A stretch of 64,000 nt of DNA from Sphingosinicella sp. BN140058 (GTDB lineage Bacteria > Pseudomonadota > Alphaproteobacteria > Sphingomonadales > Sphingomonadaceae), in contig NZ_CP035501.1 of the NCBI RefSeq assembly GCF_004135585.1, positions 4,101,501 to 4,165,500 on the forward strand, written 5' to 3'. The notes below the pieces were generated by a model. That model was not told the origin of the DNA. It saw only the letters and a program-made list of their open reading frames with translations, and did not search any database. Positions 1-64,000 of this stretch are shown here, piece by piece (positions within the stretch are counted from its first letter, which is position 1; every line of letters starts with the position of its first letter). The position numbers and the translations under genes were made by a program.

Positions 1-45
1 CGTGGTCGGCGCCGGCATCGGCTTTTTCACGGCCAAGCGCCGCTG
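1..45 (+). CDS. C-terminal end of a truncated gene
   Basis: The window opens inside a plus-strand reading frame. Frame 2 reads VVGAGIGFFTAKRR and stops with TGA at 43-45. The short hydrophobic, glycine-containing stretch followed by basic residues looks like the end of a small membrane protein, such as a DUF883-type tail. Fourteen residues are too few to name a family. Confidence 0.45.
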
Positions 46-231
46 ACGCGATCGTCCTGGCGCATCGAACCTGGCATTGCGCGCGTCTCATTCCTTTAAG
101 CTTGTCTCCGTCTGGCTGCGACGAAGGTGCAAAACGGTGCAGGCGAAGCCGCGAAGGAGCGATAAGCCGGATCGAGATGGAAGTCTGCCGCAGGATCGGG
201 TTGGTCGCGTTCGTTCCCGGCCGCTCGCAGC

Positions 232-384
232 GGCGGCGCTTGCCCTTTGCGCCGCGCTTTTCCGCACGGAGATCCCGGCCCTCGCCGGGATGACGAGTGT
301 GGGAGGTGTGCGGCGTTTCTGGCGTTCGGCCGCGGGGCGGCGCTTGCCCTCCGCGCAGCGCCTTCCCGAACGGAGATCCCGGCC
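232..384. repeat. Tandem pair of 49-nt degenerate direct repeats with REP-like hairpin
   Basis: Positions 232-280 and 336-384 are two 49-nt copies that differ at only about seven positions. Both end in the same GGAGATCCCGGCC block. In the first copy that block starts a short palindrome (268-295, GGAGATCCCGGCC then CCGGGATGACG). This palindrome resembles the inverted REP-like pair at 18748-18827. The rest of the 46-445 gap shows no convincing gene; the frames there lack ribosome binding sites. Confidence 0.6.
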
Positions 385-445
385 TTCGGCGCGCTGACGG
401 GTTAGGAACGCCCCGGTATGTCCGCCGGCGCGATCTTGCGGCGGA

Positions 446-1552
446 TCAAAGCCTGATCGTTCCGCCGCCGGCCGCCGAGCGGTAGATGGCGTCGACGATG
501 CGCATGTCCTGGAGGCCCATCTCGCCGGAGATGAGCGGCTGCCGATCGTTGAGAATGCATTCGGCCATGTGATCGAGCTGGCCAACGAACTGGTTGACCG
601 CTGGGCCGGGAGGCGGGGTGAGCTGTTCCTTGCGGCCGTCCCGGGTGAGGCTCAGCGTCTGGCCTTCATAAGGCGTTGCCGGCTCGAGCTCGATCCGGCC
701 CTTGTCGCCGGTCAGGCGGACGAAATTGTGGTTGGAGCTGTAGGACGACATGCCGTGGTTGATCGCGCCCGACGGGAATTCGAGCGTCCAGGCGCTCAGA
801 TCCTCGACCTCGGCAAAGCGCGGGTCCTTGCGATCGGTGGTGCTGCGCGCGGTGACCGCGACCGGCTCCTCGCCGGTGAGATAGCGGGCCGCCTGGACGG
901 AGTAGACGCCCATGTCCATCAGCGAACCGCCGCCGGCGAGCGCCTTCTTAAGGCGCCACTTGGTCGGATCGCCCTGGACGAAGCCGTGTTCGGCGAGCAG
1001 GTAGCGCGGGCGGCCGATCGCGCCGTCTCGGACCAGCCTGATCGCGTGGAGATTGTGCGGCTGGAAATGGCTGCGATAGCCGACCGCCAGCTTCTTGCCT
1101 GCCTTGCTGCAGGCGGCGATCATCGCCTCGGCCTCGGCGACGCTGACCGACATCGGCTTTTCGGTGACGACATGCTTGCCCGCCTGCGCCGCCCGGATGG
1201 TATATTCGGCGTGCATGCTGTTGGGCAGGATGACGTAGACAACATCGACGTCGGGATTGTCGCGGATCCGATCGAACGTCTGGTAGCTGTACAGCGAGCG
1301 TTCCGGGACGTCGTACTGGGCGGCAAGAGTTCGTGCCTTGGCAGGGTCGCCGCTGACCAGAGCGGCGAGGCGGCTGAAGCGGCAATTGGCGAATTGCGGC
1401 ATGATGATCCGGGTGGCGTAATAGCCGAGGCCGACGATCGCATAGCCGATCTTGCGCGCGGGCGGCTCGGCGGCGCGGCAGGCGCCGGCGCTCGCCGCGG
1501 CGGCAAGCCCGCTGAGCCCGATCAGAAGGTCGCGCCTGTCCAGATCCGCCAT
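446..1552 (-). CDS. Gfo/Idh/MocA-family NAD(P)-dependent oxidoreductase, exported
   Basis: This 368-residue protein belongs to the Gfo/Idh/MocA family, which oxidises or reduces sugars and related polyols with NAD(P). A twin-arginine-like leader (DRRDLLIGLSGLAAAA) followed by a small-residue region suggests Tat export, as in glucose-fructose oxidoreductase. The Rossmann motif IVGLGYYA follows the leader. The family's EKPMS motif sits near residue 140, and a C-terminal substrate domain with the typical GGGSLMDMGVY segment comes after it. I chose the ATG at 1552 because GGGAGA lies just upstream and the signal begins there; the frame runs open further upstream without one. The sugar substrate cannot be told. 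It stands alone. Confidence 0.85.
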   Translation of the reverse strand: MADLDRRDLLIGLSGLAAAASAGACRAAEPPARKIGYAIVGLGYYATRIIMPQFANCRFSRLAALVSGDPAKARTLAAQYDVPERSLYSYQTFDRIRDNPDVDVVYVILPNSMHAEYTIRAAQAGKHVVTEKPMSVSVAEAEAMIAACSKAGKKLAVGYRSHFQPHNLHAIRLVRDGAIGRPRYLLAEHGFVQGDPTKWRLKKALAGGGSLMDMGVYSVQAARYLTGEEPVAVTARSTTDRKDPRFAEVEDLSAWTLEFPSGAINHGMSSYSSNHNFVRLTGDKGRIELEPATPYEGQTLSLTRDGRKEQLTPPPGPAVNQFVGQLDHMAECILNDRQPLISGEMGLQDMRIVDAIYRSAAGGGTIRL

Positions 1553-1697
1553 ACACTCTCCCTTCGCGTTGCCCCGGGCATAAAGGAGCAGGCGCGGCGG
1601 CGCCAGCCGGCCGATGGTCGGGGTTCCCAAGTGCCCGCCCGGGGAGCGGCACGCGCGCTGCGCTCGGGCGTTGGCCCGGGCTGGATGGAGGTTGGCG

Positions 1698-1958
1698 ATG
1701 AGCAAGAAGAGCAAGGGGGATGTCGCAGGGAGCGACGCCGGGGAGACGGGCGGGGTGCCCGCGATGGCAGCCGCCGGGCCGCCGCCGCTGCCGCGCCTGC
1801 TGGCGGCGCGGGAGAGCGCCGAAGTGGAGGCGCGGATCGGCGGCTTCGGCTTTCACGCACGGGCCGAGATCAGCCCCGCCGGACTGTTGGCGATCGGCGG
1901 GCTGGTCGGTACGATTCTGCTGTCGACGGCAGTCGTGGTGCGCGCCGCGCGGCGGTGA
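1698..1958 (+). CDS. Small membrane protein of unknown function
   Basis: This 86-residue product has a polar, alanine- and glycine-rich N-terminal half and one C-terminal membrane helix (LLAIGGLVGTILLSTAVVV) followed by a basic tail. That layout suggests a single-pass protein with the bulk in the cytoplasm or periplasm. The start at 1698 is set by GGAGG at 1687-1691. I do not recognise the family. It is divergent from the oxidoreductase, so the short gap between them should hold both promoters. Function unknown; coding status rests on the ribosome binding site and the sensible topology. Confidence 0.6.
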   Translation: MSKKSKGDVAGSDAGETGGVPAMAAAGPPPLPRLLAARESAEVEARIGGFGFHARAEISPAGLLAIGGLVGTILLSTAVVVRAARR

Positions 1959-2078
1959 GCGCTCTCGCGCCGTTGCCGTTCCTGGATTCGCGCGGACGAT
2001 TGGGCTGCTTGGTCTCCGGGCCAAGCGAGGGGCCCCTTATGTCGCAGGCCTTTGTTCGAGCTTCCTCAGCGAAGGGAA

Positions 2079-2105
2079 GGGCTTCGACAGGCTCAGCCTG
2101 AACGG
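2079..2105. repeat. Dispersed intergenic repeat, copy 1
   Basis: The core CTTCGACAGGCTCAGCC followed by TGAACGG recurs at 5037-5063, inverted at 5109-5135, and at 50594-50620. This is a REP-like family. It lies in the 1959-2269 gap, which otherwise holds no gene. Confidence 0.75.
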
Positions 2106-2188
2106 GTGGGGGAGGGGGATCGGGTTCGTTCCCGCGACGCGCGGGGGATGTTGGTGCGCGTGTCTAGGGACCAGCCCCGCCGACACAA

Positions 2189-2217
2189 TTGAAACACTTC
2201 TCCGCAGGCGGCGACAT
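2189..2217 (+). promoter_or_regulatory. Promoter-like motif TTGAAA-N17-CGACAT upstream of small exported protein
   Basis: TTGAAA (2189-2194) and CGACAT (2212-2217) are separated by 17 nt, and the second box ends about 50 nt before the ATG at 2270. The same two boxes with the same spacing occur at 3959-3987 before another tiny exported protein. The pattern resembles a heat-shock-type (RpoH) promoter of alphaproteobacteria, but that assignment is inference. Confidence 0.45.
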
Positions 2218-2269
2218 AGAGCGGTGACACGCCGGGGCGAGATTGCTTCTCATAGCAAGGAGCAACGCC

Positions 2270-2446
2270 ATGAAGTCCGCTTTTGCCGGTTTCGCGCTCA
2301 CCGCAGCTTTGCTGCTGGTGCATGCGAGCTTCCTTCCGACCGCGGGGCCGACGGCCGATGGCCGTTACGACGGCGGCATCGCCGAACGGCACAGCCACGA
2401 GGACAAGGCGGCGGTGGAACAGGAGCTCGGTCTTGTCGGCGCCTGA
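2270..2446 (+). CDS. Tiny exported protein
   Basis: This 58-residue protein starts at an ATG preceded by AAGGAG (2257-2262). Residues 1-25 form a plausible Sec signal (MKSAFAGFALTAALLLVHA). The mature part is about 35 residues, charged, with a His-rich spot (ERHSHEDK) and no cysteines. I do not recognise it. Its promoter region shares the TTGAAA-N17-CGACAT arrangement with the small exported gene at 4054, which suggests a common regulator. It is too short for a fold prediction; a periplasmic stress-related role is only a guess from the promoter. Confidence 0.6.
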   Translation: MKSAFAGFALTAALLLVHASFLPTAGPTADGRYDGGIAERHSHEDKAAVEQELGLVGA

Positions 2447-2602
2447 GCGGCAGACGCTCTGGATCCCTGCGCTGTGGGCGCACGGAGCCGATTGGCCTCA
2501 GGCGCCCTTGCCCTGGTCGCAGCCGGGGGCGGGCACAGGATCCGAAAGCGGCGACGCGCCGCTGGGCGACAGCGACGACGATATTCAGATGGGAGAAGGG
2601 TA

Positions 2603-2827
2603 ATGGCAAGTAGCGTAAATCTGGGCGAGCAGCTCGAAAATTTCATCACCGATGCAGTCAAGAACGGCCGCTACGGCTCCCGCAGCGAAGTGCTTCGCGA
2701 AGGCGTTCGATTGGTCCAGGAGCGTGAGGCCCGCTGGGCCCGCTACGAAGCCGAGATCGACGGTGCGGCCGAGCCGACCAACGGCGCCCGCATCCCCGCG
2801 ACCAACGGCCGCGTCTGGATTTCCTGA
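2603..2827 (+). CDS. ParD-like ribbon-helix-helix antitoxin without visible toxin
   Basis: The 74-residue protein matches the N-terminal pattern of ParD/CopG antitoxins. A short strand region (SSVNLGEQLENFI) leads into a helix-turn-helix-like segment with the ParD hallmark GRYGSRSEVLREGVRL. ParD dimers bind their own promoter and neutralise a ParE toxin. The start at 2603 follows GGGAGAAGGG. The usual overlapping parE is not seen: the 330 nt downstream hold no ParE-like frame, and the next gene is a permease. The C-terminus (EPTNGARIPATNGRVWIS) is not the usual toxin-wrapping tail. It may be a solo or repurposed regulator. Confidence 0.75.
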   Translation: MASSVNLGEQLENFITDAVKNGRYGSRSEVLREGVRLVQEREARWARYEAEIDGAAEPTNGARIPATNGRVWIS

Positions 2828-3156
2828 ACCCCGGGGGGTCGGGGACACCGGTCCGCCGTCCGGCGGCCGAGCGCGACCGATGATCCAGCCTTGGCGGCTG
2901 GGCGACGGGCCGGTGTCAAAAGCCCCAAAGCTGCCCCGCAGTGCCCCTGAAACAGGCGCTGCGACGTTCGAGCCCGGCCCTTCGTCCCCGAGGGTCCGGG
3001 CTCGTTCCGTTCGTGAAGGCACTGCCTTGGTCGGGCGTGGAGGGGGAAGCGCGCCCATATCGCGCAACGGCGGGTCGGGGCTGCGTCGGACCCCGCGCAT
3101 CATGTGTGCGGGAAATGGCGGGTGGTTCATCCGGCGCGATGGTCTAGGGCGGTGCG
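2828..3156. other. 329-nt intergenic stretch with two inverted repeats
   Basis: No gene is evident here. Two inverted repeats stand out: GACACCGG at 2844-2851 with CCGGTGTC at 2910-2917, and CGAGCCCGG at 2969-2977 with CCGGGCTCG at 2996-3004. The first may terminate the antitoxin transcript. The second forms a 9-bp stem with an 18-nt loop. Confidence 0.5.
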
Positions 3157-3945
3157 ATGCATCTAGGCCCCGATCTCGTCGCCTTTCTGATGGCGGCTGC
3201 CTTCGTCGCCGGCTTCATCGACGCGGTCGCCGGCGGCGGCGGGCTGATCACGCTGCCGGCGCTGCTCGCTTCGGGCGTGCCGCCGCTTGCGGCGCTCGCC
3301 ACCAACAAGCTGCAGAGCAGTTTCGGAACGGCGACCGCCTTCTTCACCTTCGCCCGCGCCGGCCATGTCGATCTGCGCCGGTTCGCGGTGCCGACGGCGG
3401 CATCGTTCGGTGGCGCGGCGCTCGGCGCGTTCACCGTGCAGCGGGTCGATCCGTCCTTCCTCGCCGGGTTCATTCCGCTGCTGCTGATCGCGATGGCGAT
3501 CTACTTCCTGATCGGCCCCAGGATGCGCGAGGAGGATCGGCATACCCATATCGGCGCGGTGGGCCTGTTCCTCTTCTGCGCCGGTATCGGCTTCTACGAC
3601 GGCTTCTTCGGGCCGGGGACCGGATCCTTTTTCACCACGATGCTGGTCGCTTTGGCCGGACTCGGCGTCGTCCGCGCCGTCGCCCACACCAAGTTGTTGA
3701 ATCTCGCAAGCAATCTCGCGGCCCTGCTGGCGATGATCATCGGCGGCCATGTGCTGTGGCTGCTCGGCCTGGCGATGGCGGCGGCAAGCATCGCCGGCGG
3801 CAAGGTTGGCGCCCATGCGGCGATGCGCTTCGGCGGCCGCGCGGTGCGGCCGTTGCTGGTACTGATGTGCCTGGCGCTGACCGTGAAGCTGCTCGCCGAC
3901 CCCGCCAATCCTCTGCGAAATGCGCTGGGCAGCTGGCTGCGCTGA
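3157..3945 (+). CDS. TSUP (TauE/SafE/YfcA) family membrane permease
   Basis: This 262-residue integral membrane protein has the family hallmark of two related halves of about four helices. Each half begins with a glycine- and proline-rich signature: FIDAVAGGGGLITLPAL near residue 20 and FYDGFFGPGTGSFFTT near residue 145. TSUP proteins export or import sulfite, sulfoacetate and other organic anions across the inner membrane. YfcA-type members with the GGGGLITLPAL motif and a following NK..SSFGT segment are common in proteobacteria. The start follows AGGGCGG. No sulfur-metabolism neighbours are present, so the substrate is unknown. Confidence 0.88.
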   Translation: MHLGPDLVAFLMAAAFVAGFIDAVAGGGGLITLPALLASGVPPLAALATNKLQSSFGTATAFFTFARAGHVDLRRFAVPTAASFGGAALGAFTVQRVDPSFLAGFIPLLLIAMAIYFLIGPRMREEDRHTHIGAVGLFLFCAGIGFYDGFFGPGTGSFFTTMLVALAGLGVVRAVAHTKLLNLASNLAALLAMIIGGHVLWLLGLAMAAASIAGGKVGAHAAMRFGGRAVRPLLVLMCLALTVKLLADPANPLRNALGSWLR

Positions 3946-3958
3946 CCAACTGAAACAT

Positions 3959-3987
3959 TTGAAACCATTTCGCCCGCCCCGCGACAT
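3959..3987 (+). promoter_or_regulatory. Second TTGAAA-N17-CGACAT promoter-like motif
   Basis: TTGAAA at 3959-3964 and CGACAT at 3982-3987 have the same 17-nt spacing as the motif at 2189-2217. A further TGAAAC lies just upstream at 3951. The motif ends about 66 nt before the ATG at 4054 and begins right after the permease stop, so the small gene has its own promoter. Confidence 0.45.
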
Positions 3988-4053
3988 GCGGTTGCCGCGG
4001 AGGACGCCTATTCCGGCTTCATACAGGGACAGAGACGTTCCGGAGCCAAGGAA

Positions 4054-4239
4054 ATGCAGATGATCCGTTTCTTCACCGCCTTCACGCTCGCCGCGCTGGC
4101 GACCGCGATCGGGCTCGACGCGGGGGCGTCGCCGCAGCCGGCGCCGCGCAGCGTCACCGCGGCGCAGATCGAGGCGGCGGTCGACGCGGCGCAGGCGCAG
4201 GCCAATCTGACCGCCGAGGGCCGCGTTCGCCGGGATTAA
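4054..4239 (+). CDS. Tiny exported protein
   Basis: This 61-residue protein has an N-terminal signal (MIRFFTAFTLAALATAIG) and a mature part of about 40 residues. The mature part is Ala-, Gln- and Glu-rich and likely helical (TAAQIEAAVDAAQAQANL). CCAAGGA lies upstream of the ATG. No family is recognised. The upstream TTGAAA-N17-CGACAT motif is shared with the gene at 2270, though the two proteins do not look homologous. Its stop codon overlaps the stop of the convergent DUF72 gene by 4 nt. Confidence 0.6.
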   Translation: MQMIRFFTAFTLAALATAIGLDAGASPQPAPRSVTAAQIEAAVDAAQAQANLTAEGRVRRD

Positions 4240-4952
4240 TAGAGCCGCGCCGCGAGATCGAGCGCGTCGCCAGTGGCCGCCGACGACGCGGTGTTGTCGA
4301 ACATGCACCAGCGCTCAGCAGCCGCGACGTTTCGGATCCGAGCGGCATAATCCGTGATCCGCTCGGTGCCGTAGGCCGACCGGTACATGACGGGCGAGCC
4401 GTGCAGCCGCCAGTAAGCCAGGCCCGGCCAGCCGCCCGGCACCGCAGCGGCGGGAACGATCGCCGGATCCGCCGCCGCCCGGGGGACGCCGAGGCGGACC
4501 AGCAAGGACCCGGCCTCATCCTCGAACCAGCTCGGATGGCGTGGTTCGCAGACGATGCGGGCCATTGTGTAGGACCCAAGCATGGCCAGGAAGTCCTCTG
4601 CCGGTGCGGCATCGAAGGCGAGCTTGGGCGGCAGCTGCAGCAGCAGGATCGCAAGCTTGTCGCCGAGACCGGCCGATTCCTCCAGGAAGCGCGCGACCAG
4701 ATGCTCGCAGCCGACCAACTTCTGTTGGTGGCTGATCGTCTTGGGGAGCTTGGCCGCAAAGCGGAAGTCGGTCGGCACGCTTTCCGCCCAGCGCGCCCAG
4801 GTGGAGGCGCGGTGCGGGCGATGGAAGGAGGAATTGATCTCGGCGCCGCGGAAACGGGCGGCGTAGCGTTCGAGGGAGGAGCCTTCCGGCGGGAAGCGCT
4901 CCGCGACGCTTCGGGGGAGGCTCCAGCCCGCGGTGCCGATGATCGTGGTCAT
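4236..4952 (-). CDS. DUF72 (YecE-like) family protein
   Basis: The 238-residue protein begins IIGTAGWSLP, the DUF72 signature. It continues with ..YAARFRGAEINSSFHRPHRASTWARWAESVP..FRFAAKLPKTISH, the conserved core of this TIM-barrel-like family. Biochemical function is not established; structural resemblance to TIM-barrel endonucleases has been noted for the family. I chose ATG 4952 because the conserved strand begins immediately. The upstream frame only reads through repeats at 5037-5135 and has no ribosome binding site. It converges on the small exported gene at 4054. Confidence 0.88.
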   Translation of the reverse strand: MTTIIGTAGWSLPRSVAERFPPEGSSLERYAARFRGAEINSSFHRPHRASTWARWAESVPTDFRFAAKLPKTISHQQKLVGCEHLVARFLEESAGLGDKLAILLLQLPPKLAFDAAPAEDFLAMLGSYTMARIVCEPRHPSWFEDEAGSLLVRLGVPRAAADPAIVPAAAVPGGWPGLAYWRLHGSPVMYRSAYGTERITDYAARIRNVAAAERWCMFDNTASSAATGDALDLAARLY

Positions 4953-5036
4953 GGTCGACGAACGCGACGACGGGTGAGAGGATGCAAGAGCGAAGGGCAT
5001 GGGTTGCGGGACGACTTCATCAAAGGAAGAAGAAGA

Positions 5037-5135
5037 GGGCTTCGACACGCTCAGCCCGAACGGTTGGGACCATGCTCCTCTATGTAGGTCCGCAACCGCC
5101 ATCCACTTCCGTTCGGGCTGAGCCTGTCGAAGCCC
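5037..5135. repeat. Inverted pair of the dispersed repeat, copies 2 and 3
   Basis: The copies at 5037-5063 and 5109-5135 face each other, separated by 45 nt, so the pair can form a long hairpin. Each has the CTTCGACANGCTCAGCC core. The pair sits in the 4953-5381 gap, which otherwise has no gene but should carry the promoters for the flanking divergent genes. Paired opposite copies are typical of REP doublets. Confidence 0.8.
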
Positions 5136-5381
5136 CCTCCTGGCTTCAGCAACAACAGAAAGATGGCTTGGCTCGCCTTCGCAGCCGCTCACGATGAGCC
5201 TTGGCCCGAACCGCTCGAGGGTATTCCGCTTGGCCCGGCACGAATTCCTGACATGCGTGTGTCACAAGTCGGTGATACTACGTAATCGGCTGATTCTCAT
5301 CGGCTTCTTGTCCCGACGGACCAAGGATAAGCCGCAAGCGCACCGGGTGCTGCGGAGCAAAAACATAGTGAGGGGATGGCA

Positions 5382-8300
5382 ATGGCCGGCGTGTGGATCA
5401 ACGAATTTCACTACGACAATGCGGGCGCCGATACCGGCGAGTTCATCGAGATCGCTGCGGCCGCAGGCACCAGTCTGACCGGCTGGAGCCTGGTGCTCTA
5501 CAATGGCGCGAACGGACAGAGCTACAATACGCGCAGCCTCACCGGCACGATCCCGAACCAGCAGAACGGCTTCGGCACGCTGAGCTTTCCCTATCCCGCC
5601 GACGGCATTCAGAATGGCGCGCCCGATGCGATCGCCTTGGTCAACCCGGACGGAATGGTCGTCGAGTTCCTCAGCTATGAGGGCAGCTTCACCGCCGCCA
5701 ATGGCCCCGCCGCCGGGATGACCAGCGTCTCGGTCGGCGTGCTGGAGCCGGGCACTGCCAGCGGCACCGCGATCGGCCGGGTCGGCACCGGCGACGACAG
5801 CACGGACTTCAGCTGGGCGGTGATCGCCGACGACACGCCCGGCGGCGTCAATGCCGGCCAGAGCTTTTCCGGCACCGTGATCGATACGCCCGGCGCCTTC
5901 TCGATTGCCGATGCCAGCGCCGTCGAAGGCGACGGCGCCGCCGTGCCGATCAGCTTCACCATCAGCCGCGGCACCGACAGCAACGTCGCCGCGTCGGTCG
6001 ACTATGTCGTGACCCTACCTGGCGGCGCCGGCGGTGCCGACGCTGCGGACTTCGTGTCGCCGGTGCTGAGCGGCACGGTGAGCTTCGCCGCCAACGAATT
6101 TTCCAAGACGATCACGCTGCAAGTCGCCGGCGACGCCGCCAACGAAGCGGACGAGACGTTCGCCGTCACCCTGTCCAATCCAGGCAACGGCGCGACCGTC
6201 GCCGACGGCAGCGCGGTGGGCACGATCGTCAACGACGATGCGGTGACCGTGACGGGAACGCCGTTCGTCAACGAGATCCATTACGACAATGCCGGCACCG
6301 ATAGCGGCGAGGCGATCGAGATTGCGGCCCCGGCGGGCACCAACCTCGCCGGCTGGTCGCTGGTCCTCTACAGCGTCAGTTCCGGCGCGACCACCGGCAC
6401 CGTCTACAACACCATCGCGCTCGGCGGCATCGTCGGCGACCAGGATGACGGCTACGGCACGCTCCAGTTCGCGGTCACCGGCCTGCAGAACGGGGCGCAG
6501 GACGGTTTCGCTTTGGTCGATCCCGCCGGCCAGGTCGTCCAGTTCCTCAGCTACGAGGGCGCGTTCGTCGCCGCCAACGGCGCCGCCGCCGGCCTGACCT
6601 CGACCGATATCGGCGTCGCCGAGGATTCGGGCACCGCCGCCGGCCTGTCGCTGCAGCTGACCGGCACCGGCGCCAGCGCCGCCGATTTCAGCTGGACCGG
6701 CGCGAGCGCGGCCAGCTTCGGAAGCGTCAATGCCGGGCAGGACTTCGTCGGCGCGAATGCCACCGGCCTGATCAGGGTCGGCGATGCGCACGTGATCGAA
6801 GGCGACGGCGGCGTCCAGCAGCTGGTCTTCACCGTCACCCGCGCCGGCGGGCTCGGCCAGCAGGCGAGCGTCGATTGGGTATTGAGCCTGAACGGCAGCG
6901 CCGGCACCGGCGATCTCGGCGCCGGCCAGCCGCTGTCCGGCGCGATCGCGTTCGCGCCCGGCGTCTCGTCGGTGCAGATCGCGGTCGCGGTCGCCGGCGA
7001 CACGATCGGCGAGGCCAATGAGACGTTCGAGCTGCTGCTGGTCAACCCGGCCGGCAATATCGCGATCAGCGACGGGGCGGCGACCGGCACCATCGTCAAC
7101 GACGATCCGACCGCCTTGCGCATCTACCAGATCCAGGGGGAAAGCCACCAATCCGCCTATGTCGGCCAGCCGGTGATCACCGGCGGCATCGTCACCGGGG
7201 TGCTCGCCAACGGCTTCTTCCTGCAGGACGCGACCGGCGACGGCAATGCCCGCACCTCCGACGCCCTGTTCGTCTTCACCGGCGGCGCGCCGAGCGTGGT
7301 CGCCGGCGATGCGATCGAGGTCCGCGGCACCGTCGCCGAAAATCTGCCTGGGAGCGACCCGACCAACCTCAGCACCACGCAGCTGACCGCGACCCACGTG
7401 ACCGTCCAATCGAGCGGCAATGCGCTGCCCCAAGCGGTGCTGATCGGCGAGAGCGGCCTCCGCCCGCCGACCGAGATCATCGATGACGACGGCCTTTCCA
7501 GCTACGATCCGGCGACCGACGGTATCGACTTTTACGAGTCTCTGGAAGGCATGCGGGTTACGATCGAGGCGCCGTTGGTGGTCGCGCCGAGCAACAGCTT
7601 CGGCGAGACCTGGGTGGTCGCCTCGGGCGGGGACGGCGCGACCGGGGTCAACGACCGCGGCGGTATCACCATCTCGGACGGCGACTATAATCCGGAGAAG
7701 ATCCAGATCGACGCGACAACGGCGCTGTTCGCCGGCTACACGGCCGACCACAGCCAGGGTGACCGTCTCGCCGACGTCACCGGCATCCTTTCATACGGCT
7801 TCGCCAGCTACGAAGTGCTGGTCAGCGAAGCCGTGACGGTGACAGAGGACGTGACGCTCGCGCCCGAGGGGCCGACGGCCCTGATCGGCGACGACGACCA
7901 CCTGACCGTCGCCAGCTACAATGTCGAGAATCTGGACGTCGGCGACGGCGCGGCCAAGTTCGATCTCCTTGCCGACAACATCGTCTACAGCCTGCAGGCG
8001 CCTGACATCATCGCGCTTCAGGAGATCCAGGATGCCGACGGCCCCGGCAGCGGCGGCGACCTGTCCGGCCAGGTGACGGCGCAGGCGCTGATCGACGCCA
8101 TCAAGGCGGCGGGCGGACCCGATTACGTCTATGTCGAAATCGCGCCGGCGACGGCGGGCTCGAGCGGCGGCGAACCGGGCGGCAACATCCGCAGCGGCTA
8201 CCTCTACAACGCCGACCGTGTCTCCTATGTCGAGGGCAGCGCGGTTCTGCTCGGCGACTCCGCCTTCAACGGCACCCGCAAGCCGCTGGTCAGCGATTTC

Positions 8301-9908
8301 GTGTTCAACGGCGAGACGGTGCGGCTGATCAACGTCCACTTCACCTCGCGCGGCGGCAGCGATCCCCTGTGGGGCAGCGCCCAGCCGCCGGCGGATGCCG
8401 GCGACAGTGCCCGCGCCGCCCAGGGCGCGGCCGTCGCCGCGTACGTCAACGAGACGCTGGGAAGCGATCCGTCGCTCAAGCTGGGCGTGCTTGGCGACTT
8501 CAACGGCTTCTGGTTCGAGGACAATGTCAGCCAGCTCGAAGCCGGGGGCGTGCTCACCAACCTGCACCGGCTGCTGCCCGAGGAGGAGCGCTACTCCTAT
8601 TTCTTCGAGGGCAATTTGCAGGCGCTCGACAATTTCCTGGTCAGCGGCGGCCTCGGCGCCGGCGCGGCGTTCGACGCCGTCCACATCAACGCCGAACTGC
8701 CCGACAGCGCCCGCGCCACCGACCACGATCCGACGATCGCCCGCTTCTTCATCCCGCAGCCGAATGAGGCCCCGACCGACCTCGTGCTGGACGACAATGC
8801 TGTCGACGAGAATGCGCCGGCGGGCACCCTGGTCGGCACCCTGGCGGCAAGCGATTCGGATGCCGATCCGCTGACCTACGCGCTGGTCGACGATGCGGGC
8901 GGCCGCTTCGCGGTCGACGCAGCCACCGGCCGGATCACGACCACGGTTCCGCTCGATCACGAAGTGGCGGCGAGCTACGTCGTGACGGCGCGGGCCACCG
9001 ATGGCGACGGCCTGTTCGTCGAGCGGACGCTGACCCTGAACGTCGCCGACGTGAACGACGCGCCGGTGGCGACGGGCGACCGCGTCGCCGTCGACGAGGA
9101 TGCCGCCACCGGCAATCTTTGGGGCCTGCTGCTCGGCAACGATAGCGACCAGGATGCCGGATCGACGCTGTCCATCTCCGCGGTGAACAGCAGCGGTACG
9201 CTCGGGTCGGTGGTGTTCGATGCGGCGAGCCGCACTTTGCTTTACGTCGCGGACGCGGACGCGTTCGATGCGCTGGCGCCCGGCGCGGTGGCCGTCGATC
9301 GCTTCACCTACACGATCACCGACGAACGCGGCCTGACCTCGACCGCGACCGTCGAGGTGGACGTCACCAGCATCGCCGACGGCATCAGCCGCACCGGCAC
9401 CACCCGCAACGACACTCTCTACGGCACCGGCGGCGAAGATCGTCTGGCAGGCGGCAACGGCGCCGATCTGCTCTACGGCCAGGCAGGGCACGACCATCTC
9501 ACCGGCGAGACCGGCACCGACTCCCTGTTCGGGGGCGACGGCCATGACTGGCTGGACGGCGGTGCCAGCGACGATGTGCTGATTGGCGGAGAGGGCAGGG
9601 ACGTGCTGATCGGCGGCCGGGGCGACGATCTCCTGACCGGCGGCGCGGGCGACGACCTGTTCGTGTTCGGCAAGAGCGGCGGCGACGATCTGGTGCTGGA
9701 TTTCGACAGCGCGCACGATCGCCTGGTCCTGCTCGACGGGATCAGCGTACGTTATGCGCGCACGACCAATGTCGATTTCGACGGAACCGCCGATCTCGTC
9801 ATCACCTTCAGCAACGGCGGCGGTTCGGTGACCTTGCTCGACGCCGGCGACTATGCCGACGTCCGCTTCGCGCCGCCGGAAATCCTGGGCGCGCACCCCG
9901 CCTTCTGA
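5382..9908 (+). CDS. Giant RTX-type secreted nuclease with lamin-tail, Calx-beta and cadherin-like domains
   Basis: This protein of about 1508 residues has a modular layout. It begins with a lamin-tail domain (INEFHYDNAG, about 1-160) and a Calx-beta domain (165-288), then repeats both (lamin-tail 295-460, Calx-beta 462-575). An ExeM-like OB region follows. Next comes an endonuclease/exonuclease/phosphatase domain from about 840 to 1120, with VASYNVENLD, ALQEIQ, LGDFNGF and ATDHDP. That domain is followed by a cadherin-like domain, a tandem-repeat Ig-like domain, and nonapeptide RTX calcium-binding repeats (about 1345-1435, GGxGxDxL type). There is no N-terminal signal, and the C-terminal RTX block fits type I secretion. 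It probably degrades extracellular DNA. GAGGGG (5370-5375) is placed for the second ATG at 5382; ATG 5376 is the alternative. No ABC exporter genes are nearby. Confidence 0.9.
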   Translation: MAGVWINEFHYDNAGADTGEFIEIAAAAGTSLTGWSLVLYNGANGQSYNTRSLTGTIPNQQNGFGTLSFPYPADGIQNGAPDAIALVNPDGMVVEFLSYEGSFTAANGPAAGMTSVSVGVLEPGTASGTAIGRVGTGDDSTDFSWAVIADDTPGGVNAGQSFSGTVIDTPGAFSIADASAVEGDGAAVPISFTISRGTDSNVAASVDYVVTLPGGAGGADAADFVSPVLSGTVSFAANEFSKTITLQVAGDAANEADETFAVTLSNPGNGATVADGSAVGTIVNDDAVTVTGTPFVNEIHYDNAGTDSGEAIEIAAPAGTNLAGWSLVLYSVSSGATTGTVYNTIALGGIVGDQDDGYGTLQFAVTGLQNGAQDGFALVDPAGQVVQFLSYEGAFVAANGAAAGLTSTDIGVAEDSGTAAGLSLQLTGTGASAADFSWTGASAASFGSVNAGQDFVGANATGLIRVGDAHVIEGDGGVQQLVFTVTRAGGLGQQASVDWVLSLNGSAGTGDLGAGQPLSGAIAFAPGVSSVQIAVAVAGDTIGEANETFELLLVNPAGNIAISDGAATGTIVNDDPTALRIYQIQGESHQSAYVGQPVITGGIVTGVLANGFFLQDATGDGNARTSDALFVFTGGAPSVVAGDAIEVRGTVAENLPGSDPTNLSTTQLTATHVTVQSSGNALPQAVLIGESGLRPPTEIIDDDGLSSYDPATDGIDFYESLEGMRVTIEAPLVVAPSNSFGETWVVASGGDGATGVNDRGGITISDGDYNPEKIQIDATTALFAGYTADHSQGDRLADVTGILSYGFASYEVLVSEAVTVTEDVTLAPEGPTALIGDDDHLTVASYNVENLDVGDGAAKFDLLADNIVYSLQAPDIIALQEIQDADGPGSGGDLSGQVTAQALIDAIKAAGGPDYVYVEIAPATAGSSGGEPGGNIRSGYLYNADRVSYVEGSAVLLGDSAFNGTRKPLVSDFVFNGETVRLINVHFTSRGGSDPLWGSAQPPADAGDSARAAQGAAVAAYVNETLGSDPSLKLGVLGDFNGFWFEDNVSQLEAGGVLTNLHRLLPEEERYSYFFEGNLQALDNFLVSGGLGAGAAFDAVHINAELPDSARATDHDPTIARFFIPQPNEAPTDLVLDDNAVDENAPAGTLVGTLAASDSDADPLTYALVDDAGGRFAVDAATGRITTTVPLDHEVAASYVVTARATDGDGLFVERTLTLNVADVNDAPVATGDRVAVDEDAATGNLWGLLLGNDSDQDAGSTLSISAVNSSGTLGSVVFDAASRTLLYVADADAFDALAPGAVAVDRFTYTITDERGLTSTATVEVDVTSIADGISRTGTTRNDTLYGTGGEDRLAGGNGADLLYGQAGHDHLTGETGTDSLFGGDGHDWLDGGASDDVLIGGEGRDVLIGGRGDDLLTGGAGDDLFVFGKSGGDDLVLDFDSAHDRLVLLDGISVRYARTTNVDFDGTADLVITFSNGGGSVTLLDAGDYADVRFAPPEILGAHPAF

Positions 9909-9990
9909 GTGCGGCGCCGCGGTGCGTCCTCGGCCTTGCCGCGCAAGGCAGGACGCACCGCGGGTCTTCACCGTCCGGGCGGCGCCGCAC
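9909..9990 (+). terminator. Nested cruciform after the RTX nuclease
   Basis: An outer 10-bp stem (GTGCGGCGCC 9909-9918 with GGCGCCGCAC 9981-9990) encloses an inner 14-bp stem (9917-9930 with 9950-9963). The inner stem continues as GCCTTG/CAAGGC (9933-9938 with 9944-9949). There is no T-run, so it is a strong hairpin that may stabilise or end the nuclease mRNA rather than a classical intrinsic terminator. Confidence 0.6.
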
Positions 9991-10056
9991 ATTGGCGATG
10001 GACAGGGAAGGCGGGCGCGGGAAGTATGCGCGCGTCCTTCCCGGGAGACCGTCCGA

Positions 10057-11475
10057 ATGCGCCTTCGTCCTGCCGTGCTTGCCGCGTCCCTGCTCGCGTC
10101 CACCGCCGCCACTGGCTCCGCCGCTCAGCCGCTTGCCGCGGACGGCGAGGCGGCCTTCCGCGCGACCTACAAGGAGCTGGTCGAGACCGACACCACCCTG
10201 TCCGCCGGCAGCTGCACGCTCGCCGCAGAGCGGATGGCGGCGCGGCTCAAGGCGGCCGGCTTCGCCGACCAGGATCTTCATCTGGTCGTCGAACCCAGCC
10301 AATCCAAGGAGGGGAGCCTGGTGGCGGTGCTTCCGGGCAGCGACTCCAGGCGCAAGGCCCTGCTGCTGCTCGCCCATATCGATGTAGTCGAGGCCAACCG
10401 CGCCGACTGGGAGCGGGATCCGTTCACATTGGTCGAGGAAGACGGCTTTTTCTACGCGCGCGGTGCTTCCGACGACAAGGCGCAGGCGGCGGTGTGGGTG
10501 GATACGCTCGTCCGCTTCAAGCAGGAGGGGTTCAAGCCCAAGCGCACGATCAAGATGGCACTGACCTGCGGCGAGGAGACGGCCGGGGCCTTCAACGGGG
10601 CCCAGTATCTCGCCCAGCAGCAGCGCGATCTTATCGACGCCGAGTTCGCGCTCAACGAGGGCGCGGGCGGCATGCTCGACGACAATGGCAAGCCGATCGC
10701 GCTCAACATCCAGGCCGGCGAGAAATTCCCGCAAAATTACCGGCTCGAAGTCACCAATCCGGGTGGCCACAGCTCGCGGCCGGTAAAGGAGAATGCGATC
10801 TACCGGCTCGCCGACGCACTGGTGAAGCTGCGGGCCTATGATTTCCCGATCCTGTCGAACGAGGCGACGCGCGGCTATTTCGGCGCGATGTCCAAATTGC
10901 TGCCGGGGCCTGCGGCGCCGTCGATGGCGGCGTTCGCGGCCGATCCGAAGGATGCGGCGGCAGCGGCGACGATCGCAGCGGCGGATCCCGCCTGGAATGC
11001 AATCCTGCGCACCACCTGCGTCGCCACCATGCTCGATGGCGGCCATGCCACCAACGCGCTGCCGCAGCGCAGCCGCGCCAACGTCAATTGCCGGATCTTC
11101 CCCGGCACATCTGTGGAAGCAGTGCGGCAGGAACTGGAACGGGTGGTCGGCGATCCGCAGGTCAAGATCACCACGCTCGAGACCCGCAGCGAGATCGCGC
11201 CGCCGCCGCCGCTGACCGAGCGCGTGATCGGGCCGGCGAAGAAGGTCGCGGCGGAGGTGTTTCCGGGCGTGCCGCTGGTGCCGGTGATGGCGGCGGGCGG
11301 TACCGACGGCGCCTTCCTGACCCCGGCCGGCATCCCGACCTACGGCCTCACCGGCTTCTTCAGTGATCGCGAAGGCAGCCGCGCGCACGGGCTGAACGAG
11401 CGGATGCGGATCAAGTCGCTGATGGACGGCCGGACGTTCCTGTACCGGCTGGTGAAGGTTTACGCGGGGAGCTGA
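10057..11475 (+). CDS. M20-family metallopeptidase, exported
   Basis: The 472-residue protein has a Sec signal (residues 1-23, ending ATGSAAQ) and the M20 zinc-peptidase motifs. These are His107-x-Asp109 in AHID, Asp140 in GASDDK, the catalytic Glu pair 173-174 in CGEETAG, and the dimerisation-domain GGHSS segment. M20 enzymes hydrolyse peptides or N-acyl amino acids with two zinc ions; the signal places it in the periplasm. ATG 10057 follows GGGAG and starts the signal exactly. It may use the products of extracellular degradation, but a link with the neighbouring secreted nuclease is only positional. Confidence 0.9.
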   Translation: MRLRPAVLAASLLASTAATGSAAQPLAADGEAAFRATYKELVETDTTLSAGSCTLAAERMAARLKAAGFADQDLHLVVEPSQSKEGSLVAVLPGSDSRRKALLLLAHIDVVEANRADWERDPFTLVEEDGFFYARGASDDKAQAAVWVDTLVRFKQEGFKPKRTIKMALTCGEETAGAFNGAQYLAQQQRDLIDAEFALNEGAGGMLDDNGKPIALNIQAGEKFPQNYRLEVTNPGGHSSRPVKENAIYRLADALVKLRAYDFPILSNEATRGYFGAMSKLLPGPAAPSMAAFAADPKDAAAAATIAAADPAWNAILRTTCVATMLDGGHATNALPQRSRANVNCRIFPGTSVEAVRQELERVVGDPQVKITTLETRSEIAPPPPLTERVIGPAKKVAAEVFPGVPLVPVMAAGGTDGAFLTPAGIPTYGLTGFFSDREGSRAHGLNERMRIKSLMDGRTFLYRLVKVYAGS

Positions 11476-11480
11476 CGTCT

Positions 11481-11652
11481 CCTCTCCCCTTCAGGGGAGA
11501 GGGGTACCAAAGCTTGGCGGCTCCGCCGCCGAGCGGAGGTTGGGAGAGGGGCACGCACTCGAAGAGCGCCCGACCAAGCGTTGAGCCAAGGAGCCCGTCT
11601 CCCCCTCTCCTTGCTCGCTGCGCTCGCTTTCCTCTCCCCTGAAGGGGAGAGG
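11481..11652. repeat. Pair of CCTCTCCCCT/AGGGGAGAGG palindromes
   Basis: Perfect palindromes at 11481-11502 and 11631-11652 (CCTCTCCCCT, two centre bases, AGGGGAGAGG) lie in the gap between the convergent M20 and rplL genes. Similar purine/pyrimidine palindromes recur near 45160-45390 and 46520-46660. This is a dispersed, non-coding repeat. Confidence 0.7.
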
Positions 11653-11656
11653 AGGC

Positions 11657-11686
11657 AAAAAAAGGGCGGCTCCAGCGGAGCCGCCC
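11657..11686 (-). terminator. Intrinsic terminator of the rplJL transcript
   Basis: Read on the minus strand, a perfect 10-bp stem (GGGCGGCTCC/GGAGCCGCCC, 3-nt loop, 11664-11686) is followed directly by seven Ts (11657-11663). It lies about 50 nt after the rplL stop. A terminator this strong argues that transcription normally ends here and does not continue into rpoB. Confidence 0.92.
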
Positions 11687-11733
11687 TTCTTCGTTCGACC
11701 GGGGCCGACCCGAAGGCCGTGCCCGGCAGAAGC

Positions 11734-12111
11734 TTACTTGACCTCGACGGTCGCGCCGGCTTCCTCGAGACGCTTGCGGAGTTCTTCCGCTTCGGCCTTG
11801 GGGATGCCTTCCTTGATCGGCTTCGGAGCGCCTTCGACGAGCGCCTTGGCTTCGCCGAGGCCGAGGTTGGTGATCGCGCGGACTTCCTTGATCACGTTGA
11901 TCTTCTTGCCGCCGTCGTTGACGAGGATCACGTCGAACTCGGTCTTCTCTTCTTCGACCGGGCCAGCCGCGCCGCCGCCGGCCGGGCCGGCAACCGCAAC
12001 CGCCGCAGCGGCCGAAACGCCCCACTTCTCTTCGAGCGCCTTGGCGAGGTCGGCGGCTTCGAGAACGGTCAGCTCGGAGAGCTGGTCGACGAGGGATTGA
12101 ATGTCTGCCAT
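11734..12111 (-). CDS. rplL: 50S ribosomal protein L7/L12
   Basis: The 125-residue protein is full length for L7/L12. The N-terminal dimerisation domain ([32 protein letters not shown], split here only for description) leads to an Ala/Gly-rich hinge (about 35-55). The globular C-terminal domain then carries the canonical [18 protein letters not shown] and [19 protein letters not shown] segments. It forms the flexible stalk that recruits elongation and initiation GTPases. It follows rplJ by 59 nt and is followed by an intrinsic terminator. Confidence 0.98.
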
Positions 12112-12170
12112 TGTAAGTCTCCAAATCGGGGGCGGTGCCCCAAAGATTTCAGTTCAAAACAAAATGATGA

Positions 12171-12686
12171 TCAGGCGTCTTCTTTGGCGGCATATGCGCC
12201 GAAGACACGCGCCAGCTGAGCACCCGGCTCGTTGATCGTCCGCGCGATCTTGGTTGCGGGCGCCTGGATGAGGCCCACAATCGTGGCACGCAGTTGGTCA
12301 AGAGACGGCAGTTCGGCCAGCGCACGAACACCCGCGAGGTCGAGGACAGTGTCGCCCATCGCGCCGCCGACGATCTCGAAGCGATCGGTGGTCTTGGCGA
12401 AATCGACGGCGACCTTGGCGGCCGCAACCGGATCCGGCGAGGTGGCGAGGCCGGTCGGCCCCGTCAGCATCTCGCCGATGCCGGCATATTGAGTGCCCTC
12501 GAGCGCAATCAGGGTGAGCGTGTTCTTGGTCACCTTGAAGGTCGCACCGGCATCGCGCATGCGGTTCCGCAGGGCAGTGGACTGGGCCACCGTCATGCCG
12601 AGATTGCGGGTGACAACCACCACGCTGGTCTCGGAGAACGTCTGCTTGAGCTGGGCGACCTGCTCGGACTTTTGAGCTCGATCCAT
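12171..12686 (-). CDS. rplJ: 50S ribosomal protein L10
   Basis: The 171-residue L10 anchors L7/L12 dimers to the 23S rRNA stalk base. The family core is visible: EQVAQLKQTFSETSVVVVTRNLGMTVAQ at the N-terminus, then RMRDAGATFKVTKNTLTLIAL, then GPTGLATS. The C-terminal helix that binds L12 follows. Gene order rplJ-rplL is standard. A 5' leader of about 270 nt with a strong hairpin precedes it, fitting L10 autoregulation. The neighbouring rplKA pair is 4.8 kb away rather than adjacent. Confidence 0.98.
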   Translation of the reverse strand: MDRAQKSEQVAQLKQTFSETSVVVVTRNLGMTVAQSTALRNRMRDAGATFKVTKNTLTLIALEGTQYAGIGEMLTGPTGLATSPDPVAAAKVAVDFAKTTDRFEIVGGAMGDTVLDLAGVRALAELPSLDQLRATIVGLIQAPATKIARTINEPGAQLARVFGAYAAKEDA

Positions 12687-12957
12687 GCCTTACACTCCAA
12701 ACAGCCCGGCAGAACGCCTGCCGGGCAGGTGAACCCGCACCCGTCGCCGTGTGCAGGCTTGGTACGCACCGAAGCCGAGGCTTCGATGGGAACCGGTCCG
12801 AGGGGAGTGGTTTTGCCCGATCATCATCAGGCAGACCCGGCGCCGCCAAGCGGCACCCGGAAAAACGCGTCCCCGTCTCGGCGGGGGATTAAGACCGGCA
12901 AACCCGGCCACCCGCTGTCTCGGACGGATGCGCGCAAGGACAAGCCTCGCACGCGAA
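12687..12957 (-). promoter_or_regulatory. Candidate L10 leader (autoregulatory 5' UTR)
   Basis: Between the predicted rplJ promoter and the ATG lie about 270 untranslated nt. Close to the gene, a perfect 8-bp hairpin (CCCGGCAG 12705-12712 with CTGCCGGG 12718-12725, 5-nt loop) stands about 19 nt before the start. L10 leaders that bind the L10-L12 complex are known in many bacteria. I infer this one from position and the hairpin and have not matched a covariance model. Confidence 0.5.
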
Positions 12958-12963
12958 GCCGCG

Positions 12964-12991
12964 CCTATACAGGAGGAGGACGGGAAATCAA
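12964..12991 (-). promoter_or_regulatory. Candidate rplJL promoter
   Basis: On the minus strand TTGATT (12986-12991) and TATAGG (12964-12969) are spaced 16 nt, a reasonable housekeeping promoter. The start would be near 12957. A separate promoter is expected because the gene group is detached from rplKA. Confidence 0.45.
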
Positions 12992-13130
12992 CCCTTTAGT
13001 GAGGGGCTGCAGGGGGCATGACCACGCGTAGCTGGCGGACTGGTCTCCGGCGCCGTTTGCCCCTCCACCAGCGACGCTGGTGCCCCTCCCCGAGCAAGGT
13101 GCGGGAGGATGTGGTGTGGCGCGTCCGGGA

Positions 13131-13634
13131 TCACGCGTCCGCCGTGCGGAAGCCGAGCAGTTCGTAGCGGTCGGAGACGGCGCCACTGCGGTCGACGGTG
13201 TCGGTGAGGAAGCCGTTGCGCGGATAGTCGCGGCGGCAGACCTGGTCGCGCTGGTTGCCGCCGAGGACGTGCAGCATGTCGCCGCGATCCTCGAGCAGGA
13301 AGCCGACATGGCCGCCAACCGGCTCGAAGCCGTTGCCGAGATCGCGCGAGCGGCGCCAGACCACGATGGTGCCCTCGCCGGCGTGCGGATCCTCCACGCC
13401 CCAACTTGCCCAGGAGGTAGCCCAGCCGGAACCGGTGCCGGTATAGCCCGCCTGGATCACGCACCAGTTCACGAAGGCGGAGCACCAGGGGGTGTCGTCG
13501 CGCGACTCCTCGCCGGGTTCGAGATCGTCGCAGGTCTCGAGATATTCGAGGATCCGACGCGTGCCTTCGGGATCGGCTTCGCGGATGCGCCGTCGTTCCT
13601 CCTCGAGCGCGATGGCGAGCCAGGGCCCGGCCAT
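13131..13634 (-). CDS. TIGR02594-type CHAP/NlpC-like amidase
   Basis: This 167-residue protein fits the TIGR02594 group of small papain-like peptidoglycan amidases. The nucleophile is Cys51 in TPWCSAFVNWC, followed by the W-rich ATSWASWG segment, TIVVWRR, and the catalytic His109 in PVGGHVGFL. Such proteins cut peptide cross-links in murein and are common in phage lysis and gene-transfer-agent loci, but also as free genes. There is no signal peptide. Its ATG at 13634 lies two nt after the stop of a small two-helix membrane protein, so the two are probably co-transcribed. Confidence 0.85.
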   Translation of the reverse strand: MAGPWLAIALEEERRRIREADPEGTRRILEYLETCDDLEPGEESRDDTPWCSAFVNWCVIQAGYTGTGSGWATSWASWGVEDPHAGEGTIVVWRRSRDLGNGFEPVGGHVGFLLEDRGDMLHVLGGNQRDQVCRRDYPRNGFLTDTVDRSGAVSDRYELLGFRTADA

Positions 13635-13636
13635 GC

Positions 13637-13927
13637 TCAGAAGAAGCGGCGGCCGGGCTGGATCGGATCGCCGATGCGCCGCCGGGCCGCGGCGGGGCGG
13701 AGGAGGGGGGCGCCCCGATCGAAATCGTCGGCGATCTCGGCCCGGGTGCGACGCGCCAGCAGGGCGAAAGCGACAGCGGCGGCCAGCGAGAACAGGCCGA
13801 TCAGAACCAGATCGGACCAGCCATGGCGAAACAATTCGCTGAAAGTGCGAACGCCGGCCAGGATGGCGATGAAGGTCCATACGGCCAGCCAGCCTTGGCC
13901 GCGCATCTTGAAACCGGGGACGGACAT
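13637..13927 (-). CDS. Small two-helix membrane protein next to amidase
   Basis: The 96-residue product has two membrane helices (about 12-29, GWLAVWTFIAILAGVRTF, and 38-58, SDLVLIGLFSLAAAVAFALL) and a long basic C-terminal tail (RRTRAEIADDF to PGRRFF). No family is recognised. It is directly upstream of, and nearly abuts, the CHAP-like amidase gene. The size and topology recall class II holins, which release such enzymes, but the similarity is only in layout. It could equally be an ordinary inner-membrane partner. It overlaps long shadow frames; the ATG at 13927 is the sensible start. Confidence 0.6.
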   Translation of the reverse strand: MSVPGFKMRGQGWLAVWTFIAILAGVRTFSELFRHGWSDLVLIGLFSLAAAVAFALLARRTRAEIADDFDRGAPLLRPAAARRRIGDPIQPGRRFF

Positions 13928-13999
13928 GAACCATGTCTGCCCTGCGTGGGCCGTGCCGACAAGCCTCGGATTCGCAGCGTGCCGAACAGGGACAGGACG

Positions 14000-14854
14000 A
14001 TGATCGAACCTAGCCATGCTGAACGAACCCCGGGCCGGGGAAGATTGTTCCTGCCGATCGTGCTCGGCCTCGCCCTTGCCGGTGGCGCAGGCGGACTCGC
14101 CGCCCACCTCTACGAGGGACGGAAGGAGGCGGCTTCGCCAGGCCTGTCCACCAACGGCACGATCGCGAGCGATGCGGTGCCGCTCAATCGGCTCAGCCTG
14201 TCGCCCCTGGTCAACCGGACGGCGCCCGCGGTGGTCAACATCGCGGTGCTGCAGCCTTCGCCGGCCTCGCAAAATCCGTTGCTGCGCGATCCCTTCTTCC
14301 GCCGCTATTTCGGGGTTCCGGACAGCGCGCTGGAGCCGGCGATCTCGGCCGGTTCGGGCGTCATCGTCGATGCCGCCCGCGGTCTCGTCGTCACCAACTT
14401 CCACGTCGTCCAGAATGCCAGTGCGATCGAAGTCGGCCTGCGCGACGGCCGTCGGGTGCGGGCACGGCTGCTCGGCGCCGCGCCGCAGCTCGATCTCGCC
14501 ATCCTGACGATCAGCGCCCGCAATCTGCCGGCGTTGCCGCTCGGCAATTCCGGCGCGCTCGCGGTCGGCGACTATGTCGTCGCAATCGGCAATCCTTTCG
14601 GGCTCGGTCAGACGGTGACCGCCGGCATCGTCAGCGCCACTGACCGCGGCCTCGGCGACGACGATCCGCGCCGCTTCATCCAGACCGACGCGCCGATCAA
14701 CCCGGGCAATTCCGGCGGGCCTCTGATCAACATGAGAGGCGAGGTCATCGGCATCAATTCGGCACTGATCAGCCCCAACCAGGGCAATGTCGGCATCGGC
14801 TTCGCGATCCCGTCGGACGTGGTACGTGAGGTGGTGGCGCAGGCGGAGCGGTGA
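14000..14854 (+). CDS. HtrA/DegP-like serine protease without PDZ domain
   Basis: The 284-residue protein is an S1C trypsin-like protease with an N-terminal anchor helix (about 14-37, RLFLPIVLGLALAGGAGGL). The catalytic triad is intact: His135 in VTNFHVV, Asp165 in LDLAIL and Ser238 in NPGNSGGP. The DegP-family segments AISAGSGVIV and IGNPFGLGQTVTAGIVSA are present. Classical DegP/DegS continue with one or two PDZ domains, but here the chain ends at AQAER right after the protease domain. It would be a membrane-tethered periplasmic protease for misfolded or specific substrates, with regulation other than by PDZ peptide binding. The start is set by AGGGACAGGACG. Confidence 0.87.
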   Translation: MIEPSHAERTPGRGRLFLPIVLGLALAGGAGGLAAHLYEGRKEAASPGLSTNGTIASDAVPLNRLSLSPLVNRTAPAVVNIAVLQPSPASQNPLLRDPFFRRYFGVPDSALEPAISAGSGVIVDAARGLVVTNFHVVQNASAIEVGLRDGRRVRARLLGAAPQLDLAILTISARNLPALPLGNSGALAVGDYVVAIGNPFGLGQTVTAGIVSATDRGLGDDDPRRFIQTDAPINPGNSGGPLINMRGEVIGINSALISPNQGNVGIGFAIPSDVVREVVAQAER

Positions 14855-14939
14855 AGGGGAGGCGAGGCGACAGGCCGACACCGCTCTTGCTGCGGCGGTG
14901 ATTGAATCACCCGGCCGTCAGCAAGGTTCGCCCTGGGCA

Positions 14940-15929
14940 TTAGCCGGCGCAGTTCTTGGCCGCGGCTGCAATATCCGATCCGACGTAGCACGGCGAGCCG
15001 AGCACTGCATCGAGAGCGGTACGATGGATCATGAGATGACTGCTGCCGAAGACGACCAGCACAGTTTCGCCGGCATTCAAATGTGAGATGATGAATTCGT
15101 GGAGATAGGCCGCACGGGCTCGTGAAATCGCCGCGGCAATGCGGTTTGATGGAAATGCGCCGTCGGACAGTGGCCCTGTTTCCTCCATTGCGAAGCTCGG
15201 GCCGATCGGCTTCCCGTTCGTTGCCTTGTACCAATCGGCCCAGTCGGTGAAACTGGGCAGAACATCGGGACCCAGCGCGAGGCGCTGACGGTTGCGGGCA
15301 AGCTCCTTTTCCACCAAACTTGCCAGTCGAGGATCCCCGGCCTCGGTGAGCTTCTTTTCTCGGATCCATTCAGGAATGGACCGAAGGACGTAGAAACCCA
15401 GCAGGTCGGCGCTCGGAAAACCCTCACCAAGCATTCGCGTCTTTATGTCTGCATCGTCCGGTTCGCCACCCCAGAGTGTTGCGCCTTCTTGAACCGCCCC
15501 CATCACCGCTGGGATCGTTTCGCCGCCCTCCTGAAACCCGTCCGTCACCTTGGCGGACGACGCGTATTCTATCAGGCGCGCGAAGTTCGGGCCACGCGAG
15601 GTCGGGGAGCCCTCCACGATGGTGGCGTCCACTCGGAACGCTGAATAGGCGTTCCTGATCAATTCAAACGTCAAGCTGTCGGTCCGGTTGGCGTGCCGTG
15701 CGCCGATGAAGACGAGGTGTCGTTTTCCTGTCTTGTAGACGGCGGCGAATGCATCGTCCGGTTGCTCGTCACGGAGCGACGTCGTCCATTGGGCAAGTCG
15801 CTCCGGCGCGGTCCGGAACGGCGCAGGACAGCAAGCAAGGAGGAGAGCAGCCGCAGCGATCCGCGCGGCTGGCAGCTGCAGCTTCACGAATGACACACAT
15901 GGTTCAACTGTGACATCGGCACTGCGCAC
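14940..15929 (-). CDS. Putative lipoprotein of the TraB/ChaN-like superfamily
   Basis: The protein has a lipobox-like LLLACC about 30 residues in. The mature part has features reminiscent of the TraB/TIKI/ChaN fold: LVFIGARHANRTDS near the start, a conserved Glu in VEGSPTSRG, and VVFGSSHLMIHR near the end (paired G-x-x-H motifs). Those families include metal-dependent peptidases and haem-binding proteins, so the activity is unclear. The frame starts with GTG at 15929. A GTG at 15887 would give a shorter, textbook lipoprotein signal (KLQLPAARIAAAALLLAC) and may be the true start. It stands alone between the protease and LD-carboxypeptidase genes. Confidence 0.7.
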   Translation of the reverse strand: MRSADVTVEPCVSFVKLQLPAARIAAAALLLACCPAPFRTAPERLAQWTTSLRDEQPDDAFAAVYKTGKRHLVFIGARHANRTDSLTFELIRNAYSAFRVDATIVEGSPTSRGPNFARLIEYASSAKVTDGFQEGGETIPAVMGAVQEGATLWGGEPDDADIKTRMLGEGFPSADLLGFYVLRSIPEWIREKKLTEAGDPRLASLVEKELARNRQRLALGPDVLPSFTDWADWYKATNGKPIGPSFAMEETGPLSDGAFPSNRIAAAISRARAAYLHEFIISHLNAGETVLVVFGSSHLMIHRTALDAVLGSPCYVGSDIAAAAKNCAG

Positions 15930-16159
15930 CTCGGTCTTGGCTCCGCGGCAGGTGTCCCATATCTATACTCGAGCGGTCAAACTGTTCAACGGGCGCAACT
16001 GAAGTGGGTCGGAACAGGCTTCCGACGGGAAGTCCGCGGAAAATGCGCGCCAAGGCGGCGCCACGACGGCTCCTCGCCTCCGCCAGTGCCTGCCCGAAGC
16101 CGCACCTTAGCTCGGTCTCCTCTTTTGGCCTCCCTCAGGGCTGACCGAGCGCGGCCGTC

Positions 16160-17296
16160 CTAAGACACCGCCGGTTCGAGAATCTGGATGGTGCCGGCCG
16201 CGGCGTCGATATCGGCGCGGACGCCGAACGGGATGCACAGCTGGTTGGCGACGTGGCCGATGTTCGCGCCGTAGAAAGCCGGCACGCCGAGCGGGGCGAA
16301 ATGGTGGAAGAGCAATTGCGGCACGGTGAAGCCGCTATAGCCGGCTGCGCCGCCGACGCAGCGCGTGCACTGGCCGAAGACGATGCCGGCCACTTTGCCG
16401 AGAATGCCGGCATAGCTGAGCTGCGTGAGCATTCGATCGATCCGATATTCGGCCTCGCCGGTCTCTTCCAACACCAGGATCGCACCGGTGAAATCGGGCA
16501 TCCAGGATGATCCGACCAAAGCGGCGAGCACGGCGAGGTTGCCGCCGATCAGCCTGCCCTGAGCGCGACCGGGGCGGATCGCCGTGGTGCGCCAGCGCGG
16601 GTCGACCTGCGCTGCAACTGGGGTCTCGCTCGTTGCGGGAGCCGGAGCCGCTCCGAAGGGAGTCCCCGGCGCGTTGGCACCCGGATCTGCGCCAGCGGGC
16701 AGCGGTGCCGGCAGGATCAGGGGAGCAGGATTGCGCAGCAGCGGCATCTCGCCCGCGAAGGCAAGGCTGGTGAAGCTGCCGGCGCTGATCGGCTGCCAGC
16801 TGTTGCCCGCATTGGGACCATGGATGGTAGCGAAGCCGGCCTTGGCGGCAAAGGCGAGGTGCAAAGCGGTGATGTCGCTGAAGCCGATCAGCAGCTTGGG
16901 ATTGGCGGCGATCGTCTTCCAGTCGAGAAAAGGGAGAATGCGGGCCGAACCCCAGCCGCCATGCACCGCAAAGACCGCGCGCACCGCCGGATCGGCATAC
17001 ATGCGGTTGAGATCGTCGGCGCGGTTGCGGTCGCTGCCGGCGAGATAGCCGTAACGCGCGGTGACGTGAGGACCGATCTTCGGCACCAGTCCCAGAGCGG
17101 CGATATTGGCCTCGATCGCCGCGAGCTCCTCGCCGCCGTCGCTGAACATGGCCGGCGCCACCAGCCCGACGACGTCGCCGGGCCGTAGCCGCGGCGCTTT
17201 GCCCTTGCTTGGCGGGGTTCCCGCGCTTGCGGGCTCGACACCGGGCAGTGTCATCAACGCACCCATGGCTGCGACAAGATTGCGGCGGCTCAGCAT
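16160..17296 (-). CDS. LD-carboxypeptidase (peptidase S66), exported
   Basis: The 378-residue enzyme belongs to family S66 (LdcA/MccF), which removes the terminal D-alanine from murein tetrapeptides during recycling. A twin-arginine-like leader (SRRNLVAAMGALMTLPG) precedes the domain. The nucleophile Ser140 lies in LIGFSDITALH, the acid in VLEETGEAEYRIDR, and the His in NIGHVANQLCIPFG. Residues of about 193-245 are a Pro/Ala-rich insert (LPAPLPAGADPGANAPGTPF) between the halves, longer than usual and likely a disordered loop. Export is unusual, since many homologues are cytoplasmic. It is isolated within the split ribosomal cluster. Confidence 0.88.
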   Translation of the reverse strand: MLSRRNLVAAMGALMTLPGVEPASAGTPPSKGKAPRLRPGDVVGLVAPAMFSDGGEELAAIEANIAALGLVPKIGPHVTARYGYLAGSDRNRADDLNRMYADPAVRAVFAVHGGWGSARILPFLDWKTIAANPKLLIGFSDITALHLAFAAKAGFATIHGPNAGNSWQPISAGSFTSLAFAGEMPLLRNPAPLILPAPLPAGADPGANAPGTPFGAAPAPATSETPVAAQVDPRWRTTAIRPGRAQGRLIGGNLAVLAALVGSSWMPDFTGAILVLEETGEAEYRIDRMLTQLSYAGILGKVAGIVFGQCTRCVGGAAGYSGFTVPQLLFHHFAPLGVPAFYGANIGHVANQLCIPFGVRADIDAAAGTIQILEPAVS

Positions 17297-17492
17297 CGTG
17301 GCCCTGTAGCCCGCCGCGACCCTGGTACCAATGCCTGTTCGCGATCCTCTCGCACCTTCGCCGGTGCGGCATGGGCGCGGGGAGTGGCGCGCGGTTCGCC
17401 GGAAGCCTGCTTCGCCTACGTGGGGGCGGGAAAAGAGAAAGGGCCGGAGCTTGCGCCCCGGCCCTTCTTTCAGTTCGCTGAGCGCGCGGCGT

Positions 17493-18191
17493 TTAGGCGC
17501 CGGCGACCTCGGCGAGATCGACCTTGAGGCCCGGGCCCATTGACGAGCTCATCGCGACCTTGCGGACGTACTTGCCCTTGGCGCCGGTCGGCTTGGAGCG
17601 GACGATCGCCTCGACGAACGCTTCGAAATTGCGGCGCAGGTCGTCGCTCGAGAAGCTGACCTTGCCGATGCCGGAATGGATGATGCCGGCCTTTTCGACG
17701 CGGAACTCGACCTGACCGCCCTTGGCCGCCTTGACGGCTTCGGTGACGTTCGGGGTGACGGTGCCGAGCTTCGGGTTCGGCATCAGGCCCTTGGGGCCGA
17801 GCACCTTACCGAGACGGCCGACGATGCCCATCATGTCCGGGGTCGCGATGACGCGGTCGAAGTTGATGTTGCCGGCCTGGATCGATTCCATCAGATCCTC
17901 GGCACCGACGACGTCGGCGCCGGCGGCGGTTGCTTCGTCGGCCTTGCCGCCGCGGGCGAAGACGGCGACGCGCACGTCCTTGCCGGTGCCGGCGGGGAGG
18001 GTGACGACGCCGCGGACCATCTGATCGGCGTGGCGCGGATCGACGCCGAGGTTGAGCGCGACTTCGATCGTCTCGTCGAACTTGGCGGTGGCGTGCGCCT
18101 TCAGCGTCTCGATCGCCTCGGTGACGCCGTAGAGCTTGTCACGGTCGACGGCGGCGGCGAGAGCCTTCTGCTTCTTGGTCTGCTTGGCCAT
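17493..18191 (-). CDS. rplA: 50S ribosomal protein L1
   Basis: The 232-residue L1 is full length and forms the mobile L1 stalk of the 50S subunit that guides deacylated tRNA out. Diagnostic segments include [54 protein letters not shown] and the C-terminal [18 protein letters not shown]. It follows rplK by 4 nt in the normal order. No rplJ follows; the next gene is an LD-carboxypeptidase. Confidence 0.98.
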
Positions 18192-18195
18192 GATC

Positions 18196-18627
18196 TCAGC
18201 CCTCCACCACTTCGAGGCCCATCGCGCGGGCGGAGCCTTCGATGATCTTCGCCGCAGCGTCGAGATCGTTGGCGTTCAGATCCTTCATCTTGGTCTCGGC
18301 GATCTCGCGCACCTGGGTGCGGGTGACGGTACCGGCCGAGGTCTTGCCGGGTTCCTTGGAGCCCGACTTCAGGCCCGCCGCCTTCTTCAGCAGGAAGGTC
18401 GCCGGCGGAGTCTTGGTCTCGAAGCTGAACGAACGGTCCGCATAGACGGTGATGATCGTCGGGATCGGCATCGCCTTCTCGAGCTCATTCGTCGCGGCGT
18501 TGAACGCCTTGCAGAATTCCATGATGTTGACGCCGCGCTGACCCAGAGCCGGGCCGATCGGCGGCGAAGGATTGGCGGCGCCCGCGGGCACCTGGAGCTT
18601 GATATAGCCCGTAATCTTCTTTGCCAT
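18196..18627 (-). CDS. rplK: 50S ribosomal protein L11
   Basis: The 143-residue L11 contributes to the GTPase-associated centre. Conserved features are visible: [34 protein letters not shown] at the N-terminal domain (proline-rich linker typical for L11), [14 protein letters not shown], and the C-terminal rRNA-binding domain with [18 protein letters not shown] and [11 protein letters not shown]. It is read from a leader region rich in hairpins between nusG and rplK. Confidence 0.98.
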
Positions 18628-18660
18628 GTTTCACTCTCTTCCAAGTTTAGCGGTGATGAC

Positions 18661-18719
18661 GGCCTCCGAGGAGGCCTCCCGCATGGATCGGGTCGAAGTG
18701 GGGCTTCGACCCGCTTTTT
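18661..18719. promoter_or_regulatory. Two hairpins between nusG and rplK, one terminator-like on the plus strand
   Basis: GGCCTCCGAGGAGGCC (18661-18676) is a perfect short palindrome. A 10-bp stem (CGGGTCGAAG 18689-18698 with CTTCGACCCG 18704-18713) is followed on the plus strand by C and five Ts. For the minus-strand operon it forms part of the rplKA leader, where L1-type feedback is known in other bacteria. For the opposite strand it would stop antisense transcription. Confidence 0.5.
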
Positions 18720-18747
18720 CCGGATCGCTCCGGAAACTGTTATACCC

Positions 18748-18827
18748 GTCATCCCAGCGGAAGTTGGGATCTCAGGTCGGAAACGCTCAAGCCTTCACTA
18801 CGAGATCCCAGCCTTCACTGGGATGAC
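18748..18827. repeat. Inverted REP-like doublet in the nusG-rplK gap
   Basis: Two 26-nt units face each other: 18748-18773 (starts GTCATCCCAGC, ends GGGATCTC) and 18802-18827 (starts GAGATCCCAGC, ends GGGATGAC). Each unit is itself a small palindrome. The block at 268-295 is a third, related unit. A repeat inside an essential operon implies it is tolerated in the transcript. Confidence 0.75.
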
Positions 18828-18861
18828 GTGAAGGGCGGTAGATAACGGCCCGCAGGGGCCG

Positions 18862-19401
18862 TTACTTGACTCTTTCGACCTGTTCGAATTCGAGCTCCAC
18901 CGGGGTGGCGCGGCCGAAGATCGAGACTCCGACCTTGACCCGGCCGCGGTCGAAATCGAGTTCCTCGACCATGCCGTTGAAGCTTGCGAACGGACCGTCG
19001 AGCACCTTGACGTTGTCGCCGATCTCGTAATCGACGTTGACCTTGGTCTTCGGCGCGGCCGCTGCGGCTTCCTCCTTGGTGTTGAGGATTCGCGCGGCTT
19101 CGGCCTCGGAGATGGGCTGCGGCTTGCCGCTGGAGCCAAGGAAGCCGGTGACCTTGGGCGTGTTCTTGACGAGGTGATAGACGTCGTCGTTCATCGCCAG
19201 CTTGGCGAGCACGTAGCCCGGAAAGAACTTGCGGTCCGAAGTCACCTTCTTGCCGCGGCGGACCTCGGTCACCTTCTCGGTCGGAACCTCGACGGCTTCG
19301 ACCAGCTGCTCGAGCCCGAGCCGCTGCGCTTCCGACATGATCGACTCGCGGACCTTGTTCTCGAAGCCCGAATAAGCGTGGATGATGTACCAGCGGGACA
19401 C
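18862..19401 (-). CDS. nusG: Transcription termination/antitermination factor NusG
   Basis: The 179-residue NusG has the N-terminal RNAP-binding domain beginning SRWYIIHAYSGFENKVRESI, with the characteristic FFPGYVLAKLAMND segment. The C-terminal KOW domain reads GDNVKVLDGPFASFNGMVEELD. It couples transcription to translation and supports Rho. GTG is the start codon. It follows secE by 9 nt, the usual secE-nusG order. Confidence 0.97.
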   Translation of the reverse strand: MSRWYIIHAYSGFENKVRESIMSEAQRLGLEQLVEAVEVPTEKVTEVRRGKKVTSDRKFFPGYVLAKLAMNDDVYHLVKNTPKVTGFLGSSGKPQPISEAEAARILNTKEEAAAAAPKTKVNVDYEIGDNVKVLDGPFASFNGMVEELDFDRGRVKVGVSIFGRATPVELEFEQVERVK

Positions 19402-19410
19402 GTGACTTCC

Positions 19411-19608
19411 TTAGCTCAGCAGACCGAGAAGCGCCTGAACGATGGCGCTGAAGGCCGAATCGGTGGCGAAGAAGAAGACGCCGAGGATCGTCGCCATGAT
19501 GACCACCATGATCCCGGTCGTCACCGTCTCCTTGCGGGTCGGCCAGACGACCTTGCCGGTCTCGGTCTTCACCTGCCGGAGGAATTCGCCCGGATTGACT
19601 TTTGCCAC
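19411..19608 (-). CDS. secE: Preprotein translocase subunit SecE
   Basis: The 65-residue, single-helix SecE is the essential clamp of the SecYEG channel. The family signature is present: the amphipathic GEFLRQVKTETGKVVWPTRKETVTT, followed by one membrane helix (GIMVVIMATILGVFFFATDSAFS). GTG start. It is the first gene of the secE-nusG-rplK-rplA group, just downstream of tRNA-Trp. Confidence 0.96.
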   Translation of the reverse strand: MAKVNPGEFLRQVKTETGKVVWPTRKETVTTGIMVVIMATILGVFFFATDSAFSAIVQALLGLLS

Positions 19609-19731
19609 CGCTTAAACCCTCAAAACAACACAAATCAGGCCAAGGATTGATCCGCCGGGCGGACCGTCCTTGACCTTGCTTGACCCCCTGTCCCTAGGTT
19701 TCCCTTCAGCCGCCCCGCGCCGAAGCGGGGA

Positions 19732-19807
19732 TGGCAGGAGTGGAGGGACTCGAACCCACGGCCCTCGGTTTTGGAGACCGATGCTCTACCAACTGAGCTA
19801 CACTCCT
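19732..19807 (-). tRNA. tRNA-Trp (CCA)
   Basis: Read on the minus strand the cloverleaf closes with acceptor stem AGGAGTG (19801-19807) pairing with CACTCCT (19736-19742). The discriminator is G, and an encoded CCA occupies 19732-19734. The anticodon loop CTCCAAA carries anticodon CCA, and the T-loop GGTTCGAGTCC is canonical. The tRNA-Trp, secE, nusG order is a common bacterial arrangement. Confidence 0.97.
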
Positions 19808-19987
19808 AAGGGAGCCAGGGAGAGCGCGGTCCTTAGCGAGGGCTTCGGAACCGCGCAAGGCTTATCGAAGAGATGGTGGCGAACGGGCAGGCTGCAAGAG
19901 GGGCGCGCGTGCTGAGCTTGTCCCCGGCAGAGGAACCCCCTCCCCCAGCGGGGACAGGGTGGATCTGACGGGGTGTCGCGGCGGCCG

Positions 19988-21730
19988 TCAGGCGGCGATG
20001 TCGTAGGGCTGGATTTCGCCGGACAGATAGAGGTTGCGGGCCTTGGCGCGGCTCAATTTGCCGGAGCTGGTCCTGGGTAAGGTGCGCGGCGGCACCAGCT
20101 CGACGACGCAGTTGATGCCGGTAATCGCCCGCACCCGATCGCGGATCGCGTCGCGAAGACGGCTGCGTTCGGCGACGTCGGAGGTGCGGCACTGGACGAG
20201 CACCGCCGGCGTTTCCTCGCCGCCCGGCGTGGTGATCGAGAAAGCGGCGATGTCGCCGGCTTTGAAGCCGGGGAGCTGCTCGACCGCCCATTCGATGTCC
20301 TGCGGCCAATGGTTGCGGCCGTTGATGATGATCATGTCCTTGGCGCGGCCGACGATGTAGAGATAGCCGTCCGACATGTAGCCCATGTCGCCGGTGTCGA
20401 GCCACTTGTCGGCGCTGAGACAGGCGTCGGTCGCCTCGGCATCGCGGAAATAGCCGACCATGACCGAATCGCCCTTGCACCAGACCTTGCCGATCTCCCG
20501 ATCGGACAGGCGGCCGCCATTCTCGTCCAGGATCGCGACTTCCATGTCGCGCACCGGTTTGCCGCAATTGACGATCGAGCGGTAGCGCTGCGGCCGGTCC
20601 CGCTCGGCGGGGCCGCCGCCGGCGAGCAGGGTCTCTTCGACCAGTTCGACGACGATGCCTTCGCCCGGCGGCATGATCGTCACGGCGAGCGTCGCCTCGG
20701 CCAGGCCGTAGCTGGGCGTGAAGCTCTTGGCGTTGAAGCCGGCTTCGGCGAAGGCATCGACGAAGGATTGCATGACGTCGGGCCGGATCATGTCGGCGCC
20801 GTTGCCGGCAACCCGCCAGCGCGACAGATCGAAGCGGTCCGAAACCTTGGACAGGCTGCCGATGCGGCGCGCGCAGATGTCGTAGCCGAAGGTCGGCGAG
20901 TAGCTGAGCGTGGTGCCCTGGTTGCGGCTGATCAGATCGAGCCAGGCGAGCGGCCGCCGGGCGAAATCCTCGGTCTTCAGATAATCGGTCGAAACCTGGT
21001 TGGCGACCGGCGACAGGAAGCAGCCGACCAGGCCCATGTCGTGATACCAGGGCAGCCACGAAATGCAGCGATCGGTGTCGCTGACCTGCATGCCGTGGCT
21101 GTGCGCCGCGAGATTGTTGAGCAGGGCATGGTGGGTGATGACGACGCCGTGCGGGAAGCGCGTCGAGCCGCTCGAATATTGCAGATAGGCGATGTCGGAG
21201 CTGTCGGCGGCGGGAAGCTCCGCAGCCGGTGCCTCGCGGGTGGCGAATTCTTCCCAGACGATGCCCTCGACACCGACGCTCTCTGCGGCGGCGCCGGCCA
21301 TCGAGGCGAGCTCGGCCGGGTAGAACAACGCTCTCGGATCGGAGCTGCGCAGCTGAACCGACAATTGATCGATATAGGAATCGCGGCCACCGAACGAGGT
21401 CGGCAGCGGCAGCGGCACCGGCCAGGCGCCGGCATAGATGCAGCCAAAGAACAAGGCGGCGAAATCGGGGCCGGTCTCCGCGACGAGGGCGATTCGATCC
21501 TGCGGGCGCACGCCCGCGGCGATCAGCCGGTAGGCGGCGGCGATCGCGTCGTCGCGCAATTCGCGGAACGGGTAGCTGCGCGACAGCTGCCCTCGCGGGT
21601 CGTGGAAATTGAGACCGCGTAGACCTTGCGCGGCGTAATCGAGCGCTTCGCCGAGCGTCCGGAAATCTGCGAAGCGCCGCGGCAGATCGTCCGCGGTCGG
21701 GGTCGGGGCGAGGAGGTTACTTGTCTGCAT
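19988..21730 (-). CDS. Fatty-acyl-AMP ligase (FAAL-like adenylate-forming enzyme)
   Basis: The 580-residue enzyme is an ANL-superfamily adenylase. The AMP-binding motif is YLQYSSGSTRFPHGV (about 183-197). It is followed by SWLPWYHDMGLVGCFLSP, a FAAL-typical stretch, and LDTGDMGY in the hinge, with catalytic Lys near the C-terminus in TSSGKLSRAKAR. FAALs activate fatty acids as acyl-AMP and usually hand them to an acyl carrier protein for lipid or polyketide synthesis instead of to CoA. Sphingomonads carry such genes, some near sphingolipid genes, but no carrier protein or serine palmitoyltransferase is present here. ATG 21730 starts the conserved part; the frame upstream is open but lacks a ribosome binding site. 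Confidence 0.87.
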   Translation of the reverse strand: MQTSNLLAPTPTADDLPRRFADFRTLGEALDYAAQGLRGLNFHDPRGQLSRSYPFRELRDDAIAAAYRLIAAGVRPQDRIALVAETGPDFAALFFGCIYAGAWPVPLPLPTSFGGRDSYIDQLSVQLRSSDPRALFYPAELASMAGAAAESVGVEGIVWEEFATREAPAAELPAADSSDIAYLQYSSGSTRFPHGVVITHHALLNNLAAHSHGMQVSDTDRCISWLPWYHDMGLVGCFLSPVANQVSTDYLKTEDFARRPLAWLDLISRNQGTTLSYSPTFGYDICARRIGSLSKVSDRFDLSRWRVAGNGADMIRPDVMQSFVDAFAEAGFNAKSFTPSYGLAEATLAVTIMPPGEGIVVELVEETLLAGGGPAERDRPQRYRSIVNCGKPVRDMEVAILDENGGRLSDREIGKVWCKGDSVMVGYFRDAEATDACLSADKWLDTGDMGYMSDGYLYIVGRAKDMIIINGRNHWPQDIEWAVEQLPGFKAGDIAAFSITTPGGEETPAVLVQCRTSDVAERSRLRDAIRDRVRAITGINCVVELVPPRTLPRTSSGKLSRAKARNLYLSGEIQPYDIAA

Positions 21731-21842
21731 ATTTCTCGATTTCGGCAGGTGCTTGCACTGCGATGTCGTTTCTATCCAGGGGCCGGGCCGCACGAACGCA
21801 ACCCCGTCAGGAGGCAATGGCCGTTCATAATCGTTATCGACT

Positions 21843-22400
21843 GTGGCACAAACATGGCGCGTGAGACAGACCAGCCACAAAAAGCCCCGGCCGCCGCTTG
21901 CCGAAGCCGCGCTCGAGCGCCTCGCCCTCCACTATGTGGAGCGCTATGCGACGACCCGCGCCAAGCTTGCCACTTATCTTGCCCGCAAGATCGCAGAGCG
22001 GGGCTGGGCTGGGGAGACGGCCGATCCGATCCCGGCGCTGGTCGAGCGTTTCGCCGCTTTGTCCTATGTCGACGATCGAGCATTCGCCGCAGCGCGGGCC
22101 GCATCGCTCACCCGGCGTGGCTATGGCGAACGCCGGGTCGGGCAGGCGCTGCGCGCGGCAGGCGTCGGCGACGAGGATGCGGAGCCGGCCCGCGAGGAGG
22201 CGCGCGAGGGCGCCTGGGGCGCAGCCTTGCGGTTCGCCGAGAAGCGCCGGATCGGCCCCTATGCGGCGCAACCGCCGGTGGATCGCGCGGCGCGCGAAAA
22301 AGCGATCGCAGCGATGTTGCGCGCGGGCCACGATCTCGGCCATGCTCGCCGCATCATTAACTCTTGCCCGGGAGAAATCCCGGAATTGGACGGTTGCTGA
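21843..22400 (+). CDS. recX: RecX-family regulator of RecA
   Basis: The 185-residue protein is rich in three-helix RecX modules: LERLALHYVERYATTRAKLATYLARKI, then ERFAALSYVDDRAFAAARAASLTRRGYGERRVGQAL. RecX binds RecA filaments and inhibits or modulates recombination. GTG at 21843 is the longest start; GTG at 21861 (MRQTSHKKPRPPL) is a plausible alternative, and neither has a clear ribosome binding site. It is divergent from the acyl-AMP ligase, and recA is not in the window. Confidence 0.85.
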   Translation: MAQTWRVRQTSHKKPRPPLAEAALERLALHYVERYATTRAKLATYLARKIAERGWAGETADPIPALVERFAALSYVDDRAFAAARAASLTRRGYGERRVGQALRAAGVGDEDAEPAREEAREGAWGAALRFAEKRRIGPYAAQPPVDRAAREKAIAAMLRAGHDLGHARRIINSCPGEIPELDGC

Positions 22401-22465
22401 AAAGCTAACGTATACAGTTCACAAGATATCGAAAGCCGTGATAGTCCTTGTCTTGGGGAAACTTG

Positions 22466-23077
22466 GTGGATCGGCCGAACATGATGTCGCGACGGGAAAT
22501 GCTGGCCGATAGCTCCGCGCGGCAAGAGGGGGAGGGGGAAGAGGTGCACTCCGAAGAAGAGGGGCTCCTCAAGATCACCGGAACAATGAAGTGGTTCGAC
22601 GCGACGCGTGGTTTCGGCTTCTTGGTATCGGAAGAGGTGCCGGGCGACGTACTCGTCCATTTCAGTGTGTTGAAGGAGCATGAACGGCGAAGCCTCCCGG
22701 AAGGCGCCGTAATCGAATGTCTGGTGGCCCAGCAGGAGCGGGGTCTTCAGGCGCGCAAGGTGCTGTCGATCGATCTCAGCCATGCGATCGTGCCCGAACC
22801 GCCGCGCGCGTCGGGGGCGGGGGCGAAGGAGCGGGTCGATCCGACCGCTTTGCTCGACGAGGCCGGAGCGTTCGAGCCGGTGCGGGTGAAATGGTTCAAC
22901 CGGTTGAAGGGCTATGGCTTCCTCAACCGGGAGGGCAACGAATCGGAGGATATCTTCGTCCATATGGAGACCGTCCGCCGCGGCGGCCTCGCCGACCTTC
23001 AGCCCGAGCAATTGCTGCAGGCGCGCATCGCCAGCGGACGCAAGGGGCCGCTGGCGGTCGAAGTGGAGCCGCGATGA
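22466..23077 (+). CDS. Double cold-shock-domain protein
   Basis: The 203-residue protein carries two cold-shock domains. The first has [12 protein letters not shown] and [11 protein letters not shown] (about 40-100). The second has [13 protein letters not shown] and IFVHMETVR (about 138-200). They are joined by a flexible linker. This tandem layout is common in alphaproteobacteria (CspD-like) and binds single-stranded RNA or DNA. The start is GTG 22466 preceded by GGGGAA; ATG 22481 is the alternative. Its stop overlaps the ATG of the DUF192 gene (ATGA), so the two are translationally coupled. No cold-box leader was identified. Confidence 0.9.
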
Positions 23078-23595
23078 GGCGAGCGATCGGGCTTGCGGCA
23101 AGCCTTGCCGCACTCCCGCTCGCCGCCTGCCAGAAACAGCCGGAACAGAAGCTCGCCGCGTTCAACGACACGGCTGCGCCGGGTGAGAGCGAGGCGACGC
23201 ACCCGGTGTCCGGCCTGCCGGTGGTGCGCCTCGGGATCGTGGCCGGCGGCAGGACCCACCACTTCACCGTCGAGGTTGCGCCGTCCGCCGACGAGCAGGC
23301 TTACGGTCTGATGAACCGGCAGCAGATTGCGCCGACAGAAGGCATGCTGTTCCCGTTCGCCAGGGCGCAACCGGCGCAATTCTGGATGAAGAACACCCTG
23401 ATCCCGCTCGACATGATCTTCATACGGGGCGACGGCAGCATCGCCCGAATCGCAAGCGCCGCGCCGTTGTCGCTGGAGCCGGTCGGCGTGAGCGAGCCGG
23501 TGCTGGCGGTGCTGGAGATCGCCGGCGGCCGAGCCGCCGAGCTCGGCATCACCGCGGACGCCCGGATCAGCTGGCCGGGAGGCCCGCAAAGCTGA
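23074..23595 (+). CDS. DUF192 lipoprotein
   Basis: The 173-residue protein has a lipoprotein signal (lipobox LAAC at about 16-19) and the DUF192 core: [32 protein letters not shown], then [15 protein letters not shown] and [19 protein letters not shown]192 proteins are small beta-folds of unknown activity, common in alphaproteobacteria. Its ATG overlaps the stop of the cold-shock gene by four bases, so expression is probably linked to the RNA chaperone. This pairing recurs in the group to my knowledge, but its meaning is unknown. Confidence 0.9.
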
Positions 23596-23903
23596 GCGCA
23601 GGCGCAGCGAGGCGACGATCCAGGCGGCGATGGGAGCACGGCCCGCTCATGATCGCCGATGGCCGTGGAGAGTGTGCCGAGACCGAGCGGCACCGGTACG
23701 CCAGAGCAGCAGCGCCGCGGCGTTCAGCCACGCCATCAGCTACGCTGTCCCCCTCTCATCGCTGCGGCAACCGGGAGGATCGGAGACCTTTCAACCCGAC
23801 ACGCTGCTCCGCCCGACACACACTCCTCGGCGCATTGGCGATCCGGGGAGCAGAGGCACGGTCAGGCTTGCGCCTTACCCCGCATCGGCGCTAGGCGACG
23901 GCC
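23596..23903. other. 308-nt gap without a convincing gene
   Basis: Between DUF192 and the NDUFA12 gene I see no gene with a ribosome binding site. A minus-strand frame starting MAWLNAAALLLWRTGAAR runs only 29 residues before a stop. It could be a remnant, but I cannot support that. Confidence 0.4.
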
Positions 23904-24290
23904 ATGGGATTCCTGAAGCAGATCTTCACCTGGTGGGACGGCGCGACGATCGGCACGTCGCTGCACGTGCGCCGCAATGGCCGCCAGGTCGGCACCGACG
24001 ATCTCGGCAACGTCTATTACGAGGCGAAGAAGGGCGGCCGCCGGTTCGTCATCTATAACGGCCCGAACGACGCCAGCCGGATTCCGCCCGAATGGTTCAG
24101 CTGGCTGCATCACCAGATTGCAGGACTTCCCGACGAAGCGCTGCCGCCCGCGCCAAAATTCCTGCGCGAGCCGACCGGCAACCGGACCGGAACGCCGGAG
24201 GCCTACAAGCCATCGGGTGCGCTCGATCGGGGCGGCCGGCGCCCGGCGGCGAGCGGCGATTACGAGGCGTGGACTCCGGATCAGGCATGA
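23904..24290 (+). CDS. NADH:ubiquinone oxidoreductase 17.2 kDa (NDUFA12-like) subunit
   Basis: The 128-residue protein has the NDUFA12/B17.2 pattern: FLKQIFTWWDGATIGTSLHVRRNGRQVGTDDLGNVYYE, RRFVIYNG and IPPEWFSWLHHQ. It is an accessory subunit of complex I on the cytoplasmic side, found in mitochondria and alphaproteobacteria but not in E. coli. It is therefore a useful taxonomic marker. The stop overlaps the start of the DUF2155 gene (ATGA). The proline-rich tail is typical. The rest of the nuo operon is not in the window. Confidence 0.93.
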   Translation: MGFLKQIFTWWDGATIGTSLHVRRNGRQVGTDDLGNVYYEAKKGGRRFVIYNGPNDASRIPPEWFSWLHHQIAGLPDEALPPAPKFLREPTGNRTGTPEAYKPSGALDRGGRRPAASGDYEAWTPDQA

Positions 24291-24940
24291 GCGGCCTCGC
24301 CTGCCGCGCCGCCGCGCTCGCTGCTCTTGCCGCACTCACAGCCTGCGGCGGTGACGGCGGTCAGCAGAAGAAGGCCGGCAAGCAGAGCGAACCCGAACCG
24401 CAGACCGTCGACATTCCGCAGACGGTTACCGCGTTTGCGCCGGGAACCACGCCGATGGCGCAGCGTGTCGCCGTCGTCTCTCTGCTCAACAAGCGCAACG
24501 GCAGTTCGCGCGATCTCACGATGAAGCCGGGCGAGGCGCTGCGAGTCGGCGACGCGATCGTCCGATTGCGCGCCTGCGAAACCACAGCGCCGTGGGAAGT
24601 TCAGAAGCTCACCGGTGCCTTCGTCCAACTCGACGTCCGCAATCCCCAAGGCGAGTTCCAGCGGGTGTTCTCCGGCTGGCTGTACAAGGAGACGCCGTCG
24701 CTCAACGTCGTCGAGCATCCGATCTACGACGTCACCCCCAAGAGCTGCGCGATGACCCATCCCGAAGGCGGCGAATCGACGGTCCGCGCCGAGTCGGCAA
24801 GCAATCGGTCGAGTGCGCCGAGATCGGGCGGCGCGCGGCGTGCCCCGGCGGCGCCGGCACCGTCTCCCGGCGGAACCACGGAGACTCCGGCGGCAGCGGC
24901 TCCGTCCGCCGACAGCGCAGAGGCCAACAGCGCCAGATAA
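24287..24940 (+). CDS. DUF2155 lipoprotein
   Basis: The 217-residue protein has a lipobox (LTAC) and the DUF2155 core: VVSLLNKRNGSSRDLTMKPGEALRVGDAIVRLRACETTAPWE, then RVFSGWLYKETPSLNVVEHPIYDV. This alphaproteobacterial family often sits next to NDUFA12. The C-terminal 55 residues are Ala/Pro/Ser-rich and poorly conserved. They overlap the 3' part of the convergent aat gene by 217 nt, on the opposite strand. Confidence 0.9.
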   Translation: MSGLACRAAALAALAALTACGGDGGQQKKAGKQSEPEPQTVDIPQTVTAFAPGTTPMAQRVAVVSLLNKRNGSSRDLTMKPGEALRVGDAIVRLRACETTAPWEVQKLTGAFVQLDVRNPQGEFQRVFSGWLYKETPSLNVVEHPIYDVTPKSCAMTHPEGGESTVRAESASNRSSAPRSGGARRAPAAPAPSPGGTTETPAAAAPSADSAEANSAR

Positions 24941-25470
24941 TCCTTCTGGCTGATCTCGATCGCGCCCAGGCTGCGGAGATGATCGGTCATGAACTGGCAG
25001 TCGAGCAGGGTGTAGCCGCCGACCTTCAGCCGCGCCACCAGCCAGGCGAGCGCCACCTTCGAGGCGTCGGTGCGCTTCGAGAACATGCTCTCGCCGAAGA
25101 ACGCCCCGCCGAGGCGCACGCCATAGAGGCCGCCGACGAGTTTGCCGTCCTGCCGGCATTCGATCGAGTGGGCGTAGCCAAGCTCGTGCAGGCGGACGAA
25201 ACTCTGCTCGATCTCGTCGTTGATCCAGGTCTCTTCGCGACCGGCGCAGAGCCGAATCACATCGGCGAAGGCGGTGTCGCGGCTGACCTCGAATGCACCG
25301 GCGCGGAGGGTCTTGCGCAAGGAGCGGGAGAGCCGGAAGCCTTCGATCGGCAGGATCGCGCGCTTGCGCGGTTCGACCCAGAAGATCTCGGCCGCATCCC
25401 GGCTGTCCGACATCGGGAAGACGCCGATCGCATAGGCACGCAGCAGCAGGTCGGGATCGATCAGCGCCAT
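24724..25470 (-). CDS. aat: Leucyl/phenylalanyl-tRNA-protein transferase
   Basis: The 248-residue enzyme adds Leu or Phe to proteins with N-terminal Lys or Arg, directing them to ClpAP. Signatures are LLLRAYAIGVFPMSDSR, FWVEPRKRAILP, TWINDEI, LGYAHSIECRQDGKLVGGLYGVRLGGAFFGESMFS and LLDCQFMTDHLRSLGA. Most homologues are about 230 residues; this one has a longer Ala/Gly-rich tail before the conserved AQLLGVTS end. That tail is the part overlapping DUF2155. The ATG is at 25470. Confidence 0.95.
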   Translation of the reverse strand: MALIDPDLLLRAYAIGVFPMSDSRDAAEIFWVEPRKRAILPIEGFRLSRSLRKTLRAGAFEVSRDTAFADVIRLCAGREETWINDEIEQSFVRLHELGYAHSIECRQDGKLVGGLYGVRLGGAFFGESMFSKRTDASKVALAWLVARLKVGGYTLLDCQFMTDHLRSLGAIEISQKDYLALLASALSADGAAAAGVSVVPPGDGAGAAGARRAPPDLGALDRLLADSARTVDSPPSGWVIAQLLGVTS

Positions 25471-25502
25471 GGCGCGGGATTGAAGGGGAGAGCCGGAGGG
25501 CG

Positions 25503-26246
25503 TCAACTGCTTTCGGCGGCGATCAGCCGGCGCTCGACCGCGCGCCACAGGCGTGCCACCGCGTCGGCGGCCGGCGCGCCGGGGGCGAAGCTGCCGACCG
25601 CATCGTGGTGCACGGCCATCGCCTCGACCGCGCTCGCCATCGGGATCACCGGCCAATCCGGCGCCGCCTCGATCGCGGACCGGTGCATCGCGCGGCGCCG
25701 GTCGACCATGTTGAACACCGGCAGGATCGCGCCGCGTCGCCCGGAGCTTCGGCCGAGATGGGCGACGACCTCGTCGAGGGCGCGACGGGAGAGCGGCGAG
25801 GGGATCACCGGAACGACGATCAGGTCGGCCGCGCGCAACACCTGCTCGCTGGTCTCCGAGAGACCCGGAGGGCAATCGAGCAGCACCCGATCATAGCCGT
25901 GGGCGAGCATCTGGAGCAGCTTCTCGAGCCGCTTCTTCTTGCCGAGGGTGAAGAAGAAGCGATCGAGGCTGCGCAGCGAGCGATCGGCCGGAAGCAGGTC
26001 GAGGCGGGCGGTCTGGGTCGGCACCACCAGCTTGTCGGGCGCGATCTCGCGCGCGAACAGGCCCTGCGCTTCGCCGGCGCCGCTGCGCGGGCGGGCACCG
26101 GCGAGGAAGGTCGCCGCCGCCTGGGCGTCGAGATCCCAGAGCAGGGTGCGGCGGGCGGACAGGGTCGCCGCCGCCCAGGCAAGGTTGAGCGACAGGCTGG
26201 TTTTGCCGACTCCGCCCTTCAGACTGTAGATCGCGACAGAACGCAC
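25503..26246 (-). CDS. ParA/MinD-family ATPase
   Basis: The 247-residue protein is a deviant-Walker P-loop ATPase. KGGVGKTS (residues 10-17) is the Walker A with signature lysine, WDLDAQAAAT is the switch region, and YDRVLLDCPPGLSETSEQVL is the Walker B. Such proteins position plasmids, chromosomes, chemoreceptors or other cargo. Without ParB or parS nearby, the cargo is unknown. The start is GTG 26246. It lies between aat and arsC and appears to be a single-gene unit. Confidence 0.88.
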   Translation of the reverse strand: MRSVAIYSLKGGVGKTSLSLNLAWAAATLSARRTLLWDLDAQAAATFLAGARPRSGAGEAQGLFAREIAPDKLVVPTQTARLDLLPADRSLRSLDRFFFTLGKKKRLEKLLQMLAHGYDRVLLDCPPGLSETSEQVLRAADLIVVPVIPSPLSRRALDEVVAHLGRSSGRRGAILPVFNMVDRRRAMHRSAIEAAPDWPVIPMASAVEAMAVHHDAVGSFAPGAPAADAVARLWRAVERRLIAAESS

Positions 26247-26343
26247 CCGGCACCCCCGAAGCGGCTGTAGGATGCGAATGTGACGGATATAAGAATGGCG
26301 GCGCTTCGCCGCCCCTTGCCCCTGATGGCAGGCCGCGCCGTGC

Positions 26344-26691
26344 TCAGAGGATCTCGCGCACCTTGTCCTGCGGGCGGCAAAGGCGGACGCCCTTGTCGGT
26401 CTCGACCAGAGGTCGCTCGATCAGGATGGGATTCTCGACCATCGCGTCGAGAATGGCGTCGTCGCTGACGGTGCCGGACACCAGATCGAGATCCTGCGCC
26501 AGGCTCTCCTTGGCCCGGAGACCCTCACGCGGCGTGATCCCGGCGCGTGCGTAGAGCCGACGAAGCTCGTCCTTCGACGGTGTCGTCTTGACATAGTCTA
26601 CGATCGTGATTTCGGCGCCGCTCCGCTCGAGGATCTCGAGGGTCTTGCGCGAGGTGCCGCAGCGCGGATTGTGGTAGATGGTCGCCTTCAC
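26344..26691 (-). CDS. arsC: Arsenate reductase, glutaredoxin-type ArsC
   Basis: The 115-residue protein has the ArsC pattern: YHNPRCGTSRKTLEIL with catalytic Cys11, VDYVKTTPSKDELRRL, and VENPILIERPLV with the conserved Arg that binds arsenate. It reduces arsenate to arsenite using glutaredoxin. The start is GTG 26691. No arsR or arsB is next to it, so it may belong to the YffB/ArsC-like group with a broader role. The arsenosugar-type glycosyltransferases at 52.8-57.3 kb are far away but could relate. Confidence 0.88.
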   Translation of the reverse strand: MKATIYHNPRCGTSRKTLEILERSGAEITIVDYVKTTPSKDELRRLYARAGITPREGLRAKESLAQDLDLVSGTVSDDAILDAMVENPILIERPLVETDKGVRLCRPQDKVREIL

Positions 26692-26736
26692 GGCGCCTGC
26701 CTTGCGATAATATCTGAGATCATTCCAGCTGGAAAT

Positions 26737-26759
26737 CGAGGCCCCGTGGCGGGGCCTCG
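26737..26759 (-). terminator. Hairpin downstream of the 23-residue micro-ORF
   Basis: CGAGGCCCCG (26737-26746) and CGGGGCCTCG (26750-26759) form a perfect 10-bp stem with a 3-nt loop, about 17 nt after the micro-ORF stop. On the minus strand it is followed by ATTT, a weak T-tract. It could end the micro-ORF transcript before arsC. Confidence 0.55.
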
Positions 26760-26775
26760 CAAGCGAAACGCCGGA

Positions 26776-26847
26776 TCAGCTGATAGTGCCGTATCCGATG
26801 ATCCAATCCCAGATGCTGAACCGCGTGGGTCGAACCTGCTTTTGCAT
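26776..26847 (-). CDS. 23-residue micro-ORF between the EAL gene and arsC
   Basis: ATG (26847) opens a 23-codon frame preceded by AGAGGGAAA, a good ribosome binding site at a proper distance. The peptide has a basic N-terminus (Lys3, Arg6, Arg9), Pro7 and a strikingly hydrophobic aromatic core FSIWDWIIGYG ending in Ser. It is not cysteine-bearing and shows no protease-cleavage leader of a known bacteriocin class. A promoter-like pair lies upstream and a hairpin downstream, so it looks like its own transcription unit. It might be a membrane micropeptide, a regulatory leader (two Trp, but no run) or a processed peptide. I do not recognise it, and coding status is inferred. Confidence 0.5.
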   Translation of the reverse strand: MQKQVRPTRFSIWDWIIGYGTIS

Positions 26848-26901
26848 CGTGTTTTCCCTCTGCGCCGAGCGCACTGCGGCCATCGCAGGCGTCGGTTGAG
26901 A

Positions 26902-26930
26902 GCGTTAACCTTAACAAAAGTGGTTATCAA
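26902..26930 (-). promoter_or_regulatory. Promoter-like boxes upstream of the micro-ORF
   Basis: On the minus strand TTGATA (26925-26930) and TAACGC (26902-26907) are spaced 17 nt, within an AT-rich patch that starts right after the EAL gene stop. The -10 box is a poor match, so this is a weak prediction. Confidence 0.35.
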
Positions 26931-26946
26931 GGCGTTAAACCCCGAG

Positions 26947-29265
26947 TCAGGCCGCTTGAACTCCTGAGCTCTGCCGCAACTGCCGAACCAAAAGCCTGAA
27001 CGGAACCGGCCTTCCGATGAAATAACCCTGTGCCTCGTCACAGCCCATATAGGCCAGCGCCTCCAGGGTCTGAGCGTCCTCGACGCCTTCGCCGACAACC
27101 TTCTGACCGAGGGAGTGAGCGAGCTGGATGGTGGAGTGGACCATCAGTTTGTCACTGTGATTCTTGTAGATCGATTGAATGAAGCTGCGGTCGATCTTGA
27201 TTTCGGTGGCGGGTATCCGCCGCATATATTCGAGAGTCGAAAGCCCGGTGCCATAATCGTCGATCGACACCAGAACGCCGATCCGCCGCAGCCGGTGCAG
27301 GGAATCGAGGTCGTCGCCGTCCGTCGCCAAGGCGGCGGTCTCGGTAACCTCCAGGGTCAACCGTTCCGGCGGCAGCTGATAGCGATCGAGAATCTTGATC
27401 ACCGTCTCGTCGAGGCCGTGCTCGTGAAGAAGCTTGGCCGACAGATTGACCGACATCCCGAACTCGAGCCCGCTCTTGTTGATGAAGGCGGCGGCGCGGA
27501 CTGCCCGCTCGAGCACGAAGTGCGTCAGGCCGGCGATGCGGCCATTCTGCTCGGCCAGCGGAATGAACTCCAGAGGGGGGATGGGGCCCTTGTCGGGGTG
27601 GGTCCAGCGCACCAGGGCCTCCGCCCCGATAAGGCTGCGCGTGGCGAGATTGATCTTCGGCTGATAAGCCACCCACAGATCGCCGCTTTCGACGGCCGCA
27701 TCAAGCTGGCTCAAGATCGACAGGCGCCAAGGCGCCTCCTTCAGGCGTTCGGGATCGTAGCGCCCCCAGGCCCTGCCAGCGGCGGCAGCCTGATCCGCCG
27801 CAACGAGGGCGCTTCCGAGACGACTTGCCAGCGAGCGACCCTGCGTCGTCTCGATGCCGAACGTTACGACGGGATCGAACTTGGCTGCCCCGACGACCAC
27901 AGGCGTGCGAAACAGTGCCTGCAACGCTTCCAGATGCTCCTCGATCTGGCCTGCGCGCTCCAGCGGCACGAACCAGGCGAAGATACCCTCGTCGCCGTGA
28001 AACAGCTTGGGTATCGGCACGCCGATGCCGAGCCGCTTCGCGATTTCGAGCGCCAGTGCGCCCTCCTGATCGACCGCGAGCGCTGCACAGATCTCTGCGT
28101 AATTGTGAACACGCGTCACGATCAGCGCCTTGCCTCCGGCATCCGCCTCCTGGCGAAGCGCATTGAGGTTCGGAAGCCCCGAGACGCCGTTGACGTTGGC
28201 GCGTTGACGATAGGTTCGCCAGAGGCGTCCGGAACCGATGAACAGCGACACCGAGCAGATCAGGAACAGCGCCGGCGTGACGTCCATGAAGATCGACGCT
28301 TCCTCGAACGGGAGCGGTCCGAAGAGAAGCAGAAGGATGCCGGACGCGGCGATCGCGCCACCCGCTTTGCCGTTTCTTCGCGATGTGCCGAGGATCGCAA
28401 TAGCGAGGGCGCAAAGGAACGGGACGAACCATCCGATCTCGATCGGTTGCCCCCGCTTGAGCGTCTCGGCGCCGGCGAGATGTATATAGACGGTCGGCAG
28501 GTGGCCGTGTCCGGGAACGAAGAAGTTGTCTGAAATGGTCGGTGCCGTGTTTGCGATCACGACGTCTCTTCCCCGAACCGCGGCAATGCCTCGTCGCTTG
28601 AGAACGTCGATGGCGCTTATGTGGGTGATGGCCGTTACTTCGACGGCATAATCGACCCGGTAGGTGACGGCGGTGTCGCCAGTAACCCCGGCAAGCCGGG
28701 CGCCGACGCTGGGAACCTTCGTGCCGTGCATGTCGAGGGCGAATGGGAGCCGCCACGCTGTCCCGGTGAAGTTGTAACGGAAGTTCGTATTTACCTGCTC
28801 GGGAAGCGGCTGCAGGGTCAAATCCGCGATGATGCTGCGCGACGCTTCGTCGCGCGATCCGAGATCGAACCGGGCACTCAGCCTCACCACTTGCGGATGG
28901 CGCCGGATCGCCGCCGCAAGCGACGCCCGGTCTGCTTCGCTCCTGGCAGGAGGAAGGTCGCTGGCATACGTGATGCTGCGAGCGCCGCCGCTCGCAAGCG
29001 CATCGATCATCGCCGCATGGTCGCTTCGCGCCAGGAGCATGCCCTCCCGGCTCGCCACGCTCTTGTCGTCGATCGCGACCAGCACGATGTCGCCGCTCGG
29101 CGGGTGCTCGCGCAGCCGGTCGCGGGTCATGCGCAAGAAATATTCGAGCGGCTCGCCGAACTGGATCGCGCCGAAGATCAGGGCGACGAGCGTGGTCCAG
29201 AGAAGGACCTTGGTACGCCCGTCTCTGAGCTGCTCCCGCAGCTTGCGGAATTGCCCGATCCCCAT
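26947..29265 (-). CDS. CHASE2-type membrane sensor with degenerate GGDEF and intact EAL domain
   Basis: The 772-residue protein has an N-terminal helix (about 20-40), a periplasmic CHASE2 sensory domain (about 45-270) and three membrane helices (about 280-350). A degraded GGDEF region follows, where the catalytic motif reads GDEGI instead of GGDEF. The C-terminal EAL domain (about 520-765) keeps EALVRW, the Asn of SVNLS, LEVTE, DDYGTG, KIDRSFI, EGVED and AQGYF. This suggests an active c-di-GMP phosphodiesterase controlled by an extracytoplasmic signal. The stop at 26947 lies just before the promoter region of the micro-ORF. Confidence 0.9.
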   Translation of the reverse strand: MGIGQFRKLREQLRDGRTKVLLWTTLVALIFGAIQFGEPLEYFLRMTRDRLREHPPSGDIVLVAIDDKSVASREGMLLARSDHAAMIDALASGGARSITYASDLPPARSEADRASLAAAIRRHPQVVRLSARFDLGSRDEASRSIIADLTLQPLPEQVNTNFRYNFTGTAWRLPFALDMHGTKVPSVGARLAGVTGDTAVTYRVDYAVEVTAITHISAIDVLKRRGIAAVRGRDVVIANTAPTISDNFFVPGHGHLPTVYIHLAGAETLKRGQPIEIGWFVPFLCALAIAILGTSRRNGKAGGAIAASGILLLLFGPLPFEEASIFMDVTPALFLICSVSLFIGSGRLWRTYRQRANVNGVSGLPNLNALRQEADAGGKALIVTRVHNYAEICAALAVDQEGALALEIAKRLGIGVPIPKLFHGDEGIFAWFVPLERAGQIEEHLEALQALFRTPVVVGAAKFDPVVTFGIETTQGRSLASRLGSALVAADQAAAAGRAWGRYDPERLKEAPWRLSILSQLDAAVESGDLWVAYQPKINLATRSLIGAEALVRWTHPDKGPIPPLEFIPLAEQNGRIAGLTHFVLERAVRAAAFINKSGLEFGMSVNLSAKLLHEHGLDETVIKILDRYQLPPERLTLEVTETAALATDGDDLDSLHRLRRIGVLVSIDDYGTGLSTLEYMRRIPATEIKIDRSFIQSIYKNHSDKLMVHSTIQLAHSLGQKVVGEGVEDAQTLEALAYMGCDEAQGYFIGRPVPFRLLVRQLRQSSGVQAA

Positions 29266-29337
29266 CCCAGTTGCGATGCCTGAAAAAGGTTAGCAAAAGG
29301 TGGCAATTCCCCTTCCGGCCGGCGGGAAAGGGCCAGA

Positions 29338-31137
29338 CTACCGCCAGTCGTCGATCACGCGCGACAGGACATCCAGCGGGAGCGATCCTGCCAGCAGGCC
29401 GCGATTGTGGAATTCGCGGATGTCGAAGCGATTGCCCAGCCGCGCCTGCGCCCGCTCTCTCGCGCTCGACCACACGCGCCAGCCGAGCATGTAGCTCGAC
29501 GCCTGTCCGGGCTGGACGCAGTAACGCTCGACCTCGCGGGTCATCGAGGTCTCGGCGTCGCCGAGCGTCTCGACCATGTAGGTGATCGCGCGCTCGCGCG
29601 TCCAGCGCATGTGATGCAGGCCGGAATCCACGACCAGCCGGACAGCCCTGAACAGCATGGACGCGAGATAGCCGACCTCGCCGAGCGGATCGTCGGCATA
29701 GACCCCCATCTCCTCGGCCAGCTGCTCGGCGTAGAGTGCCCAGCCTTCCGAATAGCCGGAGAAGAGCGGAAGCCGGCGCAGCGTCGGCACGTCGGGCGCC
29801 TCGATCATCGAGGCATTCTGCAGATGATGTCCCGGCAGCACTTCATGATAGACGAGGGTCGGCAGATCGAACTTGGGCAACTCCGCGAGATTGCGAAGGT
29901 TGATGGAGAACAGGCCGGGCCGGCTGCCGTCGAGGCTTGGCGGTTGATAGGTGCCGCCCGGCGCGCCGGCCTCGACCGACGGGGGCGTCCGTCGGATCTC
30001 CACGCCCGCGCGGGGCAGGTGGCCGAAATAGGACGGCAATTTGGGCCTGATCCGATCGATCCGCGCATTGAGATCGGCGATCAGCGCCGCCCGCCCGGCT
30101 TCGTCATTGGGGTACAGGTGGCGCGGATCGCGGCGAAGATGGGCCAGACGCGCGGCCACCGTTCCGTCGGCGAGACCCTGACGCCTGAGGATGATGTCGG
30201 CGCGCGCAGTGAGCTCGGCGACGCGTTCGAGCCCGAAGCGATGGATCTCCTCCGGGGCCATGTCGGTGGTCGTCGCCGCGCGGATCGCATAGCGATAATA
30301 TTCCTCACCGCGCGGCAATCTCCACACGCCGGCCGCGTCCCCCGCCCGGGCAAGCGCGTCGTCGAGCAGCCCACGCTGGCGCAGCAGCGCCGGCCTGACC
30401 TCCTGCGCTACCACCGCTGCTGCGCGCGTGCGCCACGCGCCGGGCAGCTTCGCGGCGGCGGCGCGCTCGGCAAGGCTGGTGACGAGCTCGGAAGCGTCCG
30501 GCGCTGGTGACAGCAGGGCATCGAGCTGTTCAAGGGTGCGGCGAAGAACAAAGACCGGCGGAACGGCGCCGCGCCCATAATCGGCGTGCGACCGAAGCGT
30601 TTCCTGGTCGAGCACGGCGGCAAAGGCGGAAAGACGCGACAGATAGGCTTCGGCATCGGCGGCGGCGGCGATGCGATGCTGGGTGGCAAGGAAGGACGGG
30701 ATGCTCTGATAGGAACCGGTGAGCTGGCTTACGGTGTAGGGAACGGCGATGCCGACATTCGGGTCGCCGAACGGGAAGTCGAAGCCCTCCAGAGTGGCGG
30801 CTGCGAGATATTTCGCCGATTGCTGATTGACCCAGTCGCTCCCGGAGAGCTGCTTCGGGTCGTAACGGTCCATTGCATCGGACAGGCCGGCCAGCAGCTT
30901 GCGCATCTGCTCGATGCCGGCAGCCGAGCGATCGTCGAGCTTCGATCTTGCGTCGGCATGGTCCCCCTTGTCGGCGCCCATCATGGTCAGCAGCTGCGGC
31001 GAATTGTTCATCGCCGCCTGGATGAACTGTTCGAGCACGGTGGTGATAGGCACGGTTTCACGGCCAAGCGCCCGGGACCCAATCGTCACCGCAGGCAGGG
31101 CTCCGAGCATGGCGATGGTCTGGCGGCGGCTGAACAA
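29338..31137 (-). CDS. DUF885-family exported zinc peptidase
   Basis: The 599-residue protein belongs to DUF885, metallopeptidase-like proteins with HEVLPGHHLQ (zinc-binding H-E-x-x-x-H type) and a distal Glu in SGYSEGWALYAEQL. The N-terminal SRRQTIAMLGALPAV is a Tat-type leader, so it acts in the periplasm. I chose TTG 31137 because AGGGGGA sits six nt upstream and the leader starts there. An ATG at 31224 exists, but its frame begins with a non-signal stretch. The substrate is unknown; homologues are often annotated only as DUF885. It stands alone between the EAL gene and a small membrane protein. Confidence 0.85.
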   Translation of the reverse strand: MFSRRQTIAMLGALPAVTIGSRALGRETVPITTVLEQFIQAAMNNSPQLLTMMGADKGDHADARSKLDDRSAAGIEQMRKLLAGLSDAMDRYDPKQLSGSDWVNQQSAKYLAAATLEGFDFPFGDPNVGIAVPYTVSQLTGSYQSIPSFLATQHRIAAAADAEAYLSRLSAFAAVLDQETLRSHADYGRGAVPPVFVLRRTLEQLDALLSPAPDASELVTSLAERAAAAKLPGAWRTRAAAVVAQEVRPALLRQRGLLDDALARAGDAAGVWRLPRGEEYYRYAIRAATTTDMAPEEIHRFGLERVAELTARADIILRRQGLADGTVAARLAHLRRDPRHLYPNDEAGRAALIADLNARIDRIRPKLPSYFGHLPRAGVEIRRTPPSVEAGAPGGTYQPPSLDGSRPGLFSINLRNLAELPKFDLPTLVYHEVLPGHHLQNASMIEAPDVPTLRRLPLFSGYSEGWALYAEQLAEEMGVYADDPLGEVGYLASMLFRAVRLVVDSGLHHMRWTRERAITYMVETLGDAETSMTREVERYCVQPGQASSYMLGWRVWSSARERAQARLGNRFDIREFHNRGLLAGSLPLDVLSRVIDDWR

Positions 31138-31308
31138 TTCTGGTCCCCCTCGACTGACATGATAAGCGGATGCCGGCGGACGCGCCGGCGGGGTTCCCTG
31201 CCACAGGATGAGCATCTTTGTCATTCCTGCCTTGTTTCGGGCTCTGCGTCGGCGGCATTTCCCCGCGTGACGGTAGCGCACCGATGCGGGCGGCCCCATA
31301 TCGGCGCC

Positions 31309-31737
31309 ATGCTGTTCGACAAGATTGACGAATGGGTCGGTGGGACCCTCTTCATCCCGCCCATCATCAAGCTGTGCCAGGTGACGCGACAGAGCCAGTT
31401 CGCAGTGTCGCGCCTGTTCTGGTTCATCACGGCGCTCGATGGCTTCTATCATGCGGACACTTTGTTCTCGTCGATCCTGTGGGGCGGCATGAGCGTGATC
31501 ATGATGATCACCGCCGCCCGTCGCGCCGACAGCCCGACGGCGAGTTTCAGATTCTTTCGGATGCTCAGCCTGGTGTTCCTCGCTTTGGATCTGATCGCCG
31601 CGGGGGTGACGGGCAAATGGGCGGGCGTGGAGTTCTGGCTGCTTGTCCTGATCGCGGAATATGCGGCGACGATCCGGACGGTTCCCCCGGCCGACGTGTC
31701 GAAGCGGACGGCTGTGCAGGCGCGCGCCGGCAGGTGA
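31309..31737 (+). CDS. Small membrane protein of unknown family
   Basis: The 142-residue protein begins MLFDKIDEWVGGTLFIPPIIKLCQ. It has about three hydrophobic segments (FWFITALDGFYHA to GGMSVIMMITA, SLVFLALDLIAAGV, FWLLVLIAEYAAT) and a basic C-terminus. No family is recognised. The opposite strand carries only unrelated frames. It has no strong ribosome binding site, so confidence is moderate. Confidence 0.55.
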   Translation: MLFDKIDEWVGGTLFIPPIIKLCQVTRQSQFAVSRLFWFITALDGFYHADTLFSSILWGGMSVIMMITAARRADSPTASFRFFRMLSLVFLALDLIAAGVTGKWAGVEFWLLVLIAEYAATIRTVPPADVSKRTAVQARAGR

Positions 31738-31890
31738 GAGGCGCAACGGCTCCGAACGGGCGAGCGGGGAAACGACCGGACGGCAAGCCGGGCCCGACTC
31801 CACGGTAAGTATTTCGACGACGGCACCGGAGGCGCGGACGGTCGCAGCGCGCGAAAGCGTCTGCTCTGCATGGAGGCGCAGGGCTCGCCG

Positions 31891-32670
31891 TCACGCCTCG
31901 CGAACGGCTCTTGGCTCGGCTCGGGCCGCCTGTGCCAGCCAGGTCGATTCGCGAAGCCTCGGCAGATCGGGGTGCGCCTCGAAGCGGTCCAGGCGCATCA
32001 ACAGCGTGCCGCCGATCGTGCGCATCCATCCCGCCGGCAGCCTGACGTCGGGGCTGGCGAGACGTTCGGGATGATCCATTGCGCCGTAAGAGTTGAAGTA
32101 ATCCGCCTCGACGAACAACGTCGCGGGCGGCGCGGCGAAATGCGCATCGCGCAGACCGAGGAGGCAGGGGCGGCGATAGCTGGCCATCTTTCGGTCGTCG
32201 GGATCGATGTTCAGCCCGAGAAAGCAGCCCGGCTTGGCGCGCATGAGGACATCGCACTCGAGCATCGCCAGATCGCTCATGAAGCTGAGCGGGATGTCTG
32301 CCCCGCCGCGGCTGGAAAGTTCGCGCGCGGGCTGCCTGGCGAGTTCGGGGCGGTAGAGCGGCGGCAGTTCTGCCAGCAGGGTTCGGTGCAGCGTCGCCAC
32401 GTAGGCCAGCGGATCGGAATAAGCCGCATCCATGTCGATGCCGATCCCGGCAAGCACGGGCCGCAACAAAGCGAGCCGCGATGGCAGCGCGTCACGATAT
32501 TGGTCGAGATTCTCGTGCGCCTGGCTTTCGGTCAGTACCGGCGCGTTCGATCCCGGAGTGGGGATGTTCAGCGCGACGTGTCGCGGCGTGAAGGGGGGAT
32601 ATTCCTGGAGGAGGCGCGACAACTTGCCCGCCTCGGTGCGTGCATCCTTCTTCTTTGCCCAGCCGAACAT
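31891..32670 (-). CDS. Unknown protein, candidate partner (immunity-like) of the neighbouring toxin-like gene
   Basis: The 259-residue protein has no signal or membrane helix, is moderately charged, and contains FSSRGG-type and YRRPCLLGLRDAH stretches that match no family I know. Its start lies 9 nt after the stop of the toxin-like gene, the usual position for an immunity or accessory gene. The sequence starts MFGWAKKKDARTEAGKLSRLL. Whether it is an immunity protein, an adaptor/chaperone or a second effector cannot be told from sequence. Confidence 0.6.
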   Translation of the reverse strand: MFGWAKKKDARTEAGKLSRLLQEYPPFTPRHVALNIPTPGSNAPVLTESQAHENLDQYRDALPSRLALLRPVLAGIGIDMDAAYSDPLAYVATLHRTLLAELPPLYRPELARQPARELSSRGGADIPLSFMSDLAMLECDVLMRAKPGCFLGLNIDPDDRKMASYRRPCLLGLRDAHFAAPPATLFVEADYFNSYGAMDHPERLASPDVRLPAGWMRTIGGTLLMRLDRFEAHPDLPRLRESTWLAQAARAEPRAVREA

Positions 32671-32679
32671 GGCCGCGGT

Positions 32680-33900
32680 TTAGAACCAGCTCTTGGCCCA
32701 GTCGACTGCCTTTGCGCCGACGCCGCTGCCGATCACGCCGCCAACCACGCCGCCCACGACGCCGCCCACCACGGTTCCGACCGGACCTCCCACGGAACCG
32801 ATGGCGGCGCCCATCTGCGCGCCGCCCCACGCGCCGGCCGCGCCGCCGGCGAGGCTACCAACTGCGCGTTGCGTGTTATCGCCGAACGTGTTGCCGTCAG
32901 CACGGAAGGCCTGGCCGACCTGAACGGCGTCGATGGCCAATCCTATCGGGCGCGCCACCCGGCCGACGCGTTCCAGCGTCGTGCCGAGGCGGCGGACGTT
33001 GCCGTTCTCCGTCAGCCGCTCCGCGTCCTTGGCGACCTGAAGCCGCGTGTCGCTGCTTGCGCTCGCCCGGCCGAGCTTGGACTCGATCTCGAGCGTGCGG
33101 TTCATCTCCGGACGGGTGCCCCGCTCGGAAGCGACGACGTCGACCTGACGGCCGCCAAGCGACGTCTGCCGCGGTACTTCGGTGCGAACGTCGCTGTAGC
33201 GCGGATCGGCCCGCAGATCGTCGGCGATCGCATCGCGCGCCGCATTGCCGTTCAGCGTGGTCGCGCCGGGGTGGTTGGAGGTGGTGCCGCCGATCGGCGC
33301 CGGGTTGACGGGGAAATCGCGCCGGATTCCAGCGTCGTCGAGCAAAGTCTCCAGCGGTTTGGTGAACCCATCCTTGTTGGTCACCGGGCTGGTCGTCGAT
33401 CGCCATTGGATCTCAAGTGCCGGATTGTCGCGCAGGATGCGGCCGCCAGCCTCCGTCGGGATGGTGGTTGCCCCTGTCGCAGTCAGCGTCTGTCCACCGG
33501 GCTTAGCGGCCTGGTCACGCAGTGCGACGGTTGCCTGCGCCTCCGCACGGAAGGCTTCGATGCTGCTGGCGATCCCGTCGCCGCGAGGCTCGCCATGATT
33601 CATCCAGCGGTTGAGCGTTGCGGAGAGATCCGCGATCACCTGCTTGTCTTCGGCACTCCCCGGCGCGATCGCGGCTGGATCGAGGCCGGCCGCCCTGGCC
33701 TGGAGGTCATAGCCGATCTTCGCGTCGCCCGAACGGACGGCCTGTTCGAGCGGCACGCCCGTGCAATCGCTGCAATAAAGGTTTGGCTTGCCGGATCCGA
33801 AATCGACCCGGACGCTGCGCCCCTCGCTGCCGACGGGATCGGCTTGCGCAGTCTTGGGGAGAGCGGGCGTGCTCGTGATCGAGCCGATGGAATCCTGCAT
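32680..33900 (-). CDS. Candidate nuclease toxin with glycine-zipper C-terminus
   Basis: The 406-residue protein starts at ATG 33900 (GGAGG upstream). The middle (about 250-300) reads GGRQVDVVASERG..NRTLEIESKLGRAS. Asp254 and Glu273-x-Lys275 form a PD-(D/E)xK-like nuclease signature, followed by a KDAERLTENG helix like many polymorphic REase toxins. Residues 345-395 are a glycine-zipper hydrophobic block (GTVVGGVVGGVVGGVIG), common in effector proteins that interact with membranes. An N-terminal YCSDCTG motif is unexplained. There is no signal peptide. It is followed by a partner gene at 9 nt. The toxin identification is inference from these features. Confidence 0.6.
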   Translation of the reverse strand: MQDSIGSITSTPALPKTAQADPVGSEGRSVRVDFGSGKPNLYCSDCTGVPLEQAVRSGDAKIGYDLQARAAGLDPAAIAPGSAEDKQVIADLSATLNRWMNHGEPRGDGIASSIEAFRAEAQATVALRDQAAKPGGQTLTATGATTIPTEAGGRILRDNPALEIQWRSTTSPVTNKDGFTKPLETLLDDAGIRRDFPVNPAPIGGTTSNHPGATTLNGNAARDAIADDLRADPRYSDVRTEVPRQTSLGGRQVDVVASERGTRPEMNRTLEIESKLGRASASSDTRLQVAKDAERLTENGNVRRLGTTLERVGRVARPIGLAIDAVQVGQAFRADGNTFGDNTQRAVGSLAGGAAGAWGGAQMGAAIGSVGGPVGTVVGGVVGGVVGGVIGSGVGAKAVDWAKSWF

Positions 33901-34235
33901 GACGGCCTCCGTTGATTGGCCCAGATCTACGCCGAACCTCCTCATGGGATCACTAAACGAATCGATTAGGACCTGCTTCAAAGCCGGCGAAGGAGCTGAC
34001 GTTGGCGCGTGGAAGTCTCCTCGCACCGGCCTGCGCGGGAGCCGCGGCCAATTGGTGAAGCGGTTGCAGGGCCTGCCTGCTGGCGGCGGCGCAAGGCGTC
34101 TCCTGCGCCGGTTCAAGCCATCGGGGAGAGCGGCCGGGCGCCGACATCAATGTTCCGATCGGCGCCGTAACGACTGCCGCCGTCTATAAAGCAGCCAGGA
34201 GCGTGCCGCACCGGCCCGCAAGGAGAGGAGTGCGC
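33901..34235. promoter_or_regulatory. Divergent control region with an 8-bp inverted repeat
   Basis: This 335-nt gap separates the toxin-like gene (minus) from an unknown gene (plus) and should hold both promoters. An inverted repeat GGCGCCGA (34137-34144) with TCGGCGCC (34159-34166) is an operator candidate. A TATAAA lies near 34185, close to the plus-strand start. No gene is seen inside. Confidence 0.4.
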
Positions 34236-34667
34236 ATGACCACGATCAACACTGCCGGCAACGAGCCATATCGCGCATATCCGGCAAAGGCGGCGCCCGA
34301 GAGGTTCGCGGTCGAAGCGCCGGAGCGGATCATCGTCGGGCTCGCCAGCTCGCCGCCGAGCGGGGTCACCGATGCCCTCAAGCAACGGCTGCTGGCCGCG
34401 GGAACGTTGCAGACCCTGGCGATGCTGCCGTCCGAATCCGCCGAAAAGAGCGCTGCCGAGATTTCGGGGAACAGCGAAGCGGAGGGAGGGTCTGTCGCGG
34501 AAGTCTACGCTCCGGGCAAGGTGTCGTCCGCCTCCAACGATCAGATCCCTGCGGAGTTTTGGAATTCGAGCGATACCGCGGATCGCGCACGTGGCATGAT
34601 CGAGGCCTATGGCGCCGAGCTGGTGATGCGCAGCCAAATGCAGGATCCGGAACTTCACAAGGCATAG
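34236..34667 (+). CDS. Unknown protein divergent from the toxin-like gene
   Basis: The 143-residue protein starts at ATG 34236 with AGGAGAGGAG upstream, a strong ribosome binding site. It has no signal, membrane helix or recognised domain. It is Ala/Ser/Glu-rich and likely partly disordered in the middle (SAEKSAAEISGNSEAEGGS). Its C-terminus is more helical. It may share the control region with the toxin-like gene, but no function can be assigned. It ends in a hairpin that also stops the fatty-acid gene on the other strand. Confidence 0.65.
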   Translation: MTTINTAGNEPYRAYPAKAAPERFAVEAPERIIVGLASSPPSGVTDALKQRLLAAGTLQTLAMLPSESAEKSAAEISGNSEAEGGSVAEVYAPGKVSSASNDQIPAEFWNSSDTADRARGMIEAYGAELVMRSQMQDPELHKA

Positions 34668-34691
34668 CGGAGCGCCCGCACCTCCGGGTTT

Positions 34692-34724
34692 GGCAGCCGG
34701 GCCGGGCGCTTCGCCCCGGCTGCC
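34692..34724. terminator. Shared hairpin between convergent genes
   Basis: GGCAGCCGGG (34692-34701) pairs with CCCCGGCTGCC (34714-34724), giving a stable stem of 9-10 bp. It sits between the plus-strand unknown gene and the minus-strand FadJ-type gene. There is no T-run, so it probably acts as a bidirectional mRNA-end hairpin. Confidence 0.55.
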
Positions 34725-34804
34725 ATAGCGGACATATCCGCCTCATCCCCGACGTCCCCCCCAAGGCAGCCGGCGAGGCCGCCTTTTCCGGTGAGGGAGC
34801 TCGG

Positions 34805-36862
34805 TCAGCGGGTGAATCTCTCCCCCGCTTCGGCCTTGCGGGCGAGGAGCGGCGAGAGGGTGAAATCGTCGCCCATCCGGGCCTGTTGCCGTTTCAGCCC
34901 TTCGACGATCGTGTCGAGGCCCTCGCTGTCGGCCCAGAACATCGGACCGCCGCGATAAACGGGCCAGCCATAGCCGTAGACCCAGACCACATCCACGTCG
35001 CTGGCACGCTGGGCCATGCCTTCGTCGAGGATCTTCGCGGCTTCGTTGACCATGGTGTAGAGCGTGCGCTCGATGATTTCCTGGTCGTCGATCTGGCGCG
35101 GCGCGATGCCGGCCTGCGCACGGAAACCGTCGATGATCTCCTGCACCTTGGAGCTGGGGGAGGGGCGACGCTTGTCGTCATAATCGTAGAAGCCGGCGCC
35201 CTTCTTCTGACCCCAGCGATCGATCGCGCAGAGCGCGTCGCGGATGCTCTCGATCCGGGTGGGATCGCGGTGCCAGCCGATGTCGACGCCGGCGAGATCA
35301 GCCATCTGGAACGGTCCCATCGGCATTCCGAATTCGACATGGACGCGGTCGATCTGCTCGGGCGTGGCGCCCTCCAAAAGAAGCTTGTTGGCCTCGGTCT
35401 GGCGCGGAATCAGCATGCGGTTGCCGATGAACCCGAAGCACACGCCGGCGACGACCGCGACCTTGCGGATGCGCTTGGCGAGCTGCATCGCGGTGACGAG
35501 GACATCGGGCGCGGTCTTCGCCCCGCGCACCACCTCGAGCAGTTTCATGATGTTGGCTGGCGAGAAGAAATGCAGGCCGAGCACGTCCTGCGGGCGGGAC
35601 GTCGCGGCGGCGATCTCGTTGACGTTCAGGTACGACGTGTTGGAGGCGAGGATCGCGCCCGGCTTGGCGATGCGATCGAGCTTGCCGAACACCTCCTTCT
35701 TGACGTCCATAGTCTCGAACACCGCCTCGATGATCAGATCGCAATCGGCGAGATCGTCGAGCGAGAGGGAGGGGGTGAGCAGGGCCATTGCGGACTCGAC
35801 CTGGGCCTCGCTCATCCGGCCCTTGGCCGCGGTCGCCTGGTAGTTCTTGCGGATGATGCCGGTGCCGCGATCGAGCGCCTCCTGCTGCTGCTCGACGATC
35901 GTTACGGGGATTCCCGCGGACAGGAAGTTCATCGAGATGCCGCCACCCATGGTGCCGGCGCCGATCACGCCGACCTTGGAGATGGTGCGCGGCAGGGTGC
36001 CTTCGGGGAGGCCTTCGATTTTCGAAGCCTTGCGCTCGGCGAAGAAGAAATATTGCTGAGCCTTGGCCTGGGTGCCGTTCATCAGCTCCATGAACAGCCG
36101 ACGCTCGTCCTGCACGCCCTCCGCATACGGCTTTGCGATGGCGGCCCCGATCGCCTTGATGTTCGCCTCGGGCGCATCGAAGCCGCGGAACTTGCGGCCA
36201 TGTTCCTTCCGGAAATCGTCGAACAGGGCCGCATTGCCCCGCGCTTCCTCGAGCTTCTCGTCCCGATCGCTGGTGATCGGGATTGGGCGGACGTCGCGCA
36301 CTTCCTCGGCATAGGCGACCGCATGCTGCTCGAGATCGCCTTCGATCAGCCGGTCGATGAGGCCGCAGGCATAAGCCTCCTTGGCGGAGATCGGACTGCC
36401 GCTGGTCGCCATTTCCAGCGCCTTGCGGACGCCCGCCGCACGTGGGAGCCGCTGGGTGCCGCCGGCGCCCGGCAAGAGGCCCAGCTTCACTTCCGGTACA
36501 CCGAGCTTGGCCGAGGGCACCGCCACCCGATAATGGCTGGCGAGTGCGACTTCGAGCCCGCCCCCGAAAGCGGTGCCGTGGATCGCCGCGACCACCGGTT
36601 TGGTGCACGCCTCGATCCGGTCGACCACCTGCGGCAGCATCGGCATCTGCATCGGCTTGCCGAATTCGGTGATGTCGGCGCCGGCGAAGAAGGTGCTCCC
36701 CTGGCAGAGGATGACCACAGCCTTCACGGAATCGTCGGCGTCGGCCTGCTCGATCGCGGCGACGAGGCCCTCGCGGACGGCGTGGCCGAGGGCGTTGACC
36801 GGCGGATTGTTGGACAGGATGATGAGGACGTCGCCGTGACGACGGGTGCTGATCGGGCTCAT
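34805..36862 (-). CDS. fadJ: Bifunctional enoyl-CoA hydratase/3-hydroxyacyl-CoA dehydrogenase
   Basis: The 685-residue multifunctional protein has an N-terminal crotonase domain with [16 protein letters not shown] and [13 protein letters not shown]. The NAD-binding dehydrogenase domain follows ([19 protein letters not shown], about 290-480). The C-terminal domain contains [16 protein letters not shown]. It carries out the second and third steps of beta-oxidation. It is the last gene of a minus-strand group with two SDRs and an acyl-CoA dehydrogenase, so the transcript likely encodes a complete degradation branch. FadA thiolase is not next to it. The start follows GGAGACACGC. Confidence 0.94.
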
Positions 36863-36877
36863 GCGTGTCTCCGATGG

Positions 36878-37663
36878 TCAGAAGGCCGTGCGGCCATATT
36901 CCTGGTGGTTGAACGGATGCGAGATCGAGAGGCCGCCGTCGACGACGAGCGCGTGGCCGTTGACGTAGCTCGCCTCGTCCGAGGCAAGGAACAGGGCCGC
37001 GGCGGCGATCTCGTCGGGCACGCCGCCGCGCCTCAGCGGGTTGAGGTGGCCGAGCCGGTCTTCCTTGCCGGCGGCACGCGCCATGTCGTAGATTGGCCGG
37101 GTCATGCCGGTCTCGATGAGGCCCGGGCAGATCGCATTCACCCTGATGCCCGAGCCGGCGAGCTGGGTCGCGGCGACGGCGACGAGGTTGATCACCCCGG
37201 CCTTCGACGCCGAATAAGCCGGGCCGCCGGCCCCCGCGCGGATACCGGCGACCGATGCGGTGCAGATGATTGAGCCCTTGCCGCGCTCCTTCATCGCCGG
37301 CGCGGCATGCTTCACCGCCAGGAACGGCCCGATCAGATTGACGCGCAAGATCTCCTGCCAATCCTCGGCGCTTTGTTCGAAGATCGAGGCGAGGCCGCCC
37401 GAAATGCCGGCATTGGCGAAGAAGACGTCGAGCCCGCCATGATATTGGAGCGCCGCCTGGACGAGATCCTGGACGTCCTCGTCATTGCCGGCGTCGGCCT
37501 GGATGCCGACCGCCGCCTCGCCGATCATGTCGGCGGTCTCGTCGTGGCCGGTGAGATCGGCGCAAACGACGCGGGCGCCTTCCTCGGCGAAGCGGATTGC
37601 TGTGGCGCGGCCGATGCCCGAGCCGGCGCCGGTGACGATAGCGACCTTGTCGGCAAGTTTCAT
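36878..37663 (-). CDS. Short-chain dehydrogenase/reductase
   Basis: The 261-residue SDR has [11 protein letters not shown] for cofactor binding, NAGISGG, and the catalytic YSASKAG (Tyr-x-x-x-Lys) with a Ser in [10 protein letters not shown]. It lies 15 nt upstream of the FadJ-type gene and 22 nt after another SDR, in the same operon. In this context a hydroxyacyl- or ketoacyl-CoA reductase role is likely, though the substrate cannot be told. ATG 37663 has AGGGAGTTT upstream. Confidence 0.92.
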
Positions 37664-37685
37664 GGCAAACTCCCTGGAATGCGGG

Positions 37686-38462
37686 TCAGAGCCCGACACC
37701 GGTGGTCGAGCCGCCGTCGACGACGATCGCCTGGCCGGTGACGTAGGTGGAGGCAGGGCTGGCAAGGAACACCGCGGCGCCGGCGATCTCGTGCGGCTCG
37801 CCGATCCGCTGCAGAGGGGTGTGGGCGGTCACCATTGCCAGGGTCTGCGGATTTTCCCAGAGCGCTTTGGCGAAATCGGTGCGGATGAGGCCGGGCGCGA
37901 TGCAATTGACCCGTACCTGATGCGGGCCGAACTCCGCGGCGAGGTTGCGGGCGAGCTGGAAGTCGGCCGCCTTGGAGACGTTGTAGGCGCCGATCACTGT
38001 GGACGCCTTGAGTCCGCCGATCGACGAGACGATGATGATCGACCCTTCGCGCCGCTCGATCATCTCCGGGGCCACCATCTGGATCAACCAATGGTTGGCG
38101 ATGACGTTGTTCTCCAGGATCTTGCGGAACATGTCGTCCGAAATCCCCGCCATCGGCCCGTAATAGGGATTGGAGGCGGCGTTGCAGACGAGGATGTCGA
38201 TCTTGCCGAGCTGCCGCCGGGTCTCGTCCACCAAGGCTTGCAGCGCTTCCTTTGACGAGATGTTGGCGGGAACGACGATCGCCCGGCCCGCGCCGTGCTT
38301 TTCGTTGATGCCGTCGGCCACTTCGGCGCAGGCGTCGGCCTTGCGGCTGGAGACCACCACGGTCGCGCCCTGATCGGCCATTGCTTCGGCGATCGCCCGG
38401 CCGATGCCGCGCGACGAACCGGTGATCACCGCGACCTTGCCGGTCAGATCGAACATGGTCAT
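37686..38462 (-). CDS. Short-chain dehydrogenase/reductase
   Basis: The 258-residue SDR has [27 protein letters not shown] and [11 protein letters not shown] (catalytic Tyr-x-x-x-Lys). The C-terminus [11 protein letters not shown] is typical of classical SDRs. ATG 38462 is placed by GGAGGAG. It precedes the second SDR by 22 nt. Between it and the acyl-CoA dehydrogenase lies a palindromic repeat, so the dehydrogenase may be a separate unit or read through. Confidence 0.92.
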
Positions 38463-38491
38463 CTTAACTCCTCCCTGTCGTCGCAGACGAT

Positions 38492-38575
38492 GGGGAGGGG
38501 GACCGCGTGCAACGCGGTGGAGGGGCGTCACGGCCCCTGCGCCCCTCCACCATCCTGCGGATGGTCTCCCTCCCC
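38492..38575. repeat. Nested palindromic repeat between SDR and acyl-CoA dehydrogenase
   Basis: An inner stem (GGTGGAGGGGC 38516-38526 with GCCCCTCCACC 38541-38551) is enclosed by an outer stem (38492-38504 with 38563-38575, one mismatch). The purine-rich GGTGGAGGGG core has a relative near 13063-13095. It is a REP-like element that may set the expression ratio inside the operon. Confidence 0.65.
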
Positions 38576-38608
38576 ACGTGCTTTGCACGCAGGGAAGATG
38601 CTTGATTT

Positions 38609-39853
38609 TCAGCCGCGCGGCGCATGCTTGGCGAATTCCATGCGCGCGATCGCGCGATTGTGGACTTCGTCGGGGCCGTCGGCGAGGCGCAGAGTACGGA
38701 TGCCGGCCCAGCTCTTGGCGAGCTCGAAATCCTGACCGACGCCGGCGGCGCCATGGGCCTGGACGGCGTCGTCGATGATCGAGAGCGCCATGTTCGGCGC
38801 CTGCACCTTGATCATCGCGATCTCCGCCTGCGCCGCCTTGTTGCCGGCCTTGTCCATCAGATCGGCGGCCTTGAGGCAAAGCAGGCGCGACATGTCGATG
38901 TCGATACGGGCGCGGGCGACGCGCTGCTCCCAGATCGAATGCTCGGCCAATTTCTTGCCGAACGCGACCCGGCTCTGGAGGCGGCGGACCATCGCGGCGA
39001 GCGCTTCCTCGGCGGCGCCGATCGTGCGCATGCAATGGTGGATGCGGCCCGGCCCCAGCCGCCCCTGCGCGATCTCGAAACCGCGGCCTTCGCCGAGCAG
39101 CATGTTGAACGCAGGGATGCGCACGTCCTTCAGCTCGATCTCCATGTGGCCGTGCGGCGCGTCGTCATAGCCGTAGACGGTGAGCGGGCGCTCGATGGTG
39201 ACTCCGGGCGCGTCGAGCGGGACCAGCACCATCGACTGCTGGCGATGCTTGTCGGCGCCGCGGTCGGTCTTGCCCATCACGATCGCGACTTTGCAGCGCG
39301 GGTCGCCGGCACCGCTCGACCACCATTTGCGGCCGTTCAGCACGTAATCGTCGCCGTCGCGGGCGATGTCGCATTCGATGTTGGTCGCGTCGGATGAGGC
39401 GACGCCGGGCTCGGTCATCAGAAAGGCCGAGCGGATTTCGCCGTTCATCAGCGGCCGCAGCCATTGCTCCTTCTGCTCCCGCGTGCCGTAGCGATGGAAC
39501 ACCTCCATGTTGCCGGTGTCGGGCGCGGAGCAGTTGAACACTTCGGACGCCCAGGAGACTCGGCCCATCTCCTCCGCGCAAAGCGCATATTCGAGGTTGG
39601 TGAGCTGGGTGCCTTCGAACTCGAACGTCTCGTCGACATGGGCGAGTGCATGGCCGGGCGGCATGAACAGATTCCACAGACCGGCGGCTCGCGCCTGGGG
39701 CTTCAATTCCTCGATGACCTGGATCGGCTGCCAGCGGTCGCCGGCGGCGAGCTCGGCCTTGTAGTCCTTGCAGCGGGGCCGAATCGCGGCCTCGACGTAG
39801 TCCCGGACGCGGTCGCGGTAAAAAGCCTGCCGTTCCGTAAGGTCAAAGTCCAT
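38609..39853 (-). CDS. Acyl-CoA dehydrogenase
   Basis: The 414-residue flavoprotein has [16 protein letters not shown] (FAD/acyl binding), [13 protein letters not shown], the family-specific segment [32 protein letters not shown], and [34 protein letters not shown]. It belongs to the ACAD group with long N-termini (FadE10/11-like) and oxidises an acyl-CoA to the enoyl-CoA. It heads the minus-strand beta-oxidation group. Its ATG at 39853 is divergent from the Lgt-like gene, with only 109 nt between. Confidence 0.94.
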
Positions 39854-39962
39854 GCGGCCGCTTTCCTCTCCATTTTTCGTGCGTTCCTGCTGCCAGAAAC
39901 GGCAGATTCGCGCCAGTCTCGTCGCGATTGTGGCGGGCGCGCGATCGCGGCAAGAAGGCCGC

Positions 39963-40676
39963 ATGGCCGTTCCGACCAGCCCCTGGGTCCACCTCCTGTT
40001 CGACCTGATCGCCTGGGGCGCCGCGGCGCTGCTGGGAGCCTTTCTCTATCGGTGGCGGCTGGAGCCGGTCGCGCGTGGCGTCGCCGCCCGAACCGACGCG
40101 ACCTACGGGATCGTGCTCGCCTTCGGCGCGGTGACGGGAGCGTGGGGAATCGGCTCGCTCAACACCGGCCTCGCCGCCGTTCCGCACCCCTCCCACAGCA
40201 TCGCCGGTGGACTTGCCGGCGCGATCGTCGCGGTCGAAATCTACAAGATGCTGCGCGGGATCCGAGGCTCGACCGGTGTAGTCTGGGTTGGCCCGATCGC
40301 GCTCGGCATCGCGGTCGGCCGGCTGGGCTGCCTGTTCGCAGGTCTCGGCGACGAAACCCATGGGACGCCGACGGATCTACCCTGGGGCGTGGATCTGGGC
40401 GACGGGATCGCACGGCATCCGGTGCAGATATACGAGAGTGCTTCGATGCTCGTCTTCCTGCTCGTCTACCTCGCCGCGCTGCAGCGGCGAGCGGCGTGGA
40501 CGCGGGACCGCGCCTTTTACCTGTTCATCCTCGTCTATGCCGCGCAGCGTTTCGTTTGGGAGTTCCTGAAGCCCTATCCCGAGGTGATCGGCCCGCTCAA
40601 CGTGTTCCAGCTTCTCGCCGGGCTGATGATCGTTTATGCCCTGTGGTTCGATGCACGCGCTCGCCGGACCTGCTGA
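39963..40676 (+). CDS. Lgt-like (prolipoprotein diacylglyceryl transferase family) membrane protein
   Basis: The 237-residue polytopic protein has about six helices and the Lgt-family feature [20 protein letters not shown], followed by HPVQIYES, which matches the conserved HPxQxYE of Lgt. Lgt moves a diacylglyceryl group from phosphatidylglycerol to lipoproteins. This protein is shorter and lacks the full Lgt signature (the N-F-x-N-x-E block is replaced), so it is a paralogue and may act on another lipid acceptor. The next gene, a radical SAM enzyme, starts within its end. ATG 39963 has AAGAAGG upstream. Confidence 0.85.
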
Positions 40677-42084
40677 CCTTACGCGAAAGAGCGTGCCGTG
40701 GATCTTCTACGGACAGACGACGTCGTTGTGCGAGACCTGCTGGGAGCTCGTTCCCGCCAAGATCATCGGCGAGGAGGGGCGGGTCTACCTCCAGAAACGC
40801 TGCCTCGACCATGGCGTGACGAAGACGCTGATCGAGGACGATGCGGACTATTGGCTGTCGATCCGGCACTGGCTGAAGCCCGGCGATCGCCCCCTGTTCA
40901 ACGCCTCCCGCACCGAGCGCGGCTGCCCGTGGGATTGTGGCCTCTGCCCCGATCACGAGCAGCATAGCTGCCTTGCCATCGTCGAGATCAACGACGCCTG
41001 CAACCTGACCTGCCCGGTCTGCTTTGCCGACAGCGCGGTGGGGCGCGGCGGCCATCGGCCGCTCGCGGAGGTGGAGGCGATGCTCGATGCCGTGGTGCGC
41101 GCCGAGGGCGAGCCGGACCTCGTCCAGCTGTCCGGCGGCGAGCCGACCATCCATCCGCAATTCTGGGAGATCGTCGCGGCTGCGCGCTCCCGCCCTATCC
41201 GGCACCTGATGGTCAACACCAATGGTGTTCGCATCGCCCAGGAAGAGGGGTTCGCCGAGCGGCTGGCGGAGATCGGACCGGGCTTCGAAGTCTACCTCCA
41301 GTTCGATTCGCTTGACGACGGCGTTCTGATGGACCTGCGCGGGGCGCATCTCCGCCGGATTCGCCAGCGTGCGCTGGAGCGGCTCGAGGCGGCGGACGTG
41401 TCCACCACCCTGGTCTGTGCCGTCCGCGCCGGCCTCAACGACGATGAGGCCGCGGCGATCGTCGATCATGCGCTGCAATGGCGCTGCGTTCGCGGCGTCG
41501 TTTTCCAGCCGGTCCAGGACGCCGGGCGCAACGTCGGCTTCGATCCTGCGCTTCATCGGACGACGCTGTCCGGGCTGCGGCGCAAGATCGCGGCGGGCGG
41601 CGTGTTCGAGGCGTCGGACCTGGTGCCGCTGCCTTGCAACCCGGATCAGATCTGCATCGGCTACGGCATACGCTCGGGCAGTACGGTCGTGCCGGTCACT
41701 CGGCTGATGGGCCGCGAGGACATCGTCGCCGCCGCGCCGAACACGATCAGCTTCGAGCGCGATCCGGCGCTGAAAGCGCGGGTGTTCGAGCTCCTGTCGC
41801 TGTCCACGGTGGAGAATAATGGCGAGGACCGGCTTGCCAGCCTGTTCTGCTGCCTGCCGGGGATCGAGGCGCCGGCGAGCCTTGCCTATCGCGACACCTT
41901 CAAGGTGGCGATCATTCAGTTCCTCGATCGCTACAATTTCGATCTCGGCACGGTGAAGCGCAGCTGCATCCACTTCGCCACGCCGGACGGCCGGCTGATC
42001 CCGTTCGACACCTATAACAGTTTCTATCGGCCGGGCGCGCCCGGTGCGGCCAAATTGCGTGAGAAAGGCGGGATCGGCGCATGA
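40651..42084 (+). CDS. Cysteine-rich radical SAM enzyme, tetraether/membrane-spanning-lipid-synthase-like
   Basis: The 477-residue protein has an N-terminal CETC (27/30), a CPWDCGLCPDH cluster (92/96/99), Cys107 and the radical SAM motif CNLTCPVC (117/121/124). The SGGEPTIHPQFWEI segment follows. Extra cysteines before the SAM site, a rubredoxin-like N-terminal pair and the wording around it resemble the archaeal Tes (MJ0619) group and the bacterial homologues proposed to link or modify lipid chains. Family membership is inferred from memory of motifs. The gene overlaps the Lgt-like gene by 26 nt, or starts at GTG 40693. Its stop overlaps the next ATG, so three genes form a tight operon. Confidence 0.8.
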   Translation: MHALAGPADLTRKSVPWIFYGQTTSLCETCWELVPAKIIGEEGRVYLQKRCLDHGVTKTLIEDDADYWLSIRHWLKPGDRPLFNASRTERGCPWDCGLCPDHEQHSCLAIVEINDACNLTCPVCFADSAVGRGGHRPLAEVEAMLDAVVRAEGEPDLVQLSGGEPTIHPQFWEIVAAARSRPIRHLMVNTNGVRIAQEEGFAERLAEIGPGFEVYLQFDSLDDGVLMDLRGAHLRRIRQRALERLEAADVSTTLVCAVRAGLNDDEAAAIVDHALQWRCVRGVVFQPVQDAGRNVGFDPALHRTTLSGLRRKIAAGGVFEASDLVPLPCNPDQICIGYGIRSGSTVVPVTRLMGREDIVAAAPNTISFERDPALKARVFELLSLSTVENNGEDRLASLFCCLPGIEAPASLAYRDTFKVAIIQFLDRYNFDLGTVKRSCIHFATPDGRLIPFDTYNSFYRPGAPGAAKLREKGGIGA

Positions 42085-42308
42085 GCGACTCACCCGGTCG
42101 GGTCCTTGCGGGTGTCTTTCTGATCGTGGCGGGGATCTGCCTGACGCTGGTCGGCGGCGGCTGCACCCTCATATTGCTGTCGATGATCGGTGAGATCCTT
42201 CGCGGAAGTGACGGCATCCTGCTGTTCGGTCTTGCGATCGCAGTCCTCGCTGCCGGGGTGTGGCTCGTGATCGTGGGATCCAGAATGCTGAAGCGCAACC
42301 GATCCTGA
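42081..42308 (+). CDS. Small two-helix membrane protein in the radical SAM operon
   Basis: The 75-residue protein has two membrane helices (about 8-37, VLAGVFLIVAGICLTLVGGGCTLILLSMI, and 45-67, ILLFGLAIAVLAAGVWLVIVG) and a short basic tail. Its ATG overlaps the radical SAM stop codon (ATGA), so translation is coupled. No family is recognised. In this position it might scaffold the enzyme at the membrane or present the substrate, but that is inference. Confidence 0.7.
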   Translation: MSDSPGRVLAGVFLIVAGICLTLVGGGCTLILLSMIGEILRGSDGILLFGLAIAVLAAGVWLVIVGSRMLKRNRS

Positions 42309-42348
42309 CGATGTGCCCCGTGGACATGCCGCGATCGGTGCGCTGCCG

Positions 42349-43827
42349 ATGATCTCCGACGCGCGGTCCGAAGACGATTACGACGTCCTCATCGTCGGCG
42401 CCGGTCTGTCCGGGATCGATGCCGCCTACCGGTTGCAGACGATCTGTTCCGGCAAGTCCTACGCCATCCTCGAGGCGCGAGGTGCGATCGGCGGAACCTG
42501 GGATCTGTTCCGCTATCCCGGCGTGCGCTCCGACAGCGACATGTACACGTTGGGCTTCCCGTTCCGCCCCTGGAGCGGCGACAAGGCGATTGCCGACGGA
42601 GCGGACATCCGTGCCTATATCGAGGACACCGCCCGCGCCTACGGCATCGATCGTCGGATCCGGTTCGGTCACAAGGTAGTCCGAGCCGACTGGTCGGCGG
42701 AGGCGGGGCGCTGGATCCTCGAGGCCGAGACCGAAGACGGCGTCCGGCGCTTCACCTGCTCCTTCCTCTATCTGTGCAGCGGCTATTACGATTATGAGGG
42801 CGGCTACCGCCCCCACTGGACAGGCGAGCAGGCGTTCGCCGGAACGATCGTTCACCCCCAGCATTGGCCCGAGACTCTGGACGTCGCGGGCAAGCGGGTG
42901 GTGGTGATCGGCAGCGGCGCGACGGCGGTCACGCTGGTGCCGGCACTGGCGGCGTCCGCCGGCCATGTGACCATGCTGCAGCGTTCGCCGAGCTATGTCG
43001 TCTCACTCCCGGCGGCGGATCCGATCGCCAAGGCCGCCCGCGCCTGGTTGCCGCAGCGCCTCGCGGACCGGATCGTGCGGCTGAAGAACGTGCTGCTGGC
43101 GATCCTCTTCTTCACGCTCGCCCGCCGCTGGCCCGAGGCCTTCCGAAAGCACGTCCTGAAGGGCGTGCGCACGGCGCTCGGTCCGGCCTACGATGTCGAC
43201 CGTCACTTCGGACCCGTCTACAAGCCTTGGGACCAGCGCCTCTGCCTCGTTCCCGACGGGGATCTGTTCGCCGCGATCCGAAGCAAGCGTGCGTCGGTGG
43301 TCACCGACGAGATCGCGGCGTTCGCGCCGGACGGGCTGGTACTTCGCTCGGGCGAGCGGCTACCTGCGGACATCGTCGTCGCCGCCACCGGTCTGGTCGT
43401 CAAACTTGCCGGCGGGATCGCTCTGTCGGTCGGCGGCACGCCCATCCGCACCGCCGACAAGCTGGTCTACAAGGGCATGATGCTGAGCGACGTTCCCAAC
43501 CTCGCGCTGGCCTTCGGCTACACCAACGCGTCCTGGACGCTGAAGTGCGATCTCACCGCCCGCACGGTGTGCCGCCTGCTCAACCATATGGATCGGCACG
43601 GCTACACGTCCTGTCTGCCGCGCCTGCGGGACCCGGCAATGGCGCGGGAGCCGCTGCTCGATTTCACCTCGGGCTATGTGCAACGTGCCTCGGCGATAAT
43701 GCCCAAGCAGGGCCCGCGCGCGCCCTGGCGCGTGCATCAGAATTACCTGCTCGATTTCGCCGCGCTGCGGCTGCGTCCGGTCGCGGACGAGGCGATGGAG
43801 TTCGAGGGTCGAGTGGGGGCGGTGTGA
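42349..43827 (+). CDS. Flavin-containing monooxygenase-like protein
   Basis: The 492-residue enzyme has VLIVGAGLSGIDAAYRL (FAD), the FMO-type RYPGVRSDSDMYTLGF and KRVVVIGSGATAVTL (NADPH). It resembles class B monooxygenases (Baeyer-Villiger/FMO) that insert oxygen into ketones or amines, although the exact fingerprint was not checked. ATG 42349 starts the conserved core; GTG 42313 is the alternative. It lies 40 nt after the small membrane protein and may belong to the same operon. Confidence 0.9.
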   Translation: MISDARSEDDYDVLIVGAGLSGIDAAYRLQTICSGKSYAILEARGAIGGTWDLFRYPGVRSDSDMYTLGFPFRPWSGDKAIADGADIRAYIEDTARAYGIDRRIRFGHKVVRADWSAEAGRWILEAETEDGVRRFTCSFLYLCSGYYDYEGGYRPHWTGEQAFAGTIVHPQHWPETLDVAGKRVVVIGSGATAVTLVPALAASAGHVTMLQRSPSYVVSLPAADPIAKAARAWLPQRLADRIVRLKNVLLAILFFTLARRWPEAFRKHVLKGVRTALGPAYDVDRHFGPVYKPWDQRLCLVPDGDLFAAIRSKRASVVTDEIAAFAPDGLVLRSGERLPADIVVAATGLVVKLAGGIALSVGGTPIRTADKLVYKGMMLSDVPNLALAFGYTNASWTLKCDLTARTVCRLLNHMDRHGYTSCLPRLRDPAMAREPLLDFTSGYVQRASAIMPKQGPRAPWRVHQNYLLDFAALRLRPVADEAMEFEGRVGAV

Positions 43828-43854
43828 CTCGCGCCGGGCTGCGATGAGGCAAAA

Positions 43855-43877
43855 TCCTCCCCGCTTGCGGGAGGAGG
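43855..43877 (+). terminator. Weak hairpin after the monooxygenase
   Basis: CCTCCCCGC and GCGGGAGG (43855-43863 and 43867-43874) can pair with one bulge, 28 nt after the stop. There is no T-run, so this is only a possible transcript end before the next promoter. Confidence 0.35.
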
Positions 43878-43935
43878 ATCTGAGCTAGGTGATGGATCCA
43901 CCGGGCCCGGTTGACGTACACTGCAGCACCCGTCA

Positions 43936-43951
43936 TTTACGTTTACGTAAA
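43936..43951 (+). promoter_or_regulatory. Perfect inverted repeat operator, LiuR/MerR-like
   Basis: TTTACGT (43936-43942), TT, ACGTAAA (43945-43951) form a perfect inverted repeat with a 2-nt centre, just upstream of the ribosome binding site of the acyl-CoA dehydrogenase. The shape matches the operator class I remember for LiuR, the MerR-family regulator of branched-chain amino acid and acyl-CoA catabolism. No regulator gene is in the window. A TTGACG box lies upstream at 43911. Confidence 0.6.
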
Positions 43952-43964
43952 GGAGAGGACGCCG

Positions 43965-45152
43965 ATGAGCGATTTCGAATCGTTTCGCCAGGACGTTCGC
44001 GCGTGGCTCGAGGCGAAGTGTCCGCCGGAGATGCGTGAGCCGATCCGCGACGAATCCGATCTGTGCTGGGGCGGGCGCAAGGCCAGCTTCAAGAACGAGG
44101 CGCAGCGGCGCTGGCTCGATACGATGGCGGAGCGGGGCTGGACGGTGCCGGAGTGGCCGCGCGACTATGGCGGCGGCGGCCTGTCGCCGGCCGAGGCGAA
44201 GATTCTGAAGCAGGAAATGGCGCGGATCGGCGCGCGCGCTCCGCTCTACAGCTTCGGCATCTCGATGCTCGGGCCGGCGCTGCTCAAATATGGCAGCGAG
44301 GCGCAGAAGACTCGCTTCCTGCCCGAAATCGCCCGCGGCGAGATACGCTGGTGCCAGGGTTATTCCGAGCCGAATGCCGGATCGGATCTCGCCGCGCTGC
44401 AGACTCGCGCGGAGGACCGGGGCGATTCTTGGAGCGTCACCGGACAGAAGGTCTGGACCTCCTATGCCGACAAGGCCGACTGGATCTTCTGCCTGGTCCG
44501 GACCGATCCGCAGGCGCCCAAGCACCAGGGGATCAGCTTCCTGCTGTTCGACATGACGACTTCCGGCGTCTCGACCCGGCCGATCAGGTTGATCTCCGGC
44601 GCGTCGCCCTTTTGCGAGACCTTCTTCGACGATGTCCGGGTGCCCAAGGACCAAGTCGTGGGTGAGATCAACAAGGGCTGGGATGTCGCCAAATATCTCC
44701 TCGGCCACGAGCGCGAGATGATCAGCGGCATGGGCGTTGCGCCGGGATCGGACGGCACGCTCGGCCGCACGCTTGCGGATCTCGCCGGACGCGATGGGGA
44801 CGGGCGGATCGCCGATCCGTTCCTGCGCGCGGACATCGCCCGCTTCGACGTCGACGCGCTCGCGTTCAACGCGATGTCGGAGCGGTTCCTGGACGAATTG
44901 AAGGCGGGCCGGGCGCATCCGGCCCAGCCCTCAATGATGAAATATGCCGGCACCGAGCTCAACAAGCGCCGCAACGAGATCGTGATGGCGGCGGGCGGCG
45001 CCGACCTGCTCGAATGGGAGAGCGACCGCAGCCGCGGCGGCAAGGCCGCACGCGAATGGCTGCGCAGCAAGGCCAACTCGATCGAGGGCGGGACAAGCGA
45101 AATCCAGCTCGGCATCATCGCGAAGCGGATACTGGAATTGCCGGGAAGTTAG
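43965..45152 (+). CDS. Acyl-CoA dehydrogenase
   Basis: The 395-residue flavoenzyme has GYSEPNAGSDLAALQTRAE (FAD contact), GQKVWTSYADKADW, and the C-terminal KANSIEGGTSEIQLGIIAKRILEL. ATG 43965 lies behind AAAGGAGAGG and directly behind the LiuR-like operator, so expression is likely induced by an acyl-CoA or related signal. It is the first of three acyl-CoA dehydrogenases in tandem, each with a different N-terminal half. The substrate class is not resolved; branched or steroid-side-chain acyl-CoA would fit the context. Confidence 0.94.
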   Translation: MSDFESFRQDVRAWLEAKCPPEMREPIRDESDLCWGGRKASFKNEAQRRWLDTMAERGWTVPEWPRDYGGGGLSPAEAKILKQEMARIGARAPLYSFGISMLGPALLKYGSEAQKTRFLPEIARGEIRWCQGYSEPNAGSDLAALQTRAEDRGDSWSVTGQKVWTSYADKADWIFCLVRTDPQAPKHQGISFLLFDMTTSGVSTRPIRLISGASPFCETFFDDVRVPKDQVVGEINKGWDVAKYLLGHEREMISGMGVAPGSDGTLGRTLADLAGRDGDGRIADPFLRADIARFDVDALAFNAMSERFLDELKAGRAHPAQPSMMKYAGTELNKRRNEIVMAAGGADLLEWESDRSRGGKAAREWLRSKANSIEGGTSEIQLGIIAKRILELPGS

Positions 45153-45334
45153 ACCGGTTCCCTCCCCCTTGGACGGGGAAGGATTGCGCAGCCTTAGCGA
45201 GCCTTTTCGGCGAGCTTAGGCTGAGCTGGGAGAGGTGACAGCTTCAGCGAATATCTTCTGCCGGTGTCACCCTCTCCAACTTCGCCTAGGCTCAGCTTCG
45301 CTTCGCCAAGGCTCCGTATCCTCTCTCCCGGGAT

Positions 45335-45359
45335 CCCATCAAAGTGGTACTTTGACGGG
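45335..45359. repeat. Palindromic element, copy 1
   Basis: CCCATCAAAGT (45335-45345) and ACTTTGACGGG (45349-45359) form an imperfect palindrome in the gap before the second acyl-CoA dehydrogenase. A near-identical perfect copy lies at 46624-46648. Both sit inside purine-rich CTCTCCC-type repeats. Confidence 0.7.
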
Positions 45360-45401
45360 GGCCCTCAAAGGGAGAGGGAGGTTTTCAAAAGGTTTCTTGG
45401 C

Positions 45402-46517
45402 ATGCCACTCACCCTCACCGACGACCAGACCATGCTTCAGGACACCGCCCGGACCTTCATGGCCGAGGAAGGGGCGATCCAGAAGCAGTTGCGCAAATAT
45501 CGCGACATGAACTGCAAGGATGGCTTCGGCCACGCTTTGTGGCGGCAGTTCGGCGAGATGGGCTTCACCGGAATCCTCGTCGATGAGGCGGATGGCGGGC
45601 TTGGGCTCGGCCATGTCGAGGCCGGCATCGTGTTGGAAGAGATCGGTCGCAACCTGACCCCGTCACCCTTTCTGATCACCGCGATCGGCGCCGTCGAGGC
45701 ACTCCGCGGAACGCCGCACCGGGCGCGCTGGCTGCCGGGTATCCTCGCCGGCGAGACCGTAGCGGCGCTCGCTATCGACGAAAACGCCAAGCATCGGCCC
45801 GAGGCGATCGCGCTGCAGGCGGAGCGTGCCGGCAATGGCTTTCGGCTGACCGGCGCCAAACAATTCGTGGTTCAGGGCGCGTCGGCAGACCTGTTCATCG
45901 TCGCCGCCAGCGCGGAGGAGGGACTGACCCTGTTCGCCGTGGAAAAGGGCGCGGCCGGGCTCGACATCGAGGGCGTGCGCCTCGCGGACAGCAGCGTCGG
46001 CGCTCGGATCCGGTTCGAGGGCGTCGAGATCGATGCCGATGGGGTGATCGGCGATGTCGGCGGCGGCGCCGAGATGCTTGGCCGGATGCTCTCGGCAGTG
46101 CGCGTGGGAGTCGCCTCCGAACAGGTTGGCGTCGCCTCCGGCGCGATGACGATGACCGTCGACTATCTCAAACAGCGCAAGCAGTTCGGCAAGCTGATCG
46201 GCGAGTTCCAGGCGCTCCAGCATCGCGCCGCCCACCTCTATGCGGAGGTCGAGATCGCGCGCGCCGCCGCGCTCAAGGCGCAGCAATTGCTGGACGAGGG
46301 CAGCGACGAGGCGGAGCTGTTCGTGTCGGTCGCCAAGGCGAAGGCCGGCAGCGTCGCCACCCTCGCCGTGCAGGAGGGCGTGCAGATGCACGGCGGCATC
46401 GGCATGACCGACGAATATGACATCGGCCTCTACATGAAGCGGGATCGGGTGCTCGGCGAGTTGTTCGGCGATACCAACTATCACGCGGATCGGGTCGCGC
46501 GGCTCAGGGGATATTGA
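45402..46517 (+). CDS. Acyl-CoA dehydrogenase
   Basis: The 371-residue protein is an ACAD of the smaller, N-terminally compact type: PLTLTDDQTMLQDTARTFMAEEG, GFTGILVDEADGGLGLGHVEAGIVLEEIGR, then YLKQRKQFGKLIGEFQALQHRAA and MHGGIGMTDEYDIGLYMKR. The middle domain is shorter than usual and lacks a classic TEP/GSD signature. ACADs of this kind often work as pairs with a larger subunit, as in FadE hetero-tetramers for steroids or side chains. The start is ATG 45402. Confidence 0.92.
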   Translation: MPLTLTDDQTMLQDTARTFMAEEGAIQKQLRKYRDMNCKDGFGHALWRQFGEMGFTGILVDEADGGLGLGHVEAGIVLEEIGRNLTPSPFLITAIGAVEALRGTPHRARWLPGILAGETVAALAIDENAKHRPEAIALQAERAGNGFRLTGAKQFVVQGASADLFIVAASAEEGLTLFAVEKGAAGLDIEGVRLADSSVGARIRFEGVEIDADGVIGDVGGGAEMLGRMLSAVRVGVASEQVGVASGAMTMTVDYLKQRKQFGKLIGEFQALQHRAAHLYAEVEIARAAALKAQQLLDEGSDEAELFVSVAKAKAGSVATLAVQEGVQMHGGIGMTDEYDIGLYMKRDRVLGELFGDTNYHADRVARLRGY

Positions 46518-46623
46518 ATCCCTCTTCCCTTCAGGGGAGAGGGTCGGGAGAGGGGAGTCTTCGTCCACACTGATCAGGTCGGATGGGAGGACACTCCCCC
46601 TCTCCCGGCCTCTCCCGTGGGAT

Positions 46624-46648
46624 CCCATCAAAGTAGTACTTTGATGGG
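46624..46648. repeat. Palindromic element, copy 2 (perfect)
   Basis: CCCATCAAAGTA (46624-46635), G, TACTTTGATGGG (46637-46648) is a perfect inverted repeat with a single-base centre. It sits between the second and third acyl-CoA dehydrogenase genes and 27 nt before the third ATG. It pairs with the copy at 45335-45359. Confidence 0.75.
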
Positions 46649-46674
46649 GGGCATGAAGGGGAGAGGAGAGAAGC

Positions 46675-47841
46675 ATGCCGCTCGACACCGAGACATTCGA
46701 CGCCCTTCTTGCCACCATCCGCCGCTATGTCGCCGAGCGGCTGCGGCCGCTCGAGGCGCACGTCGCCGAGACTGATGAGGTGCCGCCCGAGATCGTCCGG
46801 GAGATGCGGGAGATGGGGCTGTTCGGCCTCTCCATTCCCGACCGGTATGGCGGGCTTGGCCTCGACATGCGGGAAGAGGTTCGGATCGCGCTTGAATTCG
46901 GGCGGACCTCGCCGGCATTTCGCTCGGTGTTCGGCACCAATGTCGGCATCGGCAGCCAGGGGTTGGTGATGGCAGGCTCTGATGCGCAGAAGGCGGAATG
47001 GCTGCCGCGGATCGCAAGCGGCGAGGTGATCACCAGCTTCGCGCTGACCGAACCCGGCGCCGGCTCGGACAGTGCCTCGGTGTCTACCCGTGCCGTTCGG
47101 GACCCCGGATCGGGGGTCGGGGCAGGCGGGGACTCCTATCGCCTCTCCGGCACCAAGCGCTACATCACCAATGCCGACAAGGCCTCGCTGTTCACGGTGA
47201 TGGCGCGCACCGGAGACGCCGGTGCCAAGGGCGTCTCCGCCTTTCTGGTGCCGACAGATCTGCCGGGGATCACCATCGGCCGCCCCGAGACCAAGATGGG
47301 TCAGCAGGGCGCCCACGTCTGCGACGTCCATTTCGACGACGTGCCCGTTCCCGCCGCCAATCGGCTCGGCGCGGAAGGGGAGGGGTTCGGGATCGCGATG
47401 CGCGTTCTCGACCGGGGCCGGTTGCATATCGCTGCGGTCTGCACCGGTATTGCCGAGCGGCTGGTGGCGGATTGCGTCGCCTACGCAACCGAGCGGCGCC
47501 AGTTCGGCAAGCCGATCGCCGACTTCCAGCTGATCCAGGCGATGATCGCCGACTCCAAGGTGGAGGCGATGGCGGCGCGGGCGCTGGTGCTGGAAACCGC
47601 GGCGCTGAAGGACACGGGCACGCCGATCACGCTGGAGGCGGCGGCGGCCAAATATTTCGCCAGCGAAGCGGTCGGCCGGGTCGCGGACCGCGCGGTGCAG
47701 ATCTTCGGCGGCGCCGGCTATATCGCGGATTACGGGATCGAGCGGCTCTACCGCGACGTGCGCCTGTTCCGGATCTACGAGGGCACGAGCCAAATTCAGC
47801 AATTGGTGATCGCGCGCGAGACCCTGAAGCGCGGCGGCTAG
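46675..47841 (+). CDS. Acyl-CoA dehydrogenase with an in-frame palindromic insert
   Basis: The 388-residue ACAD has SFALTEPGAGSDSASVSTRAV, YRLSGTKRYITNADKASLFTVMART, GRLHIAAVCTGIAERLVADCV and IEGTS-like RIYEGTSQIQQLVIARETL. Between STRAV and YRLSG it carries about eight extra residues (RDPGSGVGAGGD) encoded by a GACCCC/GGGGTC palindrome at 47101-47118. It may be a short repeat that slipped into the gene in frame, in a surface loop. GGAGAGGAGAG precedes the ATG. It is the third ACAD in the row. Confidence 0.93.
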   Translation: MPLDTETFDALLATIRRYVAERLRPLEAHVAETDEVPPEIVREMREMGLFGLSIPDRYGGLGLDMREEVRIALEFGRTSPAFRSVFGTNVGIGSQGLVMAGSDAQKAEWLPRIASGEVITSFALTEPGAGSDSASVSTRAVRDPGSGVGAGGDSYRLSGTKRYITNADKASLFTVMARTGDAGAKGVSAFLVPTDLPGITIGRPETKMGQQGAHVCDVHFDDVPVPAANRLGAEGEGFGIAMRVLDRGRLHIAAVCTGIAERLVADCVAYATERRQFGKPIADFQLIQAMIADSKVEAMAARALVLETAALKDTGTPITLEAAAAKYFASEAVGRVADRAVQIFGGAGYIADYGIERLYRDVRLFRIYEGTSQIQQLVIARETLKRGG

Positions 47842-47884
47842 CTTTCCGCGATGAGGGGCCTGTCACCGTTCTCGTGACGGGTTC

Positions 47885-47909
47885 GGAACAACCTTGATCT
47901 GTGTTGGTT
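47885..47909 (+). promoter_or_regulatory. EcfG-like general-stress promoter
   Basis: GGAAC (47885-47889), 16 nt, GGTT (47906-47909) fits the general-stress sigma factor (EcfG/SigT) promoter pattern of alphaproteobacteria, usually GGAAC-N16/17-CGTT. The -10 has G in place of C. The start would be near 47916. Confidence 0.5.
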
Positions 47910-47915
47910 AGCACC

Positions 47916-47995
47916 TTCGTCGCGTCACGCATTGCGGCACTGGCAGTTCAACTCCCCTGCCAAAGACGCCTCGGCACGCCGGGGCGTCTTGTTTT
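47916..47995 (+). ncRNA. Candidate stress-induced small RNA
   Basis: Between the third acyl-CoA dehydrogenase and a lipoprotein gene lie about 80 nt with an EcfG-like promoter upstream and a strong intrinsic terminator. The terminator stem runs 47963-47974 with 47979-47990 (12 bp with one G-U pair, CACG loop), followed by G and four Ts. A short stem TGGCAG/CTGCCA (47941-47946 and 47957-47962) holds a C-rich loop (TTCAACTCCC). A C-rich loop plus stress promoter recalls the GsrN small RNA of Caulobacter. Alternatively it is an attenuator for the downstream lipoprotein gene at 48019. Confidence 0.5.
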
Positions 47996-48018
47996 CCGGA
48001 GGGCCAGAAGGAGGATTC

Positions 48019-48246
48019 ATGAAGACCATCGCTGTAGGGATCATCGCCGTCGGTTGCCTGGCACTCGGCGCATGCGACGTGGACCAGACCAAGGAAACCA
48101 AGCTTCCGGACGTCGACGTCAACGCGAGCGGCGGCCAATTGCCCGAGTTCAACGTCACCGGTCCGGAGGTCAATGTCGGCACCGAGAACAAGACGGTCGA
48201 GGTTCCGACGGTGGACGTCAAGGTCCCCGGCGAAAACGAGCAATAA
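48019..48246 (+). CDS. Small lipoprotein
   Basis: The 75-residue protein has a lipobox (ALGAC at about 15-19) after MKTIAVGIIAVGCL and a mature part of about 55 residues. The mature part is acidic and Val/Pro-rich, with a repeating pattern (DVDVNASGG, NVTGPEVNVGTE, VPTVDVKVPGE) suggesting a beta-repeat or extended segment. AAGGAGG lies before the ATG. Such tiny lipoproteins with DVDV/EVNV repeats are seen in sphingomonads but are uncharacterised. It may be under the same stress promoter as the small RNA if the terminator is leaky. Confidence 0.75.
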   Translation: MKTIAVGIIAVGCLALGACDVDQTKETKLPDVDVNASGGQLPEFNVTGPEVNVGTENKTVEVPTVDVKVPGENEQ

Positions 48247-48335
48247 GCTCGGCCTTGCGCTGACGCCGTGCGGCGGGCCGCGGGATCAGCCCGCGGCCTG
48301 CCCGGCAACAGGGCTGCCCTGGGCACGAAGGAGGC

Positions 48336-48785
48336 ATGATGCGGTTTGGCATTCTCGCCTGCGCCGGGCTTTGTCTTTGGACCTTCCCCTTGGCCGCTGC
48401 CGATCCCGCTTCGATCCAGTTGCCCGGGCTGCAATATCAGGTGCTGGGTTCCGGATCAGGCGAGGGCGCGCATCCGACGCGCGCCGACGATGTGCGGATC
48501 CGATATGTCGGCAGGCTTGCCGACGGCCGCATCTTCAGCACCTCGGCCGAGGATGGCGCCGGCCTTTCGACCTTTCCCGTCAAGAGCGTCATTCCCGGCT
48601 TCAGCGCACTTGTGCGGCTGATGCGGCCGGGCGATCGCTGGCGTTTCCGCATCCCTGCCTATCTCGGCTACGGTCCGGAAGGAAAACGCTATGCGCCGGG
48701 CGATCCCAATCTGAAGCGCGACATCCCGCCGGACAGCGATCTCGTCTTCGACGTCGAACTCGTGTCGATCGCCCCGGCCCGCTGA
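48336..48785 (+). CDS. FKBP-type peptidyl-prolyl isomerase, exported
   Basis: The 149-residue protein has a signal peptide (about 1-22, ending AAADP) and the FKBP fold: DDVRIRYVGRLADGRIFSTS, VIPGFSALVRLMRPGDRWRFRIPAYLGYGPEG, and a final strand DLVFDVELVSI. It would catalyse proline isomerisation in the periplasm. GAAGGAGG precedes the ATG. It is in line with the small lipoprotein gene and convergent with the molybdopterin enzyme. Confidence 0.92.
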   Translation: MMRFGILACAGLCLWTFPLAAADPASIQLPGLQYQVLGSGSGEGAHPTRADDVRIRYVGRLADGRIFSTSAEDGAGLSTFPVKSVIPGFSALVRLMRPGDRWRFRIPAYLGYGPEGKRYAPGDPNLKRDIPPDSDLVFDVELVSIAPAR

Positions 48786-48795
48786 GCCTTTGCGG

Positions 48796-49542
48796 TCAGA
48801 TCCCCGCATACCATTCATAGTCGCCGCGATCTTCCCAGAAGCCGCCCTTGCCGCCGTGGATCGCGGCGAGCGACGCCACTGCCTCGATGCCGGTGACATA
48901 TTTTGCATGCTTGTAGCCGAGTTGGCGCTCGACGCGCAGCCGCACCGGCGCGCCGTTGGCAATCGGCAGCAATTGGCCGTTCATCCCCCAGGCAAGGATC
49001 GTCTGCGGATGGAATGCGTCGATCAGGTCGATGCTCTCATAATAAGGGGCATCGCCGATCGTGTCGGCACAGTGAAAGACGAGGAAGCGGGCCAGATCGC
49101 GAAGCCCGGCCGCGTCGAGCACCGTCTTGAGCATCGTGCCGTGCCACTTGCCGATCGCGCTCCAGCCCTCGACGCAATCGTGCCGGGTGATCTGGGTGCG
49201 GATCGGCATCGCCCGTAGCGCGGCGACGGACAGCGAAAGCGGGCGTCGCACCAGGCCGGTGACCGTGATCCGCCAGTCGGTGAAGCCGCTGGCGGCATGT
49301 GCCCGATACGCCTCGCTGGCGGGCATGCTGGTGCCGTTCGATCGGAAGACCGGCGACATGTCGCTCGCGGTGAATTCGCGGGCGAGCGCGTGGCGGTCGG
49401 TGACCAGGCGCTGGGCGCGCATCGTCATCCCTTCGGCGGAGCGCAGCACATCGCGGAAGCGCGCGCTTTGGTCGAGACGGTCGCAGCCGGGCAGGAGCAG
49501 GCCGCCGGCGCCGACCGCGAGCAGGCGGCGGCGGGTGATCAT
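48796..49542 (-). CDS. Molybdopterin-dependent (sulfite oxidase/MsrP-like) oxidoreductase, exported
   Basis: The 248-residue protein begins ITRRRLLAVGAGGLLLPGC, a Tat signal ending at a Cys that may be lipidated. It has the sulfite-oxidase fold: ITVTGLVRRPLSLSVAALRAMP and Cys123 in TRHDCVEGWSAIGKWHG, the molybdenum-ligating cysteine. RVERQLGYKHAKYVTGIE follows near the end. It probably acts in the periplasm on sulfur or sulfoxide compounds. It overlaps the cytochrome b gene by 4 nt (ATGA), so the two form an enzyme and electron-donor pair. Confidence 0.9.
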   Translation of the reverse strand: MITRRRLLAVGAGGLLLPGCDRLDQSARFRDVLRSAEGMTMRAQRLVTDRHALAREFTASDMSPVFRSNGTSMPASEAYRAHAASGFTDWRITVTGLVRRPLSLSVAALRAMPIRTQITRHDCVEGWSAIGKWHGTMLKTVLDAAGLRDLARFLVFHCADTIGDAPYYESIDLIDAFHPQTILAWGMNGQLLPIANGAPVRLRVERQLGYKHAKYVTGIEAVASLAAIHGGKGGFWEDRGDYEWYAGI

Positions 49543-50399
49543 CGGATATCCTCCCCACCGCGCGGCGTCGGCAGACGGTAGCGGCCGCTGATCATCCCGC
49601 GCACGCCGTTCAGCGGGCCGGCAAGCACCACCATGATCAGGTGGACGAGGATGAACAAAGCGATCAGGCCAGCGCACAGGAAGTGGATCGAACGCGCCGA
49701 CTGTCGCCCGCCGAACAGATCGAGCAGCCATGGCCAGGCCGCGTCGAGCCCCGGCGACATCGTCCAGCCGGTCAGCACCAGCAGCGGCAGCAGCACGAAG
49801 ATCACGCCGCCGTAGGAGAGCTTCTGCAGTACGTTGTAGCGCAACGCTGCAGCACCGGTGGGGAAACGGAGACGCGCGTGATCGGCAATATCGCGCCAGA
49901 TGTGCCGCGGCGACAATTCGGCGGCGCTCGGCACGATGTCGCGCCGCAGGTGGCGATTGCGTAGGCCGGCCAGCCAGAAGACGAGAAGGCCGACTCCGAG
50001 CGGCCATGCAAAGGCGAGATGCCAGCGTCGCGCGGCGGCAAGACTGTAGCCGGAAGGAATGGTCGCCCAGCCGGGGAAGGCACGGCGGCGCACGATGCCG
50101 TCGCCGTCGGTCCACAGGCCGAGGAGACCGGTCGTCTCGGCCTGGAGCGCCCCGATCCGGATATAGCCGGTCGCGGCGGTCGCGCCGATCTCCAGCCAGG
50201 CGGCATCGGGATTGGCGCCATAACTGCCCCAATAGAGACGCGGATGCGCGTTGAAGATCATCAGCCCGCTCATCAGCATGACGAAGACGGTGACGGCGTT
50301 CGTCCAGTGCCAGATGCGGGTCGACAAGCGGTGGCGCCGGACCACGGACGAGGTGATGGCGGCCGCGTCGTCCTCCCTGGCCCCCTCCCGCTTGCGCAT
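49539..50399 (-). CDS. Cytochrome b561-type membrane haem protein
   Basis: The 286-residue protein has four to five membrane helices with histidines for haem b: STRIWHWTNAVTVFVMLMSGLMIF, RRWHLAFAWPLGVGLLVFWLAG, and RSIHFLCAGLIALFILVHLIMVVLAGPLNG. It resembles di-haem cytochromes that donate electrons to Mo-enzymes, functionally like MsrQ or formate dehydrogenase gamma. The gene is translationally coupled with the molybdopterin enzyme. The start is ATG 50399; the frame upstream runs into repeats. Confidence 0.88.
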   Translation of the reverse strand: MRKREGAREDDAAAITSSVVRRHRLSTRIWHWTNAVTVFVMLMSGLMIFNAHPRLYWGSYGANPDAAWLEIGATAATGYIRIGALQAETTGLLGLWTDGDGIVRRRAFPGWATIPSGYSLAAARRWHLAFAWPLGVGLLVFWLAGLRNRHLRRDIVPSAAELSPRHIWRDIADHARLRFPTGAAALRYNVLQKLSYGGVIFVLLPLLVLTGWTMSPGLDAAWPWLLDLFGGRQSARSIHFLCAGLIALFILVHLIMVVLAGPLNGVRGMISGRYRLPTPRGGEDIR

Positions 50400-50456
50400 C
50401 GACGCCTCCAAATCTCCCGATGGCCAATCTAGGATGATCAGGCTCTCAGTGAAACA

Positions 50457-50620
50457 CCGTTCGTCCTGAGCGACTTGGAGGATGATCGGTGTTTCGCGTG
50501 GGCAGGAAGAAGGGAGGGCTTCGACAATGATGGAAGACCGTTCGTCCTGAGCTTGTCGAAGGACCTTCCTTCCTTTCGAGGCCAGGAAGGACAGGGCTTC
50601 GACAGGCTCAGCCCGAACGG
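50457..50620. repeat. Repeat-rich gap with several copies of the dispersed element
   Basis: A CCGTTCGTCCTGAGC-type unit occurs at 50457-50481 and 50538-50563. A further full copy of the CTTCGACAGGCTCAGCC element lies at 50594-50620. GAAACACC (50451-50458) pairs with GGTGTTTC (50488-50495). No gene is seen in 50400-50697 apart from these. Confidence 0.7.
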
Positions 50621-50697
50621 AAACTTGGGCCCCGAAGCCAGAAGCCGGAGCCGGGAGACGCATCCCGAGGCTCGAAGCCGGAACCCGCCAGGCCGGA

Positions 50698-51195
50698 TCA
50701 GCCGGCCGCGCCGATCAGCGGATAGATCCCGCACAAGGCCCGCTCGACATGCTCCGTCCCGGCTTCGGTCAGCCGCAGATGGGCGCGGCGTCGGTCGTCG
50801 GGGTCGAGCGCGCGGGCGATGATTCCCACTTCCTCGAGCCGGCGGACGTGGCGAAGACCGGTTGACGGTGGTGCCGCCGCGGCAATCGACGCGCTGGTCA
50901 CCGAGACCGGCTGTTCGAGCGTTTCAGCGATGTAGAGGTTGAGCAGGATGTCCCAGGCCGGATCGGCAAACAGATCGGCCGGAAAGGCGCGCTCGCGAAA
51001 GCGCCTGAAACGATAGAGCAGCAAGGCGACGCGGGCGAGGTCGCGCCGTCCGGATTCCGGCCGCAGAGCAGGGGCCCGAGCATCGGGATCGAGCGCGTCG
51101 GCGGCGCGCCGCAGGCCCGCCGGGCCATCCGCTATCAGTTCGTCGTAGGCCGCCTTGGACAGGGCAATCAGCGGCTCGTCATCCGTCCAGGGCAT
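50698..51195 (-). CDS. MarR-like winged-helix transcriptional regulator
   Basis: The 165-residue protein has the wHTH region at about 80-150: AWDILLNLYIAETLEQPVSVTSASIAAAAPPSTGLRHVRRLEEVGIIARALDPDDRRRAHLRLTEAG. This is the MarR-type helix-turn-helix with wing. The N-terminal 55 residues are charged and unlike MarR. It could sense a small ligand. ATG 51195 has GGAAAGAAA upstream. Possible targets are itself or the LuxR solo next to it. Confidence 0.85.
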   Translation of the reverse strand: MPWTDDEPLIALSKAAYDELIADGPAGLRRAADALDPDARAPALRPESGRRDLARVALLLYRFRRFRERAFPADLFADPAWDILLNLYIAETLEQPVSVTSASIAAAAPPSTGLRHVRRLEEVGIIARALDPDDRRRAHLRLTEAGTEHVERALCGIYPLIGAAG

Positions 51196-51525
51196 TTTCT
51201 TTCCCGTTCGATTGGTCCGGCAGATCCCGTCCTCGGGAGTCGTTTTCAGGCACCTTTTCGGCGTTCCAGTCCGTGTCGATGGTGGAGGTTGCGTGAAGGA
51301 GACCGCCGCGACCGCGAACCCCGACCAGATCATGCGCGGTAACACGGGCAACGTCGGGCCGAAGCTTTGCGGTCGTCGGGTCGCCGACGCCTGGTTCGGG
51401 AAGGTGAGTGTCGGGGCCGGCATGAACGAGGCGCAAGTCGGTCCTGCTCCCCTTTCCCCCGGGTAAAGTCCGTGATTTCAAGTTGGTCGTCTCTCCCCCC
51501 AAAGGGTCATCGCCGAAAAAACCGG
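51196..51525. other. 330-nt gap holding the MarR-like gene's promoter
   Basis: No convincing gene is visible between the LuxR stop and the MarR-like start; frames lack ribosome binding sites. It should carry the promoter for the MarR-like gene. I see no palindrome of note. Confidence 0.4.
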
Positions 51526-52308
51526 TCAATCGCGGACCAGGTCGAAGAGGCTGATCTGGCCGTCGTGCAGAGCCCTGGTCACGAGCTCGATGCTCTTCGA
51601 CACCTCGTAGACCTGGCGGGCCTCCTTGAGGTGACGCTTGACGGTCTCGTCCGAGATGCCGAGCCGCCGGGCGATCTCCCGCTCGGTCATCCCGCGTCCG
51701 ACCATCACCGTGCATTGCAGCTGGCGATCGGTGAGGCGGGGCCTGGGGGGCTGCGCCGCCGGATGCCGACGCGCGTTGATCACCATCGTCCGCGCCGCCT
51801 GGAAGGCATAAGCGCCGACGAGCTGCGCCATGGCGAGATTGTGGACGGGCAAGGCGCGCCCGGTCCGTGTCGCGAACGTGCAAGAGCCCGCGGCTTCACC
51901 GGGAATGTGGGCCGGAACGGTATAGCCGTCGCCGATGCCGGCACGGTGGGTGTCCTCCATCAAGGCGCGATGTTCCATGGTCAGGGTGATCAGATCGGGC
52001 ATCCGATCCCACGCGAATCCGACGATGCTGTGGCGGCTTGCAAGCAGAACCGGATCGTCCGCGACGATGTTGCGGCGAACATATTCCTCGATCCAAGCGG
52101 ACGGATAATCGCTGATCGCGACCATCTCGCCCCGCTCCATATGGTCGAGGCCGGTGCGATAGGGCGCGAGATCGACATGATGCATGAGGGCAAAATGGTC
52201 GAAGCCCATCTGGCGCGCGACGTCGCCCAGCAGGGATTCAAGCGCTCGCGGTCCGCGCACCGCCCGGGACGCATCGATGAACTTTTGAATGTCGGCGAAT
52301 TTGCTCAG
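51526..52308 (-). CDS. LuxR-family quorum-sensing-type regulator, solo
   Basis: The protein (about 260 residues from CTG 52308) has an autoinducer-binding domain with the conserved YPSAWIEEYVRRNIVADDPV (Trp, Tyr and Asp of AHL binding). The C-terminal HTH reads PRLTDRQLQCTVMVGRGMTEREIARRLGISDETVKRHL. The start is uncertain. CTG 52308 has a perfect GGGAGG five nt upstream, while the only upstream in-frame options are TTG 52416, which overlaps the thioesterase stop, TTG 52392 and CTG 52374, all without a ribosome binding site. No luxI synthase is in the window, so it is a LuxR solo that may listen to foreign signals. Confidence 0.82.
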   Translation of the reverse strand: MSKFADIQKFIDASRAVRGPRALESLLGDVARQMGFDHFALMHHVDLAPYRTGLDHMERGEMVAISDYPSAWIEEYVRRNIVADDPVLLASRHSIVGFAWDRMPDLITLTMEHRALMEDTHRAGIGDGYTVPAHIPGEAAGSCTFATRTGRALPVHNLAMAQLVGAYAFQAARTMVINARRHPAAQPPRPRLTDRQLQCTVMVGRGMTEREIARRLGISDETVKRHLKEARQVYEVSKSIELVTRALHDGQISLFDLVRD

Positions 52309-52412
52309 ACTTGCCTCCCACGACGGCTGATAAGCCTTTGTACAATCGCAGAAGGCAATAGCGAAGTCGACCAGACCAATTGCAAAAGGCAATGCGGCCG
52401 AACGGTGCCTGC

Positions 52413-52823
52413 TCAATCCTGGCGGGTGTTGGGCTCCGCGCGGCTCAGCAGCAGGTTCATCCGGGCCGCCGCGATCGGCCGGCCACGGTCCTGCTGCCAG
52501 GCATGCGCCTCGACATTGGCGACTCGCTTGCCGAGCCGGGTGATCACCGCGGCGGCGTAGGTCTCGGTATCGGTGCCGCCGCGCATGAAATCGACGCTGA
52601 CGTTGATCGGCTTGGGCCGGACGCCGGTCTGCCCGGCCAACGCCTCGTAGAGAGTACCGAGAGCGGCAAATTCGAGCAGGCCGGCGATCGCGCCGCCGTG
52701 CAGGAAACCCGGTCGCCCGATGACCTGATCCCGGAACGGCATCACCCAGAGCAGGCCGCCATCGTCGTCGCGGCGGGTGCTGAGGCCGAGCAGTTCGGCA
52801 TAAGGCGGCAAAGCAAGGGTCAT
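52413..52823 (-). CDS. PaaI/hotdog-type acyl-CoA thioesterase
   Basis: The 136-residue hotdog protein has GRPGFLHGGAIAGLLEFAAL, the family's HGG motif with a downstream acidic residue, and INVSVDFMRGG for the second strand. It hydrolyses acyl- or aryl-CoA thioesters. ATG 52823 is preceded by a run of GGG. It lies between the LuxR solo and the glycosyltransferase cluster. Its substrate is unknown. Confidence 0.88.
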   Translation of the reverse strand: MTLALPPYAELLGLSTRRDDDGGLLWVMPFRDQVIGRPGFLHGGAIAGLLEFAALGTLYEALAGQTGVRPKPINVSVDFMRGGTDTETYAAAVITRLGKRVANVEAHAWQQDRGRPIAAARMNLLLSRAEPNTRQD

Positions 52824-52833
52824 CGACGGCGGG

Positions 52834-53460
52834 TTAGCGGGCGGTGTCGGCGCCCGCAATCGCCGTCACCGGGCGCAGCTCCGGCGGGAGCGCACCCAGA
52901 TCGTCCGGCTCGTCTATGTCGCGGAGCGTGTCCCGCACCTCGAGGCTCCAGCCGAGCGCTTCGACCCGCGCGATCGTCTGGCGCGCGACCTGGTCGCTGC
53001 TCCACGCAATGTCCTCGAACAGGGAGGAGTGGAAGCGGCGCAGCCCGAGCAGCACGTAGCCGCCGTCTTCGGCGGGATGGATCACCGCATCGACTGCCTC
53101 GAGCGCGGCGGCCGCGGCGCGCAGATGCGCGGCATCGAGCCCAGGGCAGTCGGCACCGATCAGCAGGGCGGCCTGGCCGCGTTCGATCGTGCGGCTTGCG
53201 GCATGAGCCAGGCGTTGGCCGAGATCGCCGTCCCCTTGCACCGAGAGGGAGATGCCGAACGAGAGCGGCCCCCAGCACGCCGGATCCGGATCGCCGCAGA
53301 GTTCGACCGCAATCCCGCTGGCTCGCGCGGCGGAGAGGGTGCGGGAGAGCATGCGCCGCGCCAGCCGGGCAGCACCGTCCGCGCCGAGGGTTGGTATGAG
53401 CCGCGTCTTCACCCGTCCGGCGACCGGCGCCTTGGCGAAGAGAAGTATCCGGGCGTTCAC
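52834..53460 (-). CDS. TIGR04282-type glycosyltransferase (rSAM/selenodomain-associated, type 1)
   Basis: The 208-residue protein fits the TIGR04282 pattern: ARILLFAKAPVAGRVKTRLIPTLG, LLIGADCPGLDAAHL, and EDGGYVLLGLRR. It resembles MobA/GlmU-like nucleotidyl/glycosyl transferases found with radical SAM/selenodomain or arsenosugar systems. Its GTG start (53460) overlaps the stop of the TVP38-flavoprotein gene by 4 nt. The two form one unit opposite a radical SAM gene. Confidence 0.87.
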   Translation of the reverse strand: MNARILLFAKAPVAGRVKTRLIPTLGADGAARLARRMLSRTLSAARASGIAVELCGDPDPACWGPLSFGISLSVQGDGDLGQRLAHAASRTIERGQAALLIGADCPGLDAAHLRAAAAALEAVDAVIHPAEDGGYVLLGLRRFHSSLFEDIAWSSDQVARQTIARVEALGWSLEVRDTLRDIDEPDDLGALPPELRPVTAIAGADTAR

Positions 53461-55592
53461 CCGCGGCGCCGGCGGTGCCAGCGTTCGGCGAGCGCCAGCG
53501 CCCATTCCGGCTTGTGCGCCTTCTTCCACTCGCCGGCGGCATATTTGTTGGCTTCGGCCATCGTCGGATATGCATGGATGGTAGCGAGGATCTTGTTGAG
53601 TCCGAGGCCGTGGCGCATCGCCAGCACGATCTCGGCCAAGGTCTCCCCGGCATTGGCGCCGACGATGGTCGCGCCGAGGATACGATCCTTGCCGGGTTGC
53701 ACCAGCAACTTGACGAAGCCATCGCGCGCACCGTCGGATACGGCGCGGTCGAGGTGGGACAGATCGTAGCGGTGGGTCTCGTAGGCCACACCGGCCTCGG
53801 CGGCGGACTGCTCGTTGTGGCCGACGTGAGCGACTTCCGGATCGGTATAGGTGACCCAGGGCAGCACGGAAACGTCGAGCTTGAAGCGGCGGACGCTGCC
53901 GAACAGTGCGTTGACCGCAGCATACCAGGCGTGGTGCGCGGCGAGGTGGGTGAACTGCATGGTGTTGGTGACGTCGCCGACCGCATAGATGTTGGGGAAG
54001 CGTGTTTCGAGCCACGGATTGACCAGGGGGCGGGCGTCGATATCGACGCCGAGTTCTTCGAGTCCGTAGCCGGTCAGGCGGGCGCGGCGGCCGACCGCGA
54101 CGATCAGTTCGTCGAACTCCAGCCGCACTTCCGCGCCGCCGCATTCGGCAACCAGCACCTTGTCTTCGACGCGGACGGCCTTGCAGCCGGTGCGGATGTC
54201 GACCCCGTCGGCGCGGAGCCGGTCCTCCACCAAGGTGGAAACTTCGGGATCCTCCTTGGATAGCAAGCGCGGGCCATGCTCGATCTGGACGACCTGAGCG
54301 CCCAGCCGGGCGAAGGCCTGGGCGAGCTCGGTGCCGATCGGACCGCCGCCGAGGATGAGGATGCGCCGCGGAACGTCGTCGCGCCCGCGCAGCCGCTCCC
54401 ACATCGTGTCGCTGGTGAGATAGCCCGAAGCGGCGAGGCCCGGCAGATCGGGAACGAACGGCGTCCCGCCCGCGGCGATCACGATCGCGCGGGCCGTAAG
54501 CCGTTCGCCGCCGTCGATCTCGACCGTCCAGGGATCGATGATGCGGGCGTGACCCTGGCGGACGTCGACGCCCAGGCCGCTATAGCGTTCGACGCTGTCC
54601 GCCGGCGCGATGATCCGGATCGCTTCATGGACCCGCTCGATGACGGCGCGGAAATCGATCCGCACGTCCGAGGCGTGCACACCGAAGCGGCCGCCGTCGC
54701 GGGCGGCGTGGGCGACCTTGGCACTGGCGATCAGCGCCTTGGACGGAACGCAGCCGGTATTGAGGCAGTCGCCCCCCATCTCGCCGGCCTCGATCAGGGT
54801 CACTTTGGCACGCACGGTCGCGCCGATCAGGCTGGTGACCAGCCCGCCCGCGCCCGCGCCGATCACGATCAGGTTGCGATCGAAGCGCTTCGGCTTCGTC
54901 CAGCCCTTGTAGACGCGGCGCTTGCGCAGCCAGCCGACGATGCCTTTGGCGAGCAGCGGAAACAGGCTGAGCAGCACGAAGGCGCCGAGAAGTCCGCCCG
55001 AGAGGATGTCGCCGCTGCTCTCGATCCGGCCGATCTGGGTACCGGCATTGACGTAGACGAACGTGCCGGGAAGCATTCCGATCTGGCTGACCAGCCAATA
55101 GGTCAGCAGTCGCATGCCGGTGAGGCCCATGCCCAGGTTGATCAGGAAGAAGGGGATCGCCGGGTTGAGGCGCAGCGTCAGCAGATAGAAGATCCCGTCC
55201 TGATCGATGCCCTCGTCGATCGCGCGCAGCCTGGCGCCGAACCGCCGGGTCACCCAGTCCCGCAGCAGATAGCGGGCGCCGAGGAAGGACAGGGAAGCGC
55301 CGAGCGCCGAGGCGAAGGAGGCAAGGAACAGACCTTCCCACAGACCGAACAGGGCGCCGGCCGCCAGCGTCAGGATGGCGGCGCCCGGCAGAGACAGGGC
55401 GGTAACCGCGACGTAGAGCAGGAAGAAGGCGGCGGCGGCGGCGAGCGGCTGCGCTGCGATCAAAGCCTGGATGGCCTCGCGGCTGTCCTTGAGCCTGGCC
55501 AGGGTCAGCCAGTCGCGCAGCGGCGACAGGAAAAAGGCGACCGCGAGTGCGACGACCAGCAGCAAGACGATCAATCTGCCGTACCGCTTCAT
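53457..55592 (-). CDS. Fusion of a TVP38/TMEM64 membrane domain with a FAD-dependent disulfide oxidoreductase
   Basis: The 711-residue protein starts with a TVP38/TMEM64-like membrane domain (about 1-225: LSLPGAAILTLAAGALFGLWEG, RLNPAIPFFLINLGMGLTGM). It is followed by a mercuric-reductase-like flavoprotein: IVIGAGAGGLVTSL (FAD), DCLNTGCVPSK with redox-active Cys276/Cys281, and ILILGGGPIGTELAQAF (NAD). The C-terminal dimerisation domain carries the HAYPT motif. TVP38 proteins are transporter-like membrane proteins. The fused oxidoreductase lacks the mercury-binding cysteine tail. It may move electrons for arsenic- or selenium-linked chemistry with the two glycosyltransferases. Confidence 0.88.
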   Translation of the reverse strand: MKRYGRLIVLLLVVALAVAFFLSPLRDWLTLARLKDSREAIQALIAAQPLAAAAAFFLLYVAVTALSLPGAAILTLAAGALFGLWEGLFLASFASALGASLSFLGARYLLRDWVTRRFGARLRAIDEGIDQDGIFYLLTLRLNPAIPFFLINLGMGLTGMRLLTYWLVSQIGMLPGTFVYVNAGTQIGRIESSGDILSGGLLGAFVLLSLFPLLAKGIVGWLRKRRVYKGWTKPKRFDRNLIVIGAGAGGLVTSLIGATVRAKVTLIEAGEMGGDCLNTGCVPSKALIASAKVAHAARDGGRFGVHASDVRIDFRAVIERVHEAIRIIAPADSVERYSGLGVDVRQGHARIIDPWTVEIDGGERLTARAIVIAAGGTPFVPDLPGLAASGYLTSDTMWERLRGRDDVPRRILILGGGPIGTELAQAFARLGAQVVQIEHGPRLLSKEDPEVSTLVEDRLRADGVDIRTGCKAVRVEDKVLVAECGGAEVRLEFDELIVAVGRRARLTGYGLEELGVDIDARPLVNPWLETRFPNIYAVGDVTNTMQFTHLAAHHAWYAAVNALFGSVRRFKLDVSVLPWVTYTDPEVAHVGHNEQSAAEAGVAYETHRYDLSHLDRAVSDGARDGFVKLLVQPGKDRILGATIVGANAGETLAEIVLAMRHGLGLNKILATIHAYPTMAEANKYAAGEWKKAHKPEWALALAERWHRRRRG

Positions 55593-55684
55593 TCTTGACC
55601 TTCCCGCCCGTGCACCGGAGGCTTAACAGGGCAGGTGGCCTCATACCATCCCACCCAAAGGAGGGGGACATCGCCACCAGGATC

Positions 55685-56623
55685 GTGCCCGCGCCGTCAC
55701 CCTTCGCCGATCCGGCCGTGCGCCCGCTCGATCCGGCCAAGTTCCGGGACCCGCTCGTCACCGCCAAGGGCGATCGCCGCGCTTCGGTGATGCTGCGCCG
55801 GCTCGACACTTTGTGGCTGAATACCGGCACCCTGTGTAACCTCGCCTGCACCAGCTGCTATATCGAAAGCAGCCCGCGCAACGACGCGCTCGTCTACCTG
55901 AGCCTCGCAGAAGCCGAAGCCTATCTGGACGAGGCGGCGGCGCTCGGCACGCGGGAGATCGGCTTCACCGGTGGCGAGCCGTTCATGAATCCCGACATCG
56001 TGCCGATGATCGAGGCGGCGCTTGCGCGCGGTTTCGAAGTGCTGGTTCTGACCAACGCGATGCGGCCGATGCGGCGCTTCGAGGCTGCGCTGCAGCCGCT
56101 TGCCGGCCGGGCGCTGACGATGCGGGTCAGCCTCGATCACCATAGCCGGAGCGTACACGAGGCGGAGCGGGGCGCCGGCACGTGGGCCAAGGCGCTGGAC
56201 GGCCTGCGCTGGCTCTCGGACGGCGGCTTCCGCCTTGCCGTGGCCGGGCGGAGCCTGCCGGGCGAGCCCGAAAGCGAGGCGCGCGCCGGCTATCAGCGCC
56301 TGTTCGACGGCCTTGGCCTGCGGATCGATGCCGGGCTGGTCCTGTTCCCGCCGATGGACGCAGCCGCCGACGTGCCGGAAATCACCGAGGCCTGCTGGGG
56401 CATTCTCCATCTCTCGCCCGATGCGCTGATGTGCGCATCGAGCCGGATGGTGGTGAAGCCGCGCGGGGCCGACCGGCCGCATGTCGTGGCCTGCACCCTG
56501 CTCCCCTACGATCCGCAATTCGCGCTCGGCGAGACGCTGGCCGAAGCGTCGCGGAGGGTCATGCTCAACCATCCGCATTGCGCCAAATTCTGCGTACTCG
56601 GGGGCGCGAGCTGTTCCGGCTGA
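55685..56623 (+). CDS. Radical SAM enzyme linked to the glycosyltransferase cluster
   Basis: The 312-residue protein has the SAM-binding CNLACTSCYIES (Cys51, 55, 58), GFTGGEPFMN and a Cys-rich C-terminus (HCAKFCVLGGASCSG) that could hold an auxiliary cluster. The start is uncertain; GTG 55685 is the first usable start, with AGG four nt upstream, and the stronger AAAGGAGG is too far away. It is divergent from the TVP38-flavoprotein gene. A TIGR04283-type glycosyltransferase follows directly, so the four genes make one divergent locus. Confidence 0.83.
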   Translation: MPAPSPFADPAVRPLDPAKFRDPLVTAKGDRRASVMLRRLDTLWLNTGTLCNLACTSCYIESSPRNDALVYLSLAEAEAYLDEAAALGTREIGFTGGEPFMNPDIVPMIEAALARGFEVLVLTNAMRPMRRFEAALQPLAGRALTMRVSLDHHSRSVHEAERGAGTWAKALDGLRWLSDGGFRLAVAGRSLPGEPESEARAGYQRLFDGLGLRIDAGLVLFPPMDAAADVPEITEACWGILHLSPDALMCASSRMVVKPRGADRPHVVACTLLPYDPQFALGETLAEASRRVMLNHPHCAKFCVLGGASCSG

Positions 56624-56625
56624 GC

Positions 56626-57267
56626 GTGGTCGTGCCGACGCTCGATGCGGCGCAGACCTTGCCGGCCTGCCTCGCCGCGCTCGGCGCGGTCGACCAGTTG
56701 ATCGTCGTGGATGGCGGCTCCAGGGACGAAACTCGGGCGATCGCGGCGGGGGCCGGCGCGGAGATCGTCGCTGCTCCGCGGGGCAGGGGTGTTCAGCTTC
56801 GTGCCGGCGCCGGCGCCGCGACCGGCGACTGGCTCTTGTTTCTGCATGCGGACACGGTCGTCGCGAGCGGCTGGCGCATTGCTGTGGAGGATCACGTCGC
56901 CACCCGTCCCGATCGGCCCGCATGCCTGCGGTTCCGCCTCGATGATCCAGCCTGGCAGGCGCGCGTGATCGAGCGCGGCGTAGCGCTGCGCGTGCGGCTG
57001 CTCGGTCTTCCCTATGGCGATCAGGGGCTGCTGGTCTCGCGCACTCTCTACGACGCTGCGGGCGGCTATCGTCCGCTGCCGCTGCTGGAGGATGTCGATC
57101 TTCTCCAGCGGCTGCCGCGGCCGATCCCGCTCGCCGCCGATGCGATCACTTCCGCCGTTCGATGGCGCCGCGACGGCTGGCTGCGCCGATCGGCTCGCAA
57201 CCTCTCGATTCTCGCCTTGTGGCGGCTCGGCCTCAGCCCGGATGCAGCAGCCAGACTCTACCGCTAG
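56626..57267 (+). CDS. TIGR04283-type family 2 glycosyltransferase (rSAM-associated, type 2)
   Basis: The 213-residue protein begins VVVPTLDAAQTLPACLAAL and has LIVVDGGSRDET, a GT-A nucleotide-binding core, then GDWLLFLHADTVV with the DxD-like metal site and ALRVRLLGLPYGDQGLLVSR. It matches the small GT2 group TIGR04283 that accompanies radical SAM/selenodomain proteins. Its start is uncertain: GTG 56626 lies 3 nt after the radical SAM stop, and CTG 56620 would overlap it. It is probably translated by re-initiation. Confidence 0.85.
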   Translation: MVVPTLDAAQTLPACLAALGAVDQLIVVDGGSRDETRAIAAGAGAEIVAAPRGRGVQLRAGAGAATGDWLLFLHADTVVASGWRIAVEDHVATRPDRPACLRFRLDDPAWQARVIERGVALRVRLLGLPYGDQGLLVSRTLYDAAGGYRPLPLLEDVDLLQRLPRPIPLAADAITSAVRWRRDGWLRRSARNLSILALWRLGLSPDAAARLYR

Positions 57268-57318
57268 AAGCTGCGGCGCGCCGTTGTGCCGCTCGGCGGG
57301 GCAGCCTAATCCGGAGCC

Positions 57319-57801
57319 ATGGACATCAGGATGGCCGAGCCGCGCGATGCCGAAGCCATCGCAGCGATCATCATGCCGACGATCCGCGCGGGCGAGACCT
57401 ATGCGCTCGATCCGGCGATGACCGAGGCCGACGCGCTCGCTTACTGGTGTGCTGCGGACAAGGAGACGTTCGTCGCCGAGGAGAGCGGCGTCAGCCTCGG
57501 CACCTATTACCTTCGATCAAATCAGGCAGGCGGCGGCGGCCACGTCTGCAATTGCGGCTACATGACCGCGGCTGCGGCGACCGGCCGGGGCGTCGCCCGG
57601 CGAATGGCCGAGCATTCGCTGGAACGGGCGCGTGCTAGGGGCTTCCGAGCGATGCAGTTCAACTTCGTCGTCAGCACCAACGATCGCGCAGTGCGGCTGT
57701 GGCAGTCGCTCGGCTTCGACATCGTCGGCCGCCTGCCGGAGGCATTCCGACACCCGGCCCATGGTTTCGTCGACGCGCTGGTCATGTATCGGGCTCTGTG
57801 A
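57319..57801 (+). CDS. GNAT-family N-acetyltransferase
   Basis: The 160-residue enzyme has the GNAT core: RDAEAIAAIIMPTIRAGETYAL, then CGYMTAAAATGRGVARRMAEHSLERARARGFRAMQFNFV (acetyl-CoA binding with the Q/R-x-x-G-x-A motif as TGRGVA). The C-terminal SLGFDIVGRLPEAF is typical. It acetylates an amine or small molecule of unknown identity. It follows the glycosyltransferase by 51 nt, possibly in its own unit. The MDIRMAE start is well placed. Confidence 0.9.
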   Translation: MDIRMAEPRDAEAIAAIIMPTIRAGETYALDPAMTEADALAYWCAADKETFVAEESGVSLGTYYLRSNQAGGGGHVCNCGYMTAAAATGRGVARRMAEHSLERARARGFRAMQFNFVVSTNDRAVRLWQSLGFDIVGRLPEAFRHPAHGFVDALVMYRAL

Positions 57802-57823
57802 GTGCGTCGCGCGAGAAACGGGA

Positions 57824-58843
57824 TCACGCTCCCGAACGGCCCGCATAGTCCTCGATGAGTCGCAGCTCGAAGGGATCGGGCTCCGAAAAGCTGACGAACA
57901 CCACGTCGAGGTCGTGCTGGGCAAATAGCCCGACAGCCCGCACGATCGCGTGGTCGATCCATGATGCCGCGTTCCCGAACGCGCCACCGCCGAGGCGCGT
58001 GAGCAGCACGCGGTTGGACCCGCCCTCGGCAGCCATGCGGGCCGCGGCGTGCAGTGTCGCCTCATAGGCCGCTTCCAGGACGAGAGTGGCAAGCGGCCGC
58101 CAGAGCGCCGGCTGCAAGCCCGAATAACTGACTGGCATTGCCGAACAGAAGGCCTGCGAGACTCGGGGGCCGGGCTGAACGTCGGTGACTTCGACATCCT
58201 CGTGCAGTCCGATCTTCAAGCACGCGCGGAGCTCGTCGAGCGCGTTGGGATCGGCATGGGTCAACCATTCCGAAATACGCTGCAAGTCGCTGTCGCTCGG
58301 CAGCGCATAGCCGTTCTCCATAGACCAAGGTGGAGCGCCCGCAGTGTCGATGTCTTCAGCAAGCCTGCGCTCGAATTGATCGAGGGCATTCAGCTGTCGG
58401 TTCCGCGTCTGCCCGGTCTGACCGCCAACCGGGACGAGGTAGTTGCGGTAGATCGTCGCAGCGCCGGCCGCCATAGCGCAGGCCGGTCCCTGAGTGTGAT
58501 CCCATCGATACCGGGTGACGCCGTCCTCCGGACTTATTTCGGGGCCGGTCATCTCGAGAAGATTGAACTGGGATGCGACCTGGAACAGCGCCCCGGCATT
58601 GTTTGGATCGGCGTGCATCCGCCGCACGTCGCCAGAGCAGGTGCTGAGCCGCAGGCGGCCCTTGCTCCGACGCGCCGCGGAAGCGGCGCGCAGTTCGCCG
58701 AGGCTCGGCATGCTCAAGAAGCCTGCCCCATAGGTGCGGCCATTGATCTGTGAGCGTAGGTATCCGTCTGCCGCCTCGAGCCGACGTTGCGTCTCGGAAT
58801 AGGGCATTTCAGCGAATCCCGTCAGGCGCTCGAACCAGTCCAT
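57824..58843 (-). CDS. Macrodomain-like protein of unknown function
   Basis: The 339-residue protein has STCSGDVRRMHADPNNAGALFQVASQFNLLEM, then YRWDHTQGPACAMAAGAATIYRNYLVP, and near the end LLTRLGGGAFGNAASWIDHAI with FAQHDLDVVFVSFS. The glycine-rich GGGAFGN and the following strands recall macrodomain or PARG-like folds that bind ADP-ribose. I infer this from motif appearance, not a match. ATG 58843 follows GGAGCA. It is divergent from the unknown gene at 59042. Confidence 0.65.
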   Translation of the reverse strand: MDWFERLTGFAEMPYSETQRRLEAADGYLRSQINGRTYGAGFLSMPSLGELRAASAARRSKGRLRLSTCSGDVRRMHADPNNAGALFQVASQFNLLEMTGPEISPEDGVTRYRWDHTQGPACAMAAGAATIYRNYLVPVGGQTGQTRNRQLNALDQFERRLAEDIDTAGAPPWSMENGYALPSDSDLQRISEWLTHADPNALDELRACLKIGLHEDVEVTDVQPGPRVSQAFCSAMPVSYSGLQPALWRPLATLVLEAAYEATLHAAARMAAEGGSNRVLLTRLGGGAFGNAASWIDHAIVRAVGLFAQHDLDVVFVSFSEPDPFELRLIEDYAGRSGA

Positions 58844-59041
58844 CCCTGCTCCCCGATTTCGACCGCCTCTCGGCTCGTGCCTCTGCTTACGCGATCTCGG
58901 CTCTTCTGATCGGTTTTTCCGCACTCGCTGAGCGACATTGTTCGTTTTCCTGACGACGGCTTCGGCGCATAGCTTCGTCTCGGGAGAGGAGCATCGTGCG
59001 ATGCTCCAAGGTGCTTCGAGCAGCAATAACGAGGCGGCAAG

Positions 59042-59683
59042 ATGGTCAAGAAGACCTTCATCGAGACCGGCGAGGGCGTGTTCCTGCGCAGCGCAGACGT
59101 GGTCGACCTTGCTGGACGAATGACGCCGCGTGAGACCGCAATAACCTTCCAGGTCGACGACTGGCTGATCGTCGAAGGCACCGGGGCACCGATCGGCCAA
59201 TCCAGCAAGGCTTATTATCCGGTGCCGAACCGCCCGCCGACCAGCGTGCTCCGGTGCCGGCTTCGAAATTCCCGGCGACGCCTCCACGCGCTTCGCGCCG
59301 AGGGCGAGCATGCGATCGCGGCCGATCTCGAGCTCGACATCCAGGCGACTCAGGACGGCACCAGCAGCGGTGCCGTCAGCCACCGTCCGCCAGCCGAGGA
59401 CGCAGGCTCCGAGCAGGGCTCCGGCGAACGGCTGTGCGGCCGGCTTCTGATCAGCCAGGACCGGTTCCAGTTCATCGTCGATCGCCTGAAGCAGCCGGGC
59501 GCGCGGTTGAGGCTGATGTTGAAGCTGCCGCTCTACAAGAGCGCGGTCGCGCATGCTGTCGAGTTGGAGAACATGCCGCAGGATCTCTACCTCCGGCATG
59601 GCGAGACGGTGCCGCTCACCGGCTACGCAATCGACGTTCTGTTCGGGCCGATGCGCAGCCCGGACGAAGAGGATCCCGATTAA
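59042..59683 (+). CDS. Unknown protein divergent from the macrodomain-like gene
   Basis: The 213-residue protein has no signal or membrane helix and begins VKKTFIETGEGVFLRSADVVDLAGRMTPRETAITFQVDDW. The middle (about 65-115) is Arg- and Ser-rich with an unusual SRRRLHALRAEGEHAIAADLELD stretch; the end is acidic. No family is recognised. It starts near a weak GGCAAG. It shares a 198-nt divergent region with the macrodomain-like gene. Confidence 0.6.
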   Translation: MVKKTFIETGEGVFLRSADVVDLAGRMTPRETAITFQVDDWLIVEGTGAPIGQSSKAYYPVPNRPPTSVLRCRLRNSRRRLHALRAEGEHAIAADLELDIQATQDGTSSGAVSHRPPAEDAGSEQGSGERLCGRLLISQDRFQFIVDRLKQPGARLRLMLKLPLYKSAVAHAVELENMPQDLYLRHGETVPLTGYAIDVLFGPMRSPDEEDPD

Positions 59684-59849
59684 AGCGGCGTGCGTCCGTC
59701 GATCCAGGCCGCCCGTTCGTCGGACGCGTGCGCCGTTTGCAGCGCCGATCGCGTCAGATGTCGCAAGGGGCGTGCGCTGAAGCATACGAGACTGCGATGG
59801 TCCGCAAGACGCGCGGCATTTGGTCGCGTGCCGACGTCAGGATCACAAA

Positions 59850-60152
59850 ATGTTCAAGCTTGTCTCCCTGCTCGCGATCGGGCTGGCGTCTCCGGCGCTG
59901 GCGGCCGAGACGCCCTCGGCCGCCATTCGGATCGGCGACCTCGATCTGGCGACACCCGCCGGCCTTGCCGCCTTCGACGCCCGGGTTCGCGCCGCCGCGG
60001 GCCGGATGTGCGGCGCGCCGCCGCCGATGGACCACCCCACCTTCTGGGCCGTGACCGATTGCCAAAGCGCCGTCCGTCGCTCGGCCGATGCGGGGGTGGC
60101 GAAGCTGCTGGCGCGGCGCGGCCTTTCCGATACGCTCTGGGCAAGGCGCTGA
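59850..60152 (+). CDS. UrcA-family exported protein
   Basis: The 100-residue protein has a signal peptide (about 1-18, LVSLLAIGLASPALA) and the UrcA pattern: IRIGDLDLATPAGLAAFDARVRAAAGRMCG, then AVTDCQSAVRRSADAGVAKLL with two conserved cysteines that probably form a disulfide. UrcA proteins are small, periplasmic, found mainly in sphingomonads and Caulobacter relatives, and of unknown function. ATG 59850 lacks a strong ribosome binding site. It converges on the MscS gene, the two stops being 18 nt apart. Confidence 0.85.
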   Translation: MFKLVSLLAIGLASPALAAETPSAAIRIGDLDLATPAGLAAFDARVRAAAGRMCGAPPPMDHPTFWAVTDCQSAVRRSADAGVAKLLARRGLSDTLWARR

Positions 60153-60169
60153 ACGGCGCCCGATCCGGC

Positions 60170-62635
60170 TCAGCCGGAGGCGCCGACCGGCGGCGGATCC
60201 TTGTCCTCGTCGCGGAGGGTGCCGCGTTCGGGGTGGCGTGAATCGACGAATTCCACGCGCTGCGGAATGGTGCCGACCTCGATCCCTTCGGCGCGAAAGC
60301 GGGCGAGCAGAGCGAACAGGATCGCGCTGCGCGCGGGATAGGCGTCGCGTGGGCTGCCGACATGGGCGAAGCAGTTGAACGCAATTCGGCCGTCCGCCAC
60401 CGCGTCGATGAAGATCGCCGGCGCGGGATCGGCGAGCACCGTCGGCTCGGCCTCGAACGCCTCGGCAACGAGCTGCCGCACCCGATCGGCATCGCTGTCG
60501 ATGGGCACGGAGAACTGGATCTGGATCCGCCCGAGCGGGCTCGCCAGTGTCTTGTTGATCACCGACTTGGTGATCAGTTCGGAATTGGGCACGATCAGCG
60601 TCGAGTGATCGGCGAGCGCGATTTCGGTCGACCTCACGCTGATTCGTTTGACGTCGCCCTCGTCGGTGCCGACCCGGATCCAGTCGCCAATCTTGATCGG
60701 CCGCTCTGCCAACAGGATCAGTCCGGAAACGAAATTCGAGGTGATTGCTTGCAGGCCGAAGCCGATGCCTACCGACAGCGCCGAGAGCAGAAGGGCGATA
60801 CGCTCGACGCCGATGCCCAACGAGGCGAGTGCCCAGATCGCGGCCAAAGCGATGCCGACATAACGCGCGACAAGACTCACCGAATTGCGGCCGCTGCCGT
60901 CGAGATCGGTCGCGGGCAGATAGCGGGCGTCAAGCCAATGCATGAACGCGCGCACGAGGCCGAGGCCGATGAACAGCACGATCAGTCCGCGCAGGATCGC
61001 GCCTGGAGAAATGGCGACGCCGCCGAGCTCGAAACCCTGGGCGAGGAGGCCTAGCCGGCCGAACAGGGTCTCGACGCCGGTGCCGGCGCCGAACGGGGTC
61101 AGCAGCAGGCCGAGGGCGACGAGGGCGAGCGCCAGCCGCAGCGTTCCCGACAGCAGCACGCCGAACTGGTCGATCGCACTGGGGCGGATGCCCAGGCCTC
61201 GGGTGAGCGCAAGCCCAACCGGGCTGCCGCGCACGAAAAGGGTGGTGGCGATGTCGTCGATCGCGGTCATCAGCAGGTAGACGGCGGAGCCGAGCACGAT
61301 CGTCCAGGCGATGATCTGGACGATGAACAAGCCGAAGCCGATGAAGCCGGCGAACAGGCCGATCAGCGCCAGCGCGAGCAGCAGCCACAGCAACAGCGTA
61401 ATGGCGCCGAGACCCGCGCGGCCCGGCGCATTCTCCTCGTCGTCGGCACGGGCTGCCCGCAACCTTCCAATGGCGAGCAGAGCGCCGCCGATCACCAGCA
61501 GGTGCAGCAAGGTCTCGGCCGCCTGGAGCGCGGCATTGGCCGCGTGGCTGGCACCGACCGCCTCGTTGAACGCCTCGAGCAGGATGCTGAAGAAGGCGAG
61601 ACCGGCGAGCAGCCACGAGAAGGGCCGCAACCGTCCGGCGACTGCGTCGCTGATCGGGGCCAGCCGCCACGAGGCCTGATTGCGCATCAACACCGCGCCG
61701 AGAGTCGATGCGGTGAACCCAGCGAAGGTCGCGGCGATGGTGAGCGCGTCGAGCAGTTCGTTCCAGCGAGCCGGGGTGAGGTTCGCCCAGCGCAGCCCCT
61801 GGATGAAGCACAGCGTGGCGAGCAACGGTGCGAGGGTCCCGATCAGCACGCGCGCAAGCGCGGCGACCGACCGGCGGACCCGGTGGCCGGGCGCGCCTTC
61901 GACGAGCAGCCTTCGACTCAATCTGTGGGCGGACATCCGTCCCGGCAACAGGATCAGCAAAGCGGCGACCGTCGCCAGCAGGGCCTGCCAAGGCAGGGCG
62001 GTCGACCTCGGTTCGGGATTCGCGGCCACGAACCCGGCCACACGCCGGAAATCGCGCGGAAAGGCGGCGACCAACGCTTTCCAGAAGCCGGGCGAGAGCG
62101 GCGAGGCGGCCCGCGCGGAGATGTTGCGGTTGAACTGCTCTGCCTGGCTCTGGTCGACCTCGTCGATCAGCTGCTGCGCTTCCAGCCCCAGAAGCTTGCC
62201 GCGTTTGACCGCCGAATCGAGAGTCGCGCGTTGTTGGCCGAGGCTCGCGCGCTGGGCGCGAATGTCCGCGGCCTCCGCCGTTCCCGGCGGCACCGGCCCA
62301 AGCTCCGTGATCTTCGCTTCGACGAGGGCAAGCTGCTCCTGAAGCCCGGCGGTTGCTTCACCGGCCGCATCGCGCGCGCCGACCGCCTGGCCGCGGACGA
62401 GCTGACGCTGCTTCTCGTCGATTCTTCCGTCGAGCGCGCGGTCGATCGCGTGAATGTCGTTCTCGATCTTCTGCAGATCGGCGTTGAGTTCGGCGATGGG
62501 ACGCTGCTGGGCCAAGGCGATGCCTGCGCCGAATAGCAAGAGAGCGATCGCACCGAGCAGGCTCAGCCGCTTTCGTGCCGCCGGAGCAGGGCTGCGGCCC
62601 AGCAGGCCAGAGATCATGAACTGGGCTCCATTCAT
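60170..62635 (-). CDS. Large MscS-family mechanosensitive channel with DUF3772-like N-terminus
   Basis: The 820-residue protein has a signal-like N-terminus (about 20-42, LSLLGAIALLLFGAGIALAQ) and a coiled-coil periplasmic region of the DUF3772 type (ELNADLQKIENDIHAIDRAL). About ten membrane helices follow, then the MscS pore and beta domain: SVGIGFGLQAITSNFVSGLILLAERPIKIGDWI, the most conserved part. The C-terminal domain follows. Such giant MscK/MscM-like channels gate on hypo-osmotic shock. ATG 62635 has GGAG five nt upstream. It is divergent from DUF423. Confidence 0.92.
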   Translation of the reverse strand: MNGAQFMISGLLGRSPAPAARKRLSLLGAIALLLFGAGIALAQQRPIAELNADLQKIENDIHAIDRALDGRIDEKQRQLVRGQAVGARDAAGEATAGLQEQLALVEAKITELGPVPPGTAEAADIRAQRASLGQQRATLDSAVKRGKLLGLEAQQLIDEVDQSQAEQFNRNISARAASPLSPGFWKALVAAFPRDFRRVAGFVAANPEPRSTALPWQALLATVAALLILLPGRMSAHRLSRRLLVEGAPGHRVRRSVAALARVLIGTLAPLLATLCFIQGLRWANLTPARWNELLDALTIAATFAGFTASTLGAVLMRNQASWRLAPISDAVAGRLRPFSWLLAGLAFFSILLEAFNEAVGASHAANAALQAAETLLHLLVIGGALLAIGRLRAARADDEENAPGRAGLGAITLLLWLLLALALIGLFAGFIGFGLFIVQIIAWTIVLGSAVYLLMTAIDDIATTLFVRGSPVGLALTRGLGIRPSAIDQFGVLLSGTLRLALALVALGLLLTPFGAGTGVETLFGRLGLLAQGFELGGVAISPGAILRGLIVLFIGLGLVRAFMHWLDARYLPATDLDGSGRNSVSLVARYVGIALAAIWALASLGIGVERIALLLSALSVGIGFGLQAITSNFVSGLILLAERPIKIGDWIRVGTDEGDVKRISVRSTEIALADHSTLIVPNSELITKSVINKTLASPLGRIQIQFSVPIDSDADRVRQLVAEAFEAEPTVLADPAPAIFIDAVADGRIAFNCFAHVGSPRDAYPARSAILFALLARFRAEGIEVGTIPQRVEFVDSRHPERGTLRDEDKDPPPVGASG

Positions 62636-62716
62636 CGCGGCTCCATAGCCAAGCGCCCAGAGCAAGGCGACCCCCGGGGCTTGGCCAAGGCAGCGCGGCT
62701 GGCCTATGTCCGAGTG

Positions 62717-63100
62717 GTGACCGACGGGAATCGATTCAGGACGATCGCGCTCCTCGGCGCCTTGCTTGCCGGGCTCGGCGTCGCGCTCGGCGCGTTCGGC
62801 GCGCATGGGCTTCGGTCCGTGCTCGATGTCGAGGCGCTGAGCTGGTGGCAGACCGGCGTGCAATACCAGATGTGGCATGCGATCGCCTTGCTTGCGATCG
62901 CCGCCTTCCGGTCGGTGCGCACCGGGCTACCGGCGGGCCTGATTGCGGCCGGTACCCTGATCTTTGCCGGTTCGCTCTACGCCATGGCGCTGACGGGAGC
63001 ACGTTGGCTGGGTGCGGTGACTCCGATTGGGGGGCTGCTGATGATCGCCGGCTGGTGCCTGCTCGCGTGGCGGCTCGCCAATCCGCCGCCCCGCGAATAG
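62717..63100 (+). CDS. DUF423 small membrane protein
   Basis: The 127-residue protein has four membrane helices and the DUF423 pattern: LGALLAGLGVALGAFGAHGLRSVLDVEALSWWQTGVQYQMWHAIALL, then LIAAGTLIFAGSLYAMALTG and AVTPIGGLLMIAGW. Its function is unknown; related to YwdK/YgdD. GTG 62717 is the likely start, GTG 62714 the alternative. It ends before the composite palindrome at 63155. Confidence 0.88.
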   Translation: MTDGNRFRTIALLGALLAGLGVALGAFGAHGLRSVLDVEALSWWQTGVQYQMWHAIALLAIAAFRSVRTGLPAGLIAAGTLIFAGSLYAMALTGARWLGAVTPIGGLLMIAGWCLLAWRLANPPPRE

Positions 63101-63154
63101 CCTATTGCCCTTGCGATCCGGCAACAGCTCCCCATCTCTCCCGGTGTTGCCCTA

Positions 63155-63276
63155 GACCAAGATCGTTTCAGGCCGATCAAGCCTGAAACGTGAATGTTGG
63201 TCTGAACCAATTGATAGGGCATGATTCACGCCAGCGGTGGAAGCCCGCCGGGCTTCCACCGCTGGCGATCATGCCC
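63155..63276. repeat. Composite palindrome upstream of typA
   Basis: A first hairpin has GACCAA (63155-63160), CGTTTCAGGC (63164-63173), GCCTGAAACG (63181-63190), TTGGTC (63197-63202). A second has GGGCATGAT (63217-63225), an 18-bp stem (63229-63246 with 63250-63267, 3-nt loop) and ATCATGCCC (63268-63276). It resembles dispersed GCATGATC-type elements of alphaproteobacteria and could be a non-autonomous mobile repeat or a structured leader of typA. Confidence 0.7.
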
Positions 63277-63340
63277 TAGTCACGCCGCATTGTCGTGTGT
63301 ATAGGCGCGCGAAATCCCTATCCTGACAGGACCTATTCTA

Positions 63341-64000
63341 ATGAGCCTCCGCAACGTGGCGATCATTGCGCACGTCGATCACGGCAAGACCACGCTGGTC
63401 GACCAGCTGTTCCGCCAGTCCGGCACCTTCCGTGACAATCAGCGTGTCGAAGAGCGCGCGATGGACTCGAACGATCTCGAGAAGGAGCGGGGGATCACCA
63501 TTCTCGCCAAGTGCACCTCGGTCGAGTGGACCGCGGCCGATGGCGAAGCTGCCCGGATCAACATTGTCGATACGCCCGGCCACGCCGATTTCGGCGCCGA
63601 GGTGGAGCGGATCCTGTCGATGGTCGACGGCGTCATCCTGCTCGTCGATGCCGCCGAAGGGCCGATGCCGCAGACCAAGTTCGTCACCGGGAAGGCGCTC
63701 GGCCTCGGCCTCAAGCCGATCGTCGTGGTCAACAAGATCGATCGCCCCGATGCGCGCCCGGCGGAAGTGCTCGACGAATGTTTTGAATTGTTCCTGAGCC
63801 TCGACGCCAATGACGAGCAGCTCGATTTTCCGGTCCTCTACGCGTCCGGCCGCGCCGGCTATGCCGGCCTCACCGACGACGTCCGCTCGGGCGATCTCAA
63901 GCCGCTGTTCCAGAAGATCGTCGATCACGTTCCCGATCCGGGCCTCGACAAGAATGGCGACTTCCGGATGCTCGCCACGTTGCTCGATCGCGATCCGTTC
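63341..64000 (+). CDS. typA: Ribosome-associated GTPase TypA/BipA (5' part)
   Basis: The frame starts at ATG 63341 and runs past the window end without a stop; about 220 residues are visible. It is a translational GTPase: [17 protein letters not shown] (G1), [13 protein letters not shown] (G2), [15 protein letters not shown] (G3) and [10 protein letters not shown] (G4) are all intact. TypA/BipA associates with ribosomes at low temperature or stress. The ribosome binding site (AGGACC) is weak. The composite palindrome is 64 nt upstream. Confidence 0.97.

Follow-up and report, generated by a model that had tools for sequence, protein, structure and literature searches.

A conserved pairing of an Lgt paralogue and a Tes-like radical SAM enzyme with a small membrane protein as a putative membrane-lipid tailoring unit

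Three tightly packed genes of Sphingosinicella sp. BN140058 probably constitute a cassette that modifies a membrane lipid. We give the reading of the three genes as a membrane-lipid tailoring unit a probability of roughly 0.55, based on what was computed here: the co-occurrence of the genes, the folds of prolipoprotein diacylglyceryl transferase (Lgt) and archaeal tetraether synthase (Tes), and the residues kept at metal and phospholipid sites. The window, i.e., the whole stretch of 64,000 nucleotides that was analysed, spans positions 4,101,501-4,165,500 of NZ_CP035501.1 in a genome of 6.07 Mb on two contigs. All three genes lie on the forward strand. The Lgt-family paralogue (39963..40676) is a helical membrane protein of 237 amino acids, the Tes-like radical SAM enzyme (40651..42084) has 477 amino acids, and the small membrane protein (42081..42308) has 75 amino acids and probably two helices. 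An earlier note had described a tight three-gene operon, and its open reading frames (ORFs) were recovered with the same coordinates and overlaps, 26 nt between the Lgt-like and radical SAM genes and 4 nt between the latter and the small gene. The 26-nt overlap depends on the enzyme start that is chosen, as an in-frame ATG at 40636 extends it to 41 nt.

The GC content of the cassette is similar to that of its surroundings, and Rfam models gave no match at gathering score over 34000-48000. Acyl-CoA dehydrogenase genes identified by Pfam flank the cassette (38609-39964 and 43911-45152), further dehydrogenase- and hydratase-like ORFs are recognizable by eye, and the region 34559-47841 resembles a catabolic island. 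A flavin monooxygenase-like ORF (42313-43827; Pfam) has a possible start 4 nt past the stop of the small gene and may be part of the cassette transcript.

The earlier note had pointed to the Lgt-family paralogue beside the enzyme, and this pairing proved to be a recurrent arrangement. Among the best 80 of 154 relatives of the enzyme, phmmer detected an Lgt-like ORF upstream of the enzyme in 78 loci, and in the other two (L079, L082) a contig end falls inside the enzyme. The two genes overlap in 67 of the 75 loci having a computable start, with starts chosen mechanically. In L003, the Lgt-like gene lies 1.4 kb from the enzyme with a reverse-strand ORF in between. This ORF of the closest named relative encodes 346 amino acids (L003:6615-7985), and an ORF before the enzyme resembles by eye a second Lgt-like C-terminus, as if an insertion and a small duplication had taken place.

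For the window's order (Sphingomonadales), 246 evenly sampled genomes were searched with limits of E <= 1e-60 for the enzyme and E <= 1e-30 for the Lgt-like protein. Nine genomes contain the enzyme, the same nine contain the Lgt-like protein, and the genes are adjacent in 9/9, while the remaining 237 have neither protein at these limits. The enzyme was found in 3 of 142 genomes of the class, and a match of the radical SAM (seleno)protein TrsS type (E <= 1e-50) in 12 of 398 genomes of the phylum, the source genome being counted in both; order, class and phylum names of the sampled genomes were assigned by inference. Within the fetched stretch, each of the 12 phylum carriers possesses an Lgt-like gene; it adjoins the enzyme in 11 and is separated from it by one ORF in L124 (re-fetched as L155). 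The distribution of the module is patchy but tightly linked, because few genomes carry the enzyme and all carriers also have the Lgt-like gene. Pairing in 78/80 loci, 9/9 carriers of the order and 12/12 carriers of the phylum rules out a chance neighbourhood. A larger pathway cluster was rejected as well, since besides the Lgt-like and small genes no neighbour family occurs in more than 13 of the 80 loci. The stricter clustering behind this count, in which neighbour families carry no annotation, placed the Lgt-like gene in 70 loci, compared with 78 by phmmer. Of 7,996 candidates scored, none was a fusion of Lgt and enzyme at E <= 0.001.

The cassette paralogue has an Lgt domain and fold. It scores 72.5 bits against PF01790, and the genome encodes one other PF01790 protein, a full-score Lgt of 291 amino acids elsewhere (257 bits). 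The cassette copy is therefore a paralogue and probably has a separate job. Plain Foldseek with the predicted model returned no match at E <= 0.001, and a second look found the Lgt structure 5azb. The A2 profile alone matches 5azb weakly (E 0.0022); the A4 profile reaches 5.8e-24, but includes the genome's own Lgt. In E. coli numbering, the window protein keeps R143 (R120), Y235 (Y192), R239 (R196) and E243 (E200). Over 54 aligned Lgt-like rows, R143, Y235 and R239 are present in 54, so that both arginines of the phospholipid site are retained throughout, and E202 and E243 are present in 53 and 47, respectively. As R143, Y235 and R239 are kept, phospholipid binding is likely kept as well. Compared with Lgt proper (5azb/5azc, PF01790), the paralogue is shorter (237 vs 291 amino acids) and H103, N146 and R246 are replaced, in the window by A81, C123 and lysine. 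H103 is found in none of the 54 rows (alanine or valine in 46), N146 is cysteine in all 54 and R246 is lysine in 50. Excerpts of three studies describe H103 and N146 as indispensable to the E. coli enzyme (PMC4728403; PMC8689077; PMC13251419), and natural Lgt homologues with a replaced H103 and N146C exist (PMC13251419, in part). The distant homologues of the MSMEG_5408 type share N146C with the cassette paralogue, and excerpts of that study mention no radical SAM partner for them, unlike the cassette (PMC13251419).

The third gene recurs as well. Combining one screen that required a cysteine with one that did not, a small gene follows the enzyme in 80/80 loci; the cysteine-requiring screen misses L072, and the cysteine-free screen misses L004, L017, L062 and L076 and takes a wrong ORF in L061. 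In the cysteine-free screen, 76/80 loci have a hydrophobic ORF whose start is no more than 60 nt from the enzyme stop, and in 70 of them it lies at a 4-nt overlap. With the small gene of L061 corrected, 75 loci fall within 60 nt, 69 with the 4-nt overlap, and five lie further off (L061 at +190; L004, L017, L062 and L076 at +79 to +181). Two loci (L005, L007) have two tandem small hydrophobic ORFs directly after the enzyme, both with the cysteine motif. The window protein matches no Pfam or NCBIfam model, and its conserved C28 sits towards the end of the first hydrophobic segment. In an alignment of 77 small proteins, the window included, one column holds cysteine in 76, the exception being the wrong ORF of L061, and the other near-invariant positions are glycines.

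This lone cysteine brings up an alternative role of the Lgt paralogue, which might attach diacylglyceryl to the cysteine of the small protein, leaving the radical SAM enzyme to alter or couple the acyl chains of the resulting lipoprotein. Conservation of a single cysteine amid glycines would fit such an acceptor, as would the N-terminus, which by eye combines a charged start with a hydrophobic stretch up to the cysteine, like lipoprotein signal peptides. Small ORFs outside Proteobacteria point the same way. In planctomycetes, a term used here for the phylum assigned to the genome of L070 (Planctomyces), a small hydrophobic ORF follows the enzyme in 13 of 29 loci (14 with another hydropathy setting), with a cysteine within the last 30 residues in 12 of the 13, and a Persicobacter plasmid encodes a hydrophobic small ORF with a cysteine near its end. 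However, by eye the cysteine of the alphaproteobacterial proteins is in the first helix and that of the planctomycete proteins close to the C-terminus, which makes it a different site, and H103 is missing from every Lgt-like row. The motifs SGLC, TLGC and GGGC, which we take not to be standard lipoboxes, also count against lipidation. We regard this alternative as possible but doubtful. By eye, the planctomycete proteins seem to belong to another small-protein family, and some have zinc-ribbon-like cysteine pairs. Zinc-ribbon-like cysteine proteins near the enzyme (L153 and L154 by weak Pfam matches below cut-off, L095 and L096 by eye) perhaps replace the small protein in these four planctomycete loci.

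For the enzyme, the predicted model has the Tes fold according to Foldseek (TM 0.81), which answers the concern that a structure search might place it with unrelated radical SAM families. The peptide maturases SkfB and SuiB rank next, and the directly downstream small protein bears a cysteine, a combination that might suggest an enzyme modifying the small protein itself with the Lgt paralogue as an anchoring partner. SkfB and SuiB match only part of the model, however, with TM 0.34-0.38 vs 0.81 for Tes, and the small proteins are strongly hydrophobic, unlike soluble precursors, making a peptide-maturase system highly improbable. The earlier note had highlighted cysteine groups in the enzyme, and CETC, CPWDCGLC and CNLTCPVC are indeed located at 27-30, 92-99 and 117-124. 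The sites comprise a rubredoxin-like set (C27/C30/C51/H54), an N-auxiliary cluster (C92/C96/C99/H102) and the SAM cluster (C117/C121/C124). In an alignment with 120 archaeal Tes-type proteins, all 35 family rows have the ligands of the rubredoxin-like site, those of the N-auxiliary cluster including the histidine, and the CX3CX2C ligands of the SAM cluster. The window enzyme thus resembles Tes (also termed GDGT-MAS; MJ0619, PDB 7tol/7tom, NF045702) in fold and in these ligands.

The proposed likeness to archaeal Tes does not extend to the C-terminal domain, which is remodelled in the window enzyme (C329, C400, C401, C439, D453), nor to the Tes cut-off, as the enzyme scores 253 bits against NF045702 with a cut-off of 450. 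Archaeal proteins keep C338, M439, C455, Y459 and C470 each in 120/120 rows, and the window enzyme has Q333, I422, S438, F442 and D453 at these positions. The family has invariant cysteines of its own (C107, C279, C329, C400, C401 and C439, each in 35/35 rows). Over 70 bacterial rows (35+9+26), C107, C329 and C439 occur in all, C400 in 66 and C401 in 68, while the positions of C455 and C470 are serine or threonine and aspartate in most. Judged by invariance in the alignment, C338, C455 and C470 would be ligands of the archaeal C-terminal cluster, suggesting that the C-terminal Fe-S cluster of the family is differently ligated. M439 is stated to lie at this cluster in the excerpted part of PMC9433317. 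The differences at C338, M439, C455 and C470, where the C-S intermediate of Tes forms, count against a lipid-tailoring role. Three planctomycete enzymes (L120, L121, L123) keep C455 and C470, and an Lgt-like gene adjoins them or, in L121, lies 3.5 kb off; the Lgt linkage is therefore not confined to the remodelled form.

Might the enzyme simply be an ordinary bacterial Tes that couples acyl chain ends into membrane-spanning lipids, its neighbours being accessory? The fold is that of Tes, and bacterial Tes homologues have been proposed for branched tetraethers, as excerpts of PMC8941075 state. Loss of M439 and Y459 need not matter, given that MJ0619 remained robustly active as the M439A variant and that Y459 was considered non-essential (PMC9433317, in part). 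On the other hand, most of the 70 bacterial rows lack the cysteines at the C455 and C470 positions, the enzyme remains under the Tes cut-off while the planctomycete protein L142 (577 bits) exceeds it but shows no Lgt beside it in the stretch that was fetched, and archaeal Tes forms a separate tree branch with L142 and L146. An ordinary Tes therefore seems unlikely to us. L146, also planctomycetal, likewise lacks an Lgt neighbour in its fetched stretch. Another system close to the cassette is the bacterial membrane-spanning lipid synthase Mss, which is named for the coupling of acyl chains (PMC13274423; PMC11868695, both in excerpt).

The best-scoring named family for the window enzyme is TrsS, which we count against lipid tailoring. 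The match to NF045646 is continuous from 22 to 456 and reaches 294 bits, below the cut-off of 490. TrsS is the top model in 8/9 superfamily members scanned, i.e., the window enzyme and seven of eight others, with Tes on top for L142. A function for TrsS was not found in the literature. A methyltransferase is the partner of TrsS; the three flanking window genes that were scanned include none, and such a gene was seen beside the enzyme solely in a Mycolicibacterium relative, the neighbour clusters of the 80 loci being unannotated. On this Mycolicibacterium vanbaalenii plasmid (L157:1-19386), a TrsS-like enzyme occurs with a DVU_1556-like methyltransferase and a radical SAM protein of the Rv1681 family, and the same stretch encodes CcdA, a disulfide oxidoreductase, a deiodinase-like protein and a glutaredoxin-domain protein. 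The methyltransferase reaches 136 bits with the DVU_1556 model (cut-off 155) and also matches arsenite-methyltransferase models. No Lgt match is present within 19 kb on the plasmid, a further point against lipid tailoring. This relative without Lgt and beside a methyltransferase is a warning that the superfamily has more than one job.

Both the ranking of TrsS and the Mycolicibacterium neighbourhood with its methyltransferase, CcdA and glutaredoxin-domain genes would suit a TrsS-like enzyme of some small-molecule pathway (redox, selenium, arsenic or another), with the Lgt paralogue merely placing the product or protein in the membrane. Yet none of the 398 phylum genomes holds a member above the TrsS cut-off, and no unannotated neighbour family beyond the Lgt-like and small genes exceeds 13 of the 80 loci, which does not favour such a pathway either; we consider it quite improbable. 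The window enzyme further differs from TrsS by a reading frame without in-frame TGA.

Outside Proteobacteria, the enzyme (E <= 1e-40) was found in 41 of 294 genomes of the planctomycete phylum. An Lgt-like gene flanks it in 23 of 29 loci (L095-L123, counted apart from L091), upstream in 16 and downstream in seven (L112, L113, L118, L119, L120, L122 and L123), where adjacency was judged within about 1.4 kb or less per side and several stretches are cut by contig ends. Of the six misses, L104 and L115 are cut short before the open frame (101 and 260 bases remain there) and L107 is cut short after it (103 bases); the frame of L116 is broken, and in L121 the Lgt-like gene is the distant one mentioned above. 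L117 looks like a real miss; this member of the window's clade has no Lgt-like neighbour and the best match of its genome is weak (47 bits), which counts against the lipid-tailoring reading. The A4 profile matches in 15/17 planctomycete genomes, although at lower scores it cannot separate housekeeping Lgt. In 15 further planctomycete regions (L136-L150), an Lgt-like gene is in the fetched stretch in three and in none of the other 12. The genome of L070 has a second enzyme piece at a contig end (L094) with its own Lgt-like gene. In Bacteroidota, the Persicobacter plasmid carries all three genes in order, with an Lgt-like protein of 217 bits and a 48% identical enzyme.

A tree built by a quick method without bootstrap, with long branches flagged by the program, included 12 of the 35 family (A1) rows and 20 of the 120 archaeal rows and left out L116, L118 and L122 (broken frames), L126, L127 and L129 (duplicates) and L151-L155 (re-fetched places). 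The window's clade contains 44 rows (SH-aLRT 100), 40 with Lgt and four without (L104, L107, L115, L117), and none of 15 distant planctomycete rows has Lgt. The Lgt label needs seven changes on the tree, so there was repeated gain or loss of the linkage, which again counts against the lipid-tailoring reading.

Taken as a membrane-lipid tailoring unit, the cassette might work as follows. The Lgt paralogue would use its Lgt cavity to bind an anionic glycerophospholipid, with phosphatidylglycerol as the most likely one, and would hand over or transfer the diacylglyceryl part of this lipid. The radical SAM enzyme would draw an acyl chain of the lipid into a Tes-like tunnel, where the 5'-deoxyadenosyl radical would take a hydrogen from the chain, and the differently ligated C-terminal Fe-S cluster could lead to a new C-C or C-S bond, either by tail coupling or by another chain modification. 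Binding of such lipids has a precedent in excerpts of PMC9433317, as MJ0619 Tes carried E. coli phospholipids with non-specifically bound head groups. The small cysteine protein might tether the soluble enzyme to the membrane or accept the lipid. A bolder and decidedly unlikely version has C123 in the Lgt cavity passing diacylglyceryl to the small hairpin protein at its cysteine, after which the Tes-like enzyme would couple acyl tails, giving a protein-anchored and possibly membrane-spanning lipid in ordinary alphaproteobacteria.

Bacterial homologues of Tes are already known from excerpts of PMC8941075 and PMC11868695, which count them as possible makers of membrane-spanning climate-proxy lipids, with activity unconfirmed. 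For the pairing of Lgt and radical SAM enzyme, no paper was found among the matches listed in a search that mostly left out subscription papers. A role beyond lipoprotein maturation would, to our knowledge, be new for an Lgt paralogue. A large group of Tes homologues differs at the C-terminal cluster and is tied to an Lgt paralogue, and should therefore not count as Tes without proof. Named strains of Caulobacter, Sphingomonas, Phenylobacterium and Novosphingobium carry the cassette, among them Sphingomonas mali NBRC 15500 and Caulobacter sp. Root343, so that the lipid or lipoprotein it makes is directly testable.
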